From Bremia lactucae (Eukaryota > Oomycota > Peronosporomycetes > Peronosporales > Peronosporaceae): DNA of 64,000 bases. This document shows positions 1 through 64,000 of this stretch, in pieces (position 1 is the stretch's first letter; every line of letters begins with the position of its first letter). The notes under the pieces are model-generated. The model made no database searches. It was given only the letters and a program-made list of their open reading frames with translations, and was not told the DNA's origin. Both the position numbers and the translations under genes were made by a program. The stretch is from positions 2,417,430 through 2,481,429 of the forward strand of contig NC_090613.1 of assembly GCF_004359215.1 (NCBI RefSeq). The letters are read 5' to 3'.

Positions 1-807
1 CGTTCCTTTCTTCCCGTATCTATTTCGAAGGGAGAGTATTCCGTGGATGCACTAACCAGTGTAGAGTGCGCATACTCTATGCTTCCCAAGTGTTCGGTCA
101 AGTCAGTGCCATGGTAAGATACCATGCATCTGAGTGCGTCTTTTACCACAAGGTTCTGTCGCTCGGTCTGTCCATCGGCTTTAGCCCGATGAGCGGTTGT
201 CATACTTAGACGAACACCGATGATCGTCATCAAAGACTTCCAAAACATGGACGTGAACTTGCTATCTCGGTCACTAATGATAACTTCTGGAAGACCATGG
301 TGTCGAACTACAGCATCAAAAAATACTTTTGCTGTTGTGCATGCATCATTCTTAACGTGCACTGCTGCGTACTTCGTTCGTTTGGACAACTTATCGACAA
401 CCGTAAGGATGGCATCAAATCCATTGGACATAGGAAGCCCTGTTATGAAGTCCATTGACACCACTTGCCAGCAAGCCTCTGGTATTGGAATTGGCATGAG
501 TAATCCGTTTTTTCGTTGATTATCATGTTTCCAACGTGCGCAGGTTTCACAGGTTTTGACATATTCCTTGACGTCTTTCTGCAACGATTTCCAGTAATAC
601 CACTGAGCCACTCGCAAGTATGTTCTGCGATTGCCCGGATGAGCAGCAATTGCCGAATCATGATATTCCGATATTACTTACGTTCGCAAACGGTTGTTGC
701 TGGGCACGCAAAGACGTGTAAGCTTATTTGACGTGCGCAAAAACAGCAAGTCTTCTTGCTTGACAAACAATGAGCTTGCTTCTGAGTTTTTCCATGCTTC
801 TTTAACT
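1..807 (-). pseudogene. Gy-A integrase region of pol (frameshifted, runs off the window)
   Basis: Integrase inserts the retrotransposon cDNA into chromosomes. In the frame continuing to base 1 I read the HHCC zinc module (EYHDS, AHPGNRR, CETC), then the catalytic core: first Asp in SMDFITGLP, second Asp in SDRDSKF, Glu in DGQTERQN. This frame is shifted relative to the upstream pol frame by an indel near 800-807, and carries a TAA at 678-680 just before the zinc module. Downstream it stays open to the window edge. All three catalytic acidic residues remain, so loss of function rests on the frameshift and the stop only. Confidence 0.85.
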
Positions 808-2908
808 CAGCATCTCTGGCGTAGCCTTGTTGAAGTAGCTTGCGAACTTCTGGTGACAACTCGACATACGACGCTGTCATTAAGGTGGCAACTTGCAGAG
901 CCTCAGCCTCCTCCCGGGGCAGAGTTGGCACCGAGGGTGAGCAAAGTAAACGTGTACCTCGTTGTTGGCAACTAGAATCGCACTTATGGAAGTGGATATT
1001 GTCCACGACAGTATCATCAGGCCGGCGCGAGAGTGCATCAGCTACGACGTTTAAAGCACCATTAATGTGGTGTATAGTAAACGTATATTGAGCGAAGGTG
1101 GTCAAGTATCGAGCCAATTTCGGCGAGACTTTCGGATGATGAAGCAGCCAAGAGCAGGCGCTATTGTCCGTGAAAATCTCAAACTGGTGACCATAAAGGT
1201 AATGACGCCATTTGTCTAACCCCGCCTTAATTGCAAATAGCTCCTTTTCATGAGCAGGCCAATTAATCTCATGGACTCCAAGCTTCTTTGAATAAAACGC
1301 TATTGGATGGTCATGTCCATTGAGAAATTGCGATAAAACACATCCCACGCACGACCCTGATGCATCCGTAGTCAGTACAAATGGGCGTGAAAAGTTGGGC
1401 AGAGTCAGCACAGGTGCAGCTTGTAAGGCAGACTTCAGCCTTGCGAAGGAATCTTCCTGTTCTGCATTCCACAGCCATGGAGAATCTTTCTTAACAAGAT
1501 GACTCAATGGCAGAACTATGTGCGCAAACTGATGAATAAAGCGGCGATAATAACCAGCAAGACCAAGAAAACTTTGCAATTCCTTTACGGAGGTAGGTGG
1601 TGGCCATTTAGCGATTGCTTCCGTCTTCGTATTATCAACGGATAATCCTTTGTTGGAAACAGTGTGCCCCAAAAAGCTGACCTCTTGACGCGCAAACTTG
1701 CACTTGCCGATGTGAGCGGATAGCGTTTCCTTGCGTAATACTTCGAACACGATAGCAAGATGGCCAAGATGTTCGTCATAAGAGACGGAAAATATGCAGA
1801 TATCATCCAAATATACCACAACAAATGGGAACTTTCTAAGAAGTACACGCATCAAGCGCGACCAAATGCCAGGCATTCCAGCAAGACCCATCGGAGCAAC
1901 GCACCACTGATACGTCTCATTAGATGTACGAAACGCAGTGTACTTCTTGCTATCCGGATGGATACGCATCTGATGGTACCCCTGAGCTAAGTCAATGACT
2001 GTGAAATAGCTCATACCTTGCATTTTATCGAACAATTCATCGATTCGTGGCAAAGGTATTTTAGGGACGACTGACTTTGAGTTGACGTAACGAAAGTCAA
2101 TCACCCAACGGAGAAAAATGTTTGCGTTTCCGGATCGAATCCATTCCGAACGAGATACACTCGTACCGGTTTTTGGGTCCTTTTTAGGAATACCAAAGAT
2201 GTTTGATACCCACGGCGAGTCTGAAAGCTCGATCCATCCGCGGGAAAGGTTCTCATCGACAAACTTCTGTAAAGCATTTTGTTCAACTTGTGAAAGTCGA
2301 AACGGCGGACGATTACTCGGTTGCGCACCGGGTTGCATATTGATTTCAAATTCAACTGACCGATTAGGAGGCAATGAATTCGGTAACTTCTCCGGAAATA
2401 CATCTTTATAGGAATCAAGTAAAGACTTCAACCGTTTTTCCCGAGGTTTTGTAGATTCCGATTCTTGATAAATTTTGACACGATAGACCTCTTCGTATTT
2501 TGATGTCTTCAATTTCCTTGAAAAGTCGGCAGAGGAAATAATGACCGGTTCAAAAACCTCATCCTGTGGTATGTTACCACCTTTGAACGAAACTTGATGA
2601 GTACGCCAATTTATTATAGGCTCGTGCGCAGTAAACGAAGGCTTACCCAGAATTACATCTTGGGAATTGCTCATTGGCCACTCGATGACCGGAATGTCAG
2701 AAAATTGATTACCATCAAAGAAGATATTTGCGACTCCTTTCTTCACCTTTCTTTTGGTGGTATTAGTGCCGTCGAAACGAAAGACTTGAATTGCCACTTC
2801 AGACGTGACTCGTTGCAGCAACCCCGGCTTTACCACATTGCATGTGGCGCCAGAATCGAGCAATACTTTAACAGCACGATCGTCAAGATGACCCTTTTTG
2901 ACGATCAA
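674..2908 (-). CDS. pol: Gy-A pol polyprotein: protease, reverse transcriptase, RNase H
   Basis: This is a 744-residue open frame. Residues 18-21 are the aspartic protease active site (DSGA). Reverse transcriptase spans about 160-450, with catalytic Asp in VIDLAQGYHQ (D306) and YLDD at 366-369. RNase H spans about 510-630, with TDASG (D515), HEKEL (E556), TDNSA (D581) and VADALSRRPD (D624). The C-terminus is a frameshift product: integrase continues in another frame. The frame opens at a TTG overlapping the gag stop in the -1 frame, so pol is probably made by -1 frameshifting or reinitiation from gag rather than from its own start. Sequence and family both support the call; activity is unknown. 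Confidence 0.92.
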   Translation of the reverse strand: MIVKKGHLDDRAVKVLLDSGATCNVVKPGLLQRVTSEVAIQVFRFDGTNTTKRKVKKGVANIFFDGNQFSDIPVIEWPMSNSQDVILGKPSFTAHEPIINWRTHQVSFKGGNIPQDEVFEPVIISSADFSRKLKTSKYEEVYRVKIYQESESTKPREKRLKSLLDSYKDVFPEKLPNSLPPNRSVEFEINMQPGAQPSNRPPFRLSQVEQNALQKFVDENLSRGWIELSDSPWVSNIFGIPKKDPKTGTSVSRSEWIRSGNANIFLRWVIDFRYVNSKSVVPKIPLPRIDELFDKMQGMSYFTVIDLAQGYHQMRIHPDSKKYTAFRTSNETYQWCVAPMGLAGMPGIWSRLMRVLLRKFPFVVVYLDDICIFSVSYDEHLGHLAIVFEVLRKETLSAHIGKCKFARQEVSFLGHTVSNKGLSVDNTKTEAIAKWPPPTSVKELQSFLGLAGYYRRFIHQFAHIVLPLSHLVKKDSPWLWNAEQEDSFARLKSALQAAPVLTLPNFSRPFVLTTDASGSCVGCVLSQFLNGHDHPIAFYSKKLGVHEINWPAHEKELFAIKAGLDKWRHYLYGHQFEIFTDNSACSWLLHHPKVSPKLARYLTTFAQYTFTIHHINGALNVVADALSRRPDDTVVDNIHFHKCDSSCQQRGTRLLCSPSVPTLPREEAEALQVATLMTASYVELSPEVRKLLQQGYARDAELKKHGKTQKQAHCLSSKKTCCFCARQISLHVFACPATTVCERK

Positions 2909-3882
2909 ATCTTTTCCCAGGAAGCAAAGTCAGCTTCACTTAGTGTAGTGATATTTTCATCTGACACAGTCGCGATGGTTTCTTCTTCGACTGACTCGTT
3001 CTCGAAATAGTTTACGTTTGCACGCTCGCGACGATATCCGTTGCCGCGACTATTTTGCTGGTTCCTGCGCTTGTAACACTGCTGAATCGTGTGCACCAGT
3101 TTTTTGCAGTACGCACACTTTGGTTTATTTGGACGTCGGCTATGGACGCGAGAAGACCTATGAAATGGCCGAGCATTGTCGATTTCCATCAGCTCTGGCT
3201 CATTGTTTAATTCTTTGGCCACATTTGGTGGACCAGGACGAGGGGTTGTTGCGATATGGTGATTATAACCAACCGAATGTGCGCGTTCAAAGTCGAGCGC
3301 CACAGTAATAGCCTCCGACAGTGTATTTCCCCGTCGGTATTGAACTTCTTCTTGCGTTCTTGTTTTTAATCCTCGTTGAAAATAGATTATTTGGTCTATC
3401 TCAGTCATGTCCTCAACTTGCGAAATAATGTGTCGAAATTCTGCAATGTAGTTCATTAAGCCTTTGCAACTGGCTTGTCTCAGCCGATGCAGGTCGTCTC
3501 GAAGACGTTGCTGTAGATCCGCAGGAACAAATTCATTTTCCACTGCTAGAAAAAACTCGTCGACTAAGTGAATTTCTGATTGATGCAGCAAGAATCATTG
3601 TGCTGCTGGTCCGCGCAATGAACTTCCTAGTACAGTAAGTACTTGAGGAGCCATTGCGTCTTCTCTCCACTTCGTACCGCGCGCAATAAAATATTGCTGT
3701 ACTTGCGCGGAATAAAGTCGAACCGACTCTTCACTCCTTCCGCTATACGTCGGTATTCTTAGCCCGTCCACCTTAAGCCCACCTTCTTTTTGGGAGTTAG
3801 CCAAGGATTTGATCAACTCTTGTTGTTGCTGTAGCATATGCATCATTTGCTGCATTAGCTCGGCGTTTGAGGGTTGGCCCAT
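2905..3882 (-). pseudogene. gag: Gy-A gag (nucleocapsid/capsid), one in-frame stop
   Basis: Gag forms the virus-like particle that packages element RNA. The frame opens at the ATG at 3882, giving MGQPSNAELMQQMM and a Gln-rich helix. It contains a capsid-like segment (LRIPTYSGRSEE) and continues through an in-frame TGA at 3595-3597 into a second helical part. Near the C-terminus is a CCHC zinc knuckle (CAYCKKLVHTIQQC). The TGA sits where a Trp codon would fit, suggesting one nonsense mutation rather than two genes. The stop at 2905-2907 overlaps the pol frame. Confidence 0.85.
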
Positions 3883-3917
3883 AATGGAAGAAGATGTGTT
3901 CGGAACTTTTAAAAGAC

Positions 3918-4228
3918 TTAGTTGTTTAGTTTATTTAGGTCTCTTAAGTTTAACCGAAGATCCTTTAAGATGGTGCGTTCGGCTTCTTCCAAAAGCGCGT
4001 CTACTTCGATAGGGAAGCTGATAAAGTGGACCCTTGCTTGGGCAGGGAGGCTTTCTCCATGGTGAGTTGCTTTGCTAAGATCTTTGCAATGCGCCGAGTC
4101 TTTTGTAAAGACGCAAGCAGATCGTTCGCAGTCTTTGAAGACTTTTCACCGTACTCAAAGAGGAAAGCCTTACTGCAGTCAAACGGAATCTGAGTTGTAG
4201 CCTTTCTCTTCTTGCTCATAGAACTCAA
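3918..4228 (-). pseudogene. Gy-A ORF0: small charged protein upstream of gag, frameshifted
   Basis: Between the leader and gag, on the same strand, lies a frame starting MSSMSKKRKATTQ. It runs 75 residues, then continues after a shift near 4003-4008 as VDALLEEAERTILKDL to a TAA at 3918-3920, about 35 nt before the gag ATG. The product would be about 103 residues, Lys/Arg-rich at the N-terminus and helical at the C-terminus. I do not recognise a family. It could be a leader-encoded accessory protein or an old N-terminal extension of gag. No homologue was found in the other elements here. Confidence 0.45.
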
Positions 4229-4544
4229 CGACTTACTTTAGCTCTTGGGCGTAATGCGTTAGAGATTAAACCTTATCCCAGATGGATTAACTGTTTCACC
4301 GAGTTAAGCCGGACCCAACCTCACACAGACTAAGCGACTATATCTGCCTAGGCAGACGCTTAGAATTACAGTGGATACTGAAAGCCACACACTCAAAACT
4401 GTTACGCAGCGCTTCCAAAAAGATGGAGCAGTGAACTGCGAGCGGAAATTCCCACGCTACAAGCAGTACCTTATTGGCTGCGAGCGGAAATCTCTCACGC
4501 TACAAGCAGTACTTTGCAATCCAACGCAGTGCAGTCCCACGAAG

Positions 4545-4764
4545 CGCGAAAGGCGAAGAAGCAAGCGTACAGTAAGGAGGCAAGCGGACGGCGAAGAAGC
4601 GGCAGACGGCGGAGAAGCGGGCGTGCAGCGGAGAGGCGAGCGGACGGCGAAGAAGCGGCAGACGGCGGAAAAGCGGGCGTGCAGCGAAGAGGCGAGCGGA
4701 CGGCGAAGAAGCGGGTGGAGGACGGCGGAGAAGCGGGCGGAGGACGGCGGAGAAGCGGGCGGAG
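4545..4764. repeat. GC-rich minisatellite in the Gy-A leader
   Basis: Purine-rich units such as GGCGAAGAAGCGGCAGACGG and GGACGGCGGAGAAGCGGGC are repeated with small changes, in units of about 18-24 bp and longer composite units of about 57 bp. The tract is open in several frames on both strands, which is a repeat artefact and not evidence of genes. It lies in the transcribed leader between primer site and ORF0. Confidence 0.85.
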
Positions 4765-4784
4765 GACCAACAAGTGCTACCACT
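4763..4784 (-). promoter_or_regulatory. Gy-A primer-binding site
   Basis: On the minus strand, two bases after the LTR end, comes TGGTAGCACTTGTTGGTCC, which begins with the TGG expected opposite a tRNA 3' CCA. The same site with small changes follows LTR-B (27015), LTR-F (19022), LTR-C3 (57430) and LTR-D of D6, so these families appear to share a primer tRNA. I could not identify that tRNA. Confidence 0.7.
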
Positions 4785-5058
4785 TGTCAGGATGTGGGTA
4801 AATTACGACTGAATTAAAATTAGTTTAACTAACCGATACTTTTGGTATACTCCTTAAGGTATCGCCTATCCTTAATCTAATTCTTACTGAGTATCATCTC
4901 TCCTAATTGCGCAAACTTTTTACTTGTTTTTATTATGGCGCATATGTAAAATTAAATTAAAGAAAATGAATGGTTTAAAAGGTAAGTCGAAATGAGTGGT
5001 CAAGGGCTGAGCAAGATGACTGGTCCTTACACTCTTGCCCTGGCCGCCTGTGCTGACA
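4785..5058 (-). repeat. LTR-A, 5' LTR of Gy-A
   Basis: This 274-bp sequence is bounded by the inverted termini TGTCAG and CTGACA, next to the primer-binding site. On its right it meets LINE-type sequence. Only one copy is in the window, so the ends are inferred from termini and primer-site position rather than from a pair of LTRs. Confidence 0.7.
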
Positions 5059-5139
5059 TTAGAAGAGACGGCCTTCTGGCCCACGTACTTATGCACTAGC
5101 GATCCTTAAATAAGTGACCAGATTGGACGCGTCTTACAA

Positions 5140-6500
5140 CTCAGGAAGTACGACAAAATCCGGCCCTGTGCCGTAGCGGATCTTCAAGTGCGACGAGTTG
5201 GGGATCAAACGTACTCGCTTATCATTCCAGCGGTTGGTGAGACTATGTATCAACAAGCTAAGCTGCAACGCTGGGGATCGCTATTCTCCTTAGCGCCCGA
5301 GATTGAAAATCGGTGAACGCCTTGGGGCACAGCGGCTCATAGTGCCGCGTCAGCCACAGCGAGCGTACACGTGGAGCTGTGTCACGACAGGCCATATTCA
5401 AAAGGTTTACAAAGCCCTTGACTTCGACAAGCAAAGTACGATTGACCTGGAGCAAGGGAGTATCGGCATGCACTAGCGCATCGCCCAAACCAACACCGAG
5501 GATCCGAGACGGCAGCTGACTGTCAGAAGCTCCGGAGGGCTCAAGCGGCTGAAGGTATCAGTTTTCAGGCGCATCCGCTCCTGCATGGATTGCCGTGGAA
5601 CTTACCTGACTCCACTGCAAACAAACATATTCTCTCCTTACTGAATAATCAACCGTTTCATAGGTATAAAGGATCGGAATACCTACTGACACAGACGTTG
5701 CGGCGGCTCGAAAGCTCGGCGCGGACAAGTGCATGACAGTCCGCGGCACTCGAGCAGCCGCCTCCAGCGGTCAGAGATAATGGCAACATGCTTACGGAGT
5801 ACCAGGCGTGGGTCGCGTATCGCGTTGCATTAGGGCAACTCAACCTATACCATGCAGGCCGGGAACGTAACAACAGTTGCCGTAAGCTTCACTGCTGTCA
5901 CGGAGTCAAAGAGATGCTGGAACACATCTTCTGCACTTGCCCCTGCGCGCAAGGCTGTTGGCAGAAGCTCATCTGCCACTGGACTGGAGAACAATGAGAG
6001 CTAGAGGTTCTCCAGGGCTTCCTAGATCAAAGTGTAAGCAGGCGGGCACCGGAGGCTTCCTAGATCAAAGAGTAAGCTGGCGGGCACCGGAGCTTTCCAA
6101 AGTAATTACGGAGCATCTTCGCCGAGACCATCCGGATAAGGCTACCGCCTACAAATCCGATATGGAAGCGTATGTGGTTCATCGTGAGCAGCATCTGTAT
6201 CAACACCTGTGGGCTCAACGAATCCGAGTGACATTCAGAACGCGGTCGTGACTATCCACAGCAGCGTCGCGGAGTGTGAGGCAAGTCAGAGCAATAGGGA
6301 AGCAAGAAAGTCGGCGAGCGGACTCCCAATTACACGGTTTGCGTCTGATAAAATGTCAACGCCGGCTGGCAAGACAACCCCCGAGAGCCGTCACCGACAT
6401 TGGAAAGTCCCGTACAGCCACCGGACTCGACTGAGAAGGCGGCGTTGCTTACCAGGCTTAGGAAATTTTAGACATTATGTTACCCATAAGTTAAATAAAG
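5140..6500 (+). pseudogene. Non-LTR (LINE-type) retrotransposon, 3' end of reverse transcriptase ORF
   Basis: Several plus-strand frames join into one protein C-terminus. From about 5149: SLIIPAVGETMYQQAKLQRW. From about 5510: RRAQAAEGISFQAHPLL leading to LHGLPWNLPDSTANK (5582). From 5788: a zinc-binding RT C-terminal domain (HCCHGVKEMLEHIF, then CTCPCAQGCWQK). From 6100: VITEHLRRDHPDKATAYK to LWAQRIRV. This matches the zf-RVT region of LINE ORF2 proteins. Frameshifts, a TGA near 5734 and the 38-bp tandem duplication at 6016-6091 break it. The RT palm and endonuclease are absent, as expected for a 5'-truncated copy. I see no clear poly(A) tail. Confidence 0.75.
6016..6091 (+). repeat. 38-bp tandem duplication in the LINE fragment
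   Basis: Two adjacent 38-bp copies starting GGCTTCCTAGATCAAAG (6016-6053 and 6054-6091) differ at two bases. The length is not a multiple of three, so the duplication shifts the frame. Confidence 0.9.
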
Positions 6501-6514
6501 ATGTAGTGATATAG

Positions 6515-6792
6515 TACTGATAGCAGTACTATTCATCCTACACTGATTACTGTGATCAGTACTTAGCAAAAGGTGCCCCGTTACAGATATTTTGATTGGC
6601 TAAAATAATTTCGTTTGTTACTGGGGTGGGTCTAGACATTCCGTGTCATAAAATGCTTATTAACTTGGTCGAATGGGGCTGCTGACGAACTTGGCTGCGT
6701 TTTTGTCTTTTTCTTAATGAATCGCTACTCGTTAGTGAAGTGTAACGGGGCACATTCTGCTAGTACTGATAACAGTACTAGTCAGCCTACAC
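6515..6792. repeat. Foldback of LTR-C ends
   Basis: GT GCCCCGTTACA at 6573-6585 is the exact inverse of TGTAACGGGGCAC at 6741-6753, about 155 bp apart. Both flanks carry the AGTACTG...CAGTACT hairpin and CCTACACTGATTAC, which belong to the 3' end of LTR-C. This looks like two LTR-C termini in opposite orientation with unrelated sequence between them. Confidence 0.6.
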
Positions 6793-7402
6793 TGATTACT
6801 GCAACGGGCTAACAGCCTTAAATTACATGCCCGTTAAGTACACTTTATGTATTGAGGTGTACCGTAACATAATTTTTTTCCTATAGGAGAAATGATAAAT
6901 ACTATTTCTTATGAGAGGAAATAAATAATAAAGTACAAAGTTATTATCTTTATTAATTTGACATAATAATTTTAATATAACAAATTTTGTAATATTGACG
7001 CAATCAGATATGACTCCTATTGATTGGTTGATATAAGTTTAAATCAACCACGCCATTTGTTATAAGATACGATTGTGCGGTGCGCAAGTAAGCGCCATAA
7101 ATAGTTTGTTATTAATATAATTAAGTCAGTAGATAGAAGATTGTTACGTGGGAGCTCAATATATTAATACAGTATTACTTTTTCCCTACTCTAAAGCCTT
7201 AGAACTAACCTTTGGTAGCAAAGACTAATTAGCTACCTATGATCTTCCTCTGACGTCGTGTACATGAAGTAACCGAGCCCCCCACCATTATTGTGATCGG
7301 TGTAGGTTGTCTAGTACTGTTAGCAGTACTAGCAAAGGGTGCCTCGTTAAACTGAGCGCGAAGGTCAATTAACTCGTGTAACGGTAATTGACCTGTCACT
7401 CA
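6793..7402 (+). repeat. Start of an LTR-D, split by an LTR-C insertion
   Basis: 6793-6856 (AACGGGCTAACAGCC, CCCGTTAAGTACAC) and 7357-7402 (AAGGTCAATTAACTCGTG, ATTGACCTGTCACTC) are consecutive in the intact LTR-D of D6 (53890 backwards). They are separated here by the LTR-C at 6857-7351. LTR-D then breaks off at 7402, where gag of D1 begins in mid-gene. Confidence 0.7.
6857..7351 (+). repeat. Solo LTR-C inside LTR-D
   Basis: The 495-bp LTR starts GTGTACCGTAACA and ends with the hairpin CTAGTACTGTTAGCAGTACT and GTGCCTCGTTAA. It aligns along its length with LTR-C at 26449/33665, 52712 and 56961. It is flanked by TTGAG (6852-6856) and CTGAG (7352-7356), a near-perfect 5-bp target duplication. 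No internal region is attached, so it is a solo LTR left by LTR-LTR recombination. Confidence 0.75.
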
Positions 7403-8060
7403 GGACGACACTCGGACGGTGTCGTACGCCATGTCCCAGTTGTGCGACAAGGCCTCAGAGTGGGCTTACTCGGCGCTTATGGCGGACGGTAAATTATTCC
7501 TTTCCTAGGCGATCTTTAAGACAAAAATTTGCGCCACGTATCAGCCGCTGAGCAACGAAATGTTGCTTCAGGCGCGCTTCTCTGGATAGCGACAGCCGAA
7601 GCGATCCCTGCAAGAATATGTGCAGGAGATGCGCTTGCTGTCGGCGTTCATTGTTGGGGGTCCGATGCCAGGTCACATTAAGGTGCCCACGTTTATGAAC
7701 GGACTGCCGCACGGCTCATCGCTAAAGGCCCTTTTTAGAAAGATGACGTCGACGATATAAGAGTAATTTCAAATTGCCTTAGTGAGAAGTCCTACAACGG
7801 TGCCTCAACGACAGCTTAATATAATTCGTCGGCAAATTGTAGCAGACTACGTCTGCTACAAGTACGGCAAGCGCGGTCATATGATGGCTCGCTGCTATGC
7901 CAGAGTCCCCGCTGGGGCTAAGACGCCCAGCAAGAGGCCTCCCTAACCAAAGGGTGATGGCAAGAACCACAAAACGCGTGAGTTCTGCATTAACCACTAA
8001 GGGTTCGGTAGATGCAGGAGTGCAGTAGGGGCGGGATGACCTACTGACGCGGACTCTGAA
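7403..8060 (+). pseudogene. gag: D1 gag, 5'-truncated
   Basis: The frame begins inside the capsid region (DKASEWAYSALMADGK), then SLQEYVQEMRLLSA, GHIKVPTFMNGLPHG, and a zinc knuckle at about 7850 (CYKYGKRGHMMARC, where the second Cys has become Tyr). Stops at 7507-7509 and later frameshifts break it. Homologous gag stretches are in D2 (11486), D4 (61578) and D5 (18480). Confidence 0.8.
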
Positions 8061-8084
8061 GCTACCTCTGAGTTCAGTTATCGA

Positions 8085-8455
8085 GTGGGTAGCATGTTCC
8101 CTGAGGTCTCGAAATTTCGGACCTCAACCCTGCAGGTCTATAGCGCTCGAGTACGAGGCTATGACCAGGTGATGACCCTTCTCGTGGATTCGGGTGCATG
8201 CCAGAATTTTGTTAAACTCGCGGCTCTAAGAAAGAGGCTGGCGGTGTTTGAGATATTTTGCCAGGATGGCAAGCGAGAAGAGGCGACCGTTTATTTAGCG
8301 AATGGCGCGCTCGTAAAAATTCTGAGGGAGTTCAAGTTGAACTCGCCCTCAGTTCTAGTGTCTTCTCCTGTAGAGCGAAGTTCACAGTGCTAGGTATGGA
8401 GAGTCCGTATGACCTCATCCTAGGCATGCTAAAGTTGGCCAGAAACCAACCATGA
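8085..8455 (+). pseudogene. D1 aspartic protease
   Basis: The retroviral-type protease motif is LLVDSGACQNFVKLAALRK (active site DSGA, about 8193-8204). After a frameshift near 8320 comes the flap-end motif MESPYDLILGMLK. In other Gypsy proteases ILG follows the same way. The preceding stretch (FRTSTLQVYSARVRGYDQ) is conserved in D2 and D4. Confidence 0.8.
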
Positions 8456-8459
8456 ATAG

Positions 8460-9140
8460 ACAGGTGTACGCACACAGTCGCTAACTTTACGCAGGACATC
8501 GGGAAGACTGTGCTCCTGCGAGAGACTTGTGCAACTGATGTCGTGTACACCACAGTTGAGGTTGTCTTGACGGGATGTCAAACTTCATCAAGTCCCACCC
8601 AGCTCGGAGAGACAGGTGTAGTGAAAAGGACGATTGCAAGAAGTCATGCGTTCAATGGTCCTGCTCAGAGCCGAGAGCCTGTGGCAGTAGACAGAGAGCT
8701 GACAGGAAGTCAAGCGTCACAAGGACCGGCACAGAGCCTAAAACCTGGTGTGGTTGGAAAGGGTGTGTTAGCACCCGCTCCCCAGTCAAAGGTCGTGGTG
8801 ACTCGAAAACGAGTACCAGACAAATAAGGACGATGAAAGGCACGTCAGAACGAGTGACCTCTGGTTCGGTCCTGACAAAAGAGGACAGGCTTTCGAACGA
8901 GGTGTTCGAGGCCGTCGAAGACGAAATGGTGGAGGCATTCTCAGTTGAGGTGCTCCGGCAAGTCTTAAATATGCCGAGGAGATAGTAAAACTCCCGGAGA
9001 TGCCGTGGGATCTGTTCCTTGCCGAACTTAAGGAAGGAAATATCCACGAAGTAGTCGCATTAGTTCCAGAAAAGAACTTAATGGACAGTTTGTCGTCGTC
9101 TTCATTAGACGAAAGCGTCTCGGAGACGAACAAAAGGAAA
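8460..9140 (+). pseudogene. D1 protease-RT linker, repetitive Ser/Gln-rich
   Basis: The open stretch at 8510-8827 has two related modules (TGCQTSSSPTQLGETGVVKR; LTGSQASQGPAQSLKP). The same modules occur in D2 (12960-13330) and D3 (29200-29580). Past a stop come NEVFEAVEDEMVEAF and the sequence leading into RT. No enzyme motif is visible; it looks like a disordered spacer in the polyprotein. Confidence 0.65.
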
Positions 9141-9164
9141 CGGTTCGCTGCTCAAAGCTGTATG

Positions 9165-10560
9165 CCTTGAAGGATAACTCGTCTTTATGAAATTCTGCGG
9201 AAACATCGTAATGTGTTCCCAAAAGAAGTGTCGAGCCTTCTACCGGCCGATAGGGGCATCGAGTACGAGACTGACCTGGAACCTGGCATGTGACCAGGTA
9301 ATGGCTGTCTTTGCCGAAGATACGAGTCGATTATATCGTTGAGTTGTTTGACAAGCGAGCGAAGGCGGGACATGTGCGGGAGATCGAATCGCCTCATTAC
9401 AGCCCGACCTTATATGTGCTTAAGGGCACAGATGGATGGCGCGTGGTTCATGCTTAAAATAAGCTGAACACGACCACCATACCGGCAAACGCCAATACCG
9501 CGGAAATATGCTCTGTTGAACTCCATGAATAAGTTAACTATCTCTTTAGCGATGTATTTTTAGGATGGCTACTATCAGGTACTCATGTGAGAGTCCGGTG
9601 TAGCTAAAACAGCAGTAAGCACCCCAAGCGGTATGGTTTGGGAGTGGCTTGTGATGCCCTAAGGTTTGAAAAACGCACTAGCGACATTCAACGGAGTGGT
9701 GGCTCATGTGATGCGTCAGCACCGTGCCTACGCGTCCCATTACTTTGACGATGTATTCGTGCTTAGTAGGGACGAGGACGAGCTGAGCGCAATAGAGTCG
9801 CACAAGCGTCATTTAGACGCTGTGTTACAGACTTTGAAGGACGCCCAATTGTATGTCAACTTGCAAAAGTGCGTTATAGGGGTCCCCGAGATTCCTGTGC
9901 TGGGCTGCATCGAGGTACACATGGTGCATGAGCAGACTCAGACAACTTAATGGCTGTCAAGGAATGGCCAATCCCACGGCACGTGAAGATTTTGCGTTCA
10001 TTCCTAGGGTTCGTAATTATTTGCACAAGTATAGCAATAATTATGCGGAGAGAACTAAATTATTATCTGACCTCCTCAAAAAAGACGCAGAATGAAGTTG
10101 GTTAAAAAATCAAGGAAATGCTTTCACATCAGTTAAGCAATCTCTGATAGAGGCACCGATCTTGGCATTGCCAGGCACGGATAAGTCATATAGCGTCGTT
10201 TGCGGTGCAAGTAACTTTGCAATCGGCAGCGCACTCGTGCAGAAGTCTGCGGTGCAAGTAACTTTGCAATCGGAAGCGCCCTCATGCAGAAGGATAACGA
10301 CGGTGTTGTCAGTGCCATTTCTTATCAGTCCCGGCTTTTAAAAGCCGCGAAACTGAATTACCCCGTACATGACAAAGAGCCACTTTCAATAAATTATGCT
10401 CTTGTCGAGTTTCGAGTGCACCTATTAGGCACCGAACCTTTTGTGGTTTGTATAGATTACGTATCACTGCGGACCGCAATAAACTCACCGCACCTCTCGC
10501 CTTGAATGGCAAGATCGCTTACATTCTTCTCTAAATTTAAAGTTAAATACAAGCCCGAAT
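9165..10560 (+). pseudogene. D1 reverse transcriptase and RNase H
   Basis: RT starts with ILRKHRNVFPKEV, then PIPRKYALLNSMN, DGYYQVL, STPSGMVWEWLVMP and YFDDVFV (YxDD at about 9741). The stretch 9666-9950 is open. RNase H follows with CGASNFAIGSALMQ, NYPVHDKEPLS and VVCIDYVSLRTA. There are numerous stops, frameshifts and a 47-bp tandem duplication at 10201-10294. Confidence 0.8.
10201..10294 (+). repeat. 47-bp tandem duplication in D1 RNase H
   Basis: Units 10201-10247 and 10248-10294 both start TGCGGTGCAAGTAACTTTGC and differ at a few bases. The duplicated segment holds the RNase H active-site region (CGASNFAIGSA), so this motif appears twice in different frames. Confidence 0.9.
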
Positions 10561-11485
10561 GTCTTGGCTGACGCATTATCGCGCAGACCAGACTTCGAGG
10601 TCAGACACCAAGAAAAATGTGTCTCGTGCTAAAGCACAAGTTGAGTCATCAACGTTGGCAGACATGAAGGCATACCACGTGACGAGCTCATTGGCCTCTG
10701 AGATAAAAGAGAGCTATAGTCAGGACGACCATTGGCGCCTGCTGTTGGATCACTTTGGTGGACGAAAGGTAACCCTTACGTCGCATCTGAAAGCTAAACT
10801 AAATCGCTTTAGCTACAGTGATGGCCTGTTATGGCATCAGCTGTCACCTTGTGATCCCTTGAGAATCTATGTGCCTCATGACACAGATCTCAAGCTGATC
10901 ATCCTTCACGAGCTCCATGATGCGCCATCAAGGAGGCATCTGGGCCGTGAATAGACATTATCACGACTGTCAGAGGAATTTTTATGGCCACACCTATATC
11001 GATGAGTGGCCAACTATATTCGCTCTTGCAAACAGTGTCAGCGCATAAAGCCTGCATTGTCCAGCAGTGCGCCATTGAATCTGCTACGAATTTCAGCGGA
11101 TTGTTGGAAGTCGGTCAGTCTGGACTTCATGTTTGGCATGCCGCTTTACCATAAAAGTCGGACGGGGCTCGTCGTCTTTGTAGACAGACTGCGCTGATTG
11201 GTGCATTTAGCACCATGTAGCACCTTGATCACATTTAAGCAGACAGCAAACGGAACGTGCCAATCGGGTCGTGTTGGATATCTTGCGCAAGGTAGCGGCT
11301 CCCAAGAAATGGAGCAAGCATTTGTCCTTCGTGGAGTTCGCTATAACTAACAGTTTCCACGTCAGTGCGGGTGAGACTCCGTTATATATAAATGGACTGC
11401 GCCATCCTCGGACGCCAGTCTCGGTTGTGCGCTGCCCGAGTCTTAGTAAGGGAGGGCCCTTCACTACGCTCGGTGCGAAAGGCTC
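10559..11485 (+). pseudogene. D1 integrase with the catalytic core deleted
   Basis: 10559-10954 is open and carries the RNase H-integrase linker and the HH half of the zinc module (LHELHDAPSRRHLG). 11006-11197 has the CC half (CKQCQRIKP) and the first core Asp (SLDFMFGMP). The following sequence jumps from VHLAPC (about 11213) to TANGTCQSGR (11244). Comparison with D2 shows that about 190 nt, including the second catalytic Asp, is missing. ILRKVAAPKKWSKHLSFV then continues the core C-terminus. Confidence 0.78.
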
Positions 11486-12480
11486 GGAGCGAGGCTCTCA
11501 ATAGGACTGTTGAGATGCTCTCTGCCCGGCCGCATCAGCTGAGGCGCATTCGGATGGACCCGCCCAAGTTTGATGGAGCTGCAGCGCTATACCGGCTATG
11601 ATATTGTCATAATATTCACGACTTGCAATGCTACACAACGTATATGCGTCGACACGATTACATACAACAATTCGGTGTGCAAGGAGTACCGCAAAATATC
11701 TCAACATGCCTTGGATATTGCGCGCAAGAATTTCGGCGAGTACAAATATTCCTGAACAACAACAACAACAATATGGCAATATCTTACACTGGCGTGCGCA
11801 GACGAACGTAACGAACCCGGGGCAATGCGGTGTCGCGCAGCTCATCGGGGACGACAGCCGGATGGTGTCGCACGCCATGTCGCACCTGCGCGGCAAGGCC
11901 TCGGAGTGGGCTTACTCGGCGTTTATGGCGGATAGAAAGGCGATCCTACATGGGCGATATTTTAGAAAAAAATTCGCGCGATATACCAGTCGCCGAGCAA
12001 CGAAGTGTTGCTTCAGGCGCGTGAAACGCGACAGGCGAAGCGATCTCTGCAAGAGCATGTGCAAGAGATGCTGTCGCTGTCGGCGTCCATTACTGTAGGT
12101 CCAACTCCGGAGCACTTTATATTGCCCACGTTTATGAACCGACAACGGCATGGCCCATCGCGACAGGCCTTTTTCAGAAAGGTGCCGTCGACGATAGAAT
12201 AAGCAATCTAAATTGCCTTATTTGAGGAGCAATCCTACAACAGTGCCTCGGCGACAGCTTGGTATAAGCCGTCGGCCGAAGGGTCAGATGCCACTCCCAC
12301 GGAGTTGGTCAATGCAGCAGTTGTCTGCTATAAATGCGGCAAGCGGCCATTTGATGGCTCGCTGCTATGCCAGGGTCCCTGCTGGGGCAAAGATGCCCAG
12401 CAAGAGGAATCCCTTTTTTAAAGGACGATGGCAAGAACCAGCGTGCGAGACGCATGGGTTCTCGATCGACCGCTGAGGGC
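11486..12480 (+). pseudogene. gag: D2 gag
   Basis: The N-terminus reads TVEMLSARPHQLRRIRMDPP, KFDGAAA, then a 225-bp insertion. It resumes with GVAQLIGDDSRMVSHAMSHL and RGKASEWAYSAFM. Capsid motifs ARQAKRSLQEHVQEM and HFILPTFMNRQRHG follow. The zinc knuckle near 12328 starts CYKCGK but has lost its His by an indel. Frameshifts occur near 11945 and 12200. Confidence 0.8.
11588..11812 (+). other. Insertion of about 225 bp in D2 gag with an (AAC)n tract
   Basis: D4 gag (61680-61740) runs from GGAACTGCAGCGC directly to GAGCAATGCGGTG. D2 has about 225 extra bases here, including ACAACAACAACAACAA (about 11757-11772). I recognise no element and see no clear flanking duplication. Confidence 0.6.
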
Positions 12481-12519
12481 GGGAAATGCAGGAGCGCCGT
12501 AGGGACGGTATGCCCTACT

Positions 12520-12960
12520 GACGCGGACTTTGAAGCTACCCCTAAGTTTGGAAATGTCGAACAAATGGGTAGCATAGTCCCTGAGGTCCCGAAATTTCGG
12601 ACCTCAACCCTGCAGGTCTATAGCGCTCGAGTCCGAGGCTATGACCAGGTGATGACCTTCCTTGTGGATTCGGGTGCATCCCAGAATTTTGTAAAACTCG
12701 CGGCTCTAAGAAAGAGACCGGCGATGTTTGAGTCGCTTTGCCAGGATGGCAAGCGAGAAGAGACGACCGATCGTTTAGCGAACGGCGCGCTCGTTAAGTG
12801 TGAGGGAGTTCAGGTAAAACTCGCCTTCAGCTTTAGTGACTTCTCTTGTAAAGAGAAGCTTACAGTGCTAGGTACGGAGAGTCCGTGACCTCATCATAGG
12901 CATGCCATGGTTGGCAAAACACCAATCATGGATAGACTGGCGAATACGCACAGTTGCGAA
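12520..12960 (+). pseudogene. D2 aspartic protease
   Basis: The open frame 12367-12888 covers the gag C-terminus and protease: VPKFRTSTLQVYSARVRGYD, then FLVDSGASQNFVKLAALRK (active site DSGA, about 12664). After a frameshift the flap region continues with GTESP and IIGMPWLAKH. Confidence 0.82.
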
Positions 12961-14075
12961 CTCTACGCAGGACACTGGAAACGGTGTGATCCTGCGAGAG
13001 GCCTATGCAATAACGTCGTGTCGAACACAGTTGAGGGTGCGTTGACAGGATGTCAAACGTCACCAATTCCTACCCAGCTCGTGGAGACAAGTGTAGTGAA
13101 AAGGACGATGACAAGTAGTCATGCGTCCGAATGTCCTGCACAGAGCCGAGGGCCTGTGGCAGTAGATGGCGAGCTGATAGGAAGTCAAGCGTCGCATAAA
13201 CCAGCACAGTGCCTAGAGCCTTGTGGGCTGGAAGGGAGCCAGGAGAGCAACGGCACCCGCTTCCCAGTCAAAGGTCGTGGTGACTCAAAAAACGAGTTTC
13301 CGACGGATCAGGACGACCAAACGCACGTCTAAACGAGGGACCTTTGGATCAGTCCCTAATAAAGACGACGGGCCTTCGAACGAGGTGTTCGAGGCCTCAA
13401 AGACGAAATTGCGGAGGCATCCTTAGTTTAGGTGCTCCGGCAAGTCTTTAAATCTGTCGAGGAAATAGTAAATCTCCCGGAGATGTCGTGGGATCTGCTC
13501 CTGTCCAAATTAAAGGAATGAAAGATCCATGAAATAGTCACACCAGTTCCAGAAGAGAACTTGGTGGACTGTTGCTCGTCGTCCACTATGGACGAGAGCG
13601 TCCTAGAAACTGACAAAAAGAAACGGTTCGCTGCTCAAGGCTGGGATGCCTTGAAAGACAGCCCGTTCTTTGAGGTTCTGTGAATACATCGCGATGTGTT
13701 CCCAGAAGAAATGCCAAGCCGCCTACCAGCAGATAAGGTGCACGAAATAGACCTCAAACCTGGCACTAAATATTGTGTGACCAGGCAATGGCTGTTGCCA
13801 AAAGAGTAAGTCGATTATATCGATGGGTTCTTAGACAAGCGAGCCAAGGCGGGAAATGTGCGTGAGAGCAAATCGCCTCACTCCAGCCCGACTTGCTGTG
13901 TGCGTAAAGCCACACGTGGATGGCGCGTGGTTCATGCTAACATTAAGCTGAACATGGCAACCATACCGGCGCAGACGCCAATCCCGCGAAAAGATGTTTT
14001 GTTAAACTCCATGGATAAGTTAACTATCTTTTCCGCGTTAATTTTTTAGGATAGTTACTATCAGGCACTCATGTG
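12961..14075 (+). pseudogene. D2 linker and N-terminal reverse transcriptase
   Basis: The linker (12961-13430) has the same TGCQTSPIPTQLVETSVVKR module as D1. RT begins around 13690 with HRDVFPEEMPSRLPADK. From 13858 it reads RESKSPHSSPTCCVRKATRG, WRVVHANIKLN, PIPRKDVLLNSMDKLTIF, and ends at DSYYQALM (14067), where the deletion starts. YxDD and all of RNase H are absent. Confidence 0.78.
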
Positions 14076-14082
14076 AGAGAGA

Positions 14083-14235
14083 TAAACTGAGCAAGATGGT
14101 GCATTTAGCACCATGTAAACATCCATCACAGGCAAAGAGGTAGCTCTCTTGTTGCTGGTAAACTGAGCAAAATGGTGCATTTAGCACCATGTAAAACATC
14201 CATCACAGGCAAGGAGGTAGCTCTCTTGTTTCTGG
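14083..14235 (+). repeat. 76/77-bp tandem duplication
   Basis: Two copies starting TAAACTGAGCAA (14083-14158 and 14159-14235) differ at a few bases, including a one-base length difference that shifts the frame. They lie exactly at the D2 deletion junction. Confidence 0.9.
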
Positions 14236-14500
14236 ATCATATATACCGACTCCACGGGATGCCCGAGACCATTGTATCGGACCGGGATCCACGTTTTACG
14301 TCTGGGTTTTGGCGACATGTGTTCGAGCTGCTAGGTAGCAAGCTCCACATGTCGACCGCAGATGATCCCCAAACCGATGGCCAAACAGAACGTGCCAATC
14401 GGGTCGTGGTGGATGTCTTACGCACGATAGCAACTCCCAAAGAATGGAGCAAGCAATTGCCCTTTGTGGAGTTCGCTATAAAAACATGGTACACGCCAGT
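14083..14500 (+). pseudogene. D2 integrase catalytic core
   Basis: 14172-14500 reads MVHLAPCKTSITGKEVALLF, DHIYRLHGMPETIVSDRDPR (second catalytic Asp), ADDPQTDGQTERANR (catalytic Glu), and WSKQLPFVEFAI. The first core Asp lies in the deleted part. A tandem duplication of 76-77 bp (14083-14158, 14159-14235) repeats the KMVHLAPCK segment. The frame ends in a large palindrome at 14507. Confidence 0.85.
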
Positions 14501-14506
14501 GCGGGT

Positions 14507-14624
14507 GAGACACCGTTTTATATTTACGGACTGCGCCATCCTCGGACGCCAGCTTTGTTTGTGCGCAGCCCGACAAAACTGGCGTCCGAGGATGGCGCAG
14601 TCCGTAAATATAAAACGGTGTCTC
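14507..14624. repeat. Perfect inverted duplication, 46-bp arms
   Basis: 14507-14552 (GAGACACCGTTTTATATTTA...) and 14579-14624 are exact reverse complements, with a 26-nt loop. The left arm is normal integrase coding sequence (compare D1 11369-11417). The right arm is a local inverted copy that ends the integrase frame. Confidence 0.95.
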
Positions 14625-14749
14625 GCTTGTACTGGGGGAGGGCCCCTCACTATGCTTGGTGCGAAATAGGGACATAGTTTCGTCAATATGACGATGACCC
14701 GCGGGGTTCATCTCAACGATAGAAACTTTCCCTACTGACCCTGCTATTC

Positions 14750-15250
14750 TAGCAATGGTCAATAAAATTGCGTCTTATGACCGACCTCTCGGCGGTATCA
14801 TAGGCGAGTTTGATGTTAATTTAGCAGTGGTCAATAAAACTACGTCTTATGACCGACCTCTCGGCGGTATCATGGGCGAGTTTGATGCTAAAAGCGTGAG
14901 CAAGGCTCAAAGCTTTGTGGATGAGCGACTAGCCATCACACGAGAAGTCCGTGACGCGATGGCAAGCGCCCAGGACAAGCAAAAAGAATATGCGGACCGG
15001 AATGGTTGCAAAAAAATGAACGCTATAGAGTAGGTGGAAAGGTACTATTAAGTACTGCTACCCTACTTCAAATGCAATTTATGTACTACCTGGAGGTACT
15101 ACGAAGTTGTTGCCGCGTTTCATTGGGCTTTTTACGGTGGTAGAATAGGTTGGAGACCTAAATTATAGGCTTCCCTTCCCCCGTATATGAAGACGCACCC
15201 CGTATTTACGTTAGCGTCTGAAACGGTATGTAGATCCCAAAAAATGAGAT
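14750..15250 (+). pseudogene. D2 integrase C-terminal region
   Basis: 14755-15033 is open: NKIASYDRPLGGIIGEFD occurs twice because of a 72-bp in-frame tandem duplication (14750-14821, 14822-14893). DAKSVSKAQSFVDERLAI and AQDKQKEYADRNG follow, the usual helical segment after the Gypsy integrase core. At 15105-15250 frameshifted sequence reads LLPRFIG and DLNYRL, the GPF-type DNA-binding fold found before chromodomains. Confidence 0.75.
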
Positions 15251-15420
15251 CACATACCCCCACCCGTCTAAGGAGACCGATGGTGACGCCGACTGTGAGT
15301 CGAGCGTCGTTCGGGTGAAGAAGACGGAGAAGGCGAAAAACTATCAGCGGATCGAATCCTCCCGCCACGAACATGACTCGGTAGCGAGGAAATTGCGCGA
15401 GTAACGCGGATCCCTCAGTA

Positions 15421-15642
15421 TTATCTACTCCAGAAGGTCCAAGCGAGTTTTTGTAGGCGTTCATAACCCTGACGAGCCTTCGCTCGGACATCCTGAAGAT
15501 CCGAGGTTAGTCGCAAGACTTGACCCTCGAGATCCTTAATGCGTCGTTTAGCAGCGCTTAGCGCCTGCGACTGAACGGACGCGGGTAAGGCAGTCGCGAT
15601 TGGGTGGGCAAAATCGCTACTCCTATCGGGCGCCGCCTGCAC
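15421..15642 (-). other. Antisense coiled-coil ORF between integrase and chromodomain (D2)
   Basis: On the strand opposite to pol, a 73-residue frame reads AAKRRIKDLEGQVLRLTSDL then QDVRAKARQGYERLQ, a heptad-like pattern. The same position, also antisense to pol, holds SLEDVVDRLVRENQTL in the inverted block (24457-24585) and LEDVVGRLVCENQTLSRDYH in C2 (51110-51240). D6 lacks this segment. It could be chance openness, but the plus strand is closed here. Confidence 0.4.
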
Positions 15643-15654
15643 TGATGAATGGTG

Positions 15655-15760
15655 CGGGTGAGAATCAACGCTTCCTTGTTGGAAGGTTGCTTGCCTACTG
15701 CTCCGTGAGGCAAAAGTATCAGATCCTCGTCCAGTAGAGGAGATATTTGAAGAGTTTCAC
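15655..15760 (+). pseudogene. D2 chromodomain remnant
   Basis: ENQRFLVGRLLAYCSVRQKY then QILVQ and a stop where Trp is expected. The pattern (FLVERLL..H, then ILVxWRGYP) is the chromodomain that guides Gypsy integrases to chromatin. D6 carries the same module on its own strand (ERLLAHRSVKHKLQILVQ). Confidence 0.65.
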
Positions 15761-16047
15761 CTCTTGTAAACCGGTCAATACCCTACGTATTGACATGACC
15801 GGCTTGGTGACTGCCTATGAAAAGGAGCACCAGCTGAGGCCTCTCCGCTAGTCTCAAAAGGACTATCAGAAGTAGCGTAGTGAGAAGAAACAGGGGGTTC
15901 AGTACCGCCCATGCTTTCTTTCACACGCAAGCGGGCGAAAATTAATTCGTTGCGACCGCTATTTCATCGTATCGGAATGCGGTGGAATGCGGCGCGTGAA
16001 TTCCGCGTATTGGCCGAGCGTTTCATTTGAACGCAACACGGCAGGGA

Positions 16048-16772
16048 TCAGGAAAATACGCTCAAGCGATTTTCCCTGACGCTTTCATGACCTAAAGCCG
16101 CCATAACATTACGTGCGTCTACAAGAGCGCGCTTTAGGAGTGACGCTCTTGGCCCGTTCAAACGAGGCCATTTAGATGGAGGGGGTATCAGTGATATGCC
16201 ACCCGTAGCATAACCACGTTTTAAACGACTGGCTTGTGACACCGACTGAGCACGTTCACGTGTCGTCGGCGGAGCTTTAGGCTCAAAATCCTCTATGTCA
16301 GAACCATTATGGATAATGGGCTGAGCATAAGGCGTTGTGGTTTTACCCAACGGAGAAGCAGCTGCGCCTTTATGGGCAGCGCTCCCATTAAATGTCGCTG
16401 CGCTTTCCAGCGCTGACGACGAGACAGCATTCGTATATGTTGCTGTCTCCACGTCGTGAGCCATGAGAGAAGTTTGGATGGGCAATAAGCGCCATCATCC
16501 TTCCTCATGAGCTCGTTGTCCGCATCACTACTATGAGGTGACGGCAACGTTGTCGTCTCAATGTAGTCGACAATGAGCGACGGATCAACATCCTTACTGT
16601 TAAAGTGGGATGGATCCTCAAGCCCCGTTTACGCGACAGCAGCAGTAGCTGTCGGCGTTTCGACTAAGGCATTAGACGCTGCCGTCGTGTTAACGCGGCG
16701 CGTGCGCTTAGTGCGAGGTTGAATGGGCATCTTCGCAGACGAACCACCATCATGGCCCTTTTTTGGTGGCAT
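16048..16772 (-). pseudogene. aORF-D: gene antisense to gag-pol, between chromodomain and LTR (D2 copy)
   Basis: Starts at the ATG at 16772: MPPKKGHDGGSSAKMPIQP, then a basic RTKRTRRVN patch (nuclear-localisation-like), a Thr/Ala run, a TAA at 16629-16631, DVDPSLIVDYIETTTLPSP, DNELMRKDDGA. After a shift near 16487 it continues PIQTSLMAHDVETATYTN, IIHNGSDIEDFEPKAPPTT, RALVDARNVMAALGHE to 16048. Length is about 240 residues. The D6 copy (54053-54787) and a fragment (37461-37646) share this protein. No known domain is recognised. Position and strand match aORF in families B and C, but the sequence differs. Confidence 0.7.
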
Positions 16773-16903
16773 CTTTGGCGCCGTGTATGTAAACTCAGGT
16801 CGCTAGAGTGATTGAGAGAACTAGCGGCACGTAAAGCTGCTCGCAGTTCCTCGTTCCTCTTTGACGAATTTAAAATGTAAATTCGTTCTTTGAGGGGGGA
16901 TGG

Positions 16904-17412
16904 TGTAACGGGTTAAAGTTGGTCAAATATTTTACAGTCCCCCTTAAGTACACTTGGTGTACTAAAGGGGATGGTCAATTACTTAAATAAAGTAATTAGA
17001 CCCATAACTCGGGTGTGTACACATTTGTGACCAACCTTGTGTATGTGATGCACATAGGTGCATTAGCATTAGGAGGGATGACGGCTAGCGTCATCCATTA
17101 TGCGAGATATCTATAAAGATACGCTCGCAATGCATGTTAGTGTTATCTACAGAGATGACTTTTTTGATTGATAAAATAGGTATTTATATTTAATGCGATT
17201 AAATATAAATCAGTCTGAAAACTACTTTCTAGTTAATAAGTGAGCACGAGGGGTGGATTACCGCTCCCGTGACGACACTTTACTAGAGTACTTAGTGGGT
17301 TGGGTGAGGTCGCTGAGGCGCCCACCACAACTTCCTGGTTAAACCGCTTCCTCGCTGTGCTAGAGTGTGTGTCTAAGTAGAGCGTGGCCGCATTACGACG
17401 TGCCCGCCTACA
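16904..17412 (+). repeat. LTR-D, 3' LTR of D2
   Basis: 509 bp from TGTAACGGGTTAAAG to GTGCCCGCCTACA, preceded by a polypurine tract (TGAGGGGGGA). It aligns along its length with the reverse complement of 55888-56413 and 53165-53890. Internal landmarks are TTAAGTACAC, ATTAGCATTAGGAGGGATG and TTTAATGCGATTAAATATAA. Confidence 0.88.
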
Positions 17413-18160
17413 GGCTCGCAACAAAGCTTTAGAGCTTCCCTACTATCCATTACGCTCACCCGAGCTTCTGCTCTTTCGCCCTCTGTCACGATGACATCGT
17501 CAAAGGAGACTTTAAAGGCTAGCAGTGCGGAAGCTGAGCAGCGCCAAGCTTGTGCGCTGTATCTCACGCGTGACAGTGGACTAGCTGCTACGCGAGGCCT
17601 TTGCGCCGTAGATACAGACATGAATGGCAAGGTCAATGTTATGGATATTCAGCGTGGTCTGCGAAGAGCCGGCGTTAATATCTTAATAGAAGACGTAGGG
17701 AATCTTATGAAACGCTTGGATCCTAAGAACTAGGGGCAGCTACGTACGAAGATTTCTACGCGCTACACGGTGCCATTATTGTAGAGGGATTTCGCTCGTT
17801 GACACGAAATATAAAGGCTACCTCGTCGACGTGGACTTGCAGCATGGACTGCAGACGCTAGGTATCTCCCCATTGGGCAGCTGCATCCAAAAGACGCGCA
17901 TTGTGTGGAGGAAGCGGGTTGTAAGCACTCGTACCTTTTGTTACGGTCCAAGATGTCACGGCGCCTGAGCTACTTATATGGGATCCTGATGTCCATGAGC
18001 TTTCTAGAAATTGGTAAATAGCCAGTGTCGAGGTTGGTGAGGGTGGATTCTGCGTCTCGCTGCCAGTAGATAAACTCGGCAAGTTTAAAAAGGTACCTTC
18101 TTCTAAAATATTTCTTGGTGGTGCCTTCTCTGGTGTATTCGAATCTTTCATTTTGATTCA
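17413..18160 (+). pseudogene. EF-hand calcium-binding gene fragment (host-type gene)
   Basis: 17491-17733 reads MTSSKETLKASSAEAEQRQA and then a canonical EF-hand loop DTDMNGKVNVMD (17611-17646). DIQRGLRRAGVNILIEDVG and RLDPKN follow, then a TAG inside a second loop. After a shift comes AATYEDFYALHGAI, then a third, degraded loop DTKYKGYLVDVD (17801-17836) with LQHGLQTLGI. Paired EF-hands followed by RGL/HGL helices resemble calcium-regulated mitochondrial carriers or calmodulin-like proteins. The rest (to 18160) is unassigned. It abuts LTR-D directly and is the only non-transposon coding sequence found. Confidence 0.7.
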
Positions 18161-18621
18161 TGTATTATTTTTCATAATACATTTAATTTTCGGCGATGTT
18201 TAACACAATTAATATCTGCACCAGTCTGCAGCAGAACAGTTTGCCAATGGCTACTATTGAAATGAAAAGAGTAAACACCTTTTCTTTTGCTACTGTGGGA
18301 ATTGCAATGGGGCATACATTGATTGGAGAACCGTGTTGTGGTACTTTTACCTTGTGGGTAATATACACTTTTATCCTATTTTAAAATAGATAATTACTTA
18401 AATCCCATTTATTATGGGTAACAAATGTGGTCTAAACTCTTCAATCCAGTGAAAAGATCTTCTGCAGCCGTTAAGCTTGTCCTTTGCCGTCGACGATGGT
18501 ATAGAGGTAATCAAAATTGCCTTAGTTTAGGAGCAATCCTTGAACAATGCCTCGCCGACAGCTTGGTATAAGCCGTCGGCCGAGAGGTCAGATGCCGAGC
18601 TGCCTCCTTGCCTGTGATCGA
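18161..18621 (+). other. Unassigned sequence with a small family D gag scrap (D5)
   Basis: 18161-18479 is AT-rich with nothing recognisable. 18480-18600 matches D gag after the capsid (CGTCGACGATGGTATAGA, ACAGCTTGGTATAAGCCGTC). It is an isolated fragment of about 120 bp. Confidence 0.6.
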
Positions 18622-19021
18622 TGTTACACTTTTCTTCAACTAAGAAAAAAGATGTACTGTTATTTCGGCGTCGCCAAATATAAATCTGGCGGCCGAAATC
18701 TAATTTTAAATAGCTAGGGTAAGGTTAAGATTTAGATAATTAAATAAAGTGCAGTTCCCTTCATGACCTTAAAGCGTCTAGTGCCTTCCTCAGGCTTGCG
18801 CATTGATCTGTGAGAAATAGGAGCCTTTCTAAGGTGCATACTCTCGGACACTTGTCGCCACTTGGTACTACGAACCCCTGAATCCCTTGAACTAGGATTT
18901 GTCAAGCTTTGATAGCCTGTAGGACTCCCTGAGTTGTTTACCCCGTTAGTCTATAGAGCTAAGACACCATTTGAGTCTATAAGTCTTCCTCTGATTCAAG
19001 GGGCGAGGTAGCTCCGCTACA
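18622..19021 (+). repeat. LTR-F and adjoining primer-binding site
   Basis: About 400 bp from TGTTACACTTTTC to GCTCCGCTACA. It is followed at once by CCTGGTAGCACTCGTGGTCC (19022-19041), the same type of primer site as in family B. A shorter copy of its middle (CCCTTGAACTAGGATT) is at 36700-36775. Ends are inferred from the termini and primer site. Confidence 0.65.
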
Positions 19022-19080
19022 CCTGGTAGCACTCGTGGTCCATCTATACCTGAGTCTTTTAAGACTAAGCCTTCACTGAA

Positions 19081-20150
19081 ATGTAAACGTTTCCAGAACT
19101 TTCACAGACGCAACGCATAGCGTATGACAAGCTCAGAACTTTATTTGGGCCTGAACATATAGAGTTCATTACGTCCCAGGGCGCCGAGGTCATGCATGCA
19201 AGGCTTGAAGCCTTCATGCGATATAAATCCTCCCTGATCGGACAGGTTCAGGATTACCTTGCAGCATATATGCCAACCCGGTACATCTCTGTACCCGATT
19301 CGAAGCCTAAGGCTCACCCTCTAGTTGTCAATGCAAAAACATTTGAGGGAAAGAGGGAGAAAGCCCTCTTTTTGGATTAAGCAGATGTAGATGTCCATTG
19401 GCCTCGCCTTGTTCTTAACAGGGAAAAGGTTGCTATGGCCATTTCCAAACTCGGAGGTAAAGCAATGGAGTGGGCACTATAGTGCAGTACGTCCATAAAC
19501 GACGCTTGTCCTTCATTAAATTCGCTAAATCAGCAAATGACTTGCATCCTCACACCGCCTGATCAGGGTTCTCGCATGCGAGCACGGCTCCTAGCGACTC
19601 CGCAGGGTAAAGAAACCCTAGGAGACTTTGTCCAAAAGTTGAGAACTCTCATTAAATGTATGCATCAAGACCCGGTGCAAGAAGCAATTGATGTAACAAT
19701 CTTCATGGGGATCTTAATGAGGGTGTTGTCCGGACGGAATTATTCCGGTCTTATCCTGCTACTTTCGAAGAGACAGTTGCCATAGCGCTCGCGCTATGGC
19801 AACTGTCTCTTCGAAAGTACCACGTAAGTATGCTCGCGTTACCACACCAGTTTACCGTACAAGCTTTTCGAGCACATAAGTACCGTCTAATAGAACGGAA
19901 CCCCTGGACCTAAGCCTCGTTCGGGAAGGAGAAGTTGCTTTACAATCCGTGGAACAGCATAAGAACATCTGTAGATGTTATATGTGCGAAAGCACGAAAC
20001 ATTTACGTCCGGCCTGTCCCCTACGAAATACGCGTAAAGCTCGAAAGAGCACCAACTCCGACCTACACCAGAAATCTGGTACGGTGCGGGAAAACATCGA
20101 TATCCAGTAGGTGCGGGGAGCCCTGCTGGGGAAGACCTAGGCTCTGTTGA
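19081..20150 (+). pseudogene. gag: Gy-F gag
   Basis: The ATG at 19081 is followed at once by TAA, so the start is dead. The frame then reads TFPELSQTQRIAYDKLRTLF, EAFMRYKSSLIGQVQDYLAA, VAMAISKLGGKAMEWAL, TLGDFVQKLRTLIKCM (capsid), broken by two stops. A perfect palindrome sits at 19760-19819. A good CCHC zinc knuckle at 19976-20017 reads CYMCESTKHLRPAC. Confidence 0.78.
19760..19819. repeat. Perfect palindrome, 29-bp arms
   Basis: TACTTTCGAAGAGACAGTTG... and its exact reverse complement are separated by two bases. It interrupts gag of Gy-F. Confidence 0.95.
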
Positions 20151-20215
20151 ACCCCTACGAGGTGAGAATAAACAGGACCTAGCCCCAATTAGCTCGGTGC
20201 GTAATTACTAGGGGC

Positions 20216-20572
20216 GTGAGTACAAGCCTGGCTTATTAGTCGCTCAAGCGACTGTGAATGGATTTGATAAGCCATGGTCAATGTTAATTGACTCAGGAGC
20301 GTCTTGCAATTATGCTCGACTTCTTTTTCTTGAGGGATGTTAACAATACGTTGAGGTGCTTAAAGCGCATGAAAGTGATACAATCACTGTTTGCTTAACG
20401 ACTGGGACTCGTGTCACTGTTCCTAAATTCCCATTGAACATAGGTATAAAGTTTCTGGGCTTTGACACTATGGAACGCTGCCATGTCTTTGATTTGGATT
20501 TGAGATATGATCTCATCCTTGGTATGGCCTGGCTTGAATGCCATCAGTCATGGATCGATTGGAAGTCTTAGG
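20216..20572 (+). pseudogene. Gy-F aspartic protease
   Basis: YKPGLLVAQATVNGFDKPWS, MLIDSGASCNYARLLF (active site DSGA, about 20290), a stop at 20340, VLKAHESDTITVCLTTGTRV and LDLRYDLILGMAWLECHQSW. Only one stop breaks an otherwise full-length protease. Confidence 0.82.
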
Positions 20573-21635
20573 CGCCACGCGCAATGTTCCTAGCAAAGTT
20601 TTGGACAGTCATGAGCCCACCTTGGCTAGGGAACAAAAGCGCTATTGGCGCGGATCATTGACTGAGTCCATCAGTGTTTAAGACATTGGAACGTCTGAGT
20701 TAATGAACTCCAATGTTGAAAACATTAATTCTGAGCCCGGCTCAGTAGAAGGAAGCGCAACGACACGTACTTCGTCGAGTGACACTCGTTGTAATAACAA
20801 TTCATTGAATGCTGAAAGCATTGTTGGCCTAAGGCCAGTCGTCAGGGGTATAATATTCCTGAAATATGTGGGAGTGGCACGTCTAAGTCCACCGAGTGTG
20901 GTCGGCCGAGGTGGCACCATACTGAGTGTCAGTAGTGACACTATTGGCGGTCCCCCAGGACCTCAAGGGTGCAATATCCCTGAGATACGTGGAGTTGCAC
21001 GTCTAAGTGTCCACCGAGTGTGGTCTTCCGAGGTGGCACCATACTGAGTGTTAGTAGTGACACTATTGGCGGCTCGCCCGGGCATTATGGGTCAAACTCT
21101 TCTAGTGCACGTGAAGCGACGATTAAAACGTTTGCCGGATAAGGAAGTTGGGTTACCAAACTCCTTGTCAAATGTCGAATTAGACACCATGTCTGGTATA
21201 GAACCAATACAGGCTGGTAAATTCGGAGACGTGAATGTCCCGGTCTCTAAGAGCCGTATTGTCTCTACTGCAAGACAGGGGAGACGCGAAGCGTTTATAT
21301 TCTCACACAGTGATATGAGTGAGCAATTAATCACGCTTGTAAATGGCGTAACCGGTAATATTGAGGAAGGAGATAGCATTGCGGTAACCCCTTCGTTACA
21401 TGCTCTTTTAGAGCTAGACGAAATGTCTATGAATGAGTGCGGCCGAGCGTTAAAGCCTGGTGACTTATCTGAGATGGGGCGACTCACGGCAAGAAGAGTA
21501 GGAACTCGAATGTGTCGAGCCGAGTTCACAAAAATGGTGTCAACCCTGTTGACGCGTGTACAGCATTGTTGAGTGCGCACTCAGCAAGTGGTAAAAATGC
21601 ACTTTAACTCTTGAAGGAAGTAGCAGAACTCCAAA
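20573..21635 (+). pseudogene. Gy-F protease-RT linker with internal duplication
   Basis: No enzyme motif. A segment of about 105 bp (20846-20950: AATATTCCTGAAATATGTGG... to ACACTATTGGCGG) is repeated at 20967-21072. An open stretch of 174 codons (21048-21572) includes EVGLPNSLSNVELDTMSGIE and ends VSTLLTRVQHC. The pol linker is broken off at about 21636, where sequence switches strand. Confidence 0.55.
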
Positions 21636-23640
21636 TCACATTTTTAAGGACTCGATTCGCGCGCTCGGTTTCCCATCCGTTTCCGGATGGGCCGCGGTTG
21701 AGATCTGCATGCAGCTTTGTCCCGAGAAGCTCGAACAATGACGTTCAAAATGCGGATGTGAATGTGGAATCACGGTCCGAAACAATATTATCCGGCAAGC
21801 CGTGATGGCGAAACTCCGCGTCATGGAGTGCATGGCGGTCTCTGCCGCGGTGATCGTAGTCATCTTGCTAAGTCGGTCGACAAATACCAGGACACCCGTT
21901 CGATCTTAAATATCGGTCGCGAGCCGGAAGATAAAGTCCATCGAAACTGAACGCCAAGCTTCAGGTGCTATCGGCAATGGTCGCAGGGGAGCCTGCGATG
22001 ATGGGGATGGCTCAACCCGTTGGCAGATTTCGCATGTATGAATCCAGTTGCGTACCCACTTGTACATGTGGGGCCAGAAGAAGCCGCGAGACACAACCGC
22101 GAAAGTATTTTTGCGGCCTAAGTTGCCGCTAATTGGAGCATCGTGATACTCGTAAATAATCCGAGCACGCAAATCCGAGTCGTTGGCGACGACTGTACGA
22201 GGAGCATCGAAGTCGTCGATGCTGTACAGAAGCAAGTCAACGTCTAAATTGTTTCGCTGAATGCAATTAAGCCTTTTTGATAACTTAAAAGTTCAAGTAG
22301 TGCTAGCTGTCTTAATATTAACCTTTTCTTTTACAATTTTGTAATGATCAATATTTTTATTAATATTATTTTTTTCTCTTTTTTTTACATTAACAAAATT
22401 TATAGTTTCTCTAAGTTTTGTCCAAAGCGCTTGCCGTTTCATCTTTGGAAGGCGTGGATTTGATCACGCTTGGTTCGAGACAGAGCTCCCAGTGCAACAT
22501 CACTGGGAGCGCGTAGATGTGCGATAACACCCGCGTAATCAGAATCATTCTCGTAAGCAGCGACTATTTCGTCGAATAAGCACTGCTCGGGGTGACCCGA
22601 GTTAAATGTAGCGATACACACATCGCACATCTTTCTTCATCGTCATCGTCGTCAGTCACCTGGCGACTCAGCGCGGTCCGAGGATCGTAGTCGGAACGTC
22701 GTAATAGAGCATCAGCAAGGATATTGGTCTTGCCCAGTTTGTAATGCACGACGAAGTTGTACTCGGAAAAGAAGGACAGTCACCGTGCCATCCGTTGGGA
22801 TAAGTGCGGAGTCTTTATTGCTGTGCGCAGCGATAGATGGTCGGTATATAAAGCAAAGGTGCGTTCCCCAAGCAGCTGAAACGGAACTTGATGAGTTTTA
22901 AGCAATGCGGTACGCATTTAAGCAAAAGCAATGCGTACCGCATTGCTTAAAACTCCATATTATGAACTGGATAGTTCTTCTCCGCTGGCTTCATCTGTCT
23001 TAAATGATAACTCACGACTCGTTCACGGTCCTCATCATCAAATTGCATGAGGGTACAACCAATTGCGAAGTCACTTGCATCGATTACCACGTGTAATGGC
23101 TTGGAGTCGTCCGGAAGGATCAACACTGGTGCTGAAGCCAGGATCTTTTTTTACTGCATCGAAGGCCGTTCGGTGCTTGGGACGCCACGACCACGTGGCG
23201 TTTTTCTTCAAAAAAGGCGACAAAGGCTGTATAGAACCGGCATAATCCTTCGTATACTTATGAGGTAATTGGCCAAGCCGAGCCACTGACGCAACTCCGT
23301 AGGATTCTCGGGCGTGGTCCAAGAACAGATTGACGACATCTTTTCTGGAATAGCTCGAACTCCCGACTTACTCACATAGCAACCGAGCACCGAAATTTCC
23401 GGTTCACAAAAGACACACTTCTTGAGATTCGCGTACAACTTGTTGTCTCGCATGACTAAAACACCTGTTAAAGTGTCGAAGGTGAACTTGGATATCGCTG
23501 AGATTGTTCTCAGCGCGACGATGGCCGAAGATGTCATCGAAGTAACTAGGAGCGAAGTCCCGGAGTGGTCTCAATACTTGAGACACCATGTGATTAAAAG
23601 TGGGGTGCATTCTTCAACCCTTGTGGTATCACTAGTAATT
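21636..23640 (-). pseudogene. Inverted block: RT C-part, RNase H and integrase on the minus strand
   Basis: Read leftwards: VSQVLRPLRDFAPSYFDDIF (23400-23600), LYANLKKCVFCEPEISVLGC, RQWLGLANYL, SPFLKKNATWSWRPKH (23150), ERVVSYHLRQMKPAEKNYP (about 22990), HYKLGKTNILADALLRR (22700). Then the integrase zinc module IIYEYHDAPISGNLGRKNT and CEICQRVEP, core SMDFIF, VFVDRLSKMTTI and HPETDGKPS (21650). The order is normal for Gypsy but the strand is opposite to the flanks (gag/protease at 19081-20572, chromodomain at 24896). Confidence 0.78.
22894..22954. repeat. Perfect palindrome, 25-bp arms
   Basis: AGTTTTAAGCAATGCGGTAC... (22894-22918) and its exact reverse complement (22930-22954) around an 11-nt loop, inside RNase H coding sequence. 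Confidence 0.95.
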
Positions 23641-24240
23641 CCCGTAGCAGGTATGTTTGAACATCAACGAGGTGGTTACCGCGACAAAATGACGCGTTCT
23701 CGAAGCGCTGAGTCAAAGTCAGTGCTTGAAGAACGATTTGGAGACTCTACGAGGGTCTGGTAATACAGTCTACGACATTGCTTGTGAGTATGCAGATGTA
23801 TTCCCGGACACGATTCCGGCTGAACTTCCTGCTGATCGTGATGTTCGGCACGAGATTGACCTCGTGCCAGTTCGAAGTATTGCGTGACACGGCAGTGGCC
23901 GTTGCCTCGAGATCAATTCGAGGCTATTGACAAATTCTTCGAAGGCCACCGCAGTGCGGGTCATGTGCGCGAGAGCACCTCGCCAAACATTCGAGTCAAA
24001 CCTTCTGCGTGAAGAAGGCCACGGAAAGCTGGCGCATAGTGCTTTCGTTTAATAAGGTAAATGATGCCACTATTCCTGCACAAACAACTATCCCCAGTAA
24101 GGACATGACGCTAAAAACCATGTCAGGAAGCGTCCTTGTCAGTACTATCGACTAACCGATGGCTTCTACCAGATCCTGATGCGACCGAGCGACATACCAC
24201 TCACAGCGATGAGAAACCCGAGTGGCATGTTCCACAGAGC
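23641..24240 (+). pseudogene. N-terminal reverse transcriptase, plus strand, inside the scrambled block
   Basis: YDIACEYADVFPDTIPAELP (about 23771), DRDVRHEIDLVPSSKYC-like sequence, RDQFEAIDKFFEGHRSAGHV, then TDGFYQILMRPSDIPLTAMR (24154). These are RT motifs before the YxDD. They point right, while the rest of RT (23400-23620) points left, so a breakpoint lies near 23630. Confidence 0.72.
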
Positions 24241-24249
24241 ATCCCTTAA

Positions 24250-24650
24250 GGTCACGTAATAGATGGGGAAATCGGGTTTGCCTCGTTCGACGAACCTGAA
24301 TCGACATCGTGCATTGATCGAGCGATCTCATCGTCGCGATTTGGCGACGGTCGATAATGCTTCCCGTGACCAATTAAAGAAATCGCGACTGATCAAGTGG
24401 CGAACGAAAGGACGCATTAGTCCCTTCAAAACGAGATGGTGACAGCTCGTTAAAAGATGTCATCCTTGGAAGATGTAGTGGATCGTCTGGTTCGTGAGAA
24501 CCAGACTCTATTCCGATATTATCATGCTTTAGCTCGGGACTATCAGGCTTTGGTAGACGCCTTGGACCGTTCCGGGGTAATTTGAAATCTGAAGAAGCCT
24601 CGTACTGATTATACGGGCGGAGACGCCCAACAGAGAACGTTAGAGGGGGA
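24250..24650 (-). other. Inverted post-integrase segment with antisense coiled-coil frame
   Basis: The reverse complement matches C2 51070-51240 (GGGCGTCTCCGCCCGTA, GAGGCTTCTT, AACCAGA, GAGCTGTCACCA), so this piece is also inverted. On the plus strand, which is antisense to pol here, 24457-24585 encodes MSSLEDVVDRLVRENQTLF and DYQALVDALDRSG. It is the counterpart of the small antisense frames at 15421-15642 and 51110-51240. Confidence 0.55.
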
Positions 24651-25013
24651 ATGAGAGTTCATCATATGGCTGCGGTTCGCCAGCTCCGAATCGACTCGAA
24701 GCACGACAGGAAAAGAAGAATCGAGAATTCAGCGTGGTGTGTGTTCACGCTATCATTTACGTGGAAGGGAGTCCACAAAGGCCTTAATACATTGAAGTCG
24801 CGAGTCCACCTCGTAACGCGCCCTCGATTACACGCTTTCCAGGACTCTTCTGGAAGCCCCCCCTCCACATCCATTGACGGAATTGATGGTAAAAAGCGTT
24901 TTCTTGTTGAAAGCTTCACGAACCACCGCGAGGTGAAAGAGATTCGAACGAATTATCTCGCTCGTTGGCGAGGGTATGCACCCTCGCATAATAGTTCGGA
25001 ACTTCGTTCCTAA
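24651..25013 (+). pseudogene. C1 chromodomain (pol C-terminus)
   Basis: A 120-codon open frame whose last third is a good chromodomain: KRFLVESFTNHREVKEIR, then TNYLARWRGYAPSHNS and SELRS. The upstream part has no recognisable motif. It is the start of the family C 3' end that leads to LTR-C at 26449. Confidence 0.72.
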
Positions 25014-25349
25014 CTGATGATAAACGTTTTGGGTTTCGTAGGATAGTACGACGAGACCCATCCTCTTCCACTGAGTCTCCATAAAAGAACGAGCGCTTCC
25101 CGCGCTCTTAAATGGATTGGAGTTTCTTAATCATTTCTTCATGGGACCAATTTTCGCACATGTTCGTACCGCTTCGTAAAGCCTCCGTAGACTCACCTGA
25201 ATAACTTTTGCCACGTATGAGCTAGGTCGTAGGCAATCCAGCCATTGGCGCCATGCTGTTCACCCGCATCTTACAAGAGATGTGCGTCATCCAATAAGGA
25301 TTTTTAAGGAGTATGCCTTTTAAAGAGCATTGCCTGCACTCTTAAAGGG

Positions 25350-26294
25350 ACATGGACATGAGTCCCCCACGAGAGGCAAGGTATCCCTGCCTCTATAGAT
25401 AAATGGTGCAGCTTGCAGCGTGCACCGACTACGGCCCTTTTTTCAGGGCATCAAGTGTGCCAAGCCAGACCTCGCGACCTATGCTTTGCACATTCTGTAC
25501 AAATACTCCCCAAGCTTGGAACAAAGTCGTGACCCTTTGCCCGCTTACAAGTGTACTACCGATGCCGGAAAAGGCATCGATGAAGGATTCCGTTTCGTCC
25601 TCACCAGGCATGTGAAGCCGGGATGAGTCGAACAACAGAAGATAAAAACCGATCGTTACCAACGAGTTAGCTTGCCCTTAGAGGGCAACCAAGGCTTCTT
25701 TTCGGGAGCAAACCGCAAAACATAGCCCGTTGGATCATGTTAACGTTAACGCTAACATGGCTTTCGGTGCGAACCTTAGAATCACTCGGTTCCTGGTGAT
25801 GCGTACTAGCACCACCAGTAGCATTCATACCTAAGCGAACCTTACGATCACTTCGTTCCTGGTGATGCACATTGACATCACCGGAGTTATCGCCGTCCAT
25901 TGAGTCATCACAAGATGCCTCCGCACTAAAAGTGTCTGACGAAGCGTCAAACAACTCCGTCATCACCTCCTTGGTTGTAATGTGAGAACCCGAAGGTTTC
26001 ACGGATGCGACCCCAATTAATTCGGAGGCCTTAACAGTTTCTACCGAGTCGGGCTATGACGCGGACTCGTCCCAGTTCCCTATTATGGAAGTAGCAGGTG
26101 ACTTGTCACTGCCACCTGCAGTAGGAGTAGCAGGTAAATATACCAGTCACATCCAATTGGAGTAGGAGGTGACTTCTTCCCAGCAGTAGACGCATGAGCG
26201 CCTACTGAAACATTTGCATTACTAGTTGCTGCACTATCCTTGTAGCTGCCACCTTTGTGGCCTCACAGGCGACGCGCTTGGGTTTCTTAACCAT
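25350..26294 (-). pseudogene. aORF-C1: gene antisense to pol, before the 3' LTR
   Basis: Starts at the ATG at 26294: MVKKPKRVACEATKVAATR (basic, nuclear-localisation-like), a shift, NVSVGAHASTAGKKSPP, a gap, then an open frame 26002-25667 (KPSGSHITTKEVMTELFDAS, TFSAEASCDDSMDGDNSG). After another shift 25662-25429 gives EDETESFIDAFSGIG, TLFQAWGVFVQNVQSIGREV, and then HHLSIEAGIPCLSWG (about 25370-25415). The C2 copy shares almost every one of these motifs, and B1 shares the C-terminal half. No known domain is recognised. Decayed, but protein motifs outlast several indels. Confidence 0.68.
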
Positions 26295-26448
26295 GCGCAA
26301 ACAAATTGATTTTAAACAAAATCAATAATGCAATAAAATTGGAGTTTTAGTTAAGAAACCAATAATGCAAATTTACAGGGAGAGACACATTAGTGTTCTC
26401 TGTTATTCCACATCAGTCACTATTGTGACTGTTTGTTAAAGGGGATGG

Positions 26449-26577
26449 TGTAACGGGATGTCCCGTTACATATAGATATTATTGATATAAGATGAAAAAT
26501 ACATTTTTTCTGTAAGAGGAAATAAATAAAGAAGTACAAAATTATTGCCTTTATTAATAAATTGACTTAATAGTTCC
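26449..26577 (+). repeat. LTR-C1, left part (split by B1)
   Basis: Starts TGTAACGGGATGTCCCGTTA after a polypurine tract (AAAGGGGATGG) and resumes at 33665. The two parts join into about 513 bp matching LTR-C2 (52712) and the solo LTR at 6857. It is the 3' LTR of the C1 element to its left. Confidence 0.85.
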
Positions 26578-27014
26578 TGTGACGGGGTGTATCGCTACAT
26601 GAAAATAACACGTAAAGGTTGTTAATTAATATATTATCTAAAAGGTAGATAATATTTGGAGATATTACTTTATGTAGTAATATTCAGAAATCTTATCCAT
26701 AAATAGGTATAGGCCATTATATCTATTTATCCCGCAGACTAGTCAGCTGTAAACGTTAACACAGCGAGAGACGATTAAGATTTCAATTGCATGTTTACTA
26801 TTAGTTTACAATTAAGTAAGCATTAACAGATAGAAAGAAAAGATACTTTATTATATTAATACAGTTTTCATTTAACCCTCTTTAAGCTAGTTGTAAGGGA
26901 AGTCTTCCTCTGCACGTACTAGTGTACATGAAGTGACGTAAGGCACCACTCGCAACTAAAGTTGTGCGAAGTGGACTTGTACTGAAGCAGTACAAGTCGT
27001 AGTGCCCCGTTACA
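26578..27014 (+). repeat. LTR-B, 5' LTR of B1
   Basis: From TGTGACGGGGTGTATCG to TGCCCCGTTACA. Near its 3' end are two hairpins: CACTCGCAAC...GTTGTGCGAAGTG and CTTGTACTGAAGCAGTACAA. The second copies at 33225 and 62827 keep both hairpins with compensating changes in the first. Confidence 0.92.
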
Positions 27015-27034
27015 CCTGGTAGCACTTTGTAGTC
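27015..27034 (+). promoter_or_regulatory. B1 primer-binding site
   Basis: CCTGGTAGCACTTTGTAGTC follows the LTR at once, with TGG opposite a tRNA CCA end. It is identical in B2 (63269). Confidence 0.75.
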
Positions 27035-27061
27035 CGTCCAAGGACCAGTCGATAATCTAAT

Positions 27062-28204
27062 ATGGACATGTTAGATGATATTGGGAATACGCATCACGTT
27101 TCTCGTGATAGCTACTCCTTTTTAAGTGACATAAAAAGGAGTGCGGTCGAACGAATGAGTTCGACCGTAGGAAACGATGCCATCTTGGCGATGCTGTCCG
27201 GTCTGAACAGAGATGCCCTCCATTCAGCCATTGCAAAGTTCATACAAAATGAACTTGACGAGATGAAGGAGAAGGTAGCCTTGCTGAATCAGCAAGGCTC
27301 TCAACAGGCAGAACTGTTGAGGTTACAACAGGTACAGACCCCTGTACTTGGGATGACGCACACGCGTCGTCCCGAAACCTTAAAGATTGACATCTCTAAG
27401 TATAGGGGAGTCGAAGAAGACTCCCTCTTGAGATGGTTTGTCGAGTTGGACGATGCCATAAGGGCACGTCACATCGTCGACGAGCAAATGCAAGTCGCAT
27501 TCGCTCAATCAAATTTGGCAGGTCGTGCCAAAACTTGGGCATTGGGCCTTAAGTTGCGCGACCCATACGTCTTTGGGTCGCTAGAGGCTTTTAAAGCCCG
27601 GCTCAAACAGACGTTTGAACCGCCTAGGGCTGACTTCAGAGCTCGTTTAGAGCTTTTGAAACTCAAGCAAGGCAAGCGTGATGTTCACGCATATGCCCAG
27701 CACATACGACTCTTAGCGATTTGTATTACAAATAACCCAGTCCATGAACACACGTTGATTACGGTGTTCATGCAAGGTCTTACGTATGGTTCCGTTAAGA
27801 CCCACCTGTTCCGCTTGGAACTGGATACGCTTGAAGAAGCAATATCCGTTGCGGAACAGGAGGACTTTAGCTTGAGACAGGCTCAAGCTAGTTCGTCATC
27901 GTATCGTCCTCCAAGACGACACGGGCTAGGAGGTCTAGAACCCATGGACCTCTCTTACATCGAAAGCGAGAGACCTCGCTTTTCGAGGAATATGCGATTG
28001 CAGAAATGCCATCGCTGCCAAAAATTAGGACACTACGCTCATGAGTGTAGTGCCCCACGCCCAGTACCTTTCGGTACTGAACGTAATTTTGACCGTATGC
28101 CAAAAAGGGCAACGGTCGCGGATCCGACGCTGTTGCCAAATCGCAACGGCGAGGCAGATCGTCAAAAAATGGTCGGTGTCAGTAGGTGCGGAGCGCCCTT
28201 CTGA
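27062..28204 (+). CDS. gag: B1 gag, intact
   Basis: Encodes the capsid/nucleocapsid protein, 380 residues. MDMLDDIGNTHHVSRDSYS; a coiled-coil at about 55-90 (DEMKEKVALLNQQGSQQAEL); a capsid domain at about 105-240 (TLKIDISKYRGVEEDSLLRW, LEAFKARLKQTFEPPRADFR, RDVHAYAQHIRLLA); and a CCHC zinc knuckle near 325 (CHRCQKLGHYAHEC). It is the only complete Gypsy gag in the window. The start was chosen because B2 has the same ATG at 63319 and C3 at 57480. Protease follows in another frame. Confidence 0.92.
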   Translation: MDMLDDIGNTHHVSRDSYSFLSDIKRSAVERMSSTVGNDAILAMLSGLNRDALHSAIAKFIQNELDEMKEKVALLNQQGSQQAELLRLQQVQTPVLGMTHTRRPETLKIDISKYRGVEEDSLLRWFVELDDAIRARHIVDEQMQVAFAQSNLAGRAKTWALGLKLRDPYVFGSLEAFKARLKQTFEPPRADFRARLELLKLKQGKRDVHAYAQHIRLLAICITNNPVHEHTLITVFMQGLTYGSVKTHLFRLELDTLEEAISVAEQEDFSLRQAQASSSSYRPPRRHGLGGLEPMDLSYIESERPRFSRNMRLQKCHRCQKLGHYAHECSAPRPVPFGTERNFDRMPKRATVADPTLLPNRNGEADRQKMVGVSRCGAPF

Positions 28205-28212
28205 TCCAGCAA

Positions 28213-28875
28213 CGTCAAAAGAATTTGCAGCTCTTTTGACGAAAGTTGCTCATCACACACAAACATTGTGTGTAACTGTCCCAGGTGATGAGGTTTAATT
28301 TCATCACCTTGAAAATAATAGTGGCAAATAAATTGCCCCTTAAGTCCCTAGTCGATTGTCGGGCGTCGAATAAATTTGTTCGGCGCAAATCGCTAGAAAA
28401 TCGCAATCTCAAGTTCGTTGAGCGCGATATCCCTCTAACGAGGATGACAGTGCGCTGGCGCATCTGTAACAGTAAAGAAGCGCGTAGTTGTTATCAGAAA
28501 TACGTTAAAGGGTTAACAGTACGATGATGATTACATCGTACTGGATTTGGATGACAAAGTTGATGCCAGCATAAAGACCTACGGCTCAGTGAGTAATTGT
28601 TAATGTAACCTTGTTTTAACGATTTGTTTCACTCGTAAGAATGTCTTTTCACGGCCCGCCAGCTGCACGTAAATGCTGCGTCTAAGCAATTTCAGCTATT
28701 GTACACCTTCTTCTATCAGCACCTTGAACTCGGAAACATTGAGCTCTTGGATGCAAGGTATAAATTGCATCGCCTGTAGAGGTGTGCTTTGCCAGCGTAT
28801 CATTACTTGTTCATTTCAAACAATGTTTGTGTGTGAGGAGCAACTTTCGTCAAAGACCTGCAAATCCTTTTGACG
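28213..28875. repeat. Inverted repeat pair in B1, arms of about 57 bp
   Basis: 28213-28269 (CGTCAAAAGAATTTGCAGCT...) and 28820-28875 are reverse complements with about five differences, 550 bp apart. The right arm ends just before the family D segment that interrupts B1. Confidence 0.85.
28285..28560 (+). pseudogene. B1 protease, active site mutated
   Basis: FITLKIIVANKLPLKSLVDC then RASNKFVRRKSLENRNLKFV: the catalytic triplet is DCRAS instead of D-S/T/C-G. DIPLTRMTV follows before a frameshift, then LDLDDK. It matches C3 58700-58990 (ANKLPL, LTRMTERLATGASITVKK). The enzyme is probably dead. Confidence 0.65.
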
Positions 28876-28884
28876 TAGACACTA

Positions 28885-30633
28885 GGCGTGGGACAGACTC
28901 TTCTTGTGGATTCGCGTGCATCACAGAATCTTGTAAAACTCGCGGCTGAGAAACAGAGACCGGCGGTGTTTAAGTCGATTTGCCAATATGGCAAGCAGAA
29001 GAGGCAACCGTTCTTTTAGCGAACGGCGCGCTCGTAAAGTCTGAAGGGGTTCAGGTAGAACTCGCGTTCCGCTTTAGTGACGTCTCTTGTAAAAAGAAGT
29101 TCACAGTGCTAGGTATGGAGAGTCCGTATGACCTCATCCTATGCATGCCAGGGTTGACAAAACACCAACCATGGATAGACTGGTGTACACGCCAGTTGCG
29201 AACTCTACGCAGGACATTGGAAAGGATGTGCTCCTTCGAGAGGCCTATGCAACTGATGTCGTGTCGAACACAGTAAAGGGTGCGTTGACGGGATGTCAAA
29301 CGTTACCCATTCCTACCCAGCTCGTAAAGGATGGGGTAGTGAAAAGGACGATGACAAGTAGTCATGCGTCCGAATGTCCTGCACAGAGCCAAAAGCCTGT
29401 GGCAGTAGACGGCGAGCTGACAGGAAGTCAAGCGTCGCATAAATCGGCACAGTGCCTTGAACCTGGTGCAGTTGGAAGGGGTGCGTTAGCCAGGAGAGCA
29501 ACGGCACCCGCTTCCCAGTCAAAGGTCGTGGTAACTCGAAGAACGAGTACCCGACAGATTAGGACGACCGAAGGCACGTCTTAACGAGTGACTTGGATCA
29601 GTTCCTATAAAAGAAAACGGGCCTTCAAACAAGGTGTTCGAGCTGTCAAAGACGAAATTACGGAGGCATCCTCAGTTGAAGTGTGCTCTGGCAAGTCTTT
29701 AATCTGCCTAGGAGATAGTAAATCTTTCGGAGATGTCGTGAAATTCTTCCTGTCCAAATTAAAGATATGAAAGAACCACCAAAAAATCACACCATTTCCA
29801 GAAGAGAGCTTGGTGGACTGTTGCTCGTCGTCCACACTGGACGAGAGCGTCCTCGAAACGGACAAAAAGAAACGGTTCGCTGCTCAAAGCTGGGATGCCT
29901 TGAGAGACAGCCCGTTCTTTGAGGTTCTGTGAAAACATCACGATGTGTTCCCAAAAGAAGTACCGAGCCGCCTACCAGCAGATAGGGGCATCGGGCACGA
30001 AATAGACCTCGAACCCGGCACCAAGTATTGTGTGACCCAGGCAATGGCCGTTGCCGAAAGAAGAAGTCGATTATCGATGAGTTCTTTGACAAGCGAGCCA
30101 AGGCAGGACATATGTGTGAGAGCAAATCGCCTCATTGCAGCCCACCCTTTCGAGTGCGTAAAGCCATAGGTGGATGGCGCGTGGTTCATGCTTACAATAA
30201 GCTGAACACGGCGACCATACCGGCGCATACGCCACTGCCGCGGAAAAATGTCTTGTTGAACTCCATGGAAAAGTCAACTATCTTTTCCGCGTTGGATTTT
30301 AAGGATGGCTACTATCAGGTACTCAGTCCGATATAGCCAAAACAGCTGTAAGCCCCCAAACGGTATGATGTGGGAGTGGCTTGTGATGACCCAAGGTTTG
30401 GAAAACGCACCAGTGACATTCAACCCAGTGGTGGCTCACGTGATGCGTCAGCACCGTGCCTACTCGCCCCATTACTTTGACGATGTATTCGTGCATAGTG
30501 AGCTGAGCGCAATAGAGTCGCACAAGCGTCATTTAGACGCTGTGTTGCAGACTTTAAAGGACGCCCAATTGTACGTCAACTTGCAAAAGTGCGTCATAGG
30601 GGTCCCTGAGATACCTGTGTTGGGCTGCATCGT
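28885..30633 (+). pseudogene. D3: family D protease-to-RT segment inside B1
   Basis: Protease LLVDSRASQNLVKLAA (about 28894), MESPYDLILCMPG and WIDWCTRQLRTLRR; linker TGCQTLPIPTQLVKDGVVKR; RT from HHDVFPKEVPSRLPADRGIG (29939), SKSPHCSPPFRVRKAIGG, DGYYQVL, YFDDVFVHS (about 30475) and NLQKCVIGVPEIPVLGCI. Equivalent to D1 8180-9912. It ends exactly at the single N at 30634, where family B RT resumes. Confidence 0.82.
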
Positions 30634-30634
30634 N

Positions 30635-31120
30635 ATCCCGTACACAGCAGTGAGCACCCCCAGTGGTATGCTCTGGGAATGGCTAGTGATGCCTCAGGGG
30701 CTTAGTAACGCCCCTGCAACATTCAACAGATGTGTAACAAATCTGTTGAGACCGGTGCGGGATTTCGCACCGAGTTATTTCGACGATGTATTCGTCCATA
30801 GCCGGGCCATGGACGGTAAGACGGACGTGGAAGTTCATAAAACTCACGTTCGTCAGGTTCTTACACTTATGCGAAAGCATAAGTTGTATGCAAATCTCAA
30901 GAAGTGTATATTCGCTGCAAGCGAAATACCACTTCTTGGGTGCATCGTCGGTAAACACGTCGTGCGCCCTGATCCCGAAAAGATCAAGGCAATCATCGAC
31001 TGGCCAGTTCCAGTCGATGTCGAGGGACATAGAAAGTTCCTTGGTTTAGCGGCGTACTTGCACAAGTACTCTCGCAATTACGCAGAGATGACGGTTCATC
31101 TCTCTCGTCTCTTGAAGTAA
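30635..31120 (+). pseudogene. B1 reverse transcriptase, C-terminal two thirds
   Basis: IPYTAVSTPSGMLWEWLVMP, QGLSNAPATFNRCVTNLLRP, FAPSYFDDVFVHSRAM (YxDD at about 30777), KHKLYANLKKCIFAASEIPL, DPEKIKAIIDWPVPVDVEGH, KFLGLAAYLHKYSRN, then a stop at 31118-31120. The first catalytic Asp region is absent and replaced by D3. A loose family B RT scrap covering exactly the missing motif (DLMNGFYQILMRERDIPYT) is at 36588-36650. Confidence 0.85.
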
Positions 31121-31129
31121 GACGAAAAA

Positions 31130-31660
31130 TGGTTATCTTGGCGATTGCGATCAATACAGACCATTCCATGTGGTCTGTGACGCCAGCGATTTCGCAATCG
31201 GCTGTGCGTTAATGCAATACGATACAGACGGCGTGGAGCGCGTCGTCTGTTACCAATCGCGCCAGCTGCAGCCAGCTGAACGCAATTACCCAGTGCATGA
31301 TAAAAGGAACTCCTTGCCATGAAAAATGCATTTGCTAAATTTAGGGTCTATCTCCTCGGAGGTAGACCGTTCATCGTATATACGGACCATGCGTCATAAC
31401 GCACGGCCGTAAATAGCCCACACCTCTCGCAAAGAATGGCGAGGTAGCTATCCTTCTTCGCGGAGTATAATTTCTCCGTCGAATATAAACCAGGACGACT
31501 TAATGTCGTCGCTGATGCATTATCACGTCGACCCGATTTCGAGTCAGCAGTGCACTCCAACAGTGAAAATAATCCCACTGTTGCAACACTCACTTCGAGT
31601 GTTCCGTCATCAACCTTAGTTGAAGACAAAAAGAAAGCCTACACAGAAGATAAGGACCTT
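31130..31660 (+). pseudogene. B1 RNase H
   Basis: RPFHVVCDASDFAIGCALMQ (Asp at about 31185), ERVVCYQSRQLQPAERNYP, a one-base shift at about 31305, ELLAMKNAFAKFRVYL, FIVYTDHAS then a stop, HLSQRMARWLSFFAEYNF, KPGRLNVVADALSRRPD. All RNase H acidic residues are readable across the breaks. Integrase should follow but does not. Confidence 0.85.
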
Positions 31661-31860
31661 CTATGTTTGATAATCATCTAATGAATCCATCCGATAAATC
31701 TCTTTAAAGATTTACCGGCTTTATATCGATCGTCATCTTTGGTCAAGTCCCTCCTCCAAATAATGGAGGAAGTGATCGATTTTGTCGATCTTCGACATTA
31801 GATCCGACACACGGTTCGGATCTAATTTTCCCTCCTCCACCACAACCATTGGTGGATTCC

Positions 31861-31990
31861 CACGGTGGTCAACCTTTCCTTGTGGAACGTATCCAGAACC
31901 ACCGTGATGTGAAGGGGCAGCGAACGAGTTATCTTGTTCGCTGGCGTGGTTATCCACCTTCACATGACAGATGAAAGCCTCGTTCCCAGC
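31861..31990 (+). pseudogene. B1 chromodomain (pol C-terminus)
   Basis: HGGQPFLVERIQNHRDVKGQ then RTSYLVRWRGYPPSHD and a stop in place of Trp. It follows RNase H after only about 200 nt, so the whole integrase zinc module and core are deleted. Confidence 0.8.
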
Positions 31991-32175
31991 TGGTTGCTGA
32001 CGTTGAAGGTCCTTGTCCGTAAGTATGACGAGACTCATTCGATGGTTCAAAAAGCCTATCGGAAAACACGCGCCCCTGGCGCTTGTAGATCGATTCCAAA
32101 ACGTCAATCGCATCGCGCATCTCGATAGAGATGCGAGCCCTTCCCCAGGGCGAAGAAAGGGAATAGACATCCTTT

Positions 32176-33148
32176 TTACCCTCTTCGAGTTGTCAACACA
32201 ACACGGACAGGGATCTCCCCACGTGAGGCATGGAAGCCCAGCCTCACGTGACAACCGATGCAATTTATACTTTGCGCCGGTTGGAGTTCGTTTCTCAAAC
32301 ATAACGCGATTCGCGTTAAGTTTTTATAGCCAGGGTTCGCGTCCAATGTCTGGGACATTGCGAATGAACAAGCTCCAGGCTTGCATAAGCGAGACTTCAT
32401 CTTGCTTATTGTTGCCACGGAACCATCGATGCATAAGAAAAGCATCGAGATAAGAATCTTCCTCAGCGCGAAAGTTCTTCGCGCTAAGATCAAGGCCATG
32501 TAGCTTTGTAGCAATAAATAAGGGATTTTTTTGTGAGGAGTAGATTCTCCAGACAAGCTATTGATTAGCCGTTCTGGTAAAAGCCACGGCTTCTTCTCAG
32601 GGGCGAGATGGGACATTTTATTGTCTTCACTTCCCGGAGTGGTTCCCACTGAAGCAGGGGGACCATAAGAACATTTATTACGATGGCTTACGCCATCGTC
32701 ATCACCTTGCACAGGAATAGGTGCAGGTGACCGTACGGGAGATGGAACGGGCGATGAGGGATCATCCTCATCGTCGGAACCAAATAGACTATTAACTCGT
32801 CTAACAGAATGTGCCCTCTCATTCGAAGGCTCATAGTCAGCCGCCTGACGTCTATCAGGCGACTGTTTCCATTCTCCCCGAGTCGGCCATTTCGTCCGAC
32901 TCGCATTCGTCGTCGACCTCCAAAGAGGGGTCGTATTCAAGTGGTGAATCACCACGTGCACCTGCAACATCTAGTGTTGCGCGAGTAGAAGATACTACGG
33001 CAGACGTTCCGTCTGCCGCAAGAGATAACAGTGCGTCACCCGCGGCTGCACGAACCGCAGCCGAAGGCGCCGTACTATCAGCACCCCGCATGAATTTGTT
33101 CTTCATGCGATGGAATTGAAAATGTTGGTTTTGACCAATCAACATCAT
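32176..33148 (-). pseudogene. aORF-B1: gene antisense to pol, before the 3' LTR
   Basis: Two large open minus-strand frames joined by a shift near 32875. N-part: MKNKFMRGADSTAPSAAVRA, RATLDVAGARGDSPLEYDP, EVDDECESDEMAD. Middle: RRVNSLFGSDDEDDPSSPVP and EKKPWLLPERLINSL. C-part, in a second frame: EEDSYLDAFLM, VSLMQAWSLFIRNVPDIGRE (about 32325-32385), PWL, then KLHRLSREAGLPCLTWGDPC and a CPCC motif (about 32195). C1 and C2 have the same Q-W-F-NV-I-RE-WL, REAGLPCL and acidic blocks. About 300 residues; no known domain. The frame stays open beyond CPCC to 31733, where it overlaps the chromodomain antisense. Confidence 0.75.
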
Positions 33149-33224
33149 ATTTTAAATTTAGTGGTCACATAGTGACCACTCCATCCAATGACAGTCAAAG
33201 TGATTGTCGTTTAAGGAAGGGTGA

Positions 33225-33664
33225 TGTAACGGAGTGTATCGTTACATGAAATTAACACTTAAAGGTTGTTAATTAATATATTATCTAAAAGGTAGATAAT
33301 ATTTGGAGAACATTACTTGATATAGTATGTTCAGAAATCTTATCCATAAATAGGTATAGGCCATTATATCTATTTATCCCGCAGACTAATCAGCTGTAAA
33401 CGTAAACAAAGAGAGAGCAGATAAGATTTCAATTGCATGTTTAGTATTAGCTTATAATTAAGTTAGCTTTCACAGATAGAAAGAAAAGGTACTTTATTAT
33501 ATTAATACAGTTTTCATTTAACCCTCTTTAAGCTAGTTGTCGTAAAGGGAAGTCTTCATCTGCACGTACTAGTGTACGTGAAGTGACGTAAGGCACCACT
33601 CGCAACTGAAGCAGTGCAAAGTGGACTTGTACTGAAGCAATACAAGTCGTAGTGCCCCGTTACA
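33225..33664 (+). repeat. LTR-B, 3' LTR of B1
   Basis: 440 bp from TGTAACGGAGTGTATCG to TGCCCCGTTACA, preceded by a polypurine tract (AAGGAAGGGTGA, 33213-33224). Pairs with 26578-27014. Confidence 0.92.
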
Positions 33665-34053
33665 CTTCCAACATTATAAAAATTTTGGTAATATTGATGC
33701 AATAAGACATCAGTTCTATGAATTGGATGATTTAAGTTTATATCACCCCCGCCAATCGTCACAAGACACGATTGTGTGGTGTGCAAGTAGGCGCCATATA
33801 TAGTTAGGTATTAATATAATAAAGTCAGTAGTATATAGAAAATCGTTACGTAGGAGCTTAATGTATTAATACAATTTTAATTTCCCTATTTTTAAGCCTT
33901 AGAAATAACCTTTAGTAGCTAGGACTACCTAGATACTTGGAATCTTCCTCTGCACGCCGTGTATGTGAAGTAGTCGAGGAGCTTCACCTTCAACTGTAAT
34001 CAGTTTAGGTTGACTAGTACTGTTATCAGTACTAGCAAAGGCTGCCCATTACA
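33665..34053 (+). repeat. LTR-C1, right part
   Basis: Continues the LTR begun at 26449: after CTTCC comes AACATTATAAAAATTTTGG, and it ends in the hairpin CTAGTACTGTTATCAGTACT and GCTGCCCATTACA at 34053. Confidence 0.85.
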
Positions 34054-34190
34054 AGTACTGCCCGACGCAAGACATGCTGGCTGACATAAAGACAACGTTA
34101 ATTGTTGCTGCACAGTGCAATTATCTTCGCATCAAACTTGAAGTAGAAGGTGTCGCCGCTGTCGAGTAGAGTGGGGTGTTGCTGCTAAGC
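34054..34190 (+). pseudogene. Copia RNase H tail
   Basis: YCPTQDMLADIKTTLIVAAQ and LRIKLEVEGVAAVE then a stop. This is the usual C-terminus of copia polyproteins (the ADMLAD... motif also appears in Co-G as PTEDMLADGLTKAL). It abuts LTR-C1. Confidence 0.6.
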
Positions 34191-34437
34191 ACCCTCGGGC
34201 GGCTAAGTTGCGCCCAAATGGCAACTGAGGGAGCTTATGGAAAGCCGATACTTTAGAAACTTGAAGAAGATGGTCTTTCGGTAAGTACCAATAATAACCA
34301 GTACTAACGTCATAGAAATATCGTCACCTGTTCTAGAAGTTTTTAACAGCAGTAAATGGCTAAAAGTAATGGTTGACTTGGAGGTGGCAACACGTTTGCA
34401 AACTAAGGACCTTAAACTATATTTATTTTGTATTTTT

Positions 34438-34900
34438 TCAATTGGTGCTCAGGCGACCTAAATAACCAGGCAGAGGCACAACTTCCTTGTTCTTGTTGAG
34501 TGACACTAATATGGAGTCACACGCAGCTTTCCACACTTCCGCGTCGCTGGGTTCCATCGCCGACTTAAACGTTGTCGGCATTTCCCCCACTAAATACAGG
34601 AAGTAGGCTGCTTCATATTCCTTTTCATTGTCCACGACTGTAGCAGAAGCTGACATTCTTCGAGTGTCGAACGTCGATAACTCAGTACGAGTATACCGCT
34701 TGCTACCCAGATCAAATTTCAGGTCAACCTTCTGAGCTTCATTCGGCTCCACTTCAGACTCCATGTCAATAACCTATGAGTTACCTTCATCGTCGTCTTG
34801 AATCTCGTCGATCTTGCAAATTTACCCGTCTTTGCTTCTATCACCATTGAAGTGTCTTCCTTGAACTGTGCATCACGACTCATAAGAAATCGACCAGTTG
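34438..34900 (-). pseudogene. Copia integrase-RT linker fragment
   Basis: Upstream frame: SRDAQFKEDTSMVIEARTGK. Then open 34764-34438: ESEVEPNEAQKVDLKFD, VGEMPTTFKSAMEPSDAEVW and KAACDSILVSLNKNKEVVPL, the conserved start of copia reverse transcriptase (the region just before the palm). 34191-34437 holds nothing recognisable. Confidence 0.65.
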
Positions 34901-34914
34901 ACAGGACTTCAAAG

Positions 34915-35113
34915 CGATATGTCTTCTGGACATTTTAATTGGTAAAAATAGGTATCTATATTTCATACGATTAAATATAAGCCAGTCTTTTGAGGGTATC
35001 AAGCAAAGCTTGATGCAAGCACCAATCCTCGCGATTGCAGACCAAGTCCCTCCTAATGTGAATGCACCTATGTGAATCACATACAAAAGGGTTGGTCACA
35101 ATTGTGAACCAAT
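34915..35113. repeat. LTR-D fragments
   Basis: AATAGGTATCTATATTTCAT and GATTAAATATAAGCCAGTC match LTR-D in plus orientation. CCTCCTAATGTGAATGCACC with GGGTTGGTCACAATTGTGAA matches the opposite orientation. They are two short scraps end to end. Confidence 0.6.
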
Positions 35114-35880
35114 AACTTGGGAAGTTAAAAAGGGAATTTACGAAGGTAAATTAAGAAGGCAATATTAATATCGGAAGTTACACAGGCGATATTAACAAGG
35201 GATGTTAAACATGAAATATTAGATCGCAATGCTAGTAGTAATATTACTATTAGCATGTCTGATTATATACCTTGGGAAGTTAAAAAAGGATTTAGTATGG
35301 GTAATTAAGCAGCAATATTAATATCGAAAGTTACGCAGGCGATATTAACATGAGGAGTTAAACATGATATATTAAATCGGAATGCTAGTAGCATTAATGC
35401 TATTAGTGTGTTTGATTATATAACTTGAGACATCAAAAAGGGAATTTATTATGGGAATTTATTAGTATCGGAAGTTACACAGCTGATATTAACGTAAGAA
35501 GTTAATCAGGAAATGTTAATATCGGAATTGCTAGTCGTAATATTACTATTAGTATGTTCAAGTATAAAACTTGGAAAGTTAAGAAAAGGGATGTTTTATG
35601 GGAAATGAAGCAGCAATATTAGTATCGGAAGTTACACAGGCGATATTAACATAAAAATAAAAAATGAAAAAAAATATATTGGCATGCTACTAGTGATATT
35701 AATATTAGTATGTTCGCTTATATAACTTGGGAAGTTAAGGGATTTATGGTACAGGCGATATTAGTATAGGAATTAAAAACACAATATAAGTATGGTAAAT
35801 TATAGGGGCAATATTAGTATGGGAGTTCAAACAGGCAAAATAAGTATGGGAAGTTAAACAGGCAAAATTAGTATAGATAT
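35114..35880 (+). repeat. Satellite array, unit about 150 bp, five copies
   Basis: Units begin ACTTGGGAAGTTAA at 35114, 35270, 35423, 35569 and 35724 (lengths 156, 153, 146, 155, last partial). Each contains GGAAGTTACACAGGCGATAT and TATTACTATTAGTATGT-like segments, and shorter sub-repeats. AT-rich and diverged; not part of any recognised element. Confidence 0.85.
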
Positions 35881-35881
35881 T

Positions 35882-35954
35882 CGAACACTGGGGGTATCGA
35901 TCCCCCTACCTTCCGCATGCGAAGCGGGCGCTCTACCATTGGTGCTAAGCGCCC
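35882..35954 (-). tRNA. tRNA-Ala (anticodon CGC), probably degraded
   Basis: 73 nt folding as a tRNA. The acceptor stem GGGCGCT/AGTGTTC pairs fully, counting three G-U pairs including G3-U70, the alanine identity pair. The anticodon loop is TTCGCAT and the T-stem GGGGG/CCCCC is perfect. Defects: one mismatch in the D-stem, one at the top of the anticodon stem, and a T-loop ATCGATA instead of TTC. It sits at the end of the satellite array. It may be a pseudogene or the head of a tRNA-derived SINE. Confidence 0.6.
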
Positions 35955-35968
35955 AGGGCTCCCACCCT

Positions 35969-36033
35969 GGTGTTGTGGCTAAGCATAAACTTGGTGACCC
36001 AAAGGACACGGGTTCGATTCCCGCACCAACCAC
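35969..36033 (+). other. tRNA-like sequence with perfect B box
   Basis: GTGGCTAAGC (A-box-like, about 35975) and GGTTCGATTCC (36011-36021, exact B box), ending CACCAACCA. The acceptor stem does not pair well. Likely a SINE or tRNA remnant; it faces away from the tRNA-Ala. Confidence 0.45.
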
Positions 36034-36108
36034 AAAATTGAAATGGAACAGACTTTCCGATACCCTTGGGACCCCGGGTAACGGGTGGGTGGGTGACGGA
36101 TTTCTCCA

Positions 36109-36225
36109 ACTCGCATTCGTAGTCGACCTCCAAAGAGGGGTCGCATTCACGTAGTGTATCACCACGTGCACCCGCAACATTTAGAGTTGCGGGAGAAGAT
36201 GACACTACGGCATTGAATGTCGCCC
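36109..36225 (-). pseudogene. aORF-B fragment
   Basis: AVVSSSPATLNVAGARGDT and ECDPSLEVDYECELE match the B1 antisense protein (VVSSTRATLDVAGARGDSP, YDPSLEVDDECE) with no stop. In the plus frame, the same DNA gains a stop. Confidence 0.65.
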
Positions 36226-36587
36226 GCCAGGCGTCCATTCATGTCTCAATCCACTCGACTTCTTCGGGGGGTGGACCTTCGGCGCTGCCTGTTTTCACGT
36301 GGCACACCAGATAGAGGATGCGTGATCCGTATAAACCGCGTTCGCGTTAGGCGGGTGCAGGTCCAGCTTTATCCTCTATAGTTACACGATCTTACAGCTC
36401 AGATCAAGCCGATCCATACGTTAAAGCTAAGTCGTCAAGTAGATTCGGTCACTAAAGGAGTCATACTTAACGCCTGCATTCATTTACCGGATTAGGAATT
36501 AAGAAACGCGGCAGGCTTGCCGGCACCTCATTATCCGGATTTGAGAATGCCCAACCCGGTGTACGTTCAACATCGTGAAAACTCGCA
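36226..36587. other. Unassigned stretch
   Basis: No motif recognised on either strand. Confidence 0.4.
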
Positions 36588-36650
36588 ATGGATCTGATGA
36601 ATGGGTTCTATCAAATCCTTATGCGTGAACGAGACATCCCGTACACAAAG
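36588..36650 (+). pseudogene. Family B RT scrap
   Basis: AMDLMNGFYQILMRERDIPY then TKLC. This is the RT motif containing the first catalytic Asp, the piece missing from B1. Confidence 0.6.
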
Positions 36651-36699
36651 CTCTGTGGACCCTCGACGGCTTCATTTCGGTGTTTTCCTCGGTTGTAAA

Positions 36700-36775
36700 G
36701 CTTCGGGCCGTGAGTGCCACTTGGTTCTACAAACCCCCGAATCCCTTGAACTAGGATTCCTTTAGCTTTAATAGC
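36700..36775 (+). repeat. LTR-F fragment
   Basis: GCCACTTGGTTCTACAAACC and CCCTTGAACTAGGATTC match 18848-18905. Confidence 0.6.
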
Positions 36776-36889
36776 GCCGTTCTATCGAGAGGATGCAACG
36801 CAATCTGGAGAATGACGATTTGCCTGAGCCGAGTCTTAAAGACCTCATACGATTTAAGAACATAGAGGTCGTGAAGTTTGAGCCTTAAG

Positions 36890-37070
36890 GCCCGCATGAG
36901 TTTATTTTTCATGCGATGGATTTAAAATGATGGAACTGACCAATCAACATCATTTTAAAATTAAATGGTCACATAGTGACCACTCCATCCAATGACAGTC
37001 AGAGTGATTGTCGTTTTTGGGGAGGGGTGATGTAACGGGGTGTATCGTTACATGAAATTAACACTTAGTT
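36890..37070 (+). repeat. Family B 3' end scrap with the start of LTR-B
   Basis: GTGACCACTCCATCCAATGA matches the stretch before the B1 3' LTR. The polypurine tract GGGGAGGGGTGA (37019-37030) and TGTAACGGGGTGTATCG (37031) follow, and the LTR breaks off after about 40 bp. Confidence 0.75.
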
Positions 37071-37084
37071 TATTAATTACTTAA

Positions 37085-37340
37085 ATACCACAAAAAAAGT
37101 TGTACTTGCGAAGAAAGACAACCGTCTCGCTATTCTTTGCTAGAGGTGTAGACTATATGCGGCCGTGCGTGAAGACGCATGGTAATGAATGGTCTATCTA
37201 TCTCCCAAGAGATAGACCCTAAACTTAGCCAGCGCACATTTCATGACAAGGAGTTCCTTGTCATACACTGGATAGTTGCATTCAGCTGGTTAAGGCTGAC
37301 GCGATTGATAGCAGACGACGCGTCACTCGGGCATCCCGTG
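37085..37340 (-). pseudogene. Gypsy RNase H fragment
   Basis: Minus strand: RVVCYQSRQP, PAECNYPVYDKELLVMK, CALAKFRVYLLGDR. It closely resembles B1 and C2 RNase H. Confidence 0.7.
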
Positions 37341-37460
37341 TAGTCGGTATACATGATCCAGGAACAAGACAGCTGCCTCGAACACATGTCGCCAAAACCC
37401 AAAGGACACACAGGTCAAATTTAATTTTCCCTCCTCCGTCACAACCATTGGTGGATTCTC

Positions 37461-37646
37461 ACACCGTTGCCGTCACCTCATAGTAGTGATGCGGAGAACG
37501 AGCTAATGAGGAAGGTTGATGGCGCATTATTGCCCATCCAAACTTCTCTCATGGCTCACAACATGGATACAGCAAGCCAGTCGTCCATCATCCGAAAAAA
37601 AGCGGGAAGGTTTTTTCGCCAGCTTGTAGAAAAACTCAAGCTTTAG
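37461..37646 (+). pseudogene. aORF-D fragment
   Basis: TPLPSPHSSDAENELMRKVD, GALLPIQTSLMAHNMDTASQ and SSIIRKKAGRFFRQLVEKLK to a TAG at 37644. This copy is in one frame where D2 is shifted, confirming how the D2 halves join. 37417-37460 matches B1 just before its chromodomain (31825-31863). Confidence 0.7.
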
Positions 37647-37744
37647 TGTCGCCAACTACCACAGGACGTTGGTATCGTCATACGGTCCCAACTAGTTGGT
37701 CCTATATTCGTAATACATCGCATTTGTTTTTGTATTAAACAAAG

Positions 37745-37890
37745 CGTGCATTAGCTGGCGCAACAATTTACAGCGAATGGTTGCACTTTGACTGAGCTGA
37801 GTGCATGGCACTATCAGAAGCTACTCAAGAGACAGTTTGGCTCATGGCTTTAATGCGCGAATTCGGCGTTGGCTCGGTTTTTATAGCAAT
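37745..37890 (+). pseudogene. Copia RNase H fragment
   Basis: MALSEATQETVWLMALMREF (37805) is the conserved AEY-ALS-A-QE-VWL motif of copia RNase H. Plus strand, whereas the neighbouring copia pieces are minus. Confidence 0.65.
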
Positions 37891-38089
37891 GGCACTTAGA
37901 TCTTTCAATTCTTTATCATGCCCTTTCACCAGCTCACTCCTATACAATAACACCTACATATATATCCTATGCTTACGTTTATATACTGTATGTACTAACG
38001 TATCCTACTTGGTTTCCGCGGTCTTCAAGACCAAATTGCGCCCGCGCTGTATTTTTAATTTTATGTAACGACACACCCCTCCGCTGGTG

Positions 38090-39759
38090 AAGAAGTCGTC
38101 CTTACCGACCAAAAACAACCACGTGTACCTCAATGCTCCGAACAGCCCAAAATCAGATTAATACGGCTTTTACGTCCAGCTTTGTGCACGCACGCGTGAC
38201 ATCAAAAATCTTGAGGTTTGCCAACAGCAATTTCTTCGTCGTCCAAATCTCAAATGGCGACTTTCTATGGTCGATAGCACGCGATGGACACCGATTACGG
38301 AGAAATATGGCCGTTATCACTGCTTCACCGTAATAGTGTTTGGCGAGGCCGGCGTGCCCCTAACACATCCCACAAGCGTTCGGTTCATACGCTCATAAAC
38401 TCCACTCAACTGTGCTGTGTAAGACGCTCACACTTGAGAACAATACCTTGATCCGAGCACAACTTGACCATTTTCTCGGACGCATATTCGCCACCATTTT
38501 TGCAACGAAGGGATTTGCGCGTTTGCCGGTCTGCTTCTCCGTGAACGCACCCAAATTGGCGAACTTGCCCATGATTTCTGACTTGCTCTTGATCAAGTAT
38601 ACGACACAGTACCGGGAATTGTCTCGATAAAAGTGACGAAGTAACGCTTGCCGTTAGAAGTCGAAGTCTGCATGGAGCCACATACATCGCTGTGTATGAC
38701 ATCTAAAAGCTCATTCGCTCACTTCGTTGATGTCGATTGGAACGTACACGAGTTTGATTTCCAAGCGCACTGCCGTCAAAAATCTCCCACTTGTTCAGAG
38801 ACACAACGTCGATACACCCACGTCCGCAAGATAACGTCGATCGGAAAGAAGACGTTGTAGTTCCGCATGAACTTCTTTGAACATGTGATATGCTGCGTCA
38901 CCCCCCGACTTGACCAGCCTTACAACATTCGGCTTGGCAAAGCCGGTGCTTTTGCCTATTGAGCAAGATAGTCGCCACAATCTTCAATATGTTTGACGTT
39001 TGCACACTGCGACCGATATCGCTCAGCGTCATTCTGGACTCGCAAGAGGCAATCCGCGATCCAGTGTCCTTGTTTGCCGCAATTGGGGCACGCATCAGTC
39101 TTCTTCACCGCCGTCCTTTCCGCTTAGTATCCTAAATCAAAAAGCTTGACCAGGCGCAGCTCCGTCTATGTAACCATCCTCCAAGTCAACGTGTCCGCAC
39201 GCGATTCCATTGCCGTGATGAGAAACTGAAACGTATCACTAAGACTCCAACAAGTATGAGAACCAAGTCGTCCTCGCTTACCGTGGCACCCACATCTTCG
39301 AGCTGCTCCGCTAGCATCTTGAGGTTGTCGATGTGCTCCAGGACATCATCAGTTTCTTTTTCCATGGTTGCTAAGAACCGTCGACGACAAAAGAGCTTGT
39401 TCGCGAGGCTTCGCTTCTAGAACTGTCCTTCCAGTGGTGGCCATGCATCATGCGCACCACTTGACGATCGACCAGACGCAGCTGTGAGTCTTCCAGCGCA
39501 AGTTAGATTATCGCCAGCGCCTTTCGAGACTTCCTCTTAAAGGTCGCCTGGTACAGCGCGTTCATAGAGTGCTCCTGTCTAATCTCCCCACTTGCAACTC
39601 CCCAGAAGTCCCTTTCTCCAGTTCCATCTGCTTCTTGAACTTCCACATGTGAAAGTTGGTGCCGCAAAGTTAATTCGACTTGACCTAGAGTTATCCATGG
39701 TGGTAAAAGCAGTGTCTGGGGCGGGAAACGCAGAGTTGGCGGGGCTTGGGCTCATAACC
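38090..39759 (-). pseudogene. Co-H copia gag-protease-integrase remnants
   Basis: Read leftwards from the ATG at 39757-39755: MSPSPANSAFPAPDTAF, capsid helix KETDDVLEHIDNLKMLAEQL, LEDVGATVSEDDLVLILVGV, a CCHC zinc knuckle at 39049-39090 (CPNCGKQGHWIADC), HMFKEVHAELQRLLSDRRYL, then integrase core GKFANLGAFTEKQTGKR and NGGEYASEKMVKLCSDQG. Many frameshifts. RT is absent here. Order (integrase before RT) and motifs are copia. Confidence 0.7.
39746..39759 (-). promoter_or_regulatory. Co-H primer-binding site overlapping the gag ATG
   Basis: The minus strand reads AACAACA (LTR end) then GGTTATGAGCCCAAG. GGTTATGAGCCC is the exact complement of the initiator tRNA-Met anticodon arm (GGGCTCATAACC), the half-tRNA primer used by Drosophila copia. 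The ATG inside it opens gag. Confidence 0.75.
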
Positions 39760-40029
39760 TGTTGTTTAATGTCGCTTGAGCACTAGTTGGCATAATCAAA
39801 AGTATATATAGTAAAGGTCCTACCTCGAACCCAATCATTACTTTTGGCAAATCACTGCTATTAGAACCATTTAAGACATGTGACGTCAACCCTATGACGT
39901 CATTACCGATACTTACCGATACTTACCGGTTGACCATTATATTTATGTTCCTTATATATCGGCTTGGCATGCACTTCTTGAGTTGCCACTTGTGCGCAAC
40001 TTAGCCGCTCAAGCTATTTAATGGCAACA
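39760..40029 (-). repeat. LTR-H, 5' LTR of Co-H
   Basis: 270 bp with TGTTG/CAACA inverted ends (plus strand TGTTGTTTAATG to ATGGCAACA), directly next to the primer site. No second copy in the window. 40030-40344 holds nothing recognised except short repeats (GGACAATCG/GGACAACCAC). Confidence 0.65.
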
Positions 40030-40344
40030 CACATCACCTAGGAAGCTTCTTCAACCTTCTCGAGCTTCCAATGACGTTATCCCAATGACTTCATACCCGC
40101 TGTTGGACAATCGCCGTCGGACAATCGATGTCGGACAACCACCTTCGGACAACCACTTACCGATAAGGATACCGGTAAATCATCACCACTACTAACCGGG
40201 ATTATCCTGATATGGGTCGAGCAGCTTCCTCGCCACAGCATTGAATACAATCCAGCTCGAATCGCCTTGCGTCAATGAAGCTGATATAGTCCGCTTATAG
40301 CATCTTAAAATTGGGTTGGCTCATACATATCTTTAGATTTGACT

Positions 40345-40484
40345 GCATTAGCATTTGCACGCCAAAATGCAGAAGATGCCGAGTCACTATTTTCTTTCTT
40401 GAATATACCGAATTCGCCTCTGTACATTCATTTAAGAAAACAGTGACTCGACGTCTCTTCATTTTGGCGTGCGAATGCTAATGC
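40345..40484. repeat. Imperfect inverted repeat, about 51-bp arms
   Basis: GCATTAGCATTTGCACGCCA... (40345-40396) and its reverse complement (40434-40484), with a handful of differences and a 37-nt loop. Foldback or MITE-like; no flanking duplication identified. Confidence 0.7.
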
Positions 40485-40559
40485 CCCTTTCGCTCGCTTG
40501 ATCTTCGCTTGGCTTGACGTAATTAAATTTCTTCGGGAGTTCTCGCCTCATCTAATACA

Positions 40560-41784
40560 GCTTCACAATGCTCAGGACTTCAATCTTTGAACAAGCGATT
40601 ATTTCCATTGCCCACAGTTTGCACTTTTTTATAAGCTTAAACTTGTAAGGCATCGTTGCTTATCTCGAATATGTAGATGTTGAGATAACCTTTTATAATT
40701 TCGCTTAGATTGTTGACTGCTAAATTGCGAAGACTTGACAAATCGCACGTGACATTTCGACTGAGCACCAATTCTACAAGCTTCAATGTCGTAGACGCGG
40801 TAAGCCTTAGAGACTTGTTCATTACCTACGAACACACCAACCTGACGCTTGAGCTATTATTTGAGCAGCTTCTTCGGCGTCAATCACAAGCATGAATCCA
40901 AAAATGATGGCGATATGCTAATGCTTGGTTTGGGCTTGTGTACGATCCAGAACGGTTTTTAATTTTTGAATTTGGGGGACGAGAGCCAATGATTCACGTT
41001 AGTTGCAGTCATCGCCTTATAACAATTTGTGTTTCTAGCGTGGCGCAACATTCTGCGTTTAATTGTAACAAGCGTGTGTTTGGCGTAGTCAGCTGTCCCG
41101 TTGGTTTGATGAGCAAACGGAACTCTGACCTGCTGCTCTGTACCCCAGTCGTCGTACAAATAACTTGACTTAGTAAGTCCTAATTCCCAATCCGGTTATT
41201 CTGCACAAACTTGACTTTTATCCAAACTGCGTTACTACCTTCAGTATGTATTTCATGATAAGGTCCTCGCATTCCGACTTGGTATGCAAGCAAAATCCTT
41301 TTATGCGTCCGCTAGCCTCGTCCAAAGTTAATAGCAGGGTCTTGCTGCCACCAAGAGATTCTTGCTCCATGAGGCTGCAGATAACGATATGTAAAAGCTC
41401 GAATGAGACGTACGATGTTTGTGGATTCTAAAAAAAAGTTTTGGACCATTTTTATATCTTGACACCCCTGAACCAGCTTGATATCGATGGCGTTGAGGCG
41501 TCCTTCACTATCCACAATTACTTATTTAGCGCAAGACCCATTCGCGACTACAGGTCAATTTTGCTATTTGAAGTCGCCAAAGTAGCTGATCGCGGTTCCA
41601 TCGACGAGGTCAGCCGTTTGTCACATTAGCGGTTTCGCTGGGACGCGAGCTGAAACGGGCAAGGATATTTCAGGCATGTGAGCTATTGACAGCGGTGCAA
41701 GTACAAGTTTCTGAGATTGGGCGAGCAAGATCAAGGCGAACTCCCGGTAGCTGATGGCAACAAGACAAAGTGTGTGCTACTTCT
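40560..41784 (-). pseudogene. Co-I copia protease-integrase fragment (left of Co-G)
   Basis: Read leftwards: AQSQKLVLAPLSIAHMPEIS (protease end), DSEGRLNAIDIKLVQ, DEASGRIKGFCLHTKSECED and LIMKYILKVVTQFG, then VRVPFAHQTNGTADYAKHTL (integrase core, HQTNGTAE motif), ATNVNHWLSSPKFKN, VGVFVGNEQVSKAYRVYDIE (integrase C-terminus). It continues on the right side of Co-G at 46654, because Co-G inserted into it. Confidence 0.65.
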
Positions 41785-42262
41785 TAAAGAAGATATATGC
41801 TTGTAGAATTGTTACTTGTGGCCGAGACTGTAAAACCAAAAGTGAGTATATTAATCGAGTGAATTATTATTGAGTTAATTGATTCACGTCCATTCATTCC
41901 TATAAACCGTTGCTGGTCATCCGTTTCTTGCGACCATTAGTTTGATACCACGTTACTTTCCTTATGTTGTAAGTCACGGTACTAAAATGGGGGACGTCAC
42001 TATCTGGAAGGATACCGCTGATGAACCCCAAACATCGAGTTCCGAAAGGCTTGCACTTCCTGAAATTGGCGGGGCTCAAACCCGGGACCTCTCGGTTAAT
42101 GCTGCCAACTGAGCTACGATGTGATTTGAATCTAGCCTAACTTTCACCCTACTTAAATCATGCGCATTGCATACAAACGCTTAATCAAACTATGCAAATA
42201 AAGCTATCCTTCCCTACACAGTGCATATATGTAATTACAGAGTTGCAACATCACCTCCAGTA
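41785..42262 (-). repeat. Co-G 3' LTR, containing a tRNA-like stretch
   Basis: Pairs with 46179-46653. On the element strand 42122-42066 reads TAGCTCAGTTGG (A box) and GGTTTGAGCCC (B box) about 22 nt apart, like a tRNA with its anticodon arm shortened. LTR ends set by the CTTCT duplications would be TA...TA rather than TG...CA. Confidence 0.82.
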
Positions 42263-42290
42263 CTCTCCCTTGATGTTCGCACTCGGTGTT

Positions 42291-43980
42291 TGCTTAAGCG
42301 TGCATCTTGAAACTCGCAACGACCTTTCTGTGCTTGTCCTTTGCAAGCGCCTTCGTCAGTCCATCAGCCAACATGTCTTCCGTGGGCTTGTACTCCAACT
42401 CGATGACCTTGCGGTCGACTTTTTCATGTAAGAAGTGAAACTTGATATCGATGTGCTTAGTTCTTGAATGGTAGATGGGATTCTTTGCCAAAGCAACACA
42501 ACCTTGGTTATCTTGGTAGATCGTTGTGGCTCCATTTCGAAAAAAAATCATCTCCTTCAGCAACAATCGAAGCCAGACCGCTTCTTGAACTGCGTTGTAT
42601 AGACTCATGTGCCCAGTCTTTGTTCTCGAAGTCGCGACCGTTCGCTGCCGCTTCGACTCCACGGGATAACACTTCCATTCAAGAAGAAGATGTATCCAGT
42701 TTTCAGCGTCGCTAATCCAAATCACCAGCCCAGTTTGCATCAGCAAAACCAATGAGCTCGCCCTTGCTCGCTCCGTCAAATACAATCCCAATGTCTTGAG
42801 TTGTCTTCAGATATTTGAGACCTCTTGGCTGCAATCCAGTGTGGCTTCTCATAGTGTTCGCAGAACTTGGCCACCTCACGAACAGCATGTGCAATCTCCC
42901 GGCGAGTGTATGTTGTTACATACATAAGCGCTCTCACAAGTTCGCGATACGAAAACTTGGATACAATCGTTTCCTTGTCCGTTGGTTTCACAAACTTCGA
43001 ATTACTGTCTGCTGGAGTGTGTACATCCTTGCAGTTCTCGATGCCAAACTTTTCGGAAAGTCGCTTGATGTATTCGCGCTGGATTATCGTGATCAACTTG
43101 TGGCTTCTGTTGCGATGGATCTCGATTCCCAAACAGGACTTGATCTCCCCAAGTTCCTTGATGCTGAATAGTTTCTTCAATGCGCTCTTGATTATTTCGA
43201 TGTGTTTGACTTTTTGCTGAAAATCATCAAGTCGTCGAAATGTATCACAACAATGCTGTATTAAACCGTTGACTTCGGACATAAACGCATGAGTCTGCCG
43301 CAAAGCGTCCACAGCCTTGGTCCTCCAAGTGCTGTTTCAGCTTGTTATTCCATTGACGGGCGGCTTGCTTGGTTCCATACAATACCTTTTTTAAGAAGAC
43401 ATCTCTGGGCCGACCTGTCCGTAATTTCGAAGCCATCCGGCTGGTCCATGTCAATCTCTTCTTCGACTTCACCGTAAAGAAATGCTGTATCCACATCAGC
43501 ATTCTTCACTTCGAGATCCTCAGTCGCGGCAATTGCTAGTGCAGTATTTATGGACTCCTTGCGAGCCACTGGAGCGAATGTGTTGATGTTATCAATGCCG
43601 GGTCGTTGCGTGAATCCTTTGGCCACGAGCCGTGCCTTAAACTTGGTAATAGATCCATTCGGGTTGCGTTTAAGTCAGAAAACCCACTTGCATCCGATGG
43701 CCTTCTGTCCTTGCGGCATTTCAACAAGCTCCTACGTCCTGTACTTCTCCAACGAACTCATTTCACTCTTCATCGCTTCAAGCCACTGGTCCTTGTAGTT
43801 GCTAGTCATCACCTCAGGGTACGACGTCGCTTGCTCACCGTCACTGTCCTCGGCGTTCAGGCAGTATAGCACGCCGTAGTCGATCTCATAGTCATCCAAA
43901 TTGAATACTCCTCTAGGATAGTTTGGATACTCCTGCTCGTAGCGCATTACGCCTCGCTTCTTGCGTATCAGACGCACCAT
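42291..43980 (-). pseudogene. Co-G reverse transcriptase and RNase H
   Basis: [59 protein letters not shown] (first catalytic Asp), [30 protein letters not shown] (DD pair at about 43210), ELGEIKSCLGIEIHRNRSHK, then RNase H YNAVQEAVWLRLLLKEM, IYQDNQGCVALAKNP, KHIDIKFHFLHEKVD and PTEDMLADGLTKAL. Order and motifs are copia. Several frames must be joined. Confidence 0.85.
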
Positions 43981-45653
43981 TCATTCTTCTTCACCATCTC
44001 TACCTGGTGTACTTGAAGCCCTTACGGTACGTGGTCTGTTGGCCCTGCTTCCCTTTCATGTGTCTGGCTGGGCGTTGCGGTGGTGTCCGAGGTTCCTCTG
44101 CTGGCGAAGTTTCACCGTTTAGGTTTTTGCCCTCCTCTGCATCAACAACGTCTAGAATTTCCTTGTTTTATAAGTCCTTGCAGCTTGCTCATCGAAAGTC
44201 ACACTTCGAGAATTAATAATTGACCCATCGATTGCATTAAAAAGTCGGTAGGCCTTGTGCTCCTTGGCGTATTCGAGTAGGTAGCACTTGACGCCAGAAT
44301 CTTCCAGCTTCTTGCGCTTCTCCTTTCTTATATACGCATAGCATAAGGCACCAAGTGCGTGCTCCATACGCGGCTTCCCCTTAAACAACATCTCAAGAAC
44401 TTGACTTCTTGTTCGACGAATTCGACAACATATTCTGATGTCCGCTGCCGTCATCATCGCCTCGCACCAACAGCTCTTGTCCAGACCGCTGTCTTCAAGC
44501 ATGTATTTGTCATCTCGACCAAATTCCGGTTCATACGCTCTACCTTGCCATTGTGCTGTGAATTAAATGGCACGGTATACTCCTGCTTGATGCTTTCATG
44601 CGAGTGTTTCGATATTCACCACCATTGTCACTACGCAGCACCCTGATTTCCGTGTCTGCTGCCGTTGCCACTTCCTTGCAGAATTTACCAAGCGCTTCCG
44701 CCGCTTCGCTCTTCATGCGCATGGGATAGATCGTAACAAACCAACTCTTCATCATGATGAAGTCACGATATACTTGAAACCGGACTTCGATGTCGGATTG
44801 ATTGGTCTAATCACGTCTGAGCACACAATACTATCCGAATGTGCGCTCTCCCTAGCTTTCAAAGCTGCTTCATTCGTGTGGAAGGACTTCTTGACTTGCA
44901 AGCTGTTGCGCACACCTCGCACACACCTTCTGCCTCTGGTACAGTACCGTTGATTCGGCCGTCTTTAATCATCTCGTTGACCGTTATATACGGTGTGTGG
45001 CCGAGACGTCTGTGCCACACTCCAACTTCGCCAGTTACCACGTGACATTCTTCTTCGGCATCCGTATTGAGATATATAAGTTTTACTATCTTCGAGCCTG
45101 TCGCCACAGGCTTTCCTTTGAGCGTCACGATCACTTGTCTACAGTACTCTCGACGGACATGCCAGGTGCAGTCGCGGAAAACAAATTCGTGTTTAAGTCT
45201 TCCATGCGAAGCGTCTTCTCCAAGCGTTCTTTTATCCATGCTCGACCGGTCCACACGCGAAGTACTACAGTTCCGTGTCCAAGAACCTTCCGTTGGGGGC
45301 TCTTCTTGGCGCTGTATTATAACCTGCGAACATTCTGTCGCCTTGTACTCCAGAAACGATTTGCGGCCTTTACACATGTGAGTCGAAGCCCCGCTGTCTA
45401 TAACCCATGCGCCACTTGAAGCCGCCTCCGCTGTGAGAAAAAACAACGTTTGATTGCTCGTCGTCTCTCGATTCGTCTCGTCTCTTAGCTCGGCAGTCTC
45501 TCGCGTAGTTGCCCATTTTGCCACAATTAAAGCACGTCCCAGACGGTGCCTTGGTTTTGCGACCACACTGCTTTTTATACTGCTGCTTTGATTCTTGCTG
45601 CTTGTTAGCAGTGCCGTAGCTTCCTCGACGCGCGTCAACTCCTTCTGACGCAC
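43981..45653 (-). pseudogene. Co-G gag C-terminus, protease and integrase
   Basis: Zinc knuckle CFNCGKMGNYARDC (about 45500-45540; His replaced by Asn). Protease WVIDSGASTHMCKGR (about 45385). Pre-integrase module VWHRRLGHTPYITVNEM and CEVCATACKSR. Integrase core ADTEIRVLRSDNGGEYRNTR (about 44625). Integrase C-terminus LCYAYIRKEKRKKLEDSGVK and YRLFNAIDGSIINSRSVTFD. A 264-codon stretch at 44859-45653 is open. Confidence 0.85.
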
Positions 45654-45733
45654 TTCTTCAGCAATAACTTGCCCACAAGGTCCCCAAAGCTAAAGGAAGC
45701 AATCGACATTCGAAACGCTTGTATGAGGCTCTC

Positions 45734-46174
45734 CTAGCAAGCGGGCAAACTTCGCAGCATCGCCGCGCAAATGTCTTCCTCGCTTGGCCCGCTATTCGCG
45801 CTCTTCATCTCCATAAGTAGCTTCTCTAACGTCACAACATGTTCGCTGGTATTTGGCGACGCATACCGAAAAGACGCAAACTTCTCCTTGAGTCGGTTCG
45901 CCATATCCTGGGTGCGATGAATTTTCTCAAGTGTCACCCACGCCTCCCGTGCACTTGTTGTAGTTACAACGTGCATGAGTTGCGAATCGATGAGGTTGAG
46001 AACGATTGCCGCGTGCGCCTGCTGCTCCATAGACTTTGGCACGGGAGCTTCGCCTGTGACCGCTTCCCATAGTCTCTTTGACATGAGGTTTATCCGCATC
46101 TTAAAACTCCACAAGGCATAGTTACTTCCGTCAAAGGGTTGGACCTTGACACTTGAATCGTTGCTTGGGCTCAT
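45734..46174 (-). CDS. gag: Co-G gag, N-terminal part
   Basis: 146 codons from the ATG at 46174: MSPSNDSSVKVQPFDGSNYA, LWSFKMRINLMSKRLWEAVT, AAIVLNLIDSQLMHVVTTTS, AREAWVTLEKIH, MANRLKEKFASFRYASPN, VVTLEKLLMEMKSANSG. This is the UBN2/DUF4219-type copia gag. The start is fixed by FDGSNYALW following 13 residues in, as in other copia gags, and by the same MSPS start in Co-H. A stop at 45734-45736 truncates it before the zinc knuckle. Confidence 0.85.
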   Translation of the reverse strand: MSPSNDSSVKVQPFDGSNYALWSFKMRINLMSKRLWEAVTGEAPVPKSMEQQAHAAIVLNLIDSQLMHVVTTTSAREAWVTLEKIHRTQDMANRLKEKFASFRYASPNTSEHVVTLEKLLMEMKSANSGPSEEDICAAMLRSLPAC

Positions 46175-46178
46175 AACC
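46166..46178 (-). promoter_or_regulatory. Co-G primer-binding site overlapping the gag ATG
   Basis: Directly after the LTR the minus strand reads GGTTATGAGCCCA, complementary to the initiator tRNA-Met anticodon arm. The ATG at 46174-46172 is the gag start. Confidence 0.8.
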
Positions 46179-46653
46179 TAAAGAAGATCTATGCTTGTAG
46201 AATTGTTACTTGTGGCCAAGACTGTAAAACCAAAAGTGAGAATATTATTTGAGTGTGTTATTTGTGAGTGTATTGATTCACGTCCATTCATTCCTAAAAA
46301 ACGTTGCTAGCCATCCGTTTCTCGACCATTGGTTTGTAGCCACGTTACTTTCCTTATGTTGTAAGTCACAGCACAAAAACGGGGGACATTACTACCTCGC
46401 AGGATAGCGCTGATGAACCCCAAACATCGAGTTCCCTATAGGCTTATACTTCCTGACATAGGCAGGGATCGAGCTCGCGACCTCTCAATGAATGCTTGCA
46501 ACTGAGCTACAATGTGATTTGATTCTAGCCTAACTTTTGCTCCACTTAAACCTACACATTGCATTCAAATACTCAATCAAACTATGCAAAAAAAACTATC
46601 ATTTCCAGCATGTGCACATATGTAATTAAAGATTCGCAGCATCACCCCCAATA
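46179..46653 (-). repeat. Co-G 5' LTR
   Basis: Aligns along its whole length with 41785-42262. Carries the tRNA-like boxes at 46509-46465 (TAGCTCAGTTGC; AGCTCGATCCC). Confidence 0.85.
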
Positions 46654-46850
46654 CTTCTACGCCTACAATTTTAGAACCTCTTAGATTGTCCACCATCGAA
46701 CGATCGCCGTCGAAAAACGTCGTCACAATTATTAACAGGCGGTTCGGATTGGACCGATTTGGGTTGTACACATTACCTGAAACCCATACTCCTCAATACG
46801 TCCCCTCAACGGGAACTCGCATGATTACGAAGCGCCGCCGTCATATCTTT
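46654..46850 (-). pseudogene. Co-I copia protease region (right of Co-G)
   Basis: Minus strand: NPNRLLIIVTTFFDGDRSM, VDNLRGSKIVGVEV, then Co-G. Joined to 41784 (without one CTTCT) it continues into AHTLCLVAISYREF. The pattern resembles the copia protease after its active site (D.. L.IVGVG). It breaks off near 46850 against Co-J. Confidence 0.5.
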
Positions 46851-46863
46851 CTGGCGTGGTCCG

Positions 46864-48180
46864 TTAATTCTTCATCATTATGTCCGCTAACATGTTCGAT
46901 GTTTTACAGTATGCAGGATACACCTCGTCACGCTTGCATTTGTCCCGGATGTGATAATACTTGATGTCGATGTGCTTCGCACGGCCATGATTGACAAGAT
47001 TCTTGGTCATCTTGTTGCACGATTGATTGTCTTCAAATATCTTGAGCTTCGGTCCTGTCTCGCTTGCCGCATCCAAAATCTTACAAAGTAGGTGAAGAAT
47101 CCACTTACCTTCTTGGACGGCTAAGCTCAAGGCAATGTATTTTGCCTCGCTAGATAACAATGACATGCTCGTCTGTTTCTTACTCCCCCAACTTACAGGA
47201 GCGCCCATAAGCATAAAGGCCTATCCAGTAGTTGACTTGCAGTCGGAATCTTCGCCAGCCCAGTCTGCATCCGAGTAGTCACGAAAGTCAACTTTGTCGC
47301 CACTGAAAACAAATTTTATGAGTCTTCTTGCAGTAGCGAAGTATTCGTTTGACTGCAGTCGTGCTCAACTTGCCGATATTCATAATTCTTGACACATAAC
47401 CAGCAGCAAATACCATGTCCGGTCGCGTTGCAGTCATTACATGCATCAGCGCGCTCACAGCCTCACGTAATGGTCGTCCACCTTAGTCAGGGCATCATTT
47501 GGCATAAGTCATAATTGTATATCCGTGGGACTTATTACAGCCTTGCAATCATCCATGCCAAAACGCTTAAAATATCGATGATGTAACGCCTTTGACACAT
47601 TGTCACGCTGCCATCGGCGTGGTCTACTAATTTGATGCCTAAACAAACGCGCAGTAGCCACTGTCGGTCATTTTTAAGCGTCTTTTTAATTATTTCTTCG
47701 TTTGAGCAATCAGCTCTGTATAGCTTTCAGTAACTAACACATTATCGACGTATACCAGCAGCATCACGCAATGATCTTCAATAATCTTAAGAAGAGGCAA
47801 GGGTCGAAGGCCGAAATTTGAAATCCAATCGAGCATACCAACTTGTCAAAATTTTCATTTCACACATGCGAAAATTGTTGTAGACCATATATTGCCTTGA
47901 TCAGCAAAATGAATCAAAGTCTTTGTCGAGCTCAACCTCTTCTGGTGTGACACAGCACACGACTTTCTTCATAACTCCATAAAGAAAGGCTGTAACCACA
48001 TCCGACATCAAGCTTAAAGCAGACGGCTCCATTAACTAATAGAAGGCTCGTATCGTCACGAAGAAATTCAACCAAAAGTACAAAATCGACTTCACAGAGA
48101 CGTTTTCGCCTGTGGTCAAGTATGTTACGTTACGCATGGTGATTGCTTCAACCATGTGCTTTAGCTGGCCACTTGATCAG
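46864..48180 (-). pseudogene. Co-J copia RT and RNase H fragment
   Basis: RNase H 47214-46864: MLMGAPVSWGSKKQTSMSLL, SSEAKYIALSLAVQEGKWIL, FEDNQSCNKMTKNLVNHGRA, KHIDIKYYHIRD and SNMLADIMMKN. RT upstream with VMLLVYVDNVLV (the DD pair is DN, about 47750) and LGIKLVDHADGSVTMCQRRY. A different copia lineage from Co-G. 48181-48359 holds nothing recognisable. Confidence 0.72.
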
Positions 48181-48359
48181 CCCCCCCCTCCGGCAACATT
48201 GCAGCTCGAAATACTTCACGAAGTTGCAGGAGACCTGCTCAGCTCGAAATGCCTTGGGCCAATGTAACTGATCTGGTCCGCTAACAGCATCTTAAAACGT
48301 GGTCGTCGAAGTTCGACATTAATAGTTGAGTGGTAGGAATCAAGGATGTTTTCTTAAAA

Positions 48360-49020
48360 AGCATCGTCCAAATTGTTTTAAAACGCCTGTCTATAAGAGA
48401 CAGTGCAAAGTCTTAGAATCGACTGTAGAGTCGATCGTAGAGGATCTCGCTGCGATTGCGCAACCAGAGCTCGAGGCAGTTGGGGAGATACTCCCCAAAT
48501 AAAACTTGAAAGACTAAGCCCCCAAGATTCTGCCGAGCTAAGCTCCCATAAACATGTGGTCAAAGATATTTAGGTGCCTTTGAAATAAGTTCCAAAGAGG
48601 AAACTGAGACTTAAATTTATTTTGTAGTAAACAACGGCTCAAGTGTAGGCGCTTATACATTTGATGTGATAGCGCCTCTGAAGTTAACTGCGGAGGCAGC
48701 TCAACTACTAACGTTAGAATCTTGCGTGATCTGCGTAGTGTCAAAGTCAAGCAGATCTGCGTAATTGTCACAGATGACAAATATGTGGTCGATATTCAAT
48801 CGGCAATATTATTTCTTGAGAACGAACGGGCTCTCAGCAGCTCATCGATGGGCGAAAGTGTCCTCGATGAGAAGACTCGGATTGAACGTTTTATGTCCAA
48901 TCTTGGGAGTCATTAAAGACAAATCATTTTTATAAGGATTTGATCGAATTCAAGGATGTATGCCTTGAATCAGTACCGTGTGAGTTGCCTCAGGATAAAG
49001 GCACTCGACACGAAATCGAC
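48360..49020 (+). pseudogene. C2 protease-RT linker
   Basis: Motifs shared with C3: VNNGSSVGAYTFDV-like start, IVTDDKYVVDIQSAILFLEN, ERALSSSSMGESVLDEKTRI, ERFMSNLGSH (48722-48916 open). No enzymatic motif. Confidence 0.6.
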
Positions 49021-49046
49021 CTGATACCAGGTCGAAATACTGTGTC

Positions 49047-50340
49047 ATGAAGCAGTGGCCATTACCTCGTAAGCAATTGTTAGCGATCGACAAATTTTTC
49101 GATCGCTTAGCAGCAGGCCATGTGAGGGAGTCAACCTCCACACATAGCTCTCCGACCTTTTGTGTGCGTAAAGCAACAGGAGAGTGGCGAATTGTGCATG
49201 CGTTCAGTAAATTCAACGCTGCAACGGCACCGACTAAAACATCAATACCAGAAAAAACGTTATTATTGATGGTATGTCAATGGATTGATGGATGCATTCT
49301 ATTATATCCTCATGGATGAACAGGATATCTTATTCACGTCAATAAATTGATGGATGCACTCTATTATATCCTCATGGTTGAACAGGATATCCTGTTCACA
49401 TCAGTAAGCATCCCAAGCAGAATGCTATGGGAGTGGCTAGTTATGACACAGGGGCTTGGTAATGCCCCTGCGACATTCGACAGATGCGTAACAACTCTGT
49501 TGAGATCGGTGCGGGATTTCGCACCGGGTTATTTTGATGACGTCTTCCTTTATAGCAGAGCCTTAAAGGGAAAATTGGACGTTGAAGTACATTGAATCCA
49601 CGTCGGAAAGATTCTTGCACTTTTGCGTAAGCATAAGTTGTATCCAAAACTCAAGAAGTGTATATTTGTGCAAGCGAAATACTACTTTTTGGGTATATCG
49701 TGGGTAAACACGGTGTACACCCTGATCCGGAAATATCAAGGCGATCATTGACTGGCCTGTGCCAGTCGATGTTAAGGAACTGCGAAAATTCCTCGCTTAG
49801 CGCCTCTTTACATAAGTACTCCCACAATCATGCCGAAATAACAGTACACTTTTCGTCTTTGTTGACGAAAAAGGCAAAGTGGTCATAGAACCTGATTGTC
49901 AGCGTTCCTTAAGGGGACGAGCGAATCCTGATACAAGCACATATTTTGGCAATTGCGGACCATTTCATGTGGTCTGTGACGCCAGCGATTTTGCAATCGG
50001 CTGTGCGTTAATGCCATATGACACAGACGGCGCAGAGCGCGTCGTCTGCTATCAGTCGCATCAGCTTCAACCAGCTGAACGCAATTACCCAGAGCATGAC
50101 AAGGAACTTCTTGCCATGAAATATGCACTGGCTAAGTTTAGGGTCTATCCCTTAGGAGATAGACGATTCATTGTTTATACGGACAATCCGCCTTTACGCA
50201 CGCCTTAAGCCATCTCGCAAAGAATTTTTGGCGAGATGGTTGTTTATCTTCGCGGAGTGCTACTTCTCCGTTAAATATATACTAAAATGACTTAATGTCG
50301 TCGCTGATGCCATTTCGCGCCGGCCCGATTTATAGCTGGC
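49047..50340 (+). pseudogene. C2 reverse transcriptase and RNase H
   Basis: KQWPLPRKQLLAIDKFFDRL, RESTSTHSSPTFCVRKATGE, WRIVHAFSKFN, a 62-bp tandem duplication (49284-49407), SRMLWEWLVMTQGLGNAPAT, FAPGYFDDVFLYSRAL (YxDD about 49530). RNase H 49940-50330: FHVVCDASDFAIGCALMPYD, RNYPEHDKELLAMKYALAKF, RFIVYTDNPPLRT, LNVVADAISRRPD-like end. Confidence 0.83.
49284..49407 (+). repeat. 62-bp tandem duplication in C2 RT
   Basis: Two copies starting ATTGATGGATGCA (49284-49345, 49346-49407). Both carry the ATGGATGCAxTCTATTATATC segment that encodes the RT motif after the first Asp. Confidence 0.9.
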
Positions 50341-50459
50341 TGCGCAAAAACAGTGAGGATAAGCCTACTGGTGCAATAATCAATTGTGAACATGAGCCCA
50401 CCGTTGCAACAACAAGAGTTTCGTCGTCAACATTACTTTACGACGTTAAAGAGGATTTT

Positions 50460-51115
50460 CAAGAAGGTTAGGCTCCTTAAGGGTTGATGGATTATCTTAA
50501 AAATCCATCACAACAATCCTTGAATCGAAATTGTATCGATCCTCAACGGATCGATACACAACACACAATAATTTACTGCATGACACAACGACAGCTGGCG
50601 ACACTCCTCGTGTCGTCATCATCGCCGGTAATGATTTTTTATTTGCATTTACGCATCATGTATGGAAAACAAAAATATTGGTGAGAGCAATAATGCTCTC
50701 ACTAATGACATGATGACATCTCCGCAGTGCGCACCGGTCACAATGACGACTAAAACAAAACCGAATCAGCAGGAGAATTCCTGCTGGCTAGAGAAGCAGT
50801 GGTCTGTTTCGTACAGGATTCCATCGCTGGTGCGGTGGACCGACAGAAACGGAACTCTGACAAAAATGAAAGAGCAAACATTATTTCTTTGAAGTTAATG
50901 ATCTTGTCCTACTGTCTACAGAAAACCTACCAAAACATGTAGTGAATGTGGGAAGTGATAAATTACTGCCCAGGTATATCGGCTCGTTTCGTGTATGCAC
51001 CGCCAAGGCAAGGCAATGCGTACACGATCGAGCTGCCACGTAGGATGCGTACGTATCCTACGTTTTATGTCGGGCGTCTCCGCCCGTACCATCCGTACGA
51101 GGCTTCTTAAGGTCT
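50460..51115 (+). pseudogene. C2 integrase remnants and GPF-type C-terminal fold
   Basis: Only fragments of the zinc module are recognisable, and the catalytic core is missing. 50790-51110 shows VDRQKRNSDKNERANIISFE, VNDLVLLSTENLPKH, KLLPRYIGSFRV, NAYTIELPRRMRTYPTFYV and GRLRPYHPYEAS then a stop. This is the integrase C-terminal module before the chromodomain. Confidence 0.68.
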
Positions 51116-51240
51116 AAGGCGTACGTCAAAAGCCTGATAGTCTCGAGCCAAAGCATGATAGTCTCGGGACAGAGTCTGGTTCTCACAGACTAGACGTCCC
51201 ACTACATCCTCTAGGGATTAAAGCTTTTGACGAGCTGTCA
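51110..51240 (-). other. Antisense coiled-coil frame between integrase and chromodomain (C2)
   Basis: Minus strand: SLEDVVGRLVCENQTLSRDY then HALARDYQAFDVRLR. About 27 aligned codons differ from 24457-24585 at roughly five silent and five replacement codons by eye. The pol strand has stops here. Confidence 0.45.
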
Positions 51241-51469
51241 CCAGCTCGTTTCGAAAAAATTGATGTACCCTTTCGTTCGCCAGTTGATCAACCGCGTTTT
51301 GCGCACAGTTTTTCAACAGGTCAAGAAAAATACCTTCGACCGTCCCCGCCAACCCGCCACGATGGGATCGTTCGTGATCAACGTCTTCCCGTAAATAACG
51401 GAGGACGTGAACCAAGTCACGGTGTTGACTAGGGTTCGGCGATCGAGGCGAACCCGATACCCCCCCTCC

Positions 51470-51620
51470 ACATCCAGTGACGAATCGAAAGGTAAAAAGC
51501 GTTTCCTAGATGAACGTTCGAACGAGTAACCTCGTTTGTTGCCGAGGGCATGCACCCTTGCATGATAGCTGGGAACCTCGTTCCCACTGATGATGGACCC
51601 TCCGGGTCTCGTTCGACAGT
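51470..51620 (+). pseudogene. C2 chromodomain remnant
   Basis: KKRFLDERSNE then stops, LLPRACTLA, PLMMDPPGLVRQYDET. It aligns with the C1 chromodomain but is badly decayed. Confidence 0.55.
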
Positions 51621-51691
51621 ACGACGAGACAGCGAACGAGCTTTTCCCGCGCTCGCAAAAGGATTGGATGTTCTCAATTTCTTCGCACAAC

Positions 51692-52600
51692 TCACAAGAG
51701 ATAAGCGTCATCCAATGAGGAAATAAGGGAGTACGCCTCCTTAAAAGCATTGCCTGCACTCTTAACGCAGCAGGGACATGGGTATCTCACGAAAGGCAAG
51801 GCAACGCTGCCTCTCTGAACAGACGGTGCAGTGTGTAGCGTGCAACGACTACGGTCCTTTTCTAAGCCGGCTACGGAAAGCATCCAGTATGTCAAGCCAG
51901 GCCTCGCGGTCTATGCTTTGCACATTCTGTACGAAGGCTTCCCAAACTTGGAACAAAGGAGTATCTCTTTTGCCCGCTTGCATGTGTACCATCGATGCCG
52001 GAAAAGGCATCGATGAAGGATTCCATTTCGTCCTCACCGGACTTGTGAAGCCTGATGAGTCGAACAACGGAATTTGGTATCGATCGTTGGTCATACCAGT
52101 TCAAGGAGTAAAGTTGCCTTTAGAGGACAACCAGGGTTTTATTTTTGGGAAATATTGCGGTCCCTCTCCCGTCGGTTATGCTAACATTAACGCTAACATT
52201 ACTTTTGGTGTGACCTTTACGATCACTTTGTCCGTGGTGATGCATACTAGCACCACCAGTTGTCTGCTTCCCGAAGCAGGCTTTGATCACATCGTTCCTG
52301 GTGATGCGTACTGACAACGCCAGAGTTATTATCGTCGATAGAGTCATCCCATGATGACTCCGCACTAAAATGGTCTGGCGAGGTGTCAAACATCTTCGTC
52401 ATTACCTCCCTGGTTTGTCACGTTAGAACCCGTAGGTTTAATTGATGTGACCCGGTTGATTCGAAGACCTTAACAGTCTACCAATCACCTCTAATTGGAC
52501 CCCATAGTAGACGCATTAGCGCCTACTGATACATTTACATCGCTAACAGTTGCACTAAGCCGTGGCGACGCGCACGGATTTCAAAACCAGGCGCAATTAA
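51692..52600 (-). pseudogene. aORF-C2: gene antisense to pol, before the 3' LTR
   Basis: Read leftwards: NVSVGANAST (about 52525), TSIKPTGSNVTNQGGNDED, FDTSPDHFSAESSWDDSID and DNNSGVVSTHHQER, PKIKPWLSS, SGEDEMESFIDAFSGIDG, TPLFQVWEAFVQNVQSIDRE with AWLDILDAF (about 51915), then RGSVALPFVRYPCPCCVKSA (about 51775). Nearly every block matches C1, and the C-part matches B1. Indels break it into four or five frames. The opposite strand also has a long open frame (51778-52314), but that frame is not shared with B1. Confidence 0.7.
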
Positions 52601-52711
52601 AAGGTTGAGATAAAATAAATCAGCAAGTGCTAATTTACAGAGATAAATAATATTTCTCTCTGTCACTTTACATCAGTCACTATTGTGACTGTTGTATAAG
52701 GGGGAGGGTGG

Positions 52712-53164
52712 TGTAACGAGTTGTCCCGTTTCATAAATATTTTGTAGGAAGAATAATATATATTACTTCCTATGGGAGGAAAAAAATAAAGAAGTACAAA
52801 ATTATTATATATTATTATTTTTGACTCGAAAGTTTCAATATTACGAAATTTGGTAATATTGACGCAATACGACATTAAATTCCATTGATTGGTTGATTTG
52901 AGTTAAAATTAACCCCACCAATCGTTAGAAGACGCGATTACGCGTCGCGCAAAGAGGCGCATTGCATTGATAGTTATTAGTATAGTATTAATAGTAGATT
53001 GAAGATCGTCTTAAAAAACTTAATATATTAATACAGTTCTACTTATTCCCTATTCTAAAGCCGCAGAATTTACCTTTACTAGCTAAGCCTTCTTAGCTAC
53101 TTAAGACCCACCTCTGCACGTCGTGTACGTGAAGGAATCGAGGCACCACACCTTCACTGTAATC
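52712..53164 (+). repeat. LTR-C2, truncated
   Basis: TGTAACGAGTTGTCCCG to CACTGTAATC, about 450 bp, then cut by LTR-D of D6. The join lies at a short shared sequence (TGTAGG is present in both LTRs). Confidence 0.82.
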
Positions 53165-53890
53165 TGTAGGCGGGCGCTTCTAAGGCTGTCATGCACTACT
53201 TAAGCACACACCTTCAAGCACAGTGAGGGAGCGGTTTGACCCTCTTCTCTCACGCGCAGTGAGGTAGTTGGTTGGCGCCTAAGCAACCTCAGCCAACGAG
53301 CTTAATACCTTAGTACAAATTTCGTCACGGAAGCGGCAATCCGGCTTCACATGCACAGTCGTTAACTAGGAAGGAGTTAAAAGCCTAATTTTTAATTAAT
53401 ATAATTAAATAAAAACCTTTTCACCCAATCAAAAGATGCCATTTCTGTAGATGTGCATCTCTAACTGGCGAACGTATTTATTCTAAATACGTCGTCTCGC
53501 AGATGACGTCAGTCCCAAAAGACGTCATCCTATTTAATGTGAATGCACACACTTGTATAAATAGAATAACCCCTATTGAATTATATTTCTTATAAAAGAA
53601 AACTTATTTTGATTGTTAATGTCTATAATAGTTTTTGTTATCGTAAATATTTCAAAGTTTTATGATACCTTTTAGAAAATTTAACAGATGTTATTTAATG
53701 GAAGTCCATTTGTATATATATAATATTATTTTTATAGTTATTTTTTTTATTTCTGTTCATCACATACACAAGGGTGGATCACTACGTGAAACTCACCCGA
53801 GTGACAGGTCAATCACCATTACACGAGTTAATTGACCTTCTCGTATAATGTACTTAACGGGCGTGTAACAAAGGCAGTGAGCCCGTTACA
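53165..53890 (-). repeat. LTR-D, 3' LTR of D6, with an internal AT-rich insertion
   Basis: 726 bp against 526 for its partner. The excess is an AT-rich stretch of about 195 bp at about 53562-53757, between ATGCACACACTTG and CATCACATACACAAGGG, which are adjacent in other copies. Confidence 0.82.
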
Positions 53891-54052
53891 CAACCACCCC
53901 TCTCTAAAAACGATTTTACATTTTTGTTTACATCGTCAAAAGGAGAAACTAGGGGCAGTAAGCCGTCTACGACGCGCCGCTTACGTCCTCTCATACACTC
54001 CTTCAGCGACCAGTGTGTGCGCCAACTTGGGTGTCATCGCACGGCGCTCCTC

Positions 54053-54787
54053 ACGCCACCTAAAAGGGGCAAAGCTGTTAAATCGTCCGCAAAGACACAC
54101 ACACAACCCAAAACAGAGCGTTCACGCTGCGATAATATGCCACGGTTGCAACATCGACAGCTACTGCTGCTGTTGCGATGTTAATTGGACACAAAGATAC
54201 ATCCCACCGGCACAGTGAGGATGTAGATCCGTCGCTCATTGTTGACTAAAATGAGTCGACACCGTTGCCATCACTACAAAGTGGTGATGGAGTCAGCGAG
54301 CTAATGGGGAAGGGTAATGGCGCTATAAGGCCCATTTTTAATTCATTCATTGCTTCTTACATGGATACACCTAATGTTGCGAAGGAAAACTTGCCTAACG
54401 TCAACAAAGCAACTGTCTTGGCGTCTGCGCCAGCTAGCGCAGCGACCATCGATGAGAGCACTGCTTACAAAGGTGCAGTTACTTCTCAGTTGGGAGTAAC
54501 CCCAACATCTGTCGCTAAGACCATCCACAATGAGGGGTCTGACAACCGACCAACACGAAGCAGAATTTCTGCGCCGTTTCAAGCCACCAAGCGATGTGGC
54601 GAAACAACGGTCGCAGCGAATCAACTTTGATTGCTTGCGTGATAGAGAAATCATGGGTGGTATTGTACTTCCTGTTTCTTCTCAGCATTCTACTCCTGCT
54701 AGTCCATTTGGAATTAGCTTAGTGACAACTGGAGGTCCATCTCATAAGAAGAAACCACGCCCGGTACGTCGACGCGCAGGGCGTTGA
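54053..54787 (+). pseudogene. aORF-D, D6 copy
   Basis: Plus strand, antisense to D6. The D2 start ATG is ACG here (54053-54055): TPPKRGKAVKSSAKTHTQPK then TERSRCDN; shift; SEDVDPSLIVD, a stop, STPLPSLQSGDGVSELMGKG, NGAIRPIFNSFIASYMDTPN, AYKGAVTSQLGVTPTSVAKT, IHNEGSD; shift; AEFLRRFKPPSDVAKQRS, DREIMGGIVLPVSS, GGPSHKKKPRPVRRRAGR. The basic ends and the DVDPSLIVD and IHNGSD blocks match D2. About 240 residues, similar to D2. Confidence 0.7.
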
Positions 54788-54789
54788 CA

Positions 54790-55540
54790 GGTTCGCACTT
54801 CGGGTATCCTCTTCATTGGACGAGGATCTGAAGCTTATGCTTCACGGAGCGGTGGGCAAGCAACCTTTCAACAAGGAAGCGTTGGTTATCCACCAATGCA
54901 GGCGGCGCCCGATAGGAGTGGTGATTACGCCCACCTACTGGCGGTAGCCTATCCCGTTTCCGCTCAGGTGCAGAGCACTGCTGAACGACGCTCGACTCAC
55001 GGTCGGCGTCACGATCGGTCTCCTTAGACGGACGGGGGTATGTGATCTCTTCTGGATCAACATACCGTTCTAGACGACCACGTAAACGACGGAGTGCTTC
55101 TTCATATATGGTGGGAGTGCAAACCTATAATTTAGGTCTTCAACCTCCTCGGCCACCGTAAACGGCCCGATGAAACGAGGCAATAATTTTGTAGAACCTT
55201 CAGCGGTTGCAGTACTTAATAGTACTTTGTCTCCCACTCAAAACCATTCATTGTTTTTGCGACCATGTTGCGCCGCATATTGTTTTTGCTTTTTCTGTGC
55301 GCTTGTCATCGCGTCACAGACTTCTCTAGTGATGCTTATTGCTCATCCATATAGTGTTGAGCCTCACTCACGCTTTTAGCATCAAACTCGCTTGTGAATC
55401 TGCCGAGAGTTCGGCCATAGGACGTAATTGTCAATCACGAAACATCTTTATTGTATAGGAACACAGGCATTTCTTGCCGTGACTCCATCCTGACCACTGC
55501 TAAACCGGCAGGGTCACCAGGGCAAATTTCGGTCGTTGAC
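54790..55540 (-). pseudogene. D6 integrase C-terminus and chromodomain
   Basis: Minus strand: TSYGRTLGRFTSEFDAKSVS, EAQHYMDEQ (about 55350), LLPRFIGPFTVAEEVEDLNY, RFALPPYMKKHSVVYVVV (about 55150), then LVDNQRFLVERLLAHRSVKH with KLQILVQ and RGYPK (about 54880), a chromodomain with its Trp replaced by a stop. Confidence 0.75.
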
Positions 55541-55594
55541 ATGATACCCTCACGAATCATCGTCATTTTGACGAAACTGTTTCTTTCTCATGCT

Positions 55595-55876
55595 TCAGCT
55601 AATCCTGAGTCTGAGTGACGGACTCCGCCGCAGCATGGCTCTGTGCCTCGGACGCGGCTCCCGCTGTCCGAGCACGAATGCTCCAAACTGCTCCAACTGA
55701 GCAACATGTTGCTCAGGAAGACTGCCCAGGAGTCTGGCCAGGGCTTGTTCACGAAGTCCCTTCGCCATATGCCCCCTCCCAACGTTGTTCGGGGAGGTGG
55801 AGGAAATGACCCAATCGATGTTAAGGCTCAATCTCACGTACACATGCAGAGATGCAGGTCGTGGGAAGGATTTCAA
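55595..55876 (-). pseudogene. gag: D6 gag N-terminus
   Basis: Open 93-codon minus frame: MKSFPRPASLHVYVRLSLNI, GRGHMAKGLREQALARLLGS, LPEQHVAQLEQFGAFVLGQR. The helical ARLLGSLPEQHVAQLEQF is a plausible gag N-terminal coiled-coil. D1 and D2 lack this end, so the comparison is limited. Confidence 0.5.
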
Positions 55877-55887
55877 GTGCTAGCAAG

Positions 55888-56413
55888 TGTAGGCGGGCAC
55901 GTCGTAATGCAGCCACGCTCTACTTAGACACACACCCTAGCACAGCGAGGAAGCGAATAAATCAGCTTCTCTTACGGGCAGTGAGATAGTTGTGGTGGGC
56001 GTCTTAGTGACCTCACCCAACGCACTTAGTACTCTAGTAAGTGTCGTCACGGGAGCGGATATCCGGCTCCTCGTGCGGACTAAGTAGAAAGTTGTTTTTA
56101 GACTGATTTATATTTAATCGCATTAAATATAGATACCTATTTTACCAATCAAAAATGTCATCTCTGTAGATAAGACTAATATGAATTGCGAGCGTATCTT
56201 TCTAGATACCTCACGTAACGGATGGCGCTAGGCGCCATCCCTCCTAATATGAATGCACCTATGTGCATCACATACACAAGGGTTGGTCACAAATGTGAAC
56301 CACACGCGAGAAATGGGCCTAATTATTTTAATTAAGTAATTGACCATCCCCTTAAGTACACTAAGTGTACTAACGGGGACTGTGTAACATTAGGGCAACT
56401 TAAGCCCGTTACA
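55888..56413 (-). repeat. LTR-D, 5' LTR of D6
   Basis: 526 bp, reverse complement runs TGTAACGGGCTTAAGTTGC to GTGCCCGCCTACA. Best full-length LTR-D in the window. Confidence 0.88.
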
Positions 56414-56960
56414 GAGCCAATCTCAACTCTCGTGCATGAATAATCAAAAAGCTATTGATTAACTCTATTGCAAAGGAATACATGACTTATTGTATAGCCC
56501 TATTCTAACAGTTGAGTGTTTAAGCGATGATCCCAAGGAAAACATCTAATTAATTCTTAAAGTTTGTCCTGGATCTGGGTTCGCCAAAAGCCGCGTTTGT
56601 CACGGGTGAAATGGAACTGCCAAATTGCATAAACCCGAGGTTTTTCAGCAAGTGATGGGAATAACAGTTTTTTGGTTTGCGAATTTAATATTATTTTTTT
56701 AAGATAAAACTTGTGGGAGTAATAAGTATAGTAGGAGCGCTTTATTGAAATTTAAATGAGCAATTATTCTAAAAAATAGTTGTGCGGATATCAAATTTAT
56801 TTGTAGTATATCTCAGATTAGAGTTTTTTTACTGCCAAATACATTAATGCCCTAACGAAATTAGGTTTCCAAAACTATGACAAAAAGCTTTGGGTAAGTC
56901 GCAAGGAGAAATACACGCTGCACTTGCGACTGGAACCAAGTGTACTTGATTTAATAATTT
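56414..56960. other. Unassigned AT-rich stretch
   Basis: No motif, repeat partner or open frame of note on either strand. Confidence 0.5.
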
Positions 56961-57429
56961 CTACTGGGCGTCCTTTACATAAATATCATTTCCTATAAGT
57001 GAAAAACAATAAAGAAAAATAAAATTATATTATTTTAAATTTTTTGACTTAACATTTTTAATATTACCAAATTTGGTAATGTTATGGCAACAAGACAACA
57101 GTTTTGTTTACTGATTATTTAAGTTTATATCCACCCCGCCGATCGTTACTAGACACGATTGAGCGGTGCACAAGGCGACGCTATACATAGTTTGATATTA
57201 ATTTAGTAAAGGCAGCAGACGGAAGATTGTTAAAAGGGAACTTAACATATTAGTACAGTTTAATTTTCTCCTATAGTATTGAACTTTAGTAGCTTAGACT
57301 TCTCAGCTACTTAAGAAAAACTTCCTCTGCAGGCCAGTGTACGTGAAGAACCGAGGCATCTCACATTTAATGTTATCAGTGTAGGTTCGCTAGAATTGTT
57401 AACAGCTCAAGCGAAAGTGCCTTGTTGCA
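56961..57429 (+). repeat. LTR-C3, 5' LTR, with primer site after it
   Basis: Matches LTR-C from ACATAAATATCATTTCC through GCCGATCGTTACTAGACACG to the degraded hairpin CGCTAGAATTGTTAACAGCT and GTGCCTTGTTGCA. CCTTTTAGCAATTCGGGGTC (57430) is the degraded primer site. Confidence 0.75.
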
Positions 57430-57479
57430 CCTTTTAGCAATTCGGGGTCCGTTCAACAACCACGCACGTTCCATCTAAA

Positions 57480-58600
57480 ATGGACATGTTGGATGAAGAA
57501 TGAGGAAGCTTGCAAGCCTTTCAAGAAGGCTTTAACGCAACGCGTGAAAGGTTCACTCACTTGCATGTGACCTTGAATTAAGAGCAATCGAGTCTAACCG
57601 TAGGCGGGCCAGCCGCTAGCGCCATGTTGTTCGCTCTGCAAGAGATCAACATGCGGCTATAGCCTATTTTTATAAAACGTGAGCTCGATGTTATATGAAA
57701 TTGGCTACAGCCGCATGTTGACCTCTGGTAGAGCCCGAGAAATGTTATCCTTGATTCAACAGCAATGCTCTCAACACGCAGATGTGTTAAAAGAGCAGAA
57801 CGCTCAGTAGTCAGACCTGTTGAGACAGCAGCATTTGCATGCTGCTTTCGGACAAACGCTTCCGCGTTGACCCGAAAGCTTAAAGATCGAAATCAAAGTT
57901 TAAGGCAGTTGAAGGCGACTCTTTAATAAGTTAGTTTGACAAGTAAGACAAGGCCATTGAAGCTTGTCGCATCGATGACAATGCAACAAAAGTGAAGTTT
58001 AGTATGTCCAACTTGGCTGGGTATGCTTGTGGACCTTAGGCTTAAGCCTCACGACCCATATGTGTTTGAAACGTATGAGATTCTTAAGACCCGGTTTAGG
58101 CAAGCGTTTGATCCACCACGTTCCGATTTAGGGCTCGAGCAGAGCTCCTGGATTTAAAGCACACAAAGCGTGATCTTCACGCTTATGCCCAACATACACG
58201 ATACCTAGTAAGTTGTATCGTGAGATGTCCAATTGATGAACATCAAGGGTCTAGTAGACAGTTGTGTCAAGACCCACCTGTTTCGGCCCAAATTAGACAC
58301 GCTTGACCAAGCGATCTCTGTAGCGGAACAGGACGACTTTAGCCCGAAACATGCTTTCGTCCAATGGACCTCTCGTAAGTGGAGCGAGAAACCTCGCTCT
58401 TCAAATTACAAACGATTGCAAAGATGCAATCATTGTCAAAAGACATGGCACTTCGCCTATGACTGAAGTGCCCTACACCCAGTGCCTCGAATGATGAGCG
58501 AAACGATCGACCTCCAGCTAAAAATAGCAGGGGGCGCGGATCCGATGCTGACGCGAAATCGCAACGGAAGACGGACCGTCAAAATACAGTCGGGGTCAGT
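57480..58600 (+). pseudogene. gag: C3 gag
   Basis: MDMLDEE then a stop, matching the B1 gag start. Helical SLIQQQCSQHADVLKEQNAQ (about 57760), capsid pieces ETYEILKTRFRQAFDPPRSD and KRDLHAYAQHTRYLVSCIV. Open 58233-58466: CVKTHLFRPKLDTLDQAISV, AEQDDFSPKHAFV, zinc knuckle CNHCQKTWHFAYD with its last Cys replaced by a stop. An inverted repeat (57641-57664 and 57703-57726, 24-bp arms, 2 differences) lies near the start. Confidence 0.75.
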
Positions 58601-58689
58601 AGGTGCGCATTGTCCTACTAATCCGCAACGTCAAATGAACTTGAATTTTTTTTACGTTTTTACGCAAGTGCTCTTCACATACACATTGT

Positions 58690-59880
58690 GTGTCCCTAGG
58701 TAATGAGGTAAACTAATCCCCTTGAAAATTTTAGTGGCAAATAAGTTGCCACTAAGTCCCTAATCGATTTTGGGGCGTAAATTCATTCGACGCCAATTGC
58801 TAGACGATCGCAGGCTCAAGATCGTTGAGCTCGCTATACCTCTAACAAGGATGACAGAGCGTCTAGCAACTGGCGCATCTATAACAGTTAAGAAACTTGT
58901 CGTTGGTATCCAATACACGTAGAGTACGTTGATGATTTCATCGTATACGATTTTAATGACATATTTGATAACATCCTTGGATTGACATGGCTTAAAAAGT
59001 ACGTCTCATGGATCAATTCGCAGCATCAAGCCAAGACGATGCTATCTCTCGTTCATCAGATGACCATTTGATGAACGTCTTGGAGCGTTCACAATCGTGT
59101 GTGTGTCCTTCGAGTGAGAGTGATGGCTTTACTTGTGGTTTATTCGTTAGTACAACTGCACAAGACCTCAGTATGACGTTCCATCATACTCTGGAGTTCC
59201 ATTCCGACGGCTGCGCACAAGCACAGGCAGCGTCGAGATTCGACCACTCAAATAAGCTGAGTGGACCGAAAAGGGATGCTTGCTTTTAAAGCACATCTTA
59301 GAAAAAAAATTTAAGCGCCAGTATATAAGAGACAATGCGAAAGATATATATCGACTGGAGAGTCGATCGTACAGGATCTCGCTGTGGTTGTGCAACCACA
59401 GCAAGAGGCAGTTGGGGAAGTCACTCCTAAAAAAACAACCAAGGGAATAAATCCCCAAGAACCTGCAGGAATAAGTCCCCAGAAAGCTGTGGTTAAAGGT
59501 TTCCAGGTAAATTAAGATATAAGTCTCAAAGAGCAAAGTGAGACAATGAATGCCTTAGTAAACGACGGATCAAGTGTAGGCGCTTCGACTTAATTTTTCG
59601 AAGTTAACTTTGAAGATTACTCAATTGCCAACGGTATACCGAATCGATAATTGCGTAATTTGCGTAATGCAAAGTCAGACAGATCTGCGTTCTCGTCACA
59701 AATGACATGTACGTGGCCAATATTCGGTCAGCAATAGTATCTCCTGAGAACGAACGGGTTCTCAGCAGCTCATTGATGGACGAAAGTGTCCTCGATGAAA
59801 AGACGTGGATTAAGCTTTTACGTCTCAATCCTGGGAGTCGATGAACATTTCCCTAATTCGGCACTGTGCGAGTTGCCTAA
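58690..59880 (+). pseudogene. C3 protease and linker
   Basis: LKILVANKLPLSP, then RRQLLDDRRLKIVELAIPLT and RMTERLATGASITVKKLVVG resemble the B1 protease. The active-site triplet is not legible. The linker carries SMTFHHTLEFHSDG and SSLMDESVLDEKTWIKLL (compare C2 48830-48900). Confidence 0.6.
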
Positions 59881-59989
59881 GGTATTAAGGCACCCAACAC
59901 GAAATCGATCTGATACCAGGTTCGACATTCTGTGCGGCCACTGCCCATGAGCAAGTATTAGCGACCGGCAAGTTCTTTGCCGATCGCCT

Positions 59990-60700
59990 AGCACCGGGCC
60001 GTGTGAGGGATTCCGTCTCCCCACATAGCTCTCTGACCTTCTGTGTGCGTAAAGCAAAAGGAGGGTGGCGGGTTGTGCGTGCGTTTAATAAAGCGAATGC
60101 TACAACAGTACCGGCTCAAACGCTGATACCGCGAAAAGACGTAATCATTGACGATATGTCAAAGAATACCATATTTTTATCGATGGATCTGATGGATGAA
60201 TTCTATCAGAGCCTTATGCGTGATCGAGGATATCCTAATCACACCAGTAAGCACCCCAAGCGGCATGCTATAATAGTGGCTAGTTATGCCACATGGGCAT
60301 TGTAATGCTCCTGCAACATTCAACATATGTGTAACCAATCTGTTGCGATCGGTGCGAGATTGACGTCTCGTTCATAGCAGAGCCATGAACGGAATCTCGG
60401 ATATTAAAAATCCATCCTACTCACGTTTGAAAAGTTATTACACTAATGCGTAAGCATAAGTCTATTCAAATCTCACGAAATTTTAGTTGCTGCCAGCGAA
60501 ATACCACTTATTGGGTGCATCGTGGGTAAACAGGGCGTTCGTTACGATCCTATAAAGATCAAGCGATCACCGACTGGCTTGTGCCAGTCGGTTTAAAGGG
60601 ACTTCGTAAGCTCTCATCTTAGCGGCGTACTACTTAAGTACTCGTGCAACTATGCCGAAATGACAGTATAGATTTCTTGTGTGGCTCTAGAATCAGCGCT
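59990..60700 (+). pseudogene. C3 reverse transcriptase
   Basis: 60003-60305 open: RDSVSPHSSLTFCVRKAKGG, WRVVRAFNKANATTVPAQTL, IPRKDVIIDDMSKNTIFLSM, DLMDEFYQSLMRDRGYP. The YxDD region is deleted (sequence passes from GCGAGATTGACG to CATAGCAGAGCC near 60360). KHKSIQISRN-like and IPLIGCIVGKQGV pieces follow. Confidence 0.72.
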
Positions 60701-60749
60701 CCTTTAAAGATATCAAGCACAGTTTAATGTAATCGCCTATTTCTCTTTG

Positions 60750-61577
60750 CGGACGAAGACAGACCATTTCATGTGGTCTGTAACGCAGCGATTTTGCAAT
60801 AGGCTGTGCGTTGATGCAGCATGTAACAGACGGCTCAGAGGGCGTCGTTGGCTATCGGTCGCGTCAACTTCAACCAGCTGATCGCAATTACCCAGTGCAT
60901 GACAAGGAACTTCTTGCAATGAAATATGCATTGGCTAAGTTTAAAGTCCATCAATTAGTAGACATAATACTTATTGTTTATTCGCAATATGCATCTTTAC
61001 GCACACGGCCGAAAGAAGGCAACACATCTCGCAAAGAATGGCGAGATGATTGTATTTCTTCGGAGAGTATACTTTTTCCGTGGAGTATAAATCACGACGA
61101 CTTTGTGTCGTTGCTAATGCGCTTTCGCGCCGGCCTTATTTTGAGCCGGCTGCGCAAATCTAAAGTGAGGATAAGCTCACTGTTGCAACAATAAGTGTTC
61201 TGTCAACATTACTTGACGGCGTTAGAAGAGCGTATCAAGGAGGTGAGGCTATTTAAGGCTAGATGGTTCACTTCAGAATTATTTTGAAAAATTCTTTAAG
61301 AATTGTTGTGATGGGAAATCCATCACAACAATTCTTAAAGAATTTTTCAAAATTGTATCGATCCTCATCAGATCGATCCTCAACAGCAATAGATTTCTGT
61401 ACTACACAATTATTGCTGGTGACACATCTCGTGCCGTCAATCCACTCATAACGATTTGTCACGATGCACCAATAAGTGGGCATCGTGGACGTGAGAAGAC
61501 TTATCTCACGGTAATTCGCGACTTCTACTGGCCCCGCCAGTATAATTTTGTACGCAAGTACATATGTGCTTGGTATG
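60750..61577 (+). pseudogene. C3 RNase H and integrase zinc module
   Basis: RNase H: RPFHVVCNAAI (first Asp lost), EGVVGYRSRQLQPADRNYPV, HDKELLAMKYALAKFKVHQL. Then a perfect palindrome at 61281-61353. Integrase: ITICHDAPISGHRGREKTYL, TVIRDFYWPRQYNFVRKYIC then AWYG, where family D gag takes over. Confidence 0.72.
61281..61353. repeat. Perfect palindrome, 34-bp arms
   Basis: ATTTTGAAAAATTCTTTAAG... (61281-61314) and its exact reverse complement (61320-61353) with a 5-nt loop, in the RNase H-integrase linker of C3. Confidence 0.95.
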
Positions 61578-62400
61578 GATGAGCTTAGGCATGAACAGGC
61601 TCAGAGCGAGGCTCCCAACAGGACTGTTGAGATGCTCTCTGCCTGGCTGAATCAGCGGAAGCCCATTCGGATGAACTCGCCCAAGTTCGATGGAACTGCA
61701 GCGCACACGATTGTCCACTGGCTGTTAGCTGTGGAGCAATGCGGTGTCGCGCAGCTCATCGAAAACAGGGGCCGTATGGTGTCGTACGTCATGTAGCATC
61801 TGCGCGGTAAGGTTTCAGAGTGGGCTTAATCGGCGCTTATGGCAGACGGGAAGGTGTTCCCAACAAAAGCAATCTTTAAAAAAAAAGATTCGCTCCACGT
61901 ACCAGCCGCCGAACAACGAAGTGTTGCTTCAGGCGCGCCTTTTTGGGGCGCGACAGGCTAAGCAATCCCTGCAAGAGTATGTGCAGGAGATGCGCTCGCG
62001 TTGGAAACCATTAACGTTGGTCCGATTCCGGAGCACATTAAATTGCCCAATTTTATGAACGGATTACGGCACGGCCCATCGCGACAGGCCCTTTTTAAAA
62101 AAGTTCCGTCGACGACGGATGACGCAATCCAAATTTCTTCAGCTGAGGAGCAATCCTTCAACGGTGTTTCGGCGACAGCTTGGTATAAGCCGTCGGCCGA
62201 GAGGTCAGATACCACTCTCATGGAATTGGGCAATGCAGACGTAGTCTGATTTAAATGAGGCAAGCTCGGCAATATGATGAGTCGCTGCTATGCCAGAGTC
62301 CCTGCTGGTGCGAAGACGCCCAGCAAGAGGACCCCCTACCCGAAGGGTGATGGCAAGAACCAGCGTGCAAGACGCGTGAGTTGTGCATCAACCACTGAGG
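61578..62400 (+). pseudogene. gag: D4 gag
   Basis: NRTVEMLSAWLNQRKPIRMN, SPKFDGTAAHTIVHWLLAVE, QCGVAQLIENRGRMVSYVM then a stop, HLRGKVSEWA, ARQAKQSLQEYVQEMRS, EHIKLPNFMNGLRHGPSRQA, LFKKVPSTTDDAIQISSAEE. Zinc knuckle near 62250 is broken (Cys to stop). This copy shows what the 225-bp insertion in D2 interrupted. Confidence 0.8.
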
Positions 62401-62404
62401 GTTC

Positions 62405-62826
62405 GTGAAAGGCAGGAGCGCAGTAGGGGCGGGATGCCATACTGACGCGGACTCTGAAGCTGCCCCAAAGTTCAGAGTTATCGACCAAATGGGTAGCATA
62501 GTCCCTGAGGTCCCGAAATTTCCGACCTCAACCCTGCTGGTCTATAGCGCTCGAGTACAAGGCTATATCCGTGTGACGACCGTTCTCGTGAATTCGGGTG
62601 CATCACAGAATTGTGTGAAACTCGCGGGTCTAAAACAGAAATCGGCGGTGTTTGAGTCGCTTTGTCAGGATAGCAAGCGAGAAGAGGCAACCGTTCGTTT
62701 AGCAAACAATGCACTCGTAAAATCGGAGGGAGTTCAAGTAGAACTCGCTTTCAGCTTTAGAGATTTTTATTGTAAGGACACGCTCACAGTGCTAGGTTTG
62801 GAGAGTACGTATGGCCGCATCGTAGG
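62405..62826 (+). pseudogene. D4 protease, cut by B2 insertion
   Basis: EVPKFPTSTLLVYSARVQGY, RVTTVLVNSGASQNCVKLAG (active-site Asp is Asn), FESLCQDSKREEATVRLAN, GVQVELAFSFRDFYCKDTLT, VLGLESTYGRIVG, then LTR-B begins at 62827. Confidence 0.8.
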
Positions 62827-63268
62827 TGTAACGGGGTCTATCGTTACATGAAATTAACACTTAAAGGTTGATAATTAATGTATTATCTAAAAGGAAGATA
62901 ATATTTGGAGAATATTACTTTATGTAGTAATGTACAGAAATCTTGTCCATAAATAGGTATAGGTCATTATATCTATCTATCCCGCAGACTAATCAGCTGT
63001 AAACGTAAGCAAAGAGAGAGACAGATAAGATTTCAATTGCATGTTTAGTATTAGTTTATAATTAAGTTAGCTTGAACAGATAGAAAGAAGAGATACTTAA
63101 TTATATTAATACAGTTTTCATTTAACCCTCTTTAAGTTAGTTGTCTTAAAGGGAAGTCTTCCTCTGCACGTACTAGTGTACGTGAAGTGATGTGAGGCAC
63201 CACTCGCACTGAGGCAGTGCGAAGTGGACTTGTACTGAAGCAGCACAAGTCAGTAGTACCCCGTTACA
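62827..63268 (+). repeat. LTR-B, 5' LTR of B2
   Basis: 442 bp, TGTAACGGGGTCTATCG to TACCCCGTTACA, followed by primer site CCTGGTAGCACTTTGTAGTC (63269-63288). Very similar to both B1 LTRs. Inserted in D4 protease; the second flank is outside the window. Confidence 0.9.
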
Positions 63269-63318
63269 CCTGGTAGCACTTTGTAGTCCGTCCAAGGACC
63301 ACGTTTCCTTCATCTAAC

Positions 63319-64000
63319 ATGGGCATGTCAAATGATAGTGGGAATACGCATCACGTTTCACGTGATAGCTACTCTTTTCTAAGTGACATAGAAAGATGTG
63401 CGGTCGAACGAATGAGTTCGACCGTAAGGAGCGATGCCATATTGGCCATGCTGTCCGGTTTAAACAGAGATACCCTCCATTCAGCCATCGCCAAGCTCAT
63501 ACTACATGAACTTGACGAGGTGAAGGAGAAGGTAGCCTTGCTGAATTACCAAGGCTCTCAACAGGCAGAACTGTTGAGGTTACAACAGGTACAGACCCCT
63601 GTACCTGGGATGACACATACGCGTCGTCCCGAAACTCTGAAGATTGATATCTCTAAGTATAGGGGAGTCGAAGAAGACTCCCTCTTGAGATGGTTTGTCG
63701 AGTTGGACGATGCCATAAGGGCACGTCACATCGTCGACGAGCAAATGCAAGTCACATTCGCTCAATCAAATTTGGCAGGTCGTGCCAAACATTCGGCATT
63801 GGGCCTTACGCTGCGCGACCCATATGTCTTTAGGTCGCTAGAGGCATTTAAAGCCCGGCTTAAACAGACGTTTAAACCGCCTAGGGCTGAGTTCAGAGCT
63901 CGTTCAGAGCTTCTGAAACTCAAGCAAGGCAAGCGTGATGTTCACGCATGTGCCCAGCACATACGACTCTTAGCGAGTTGTATTACAAATAACCCAGTCC
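63319..64000 (+). CDS. gag: B2 gag, N-terminal 227 codons, open to the window edge
   Basis: MGMSNDSGNTHHVSRDSYSF, VERMSSTVRSDAILAMLSGL, coiled-coil DEVKEKVALLNYQGSQQAEL, capsid TLKIDISKYRGVEEDSLLRW, EAFKARLKQTFKPPRAEFR, DVHACAQHIRLLASCI. No stop and the same length as B1 gag over this stretch (682 nt each), so B2 may be better preserved than its neighbours. It runs off the window before the zinc knuckle. Confidence 0.9.
   Translation, partial: MGMSNDSGNTHHVSRDSYSFLSDIERCAVERMSSTVRSDAILAMLSGLNRDTLHSAIAKLILHELDEVKEKVALLNYQGSQQAELLRLQQVQTPVPGMTHTRRPETLKIDISKYRGVEEDSLLRWFVELDDAIRARHIVDEQMQVTFAQSNLAGRAKHSALGLTLRDPYVFRSLEAFKARLKQTFKPPRAEFRARSELLKLKQGKRDVHACAQHIRLLASCITNNPV

Follow-up and report, generated by a model that had tools for sequence, protein, structure and literature searches.

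Does the strand antisense to gag-pol, just before the 3′ LTR of three Ty3/gypsy copies (B1, C1 and C2), encode a protein that selection has kept, and how far does such a gene reach into pol? We analysed the window, a stretch of 64,000 nucleotides from Bremia lactucae, together with further copies of families B and C, which are both repeated in the source genome (116 Mb). The explanation that we consider best overall, and moderately probable, is a selected antisense gene of about 577 codons that runs across the end of pol and has a nuclear accessory role. Elsewhere in the same genome, adjacent TPI and GAPDH domains, a stramenopile trait that agrees with an oomycete source, lie within one open frame of 608 aa (C11:3570872-3572551).

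The host element of the best preserved window copy, B1, is a chromodomain Ty3/gypsy element: gag, reverse transcriptase and an LTR pair were found in B1, and the integrase end and chromodomain in the genome copies L071 and L074, whose pol matched Pfam Chromo (3.5e-14) and SH3_Tf2-1 (2.7e-8). B1 itself is broken, and compared with other copies about 1.5 kb is missing at position 31740. The accessory protein of copy L018 (P0001, 425 aa) was used as tblastn query against the window. The features are listed below.

26578-27015, plus strand: 5′ LTR of B1, 91.9% identical to the 3′ LTR
27056-28204, plus strand: gag frame of B1 (Pfam Retrotrans_gag, 2.3e-13)
30260-31120, plus strand: reverse transcriptase frame of B1 (Pfam RVT_1, 2.3e-33)
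31876-31971, plus strand: pol chromodomain remnant of B1, opposite the accessory gene (frame 31708-31974; limits by eye)
33225-33665, plus strand: 3′ LTR of B1, from the LTR pair comparison
31740-33148, minus strand: accessory gene of B1, broken, C-terminus deleted (tblastn with P0001 and the L071 C-terminal piece)
32867-33148, minus strand: N-terminal part of the B1 accessory gene, P0001 residues 1-93, 88% identity
32512-32877, minus strand: residues 90-215, shifted into another frame, with an acidic and RSP-like stretch, 76% identity
31883-32527, minus strand: residues 211-425, with the VSLMQAW...GRE block, 68% identity
24898-26294, minus strand: accessory gene remnant of C1 (sequence and tblastn)
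51061-52600, minus strand: accessory gene remnant of C2 (sequence and tblastn)

In B1, C1 and C2, the minus-strand sequence that precedes the 3′ LTR encodes one common protein. This had been claimed in an earlier note on this DNA, and the sequence blocks quoted there are present in all three copies. In addition, P0001 matched B1 at 33145-31883 (E 8e-171, split into three pieces over two frames), C1 (E 7e-11) and C2 (E 5e-12). The B1 gene had been placed at 32176-33148. Its 5′ end is indeed an ATG at 33148, followed by a second ATG at 33145, and the inner edge of the LTR (33225) is about 77 nt away, but the gene continues beyond the proposed lower end to about 31740. Neither is the B1 protein encoded in a single frame, since we found frameshifts near 32870 and 32520 and an in-frame stop at 32324-32326. 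The C1 and C2 remnants, which are more decayed than that of B1, were found where they had been reported, but continue to about 24898 and 51061, respectively. The C2 remnant contains a coil-like piece within 51218-51505 and the KKPRTDGTGG end at 51061-51108. As this end lies opposite a conserved pol motif, conservation of KKPR is no proof for the protein.

Other matches in the window were few. At C1 24406-24639, the plus strand matched the accessory C-terminal part (L071 piece residues 201-271, E 1.4e-6); this segment is inverted relative to the rest of C1 and is probably a rearranged copy. Beyond the three elements, a lone fragment at 36065-36214 (P0001 residues 48-97, 58% identity) was the only other P0001 match in the window at E 0.01. 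Another Ty3/gypsy element at 674-2929 on the minus strand has an open pol frame of 751 codons with protease, RT and RNase H, and tblastn in the window with P0001 revealed no accessory gene beside this pol at the same threshold. With Rfam gathering scores, the window yielded a single match, a tRNA on the minus strand (35882-35954).

As the window copies are broken, the extent of the gene was read from genome copies. The B copies comprised 40 scored of 1900 first-look candidates, one of which was the window's own, and 14 of 40 listed; L026 was left out as a repeat of L042. For C, 40 and 40 candidates were scored in two overlapping lists, from which ten copies were fetched and joined with the two from the window. 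The accessory frame of L018 runs open over 428 codons. Throughout the fetched pieces of L071 and L074, the frame is uninterrupted from residue 307 to the stop, which follows a KKPRTDGTGG...KT end. L071 and L074, picked for their open C-terminal part, were extended upstream (L081 and L082), and in these single natural copies one frame crosses the pol boundary for 427 codons (L071 with L081) and 390 codons (L074 with L082). No intron bridging the chromodomain needs to be invoked, since the frame is continuous in both. The full length of about 577 aa is made up of 306 and 271 residues observed in different copies.

Opposite the accessory frame, pol is open in L071 and L074 through the SH3-like integrase end, linker and chromodomain to its stop, and the overlap between the frames measures 698 nt. 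The last approximately 230 accessory codons are antisense to the last approximately 230 pol codons (SH3-like integrase end, linker, chromodomain and tail), so that the accessory stop lies opposite the SH3-like integrase end, while about 77 nt separate the start of the frame from the 3′ LTR. The previously proposed location between chromodomain and polypurine tract is correct for the part outside pol, but the gene also covers, on the opposite strand, the tail, chromodomain and linker of pol. We consider it likely that the accessory gene overlaps pol over this full length. Most copies are broken: a stop or frameshift was present in 22 of 24 copies spanning the non-overlapping part (first 970 nt; two intact, reference L018 counted open) and in 21 of 25 copies in the overlap (four intact, reference L071 counted open).

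Outside pol, variants were scored in 39 copies relative to L018 and divided by hand into those found in one, two to three, or four or more copies. Because copies decay after insertion, singletons are expected to be neutral, and multi-copy variants should reflect selection on spreading lineages. Among the 115 variants in four or more copies, N/S in the accessory frame was 0.50 of expectation, with codon positions 29/31/55 and one stop variant versus 4.2 expected; 50 were synonymous versus 30.9 by permutation, a value reached in 1 of 5000, where it should be noted that the copies are related by descent and that tests and shuffles over them are not independent trials. The 578 singletons were near neutral (N/S 1.05, codon positions 187/187/204), as were variants in two to three copies (N/S 0.91). 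The contrast between singletons and variants in four or more copies fits the expected pattern of neutral decay and selection in spreading lineages. The sense frame with the same third position also gave an N/S of 0.51, so the variant test alone cannot separate it from the accessory frame; in that sense frame, six shared stop variants were found versus 5.2 expected. In L018 1900-2932 the sense frames contain 10, 10 and 16 stops and the accessory frame none, which rules out an env-like frame on the sense strand.

The comparison of families B and C points in the same direction. By accessory codon position, the difference rates outside pol were.482/.383/.684, and in 12 of 12 C copies the third position differed most. 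Over 48 B x C pairs, the accessory frame had an identity of 0.370 and a mean BLOSUM score of 1.82, versus identities of 0.185-0.324 and scores of 0.01-0.88 in the other five. The earlier statement that the gag-pol-sense strand holds no comparable match is therefore borne out outside pol. Two checks that the earlier note had suggested also came out in favour of the gene in this part: in the minus frame, variants in four or more copies depart from neutrality, in contrast to the nearly neutral singletons and two-to-three-copy variants, and conservation is unequal among the six frames, with the accessory frame highest. Variant N/S, B-C codon positions and the frame comparison rule out plain nucleotide similarity and support the convergently oriented accessory protein gene that had been proposed. 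Purifying selection acted on the accessory gene during the spread of the elements, and the accessory frame is almost certainly coding.

In the overlap, the accessory third position lies over the pol second position and the accessory second over the pol third, while the first position is common to both. Variants were scored in 49 of 53 offered copies with L071 as reference (chromodomain and tail, accessory positions 116-440; linker, 440-740, limits by eye). In the chromodomain and tail, N/S of the variants in four or more copies was 0.47 for pol and 0.84 for the accessory frame, with positions 4/17/13 and the shared first position poorest, and accessory N/S was 1.33 for chromodomain variants in two to three copies. 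The B-C rates by accessory position (.372/.483/.306) follow pol. In the chromodomain, constraint is held by pol and accessory constraint is weak.

The linker behaved differently. Tested with L018 as reference (3174-3690), it gave no signal (accessory N/S 0.93, positions 14/13/14, n=42); in L018 2870-3174, variants in two to three copies had an accessory N/S of 2.74. Because L018 has four frameshifts relative to L071 in the linker, the test was redone on L071. Here, the 30 variants in four or more copies had an N/S of 0.44 in the accessory frame (positions 8/5/17) and 2.10 in pol, a reversal toward the accessory frame that was absent among variants in two to three copies (accessory 0.90, pol 0.73). 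The mean BLOSUM score between B and C was 1.20 in the accessory frame, 0.21 in pol and at most 0.54 in the four other frames. The B-C position rates (.566/.459/.529) only lean the same way, with pol's third position least variable. Against this, decayed copies have more linker stops in the accessory frame, in 12 (B) and 36 (C) codon cells versus 0 and 15 for pol. In the linker it seems that the antisense frame holds the constraint and pol follows.

Synonymous shuffles of pol were performed for three copies over the whole overlap and for seven copies with the regions split, all from 14 copies (L067-L080) chosen for long open pol. Over the 258 codons tested, shuffled sequences had about 8-9 antisense stops, whereas 1, 1 and 2 were observed in L071, L074 and L073, the single stop in L071 and L074 being the gene's own; 0, 1 and 0 of 2000 shuffles, respectively, were as low. 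In the linker, accessory-frame stops were absent from 7 of 7 chosen copies versus shuffle means of 4.2-4.7 (as low in 2-11 of 2000). The chromodomain and tail were less uniform, with no stop versus 3.6, 2.8 and 4.2 (L071, L074 and L067), one versus 4.2 and 3.5 (L073 and L069), five versus 5.7 (L078) and three versus 4.5 (L072). No clear avoidance was seen in the control frames, where observed and shuffled stops were 17 and 17.1 (gag), 14 and 14.6 (RT piece) and 36 and 42.2 (other element's pol), with 553, 481 and 60 of 1000 shuffles as low. Another antisense frame in the chromodomain part is open for 150 codons; this frame is fixed by the pol amino acids, as its stop count was identical in each shuffle, whereas the accessory frame is not fixed.

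The predicted protein starts with a Ser-rich region (15% in residues 1-175) containing acidic and RSP stretches. It had been described as having a basic N-terminus, which is true for at most the first ~20 residues, but residues 1-175 contain 26 D+E and 21 K+R. The block conserved in C spans residues ~180-320. In the linker-coded part, a stretch picked by eye shows a heptad register that 1 of 500 shuffles equalled; at four window sizes, 1, 0, 1 and 0 of 300 did so. The C-terminal end is basic (7 K+R in 21 residues), and no membrane span was evident by eye. Pfam gave no match over the cut-off (best CREPT, E 0.026, 15.0 bits versus 29.3) and no bZIP family among matches at E<=1, leaving only the coiled-coil register; in PDB sequences no match was better than E 0.19. 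None of nine matched stretches in prokaryote genome contigs and neither of two in viral contigs was confirmed as a relative. AlphaFold, given a 77-aa piece together with two relatives from the window, produced a poor model (mean pLDDT 53). Upstream of the gene, an Inr-like YCAYTYY precedes the accessory ATG by 56 nt in 29 of 36 copies (L018 1844, accessory strand); such a motif also occurs nearby on the sense strand in 30 of 35 copies, with no strand difference.

We propose that an antisense transcript would start in or beside the 3′ LTR and that the accessory protein would be made from it, convergent with gag-pol. A Ser-rich N-terminus with acidic and RSP stretches, a conserved block in the middle, a coiled coil and the basic KKPR end suggest that the product may be an oligomeric, probably nuclear factor that either regulates expression of the element or aids nuclear entry of its DNA or its action at chromatin. 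Such a role, read from the protein sequence, is an evenly balanced guess. Tentatively, and with a little less than even probability, the accessory gene may have arisen by overprinting of the pol antisense strand and now dictate the sequence of pol, acting as an HBZ-like self-made nuclear regulator that arose independently of retroviruses and Tat elements; as part of the same tentative reading, the pol protein in the linker would be a by-product of the selected antisense coiled coil, with convergent transcripts.

How much of the antisense frame is a gene can be judged from the overlap. It could be that the gene is real outside pol only, the frame inside pol being a passenger and the true protein ending near the end of pol. 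The chromodomain fits this, because its B-C pattern follows pol, accessory N/S is 0.84 and a second antisense frame of 150 codons is open there as well; furthermore, linker variants in two to three copies favour neither frame. However, synonymous pol shuffles are rarely as open as the observed overlap, in the linker for 7 of 7 copies, the 150-codon frame is dictated by pol amino acids while the accessory frame is not, and linker variants in four or more copies favour the accessory frame over pol (0.44 versus 2.10). We therefore regard a passenger frame as unlikely. Far less probable still is that no protein is made at all and that the locus reflects plain nucleotide similarity or a non-coding element, such as an LTR-proximal cis signal or a structured RNA. 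The three window copies and most fetched genome copies are indeed broken, but the excess at codon position 3, the stop deficit and the frame-specific similarity argue against it, and the tRNA is the only Rfam match in the window.

For the role of the product, there is an alternative to the nuclear regulator that we regard as improbable, though less so than the passenger frame: the protein may serve the particle in its structure or in packaging, or the gene may have been captured from the host and do something else. Either is compatible with the data, and to our knowledge no roles have been established for the plant antisense ORFs. On the other hand, no Pfam match exceeded the cut-off, no PDB match was below E 0.19, no membrane span was evident by eye, and the antisense orientation would decouple the gene from the gag-pol transcript. 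On balance, we keep to the selected antisense gene with a nuclear accessory role as best explanation.

Cases of long antisense overlap with selection on both frames are rare and disputed. At this locus, one DNA stretch appears to encode proteins in both directions in two related families, B and C, and the copies of one element, many of them decayed and some open, provide an internal neutral control for selection in the overlap. Convergent transcription would yield double-stranded RNA from the element, making expression, silencing and accessory function jointly testable. With this gene, the LTR elements that carry antisense genes would come to include a non-plant lineage with a chromodomain as well.

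Antisense additional ORFs are carried by plant Tat-lineage Ty3/gypsy elements, for example gene 23 of Grande. Like these, the accessory gene is an antisense gene between pol and the 3′ LTR of an LTR retrotransposon, but it continues through the pol chromodomain and linker. Tat-lineage pol is not known to carry a chromodomain, and because pol has one here, the host element is not a Tat element. HBZ of HTLV-1 and related deltaretroviruses is an antisense gene starting at the 3′ LTR, and its product has an acidic N-terminal part, a C-terminal coiled coil and a basic stretch. The accessory gene resembles it in its start at the 3′ LTR and in all three protein features, but its product has no Pfam bZIP match and it overlaps pol, whereas HBZ overlaps the pX region. 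The likeness to HBZ and the Tat antisense ORFs is proposed in role and not by descent, and common descent with HBZ is not expected. Finally, HIV-1 asp is antisense to env and encodes a predicted membrane protein, and selection on it has been argued from frame conservation. Both genes are long antisense frames over an essential gene for which selection is argued in this way. The two differ in that asp lies within env, whereas over half of the accessory gene is located outside pol, and in that no membrane span is evident by eye in the accessory protein.
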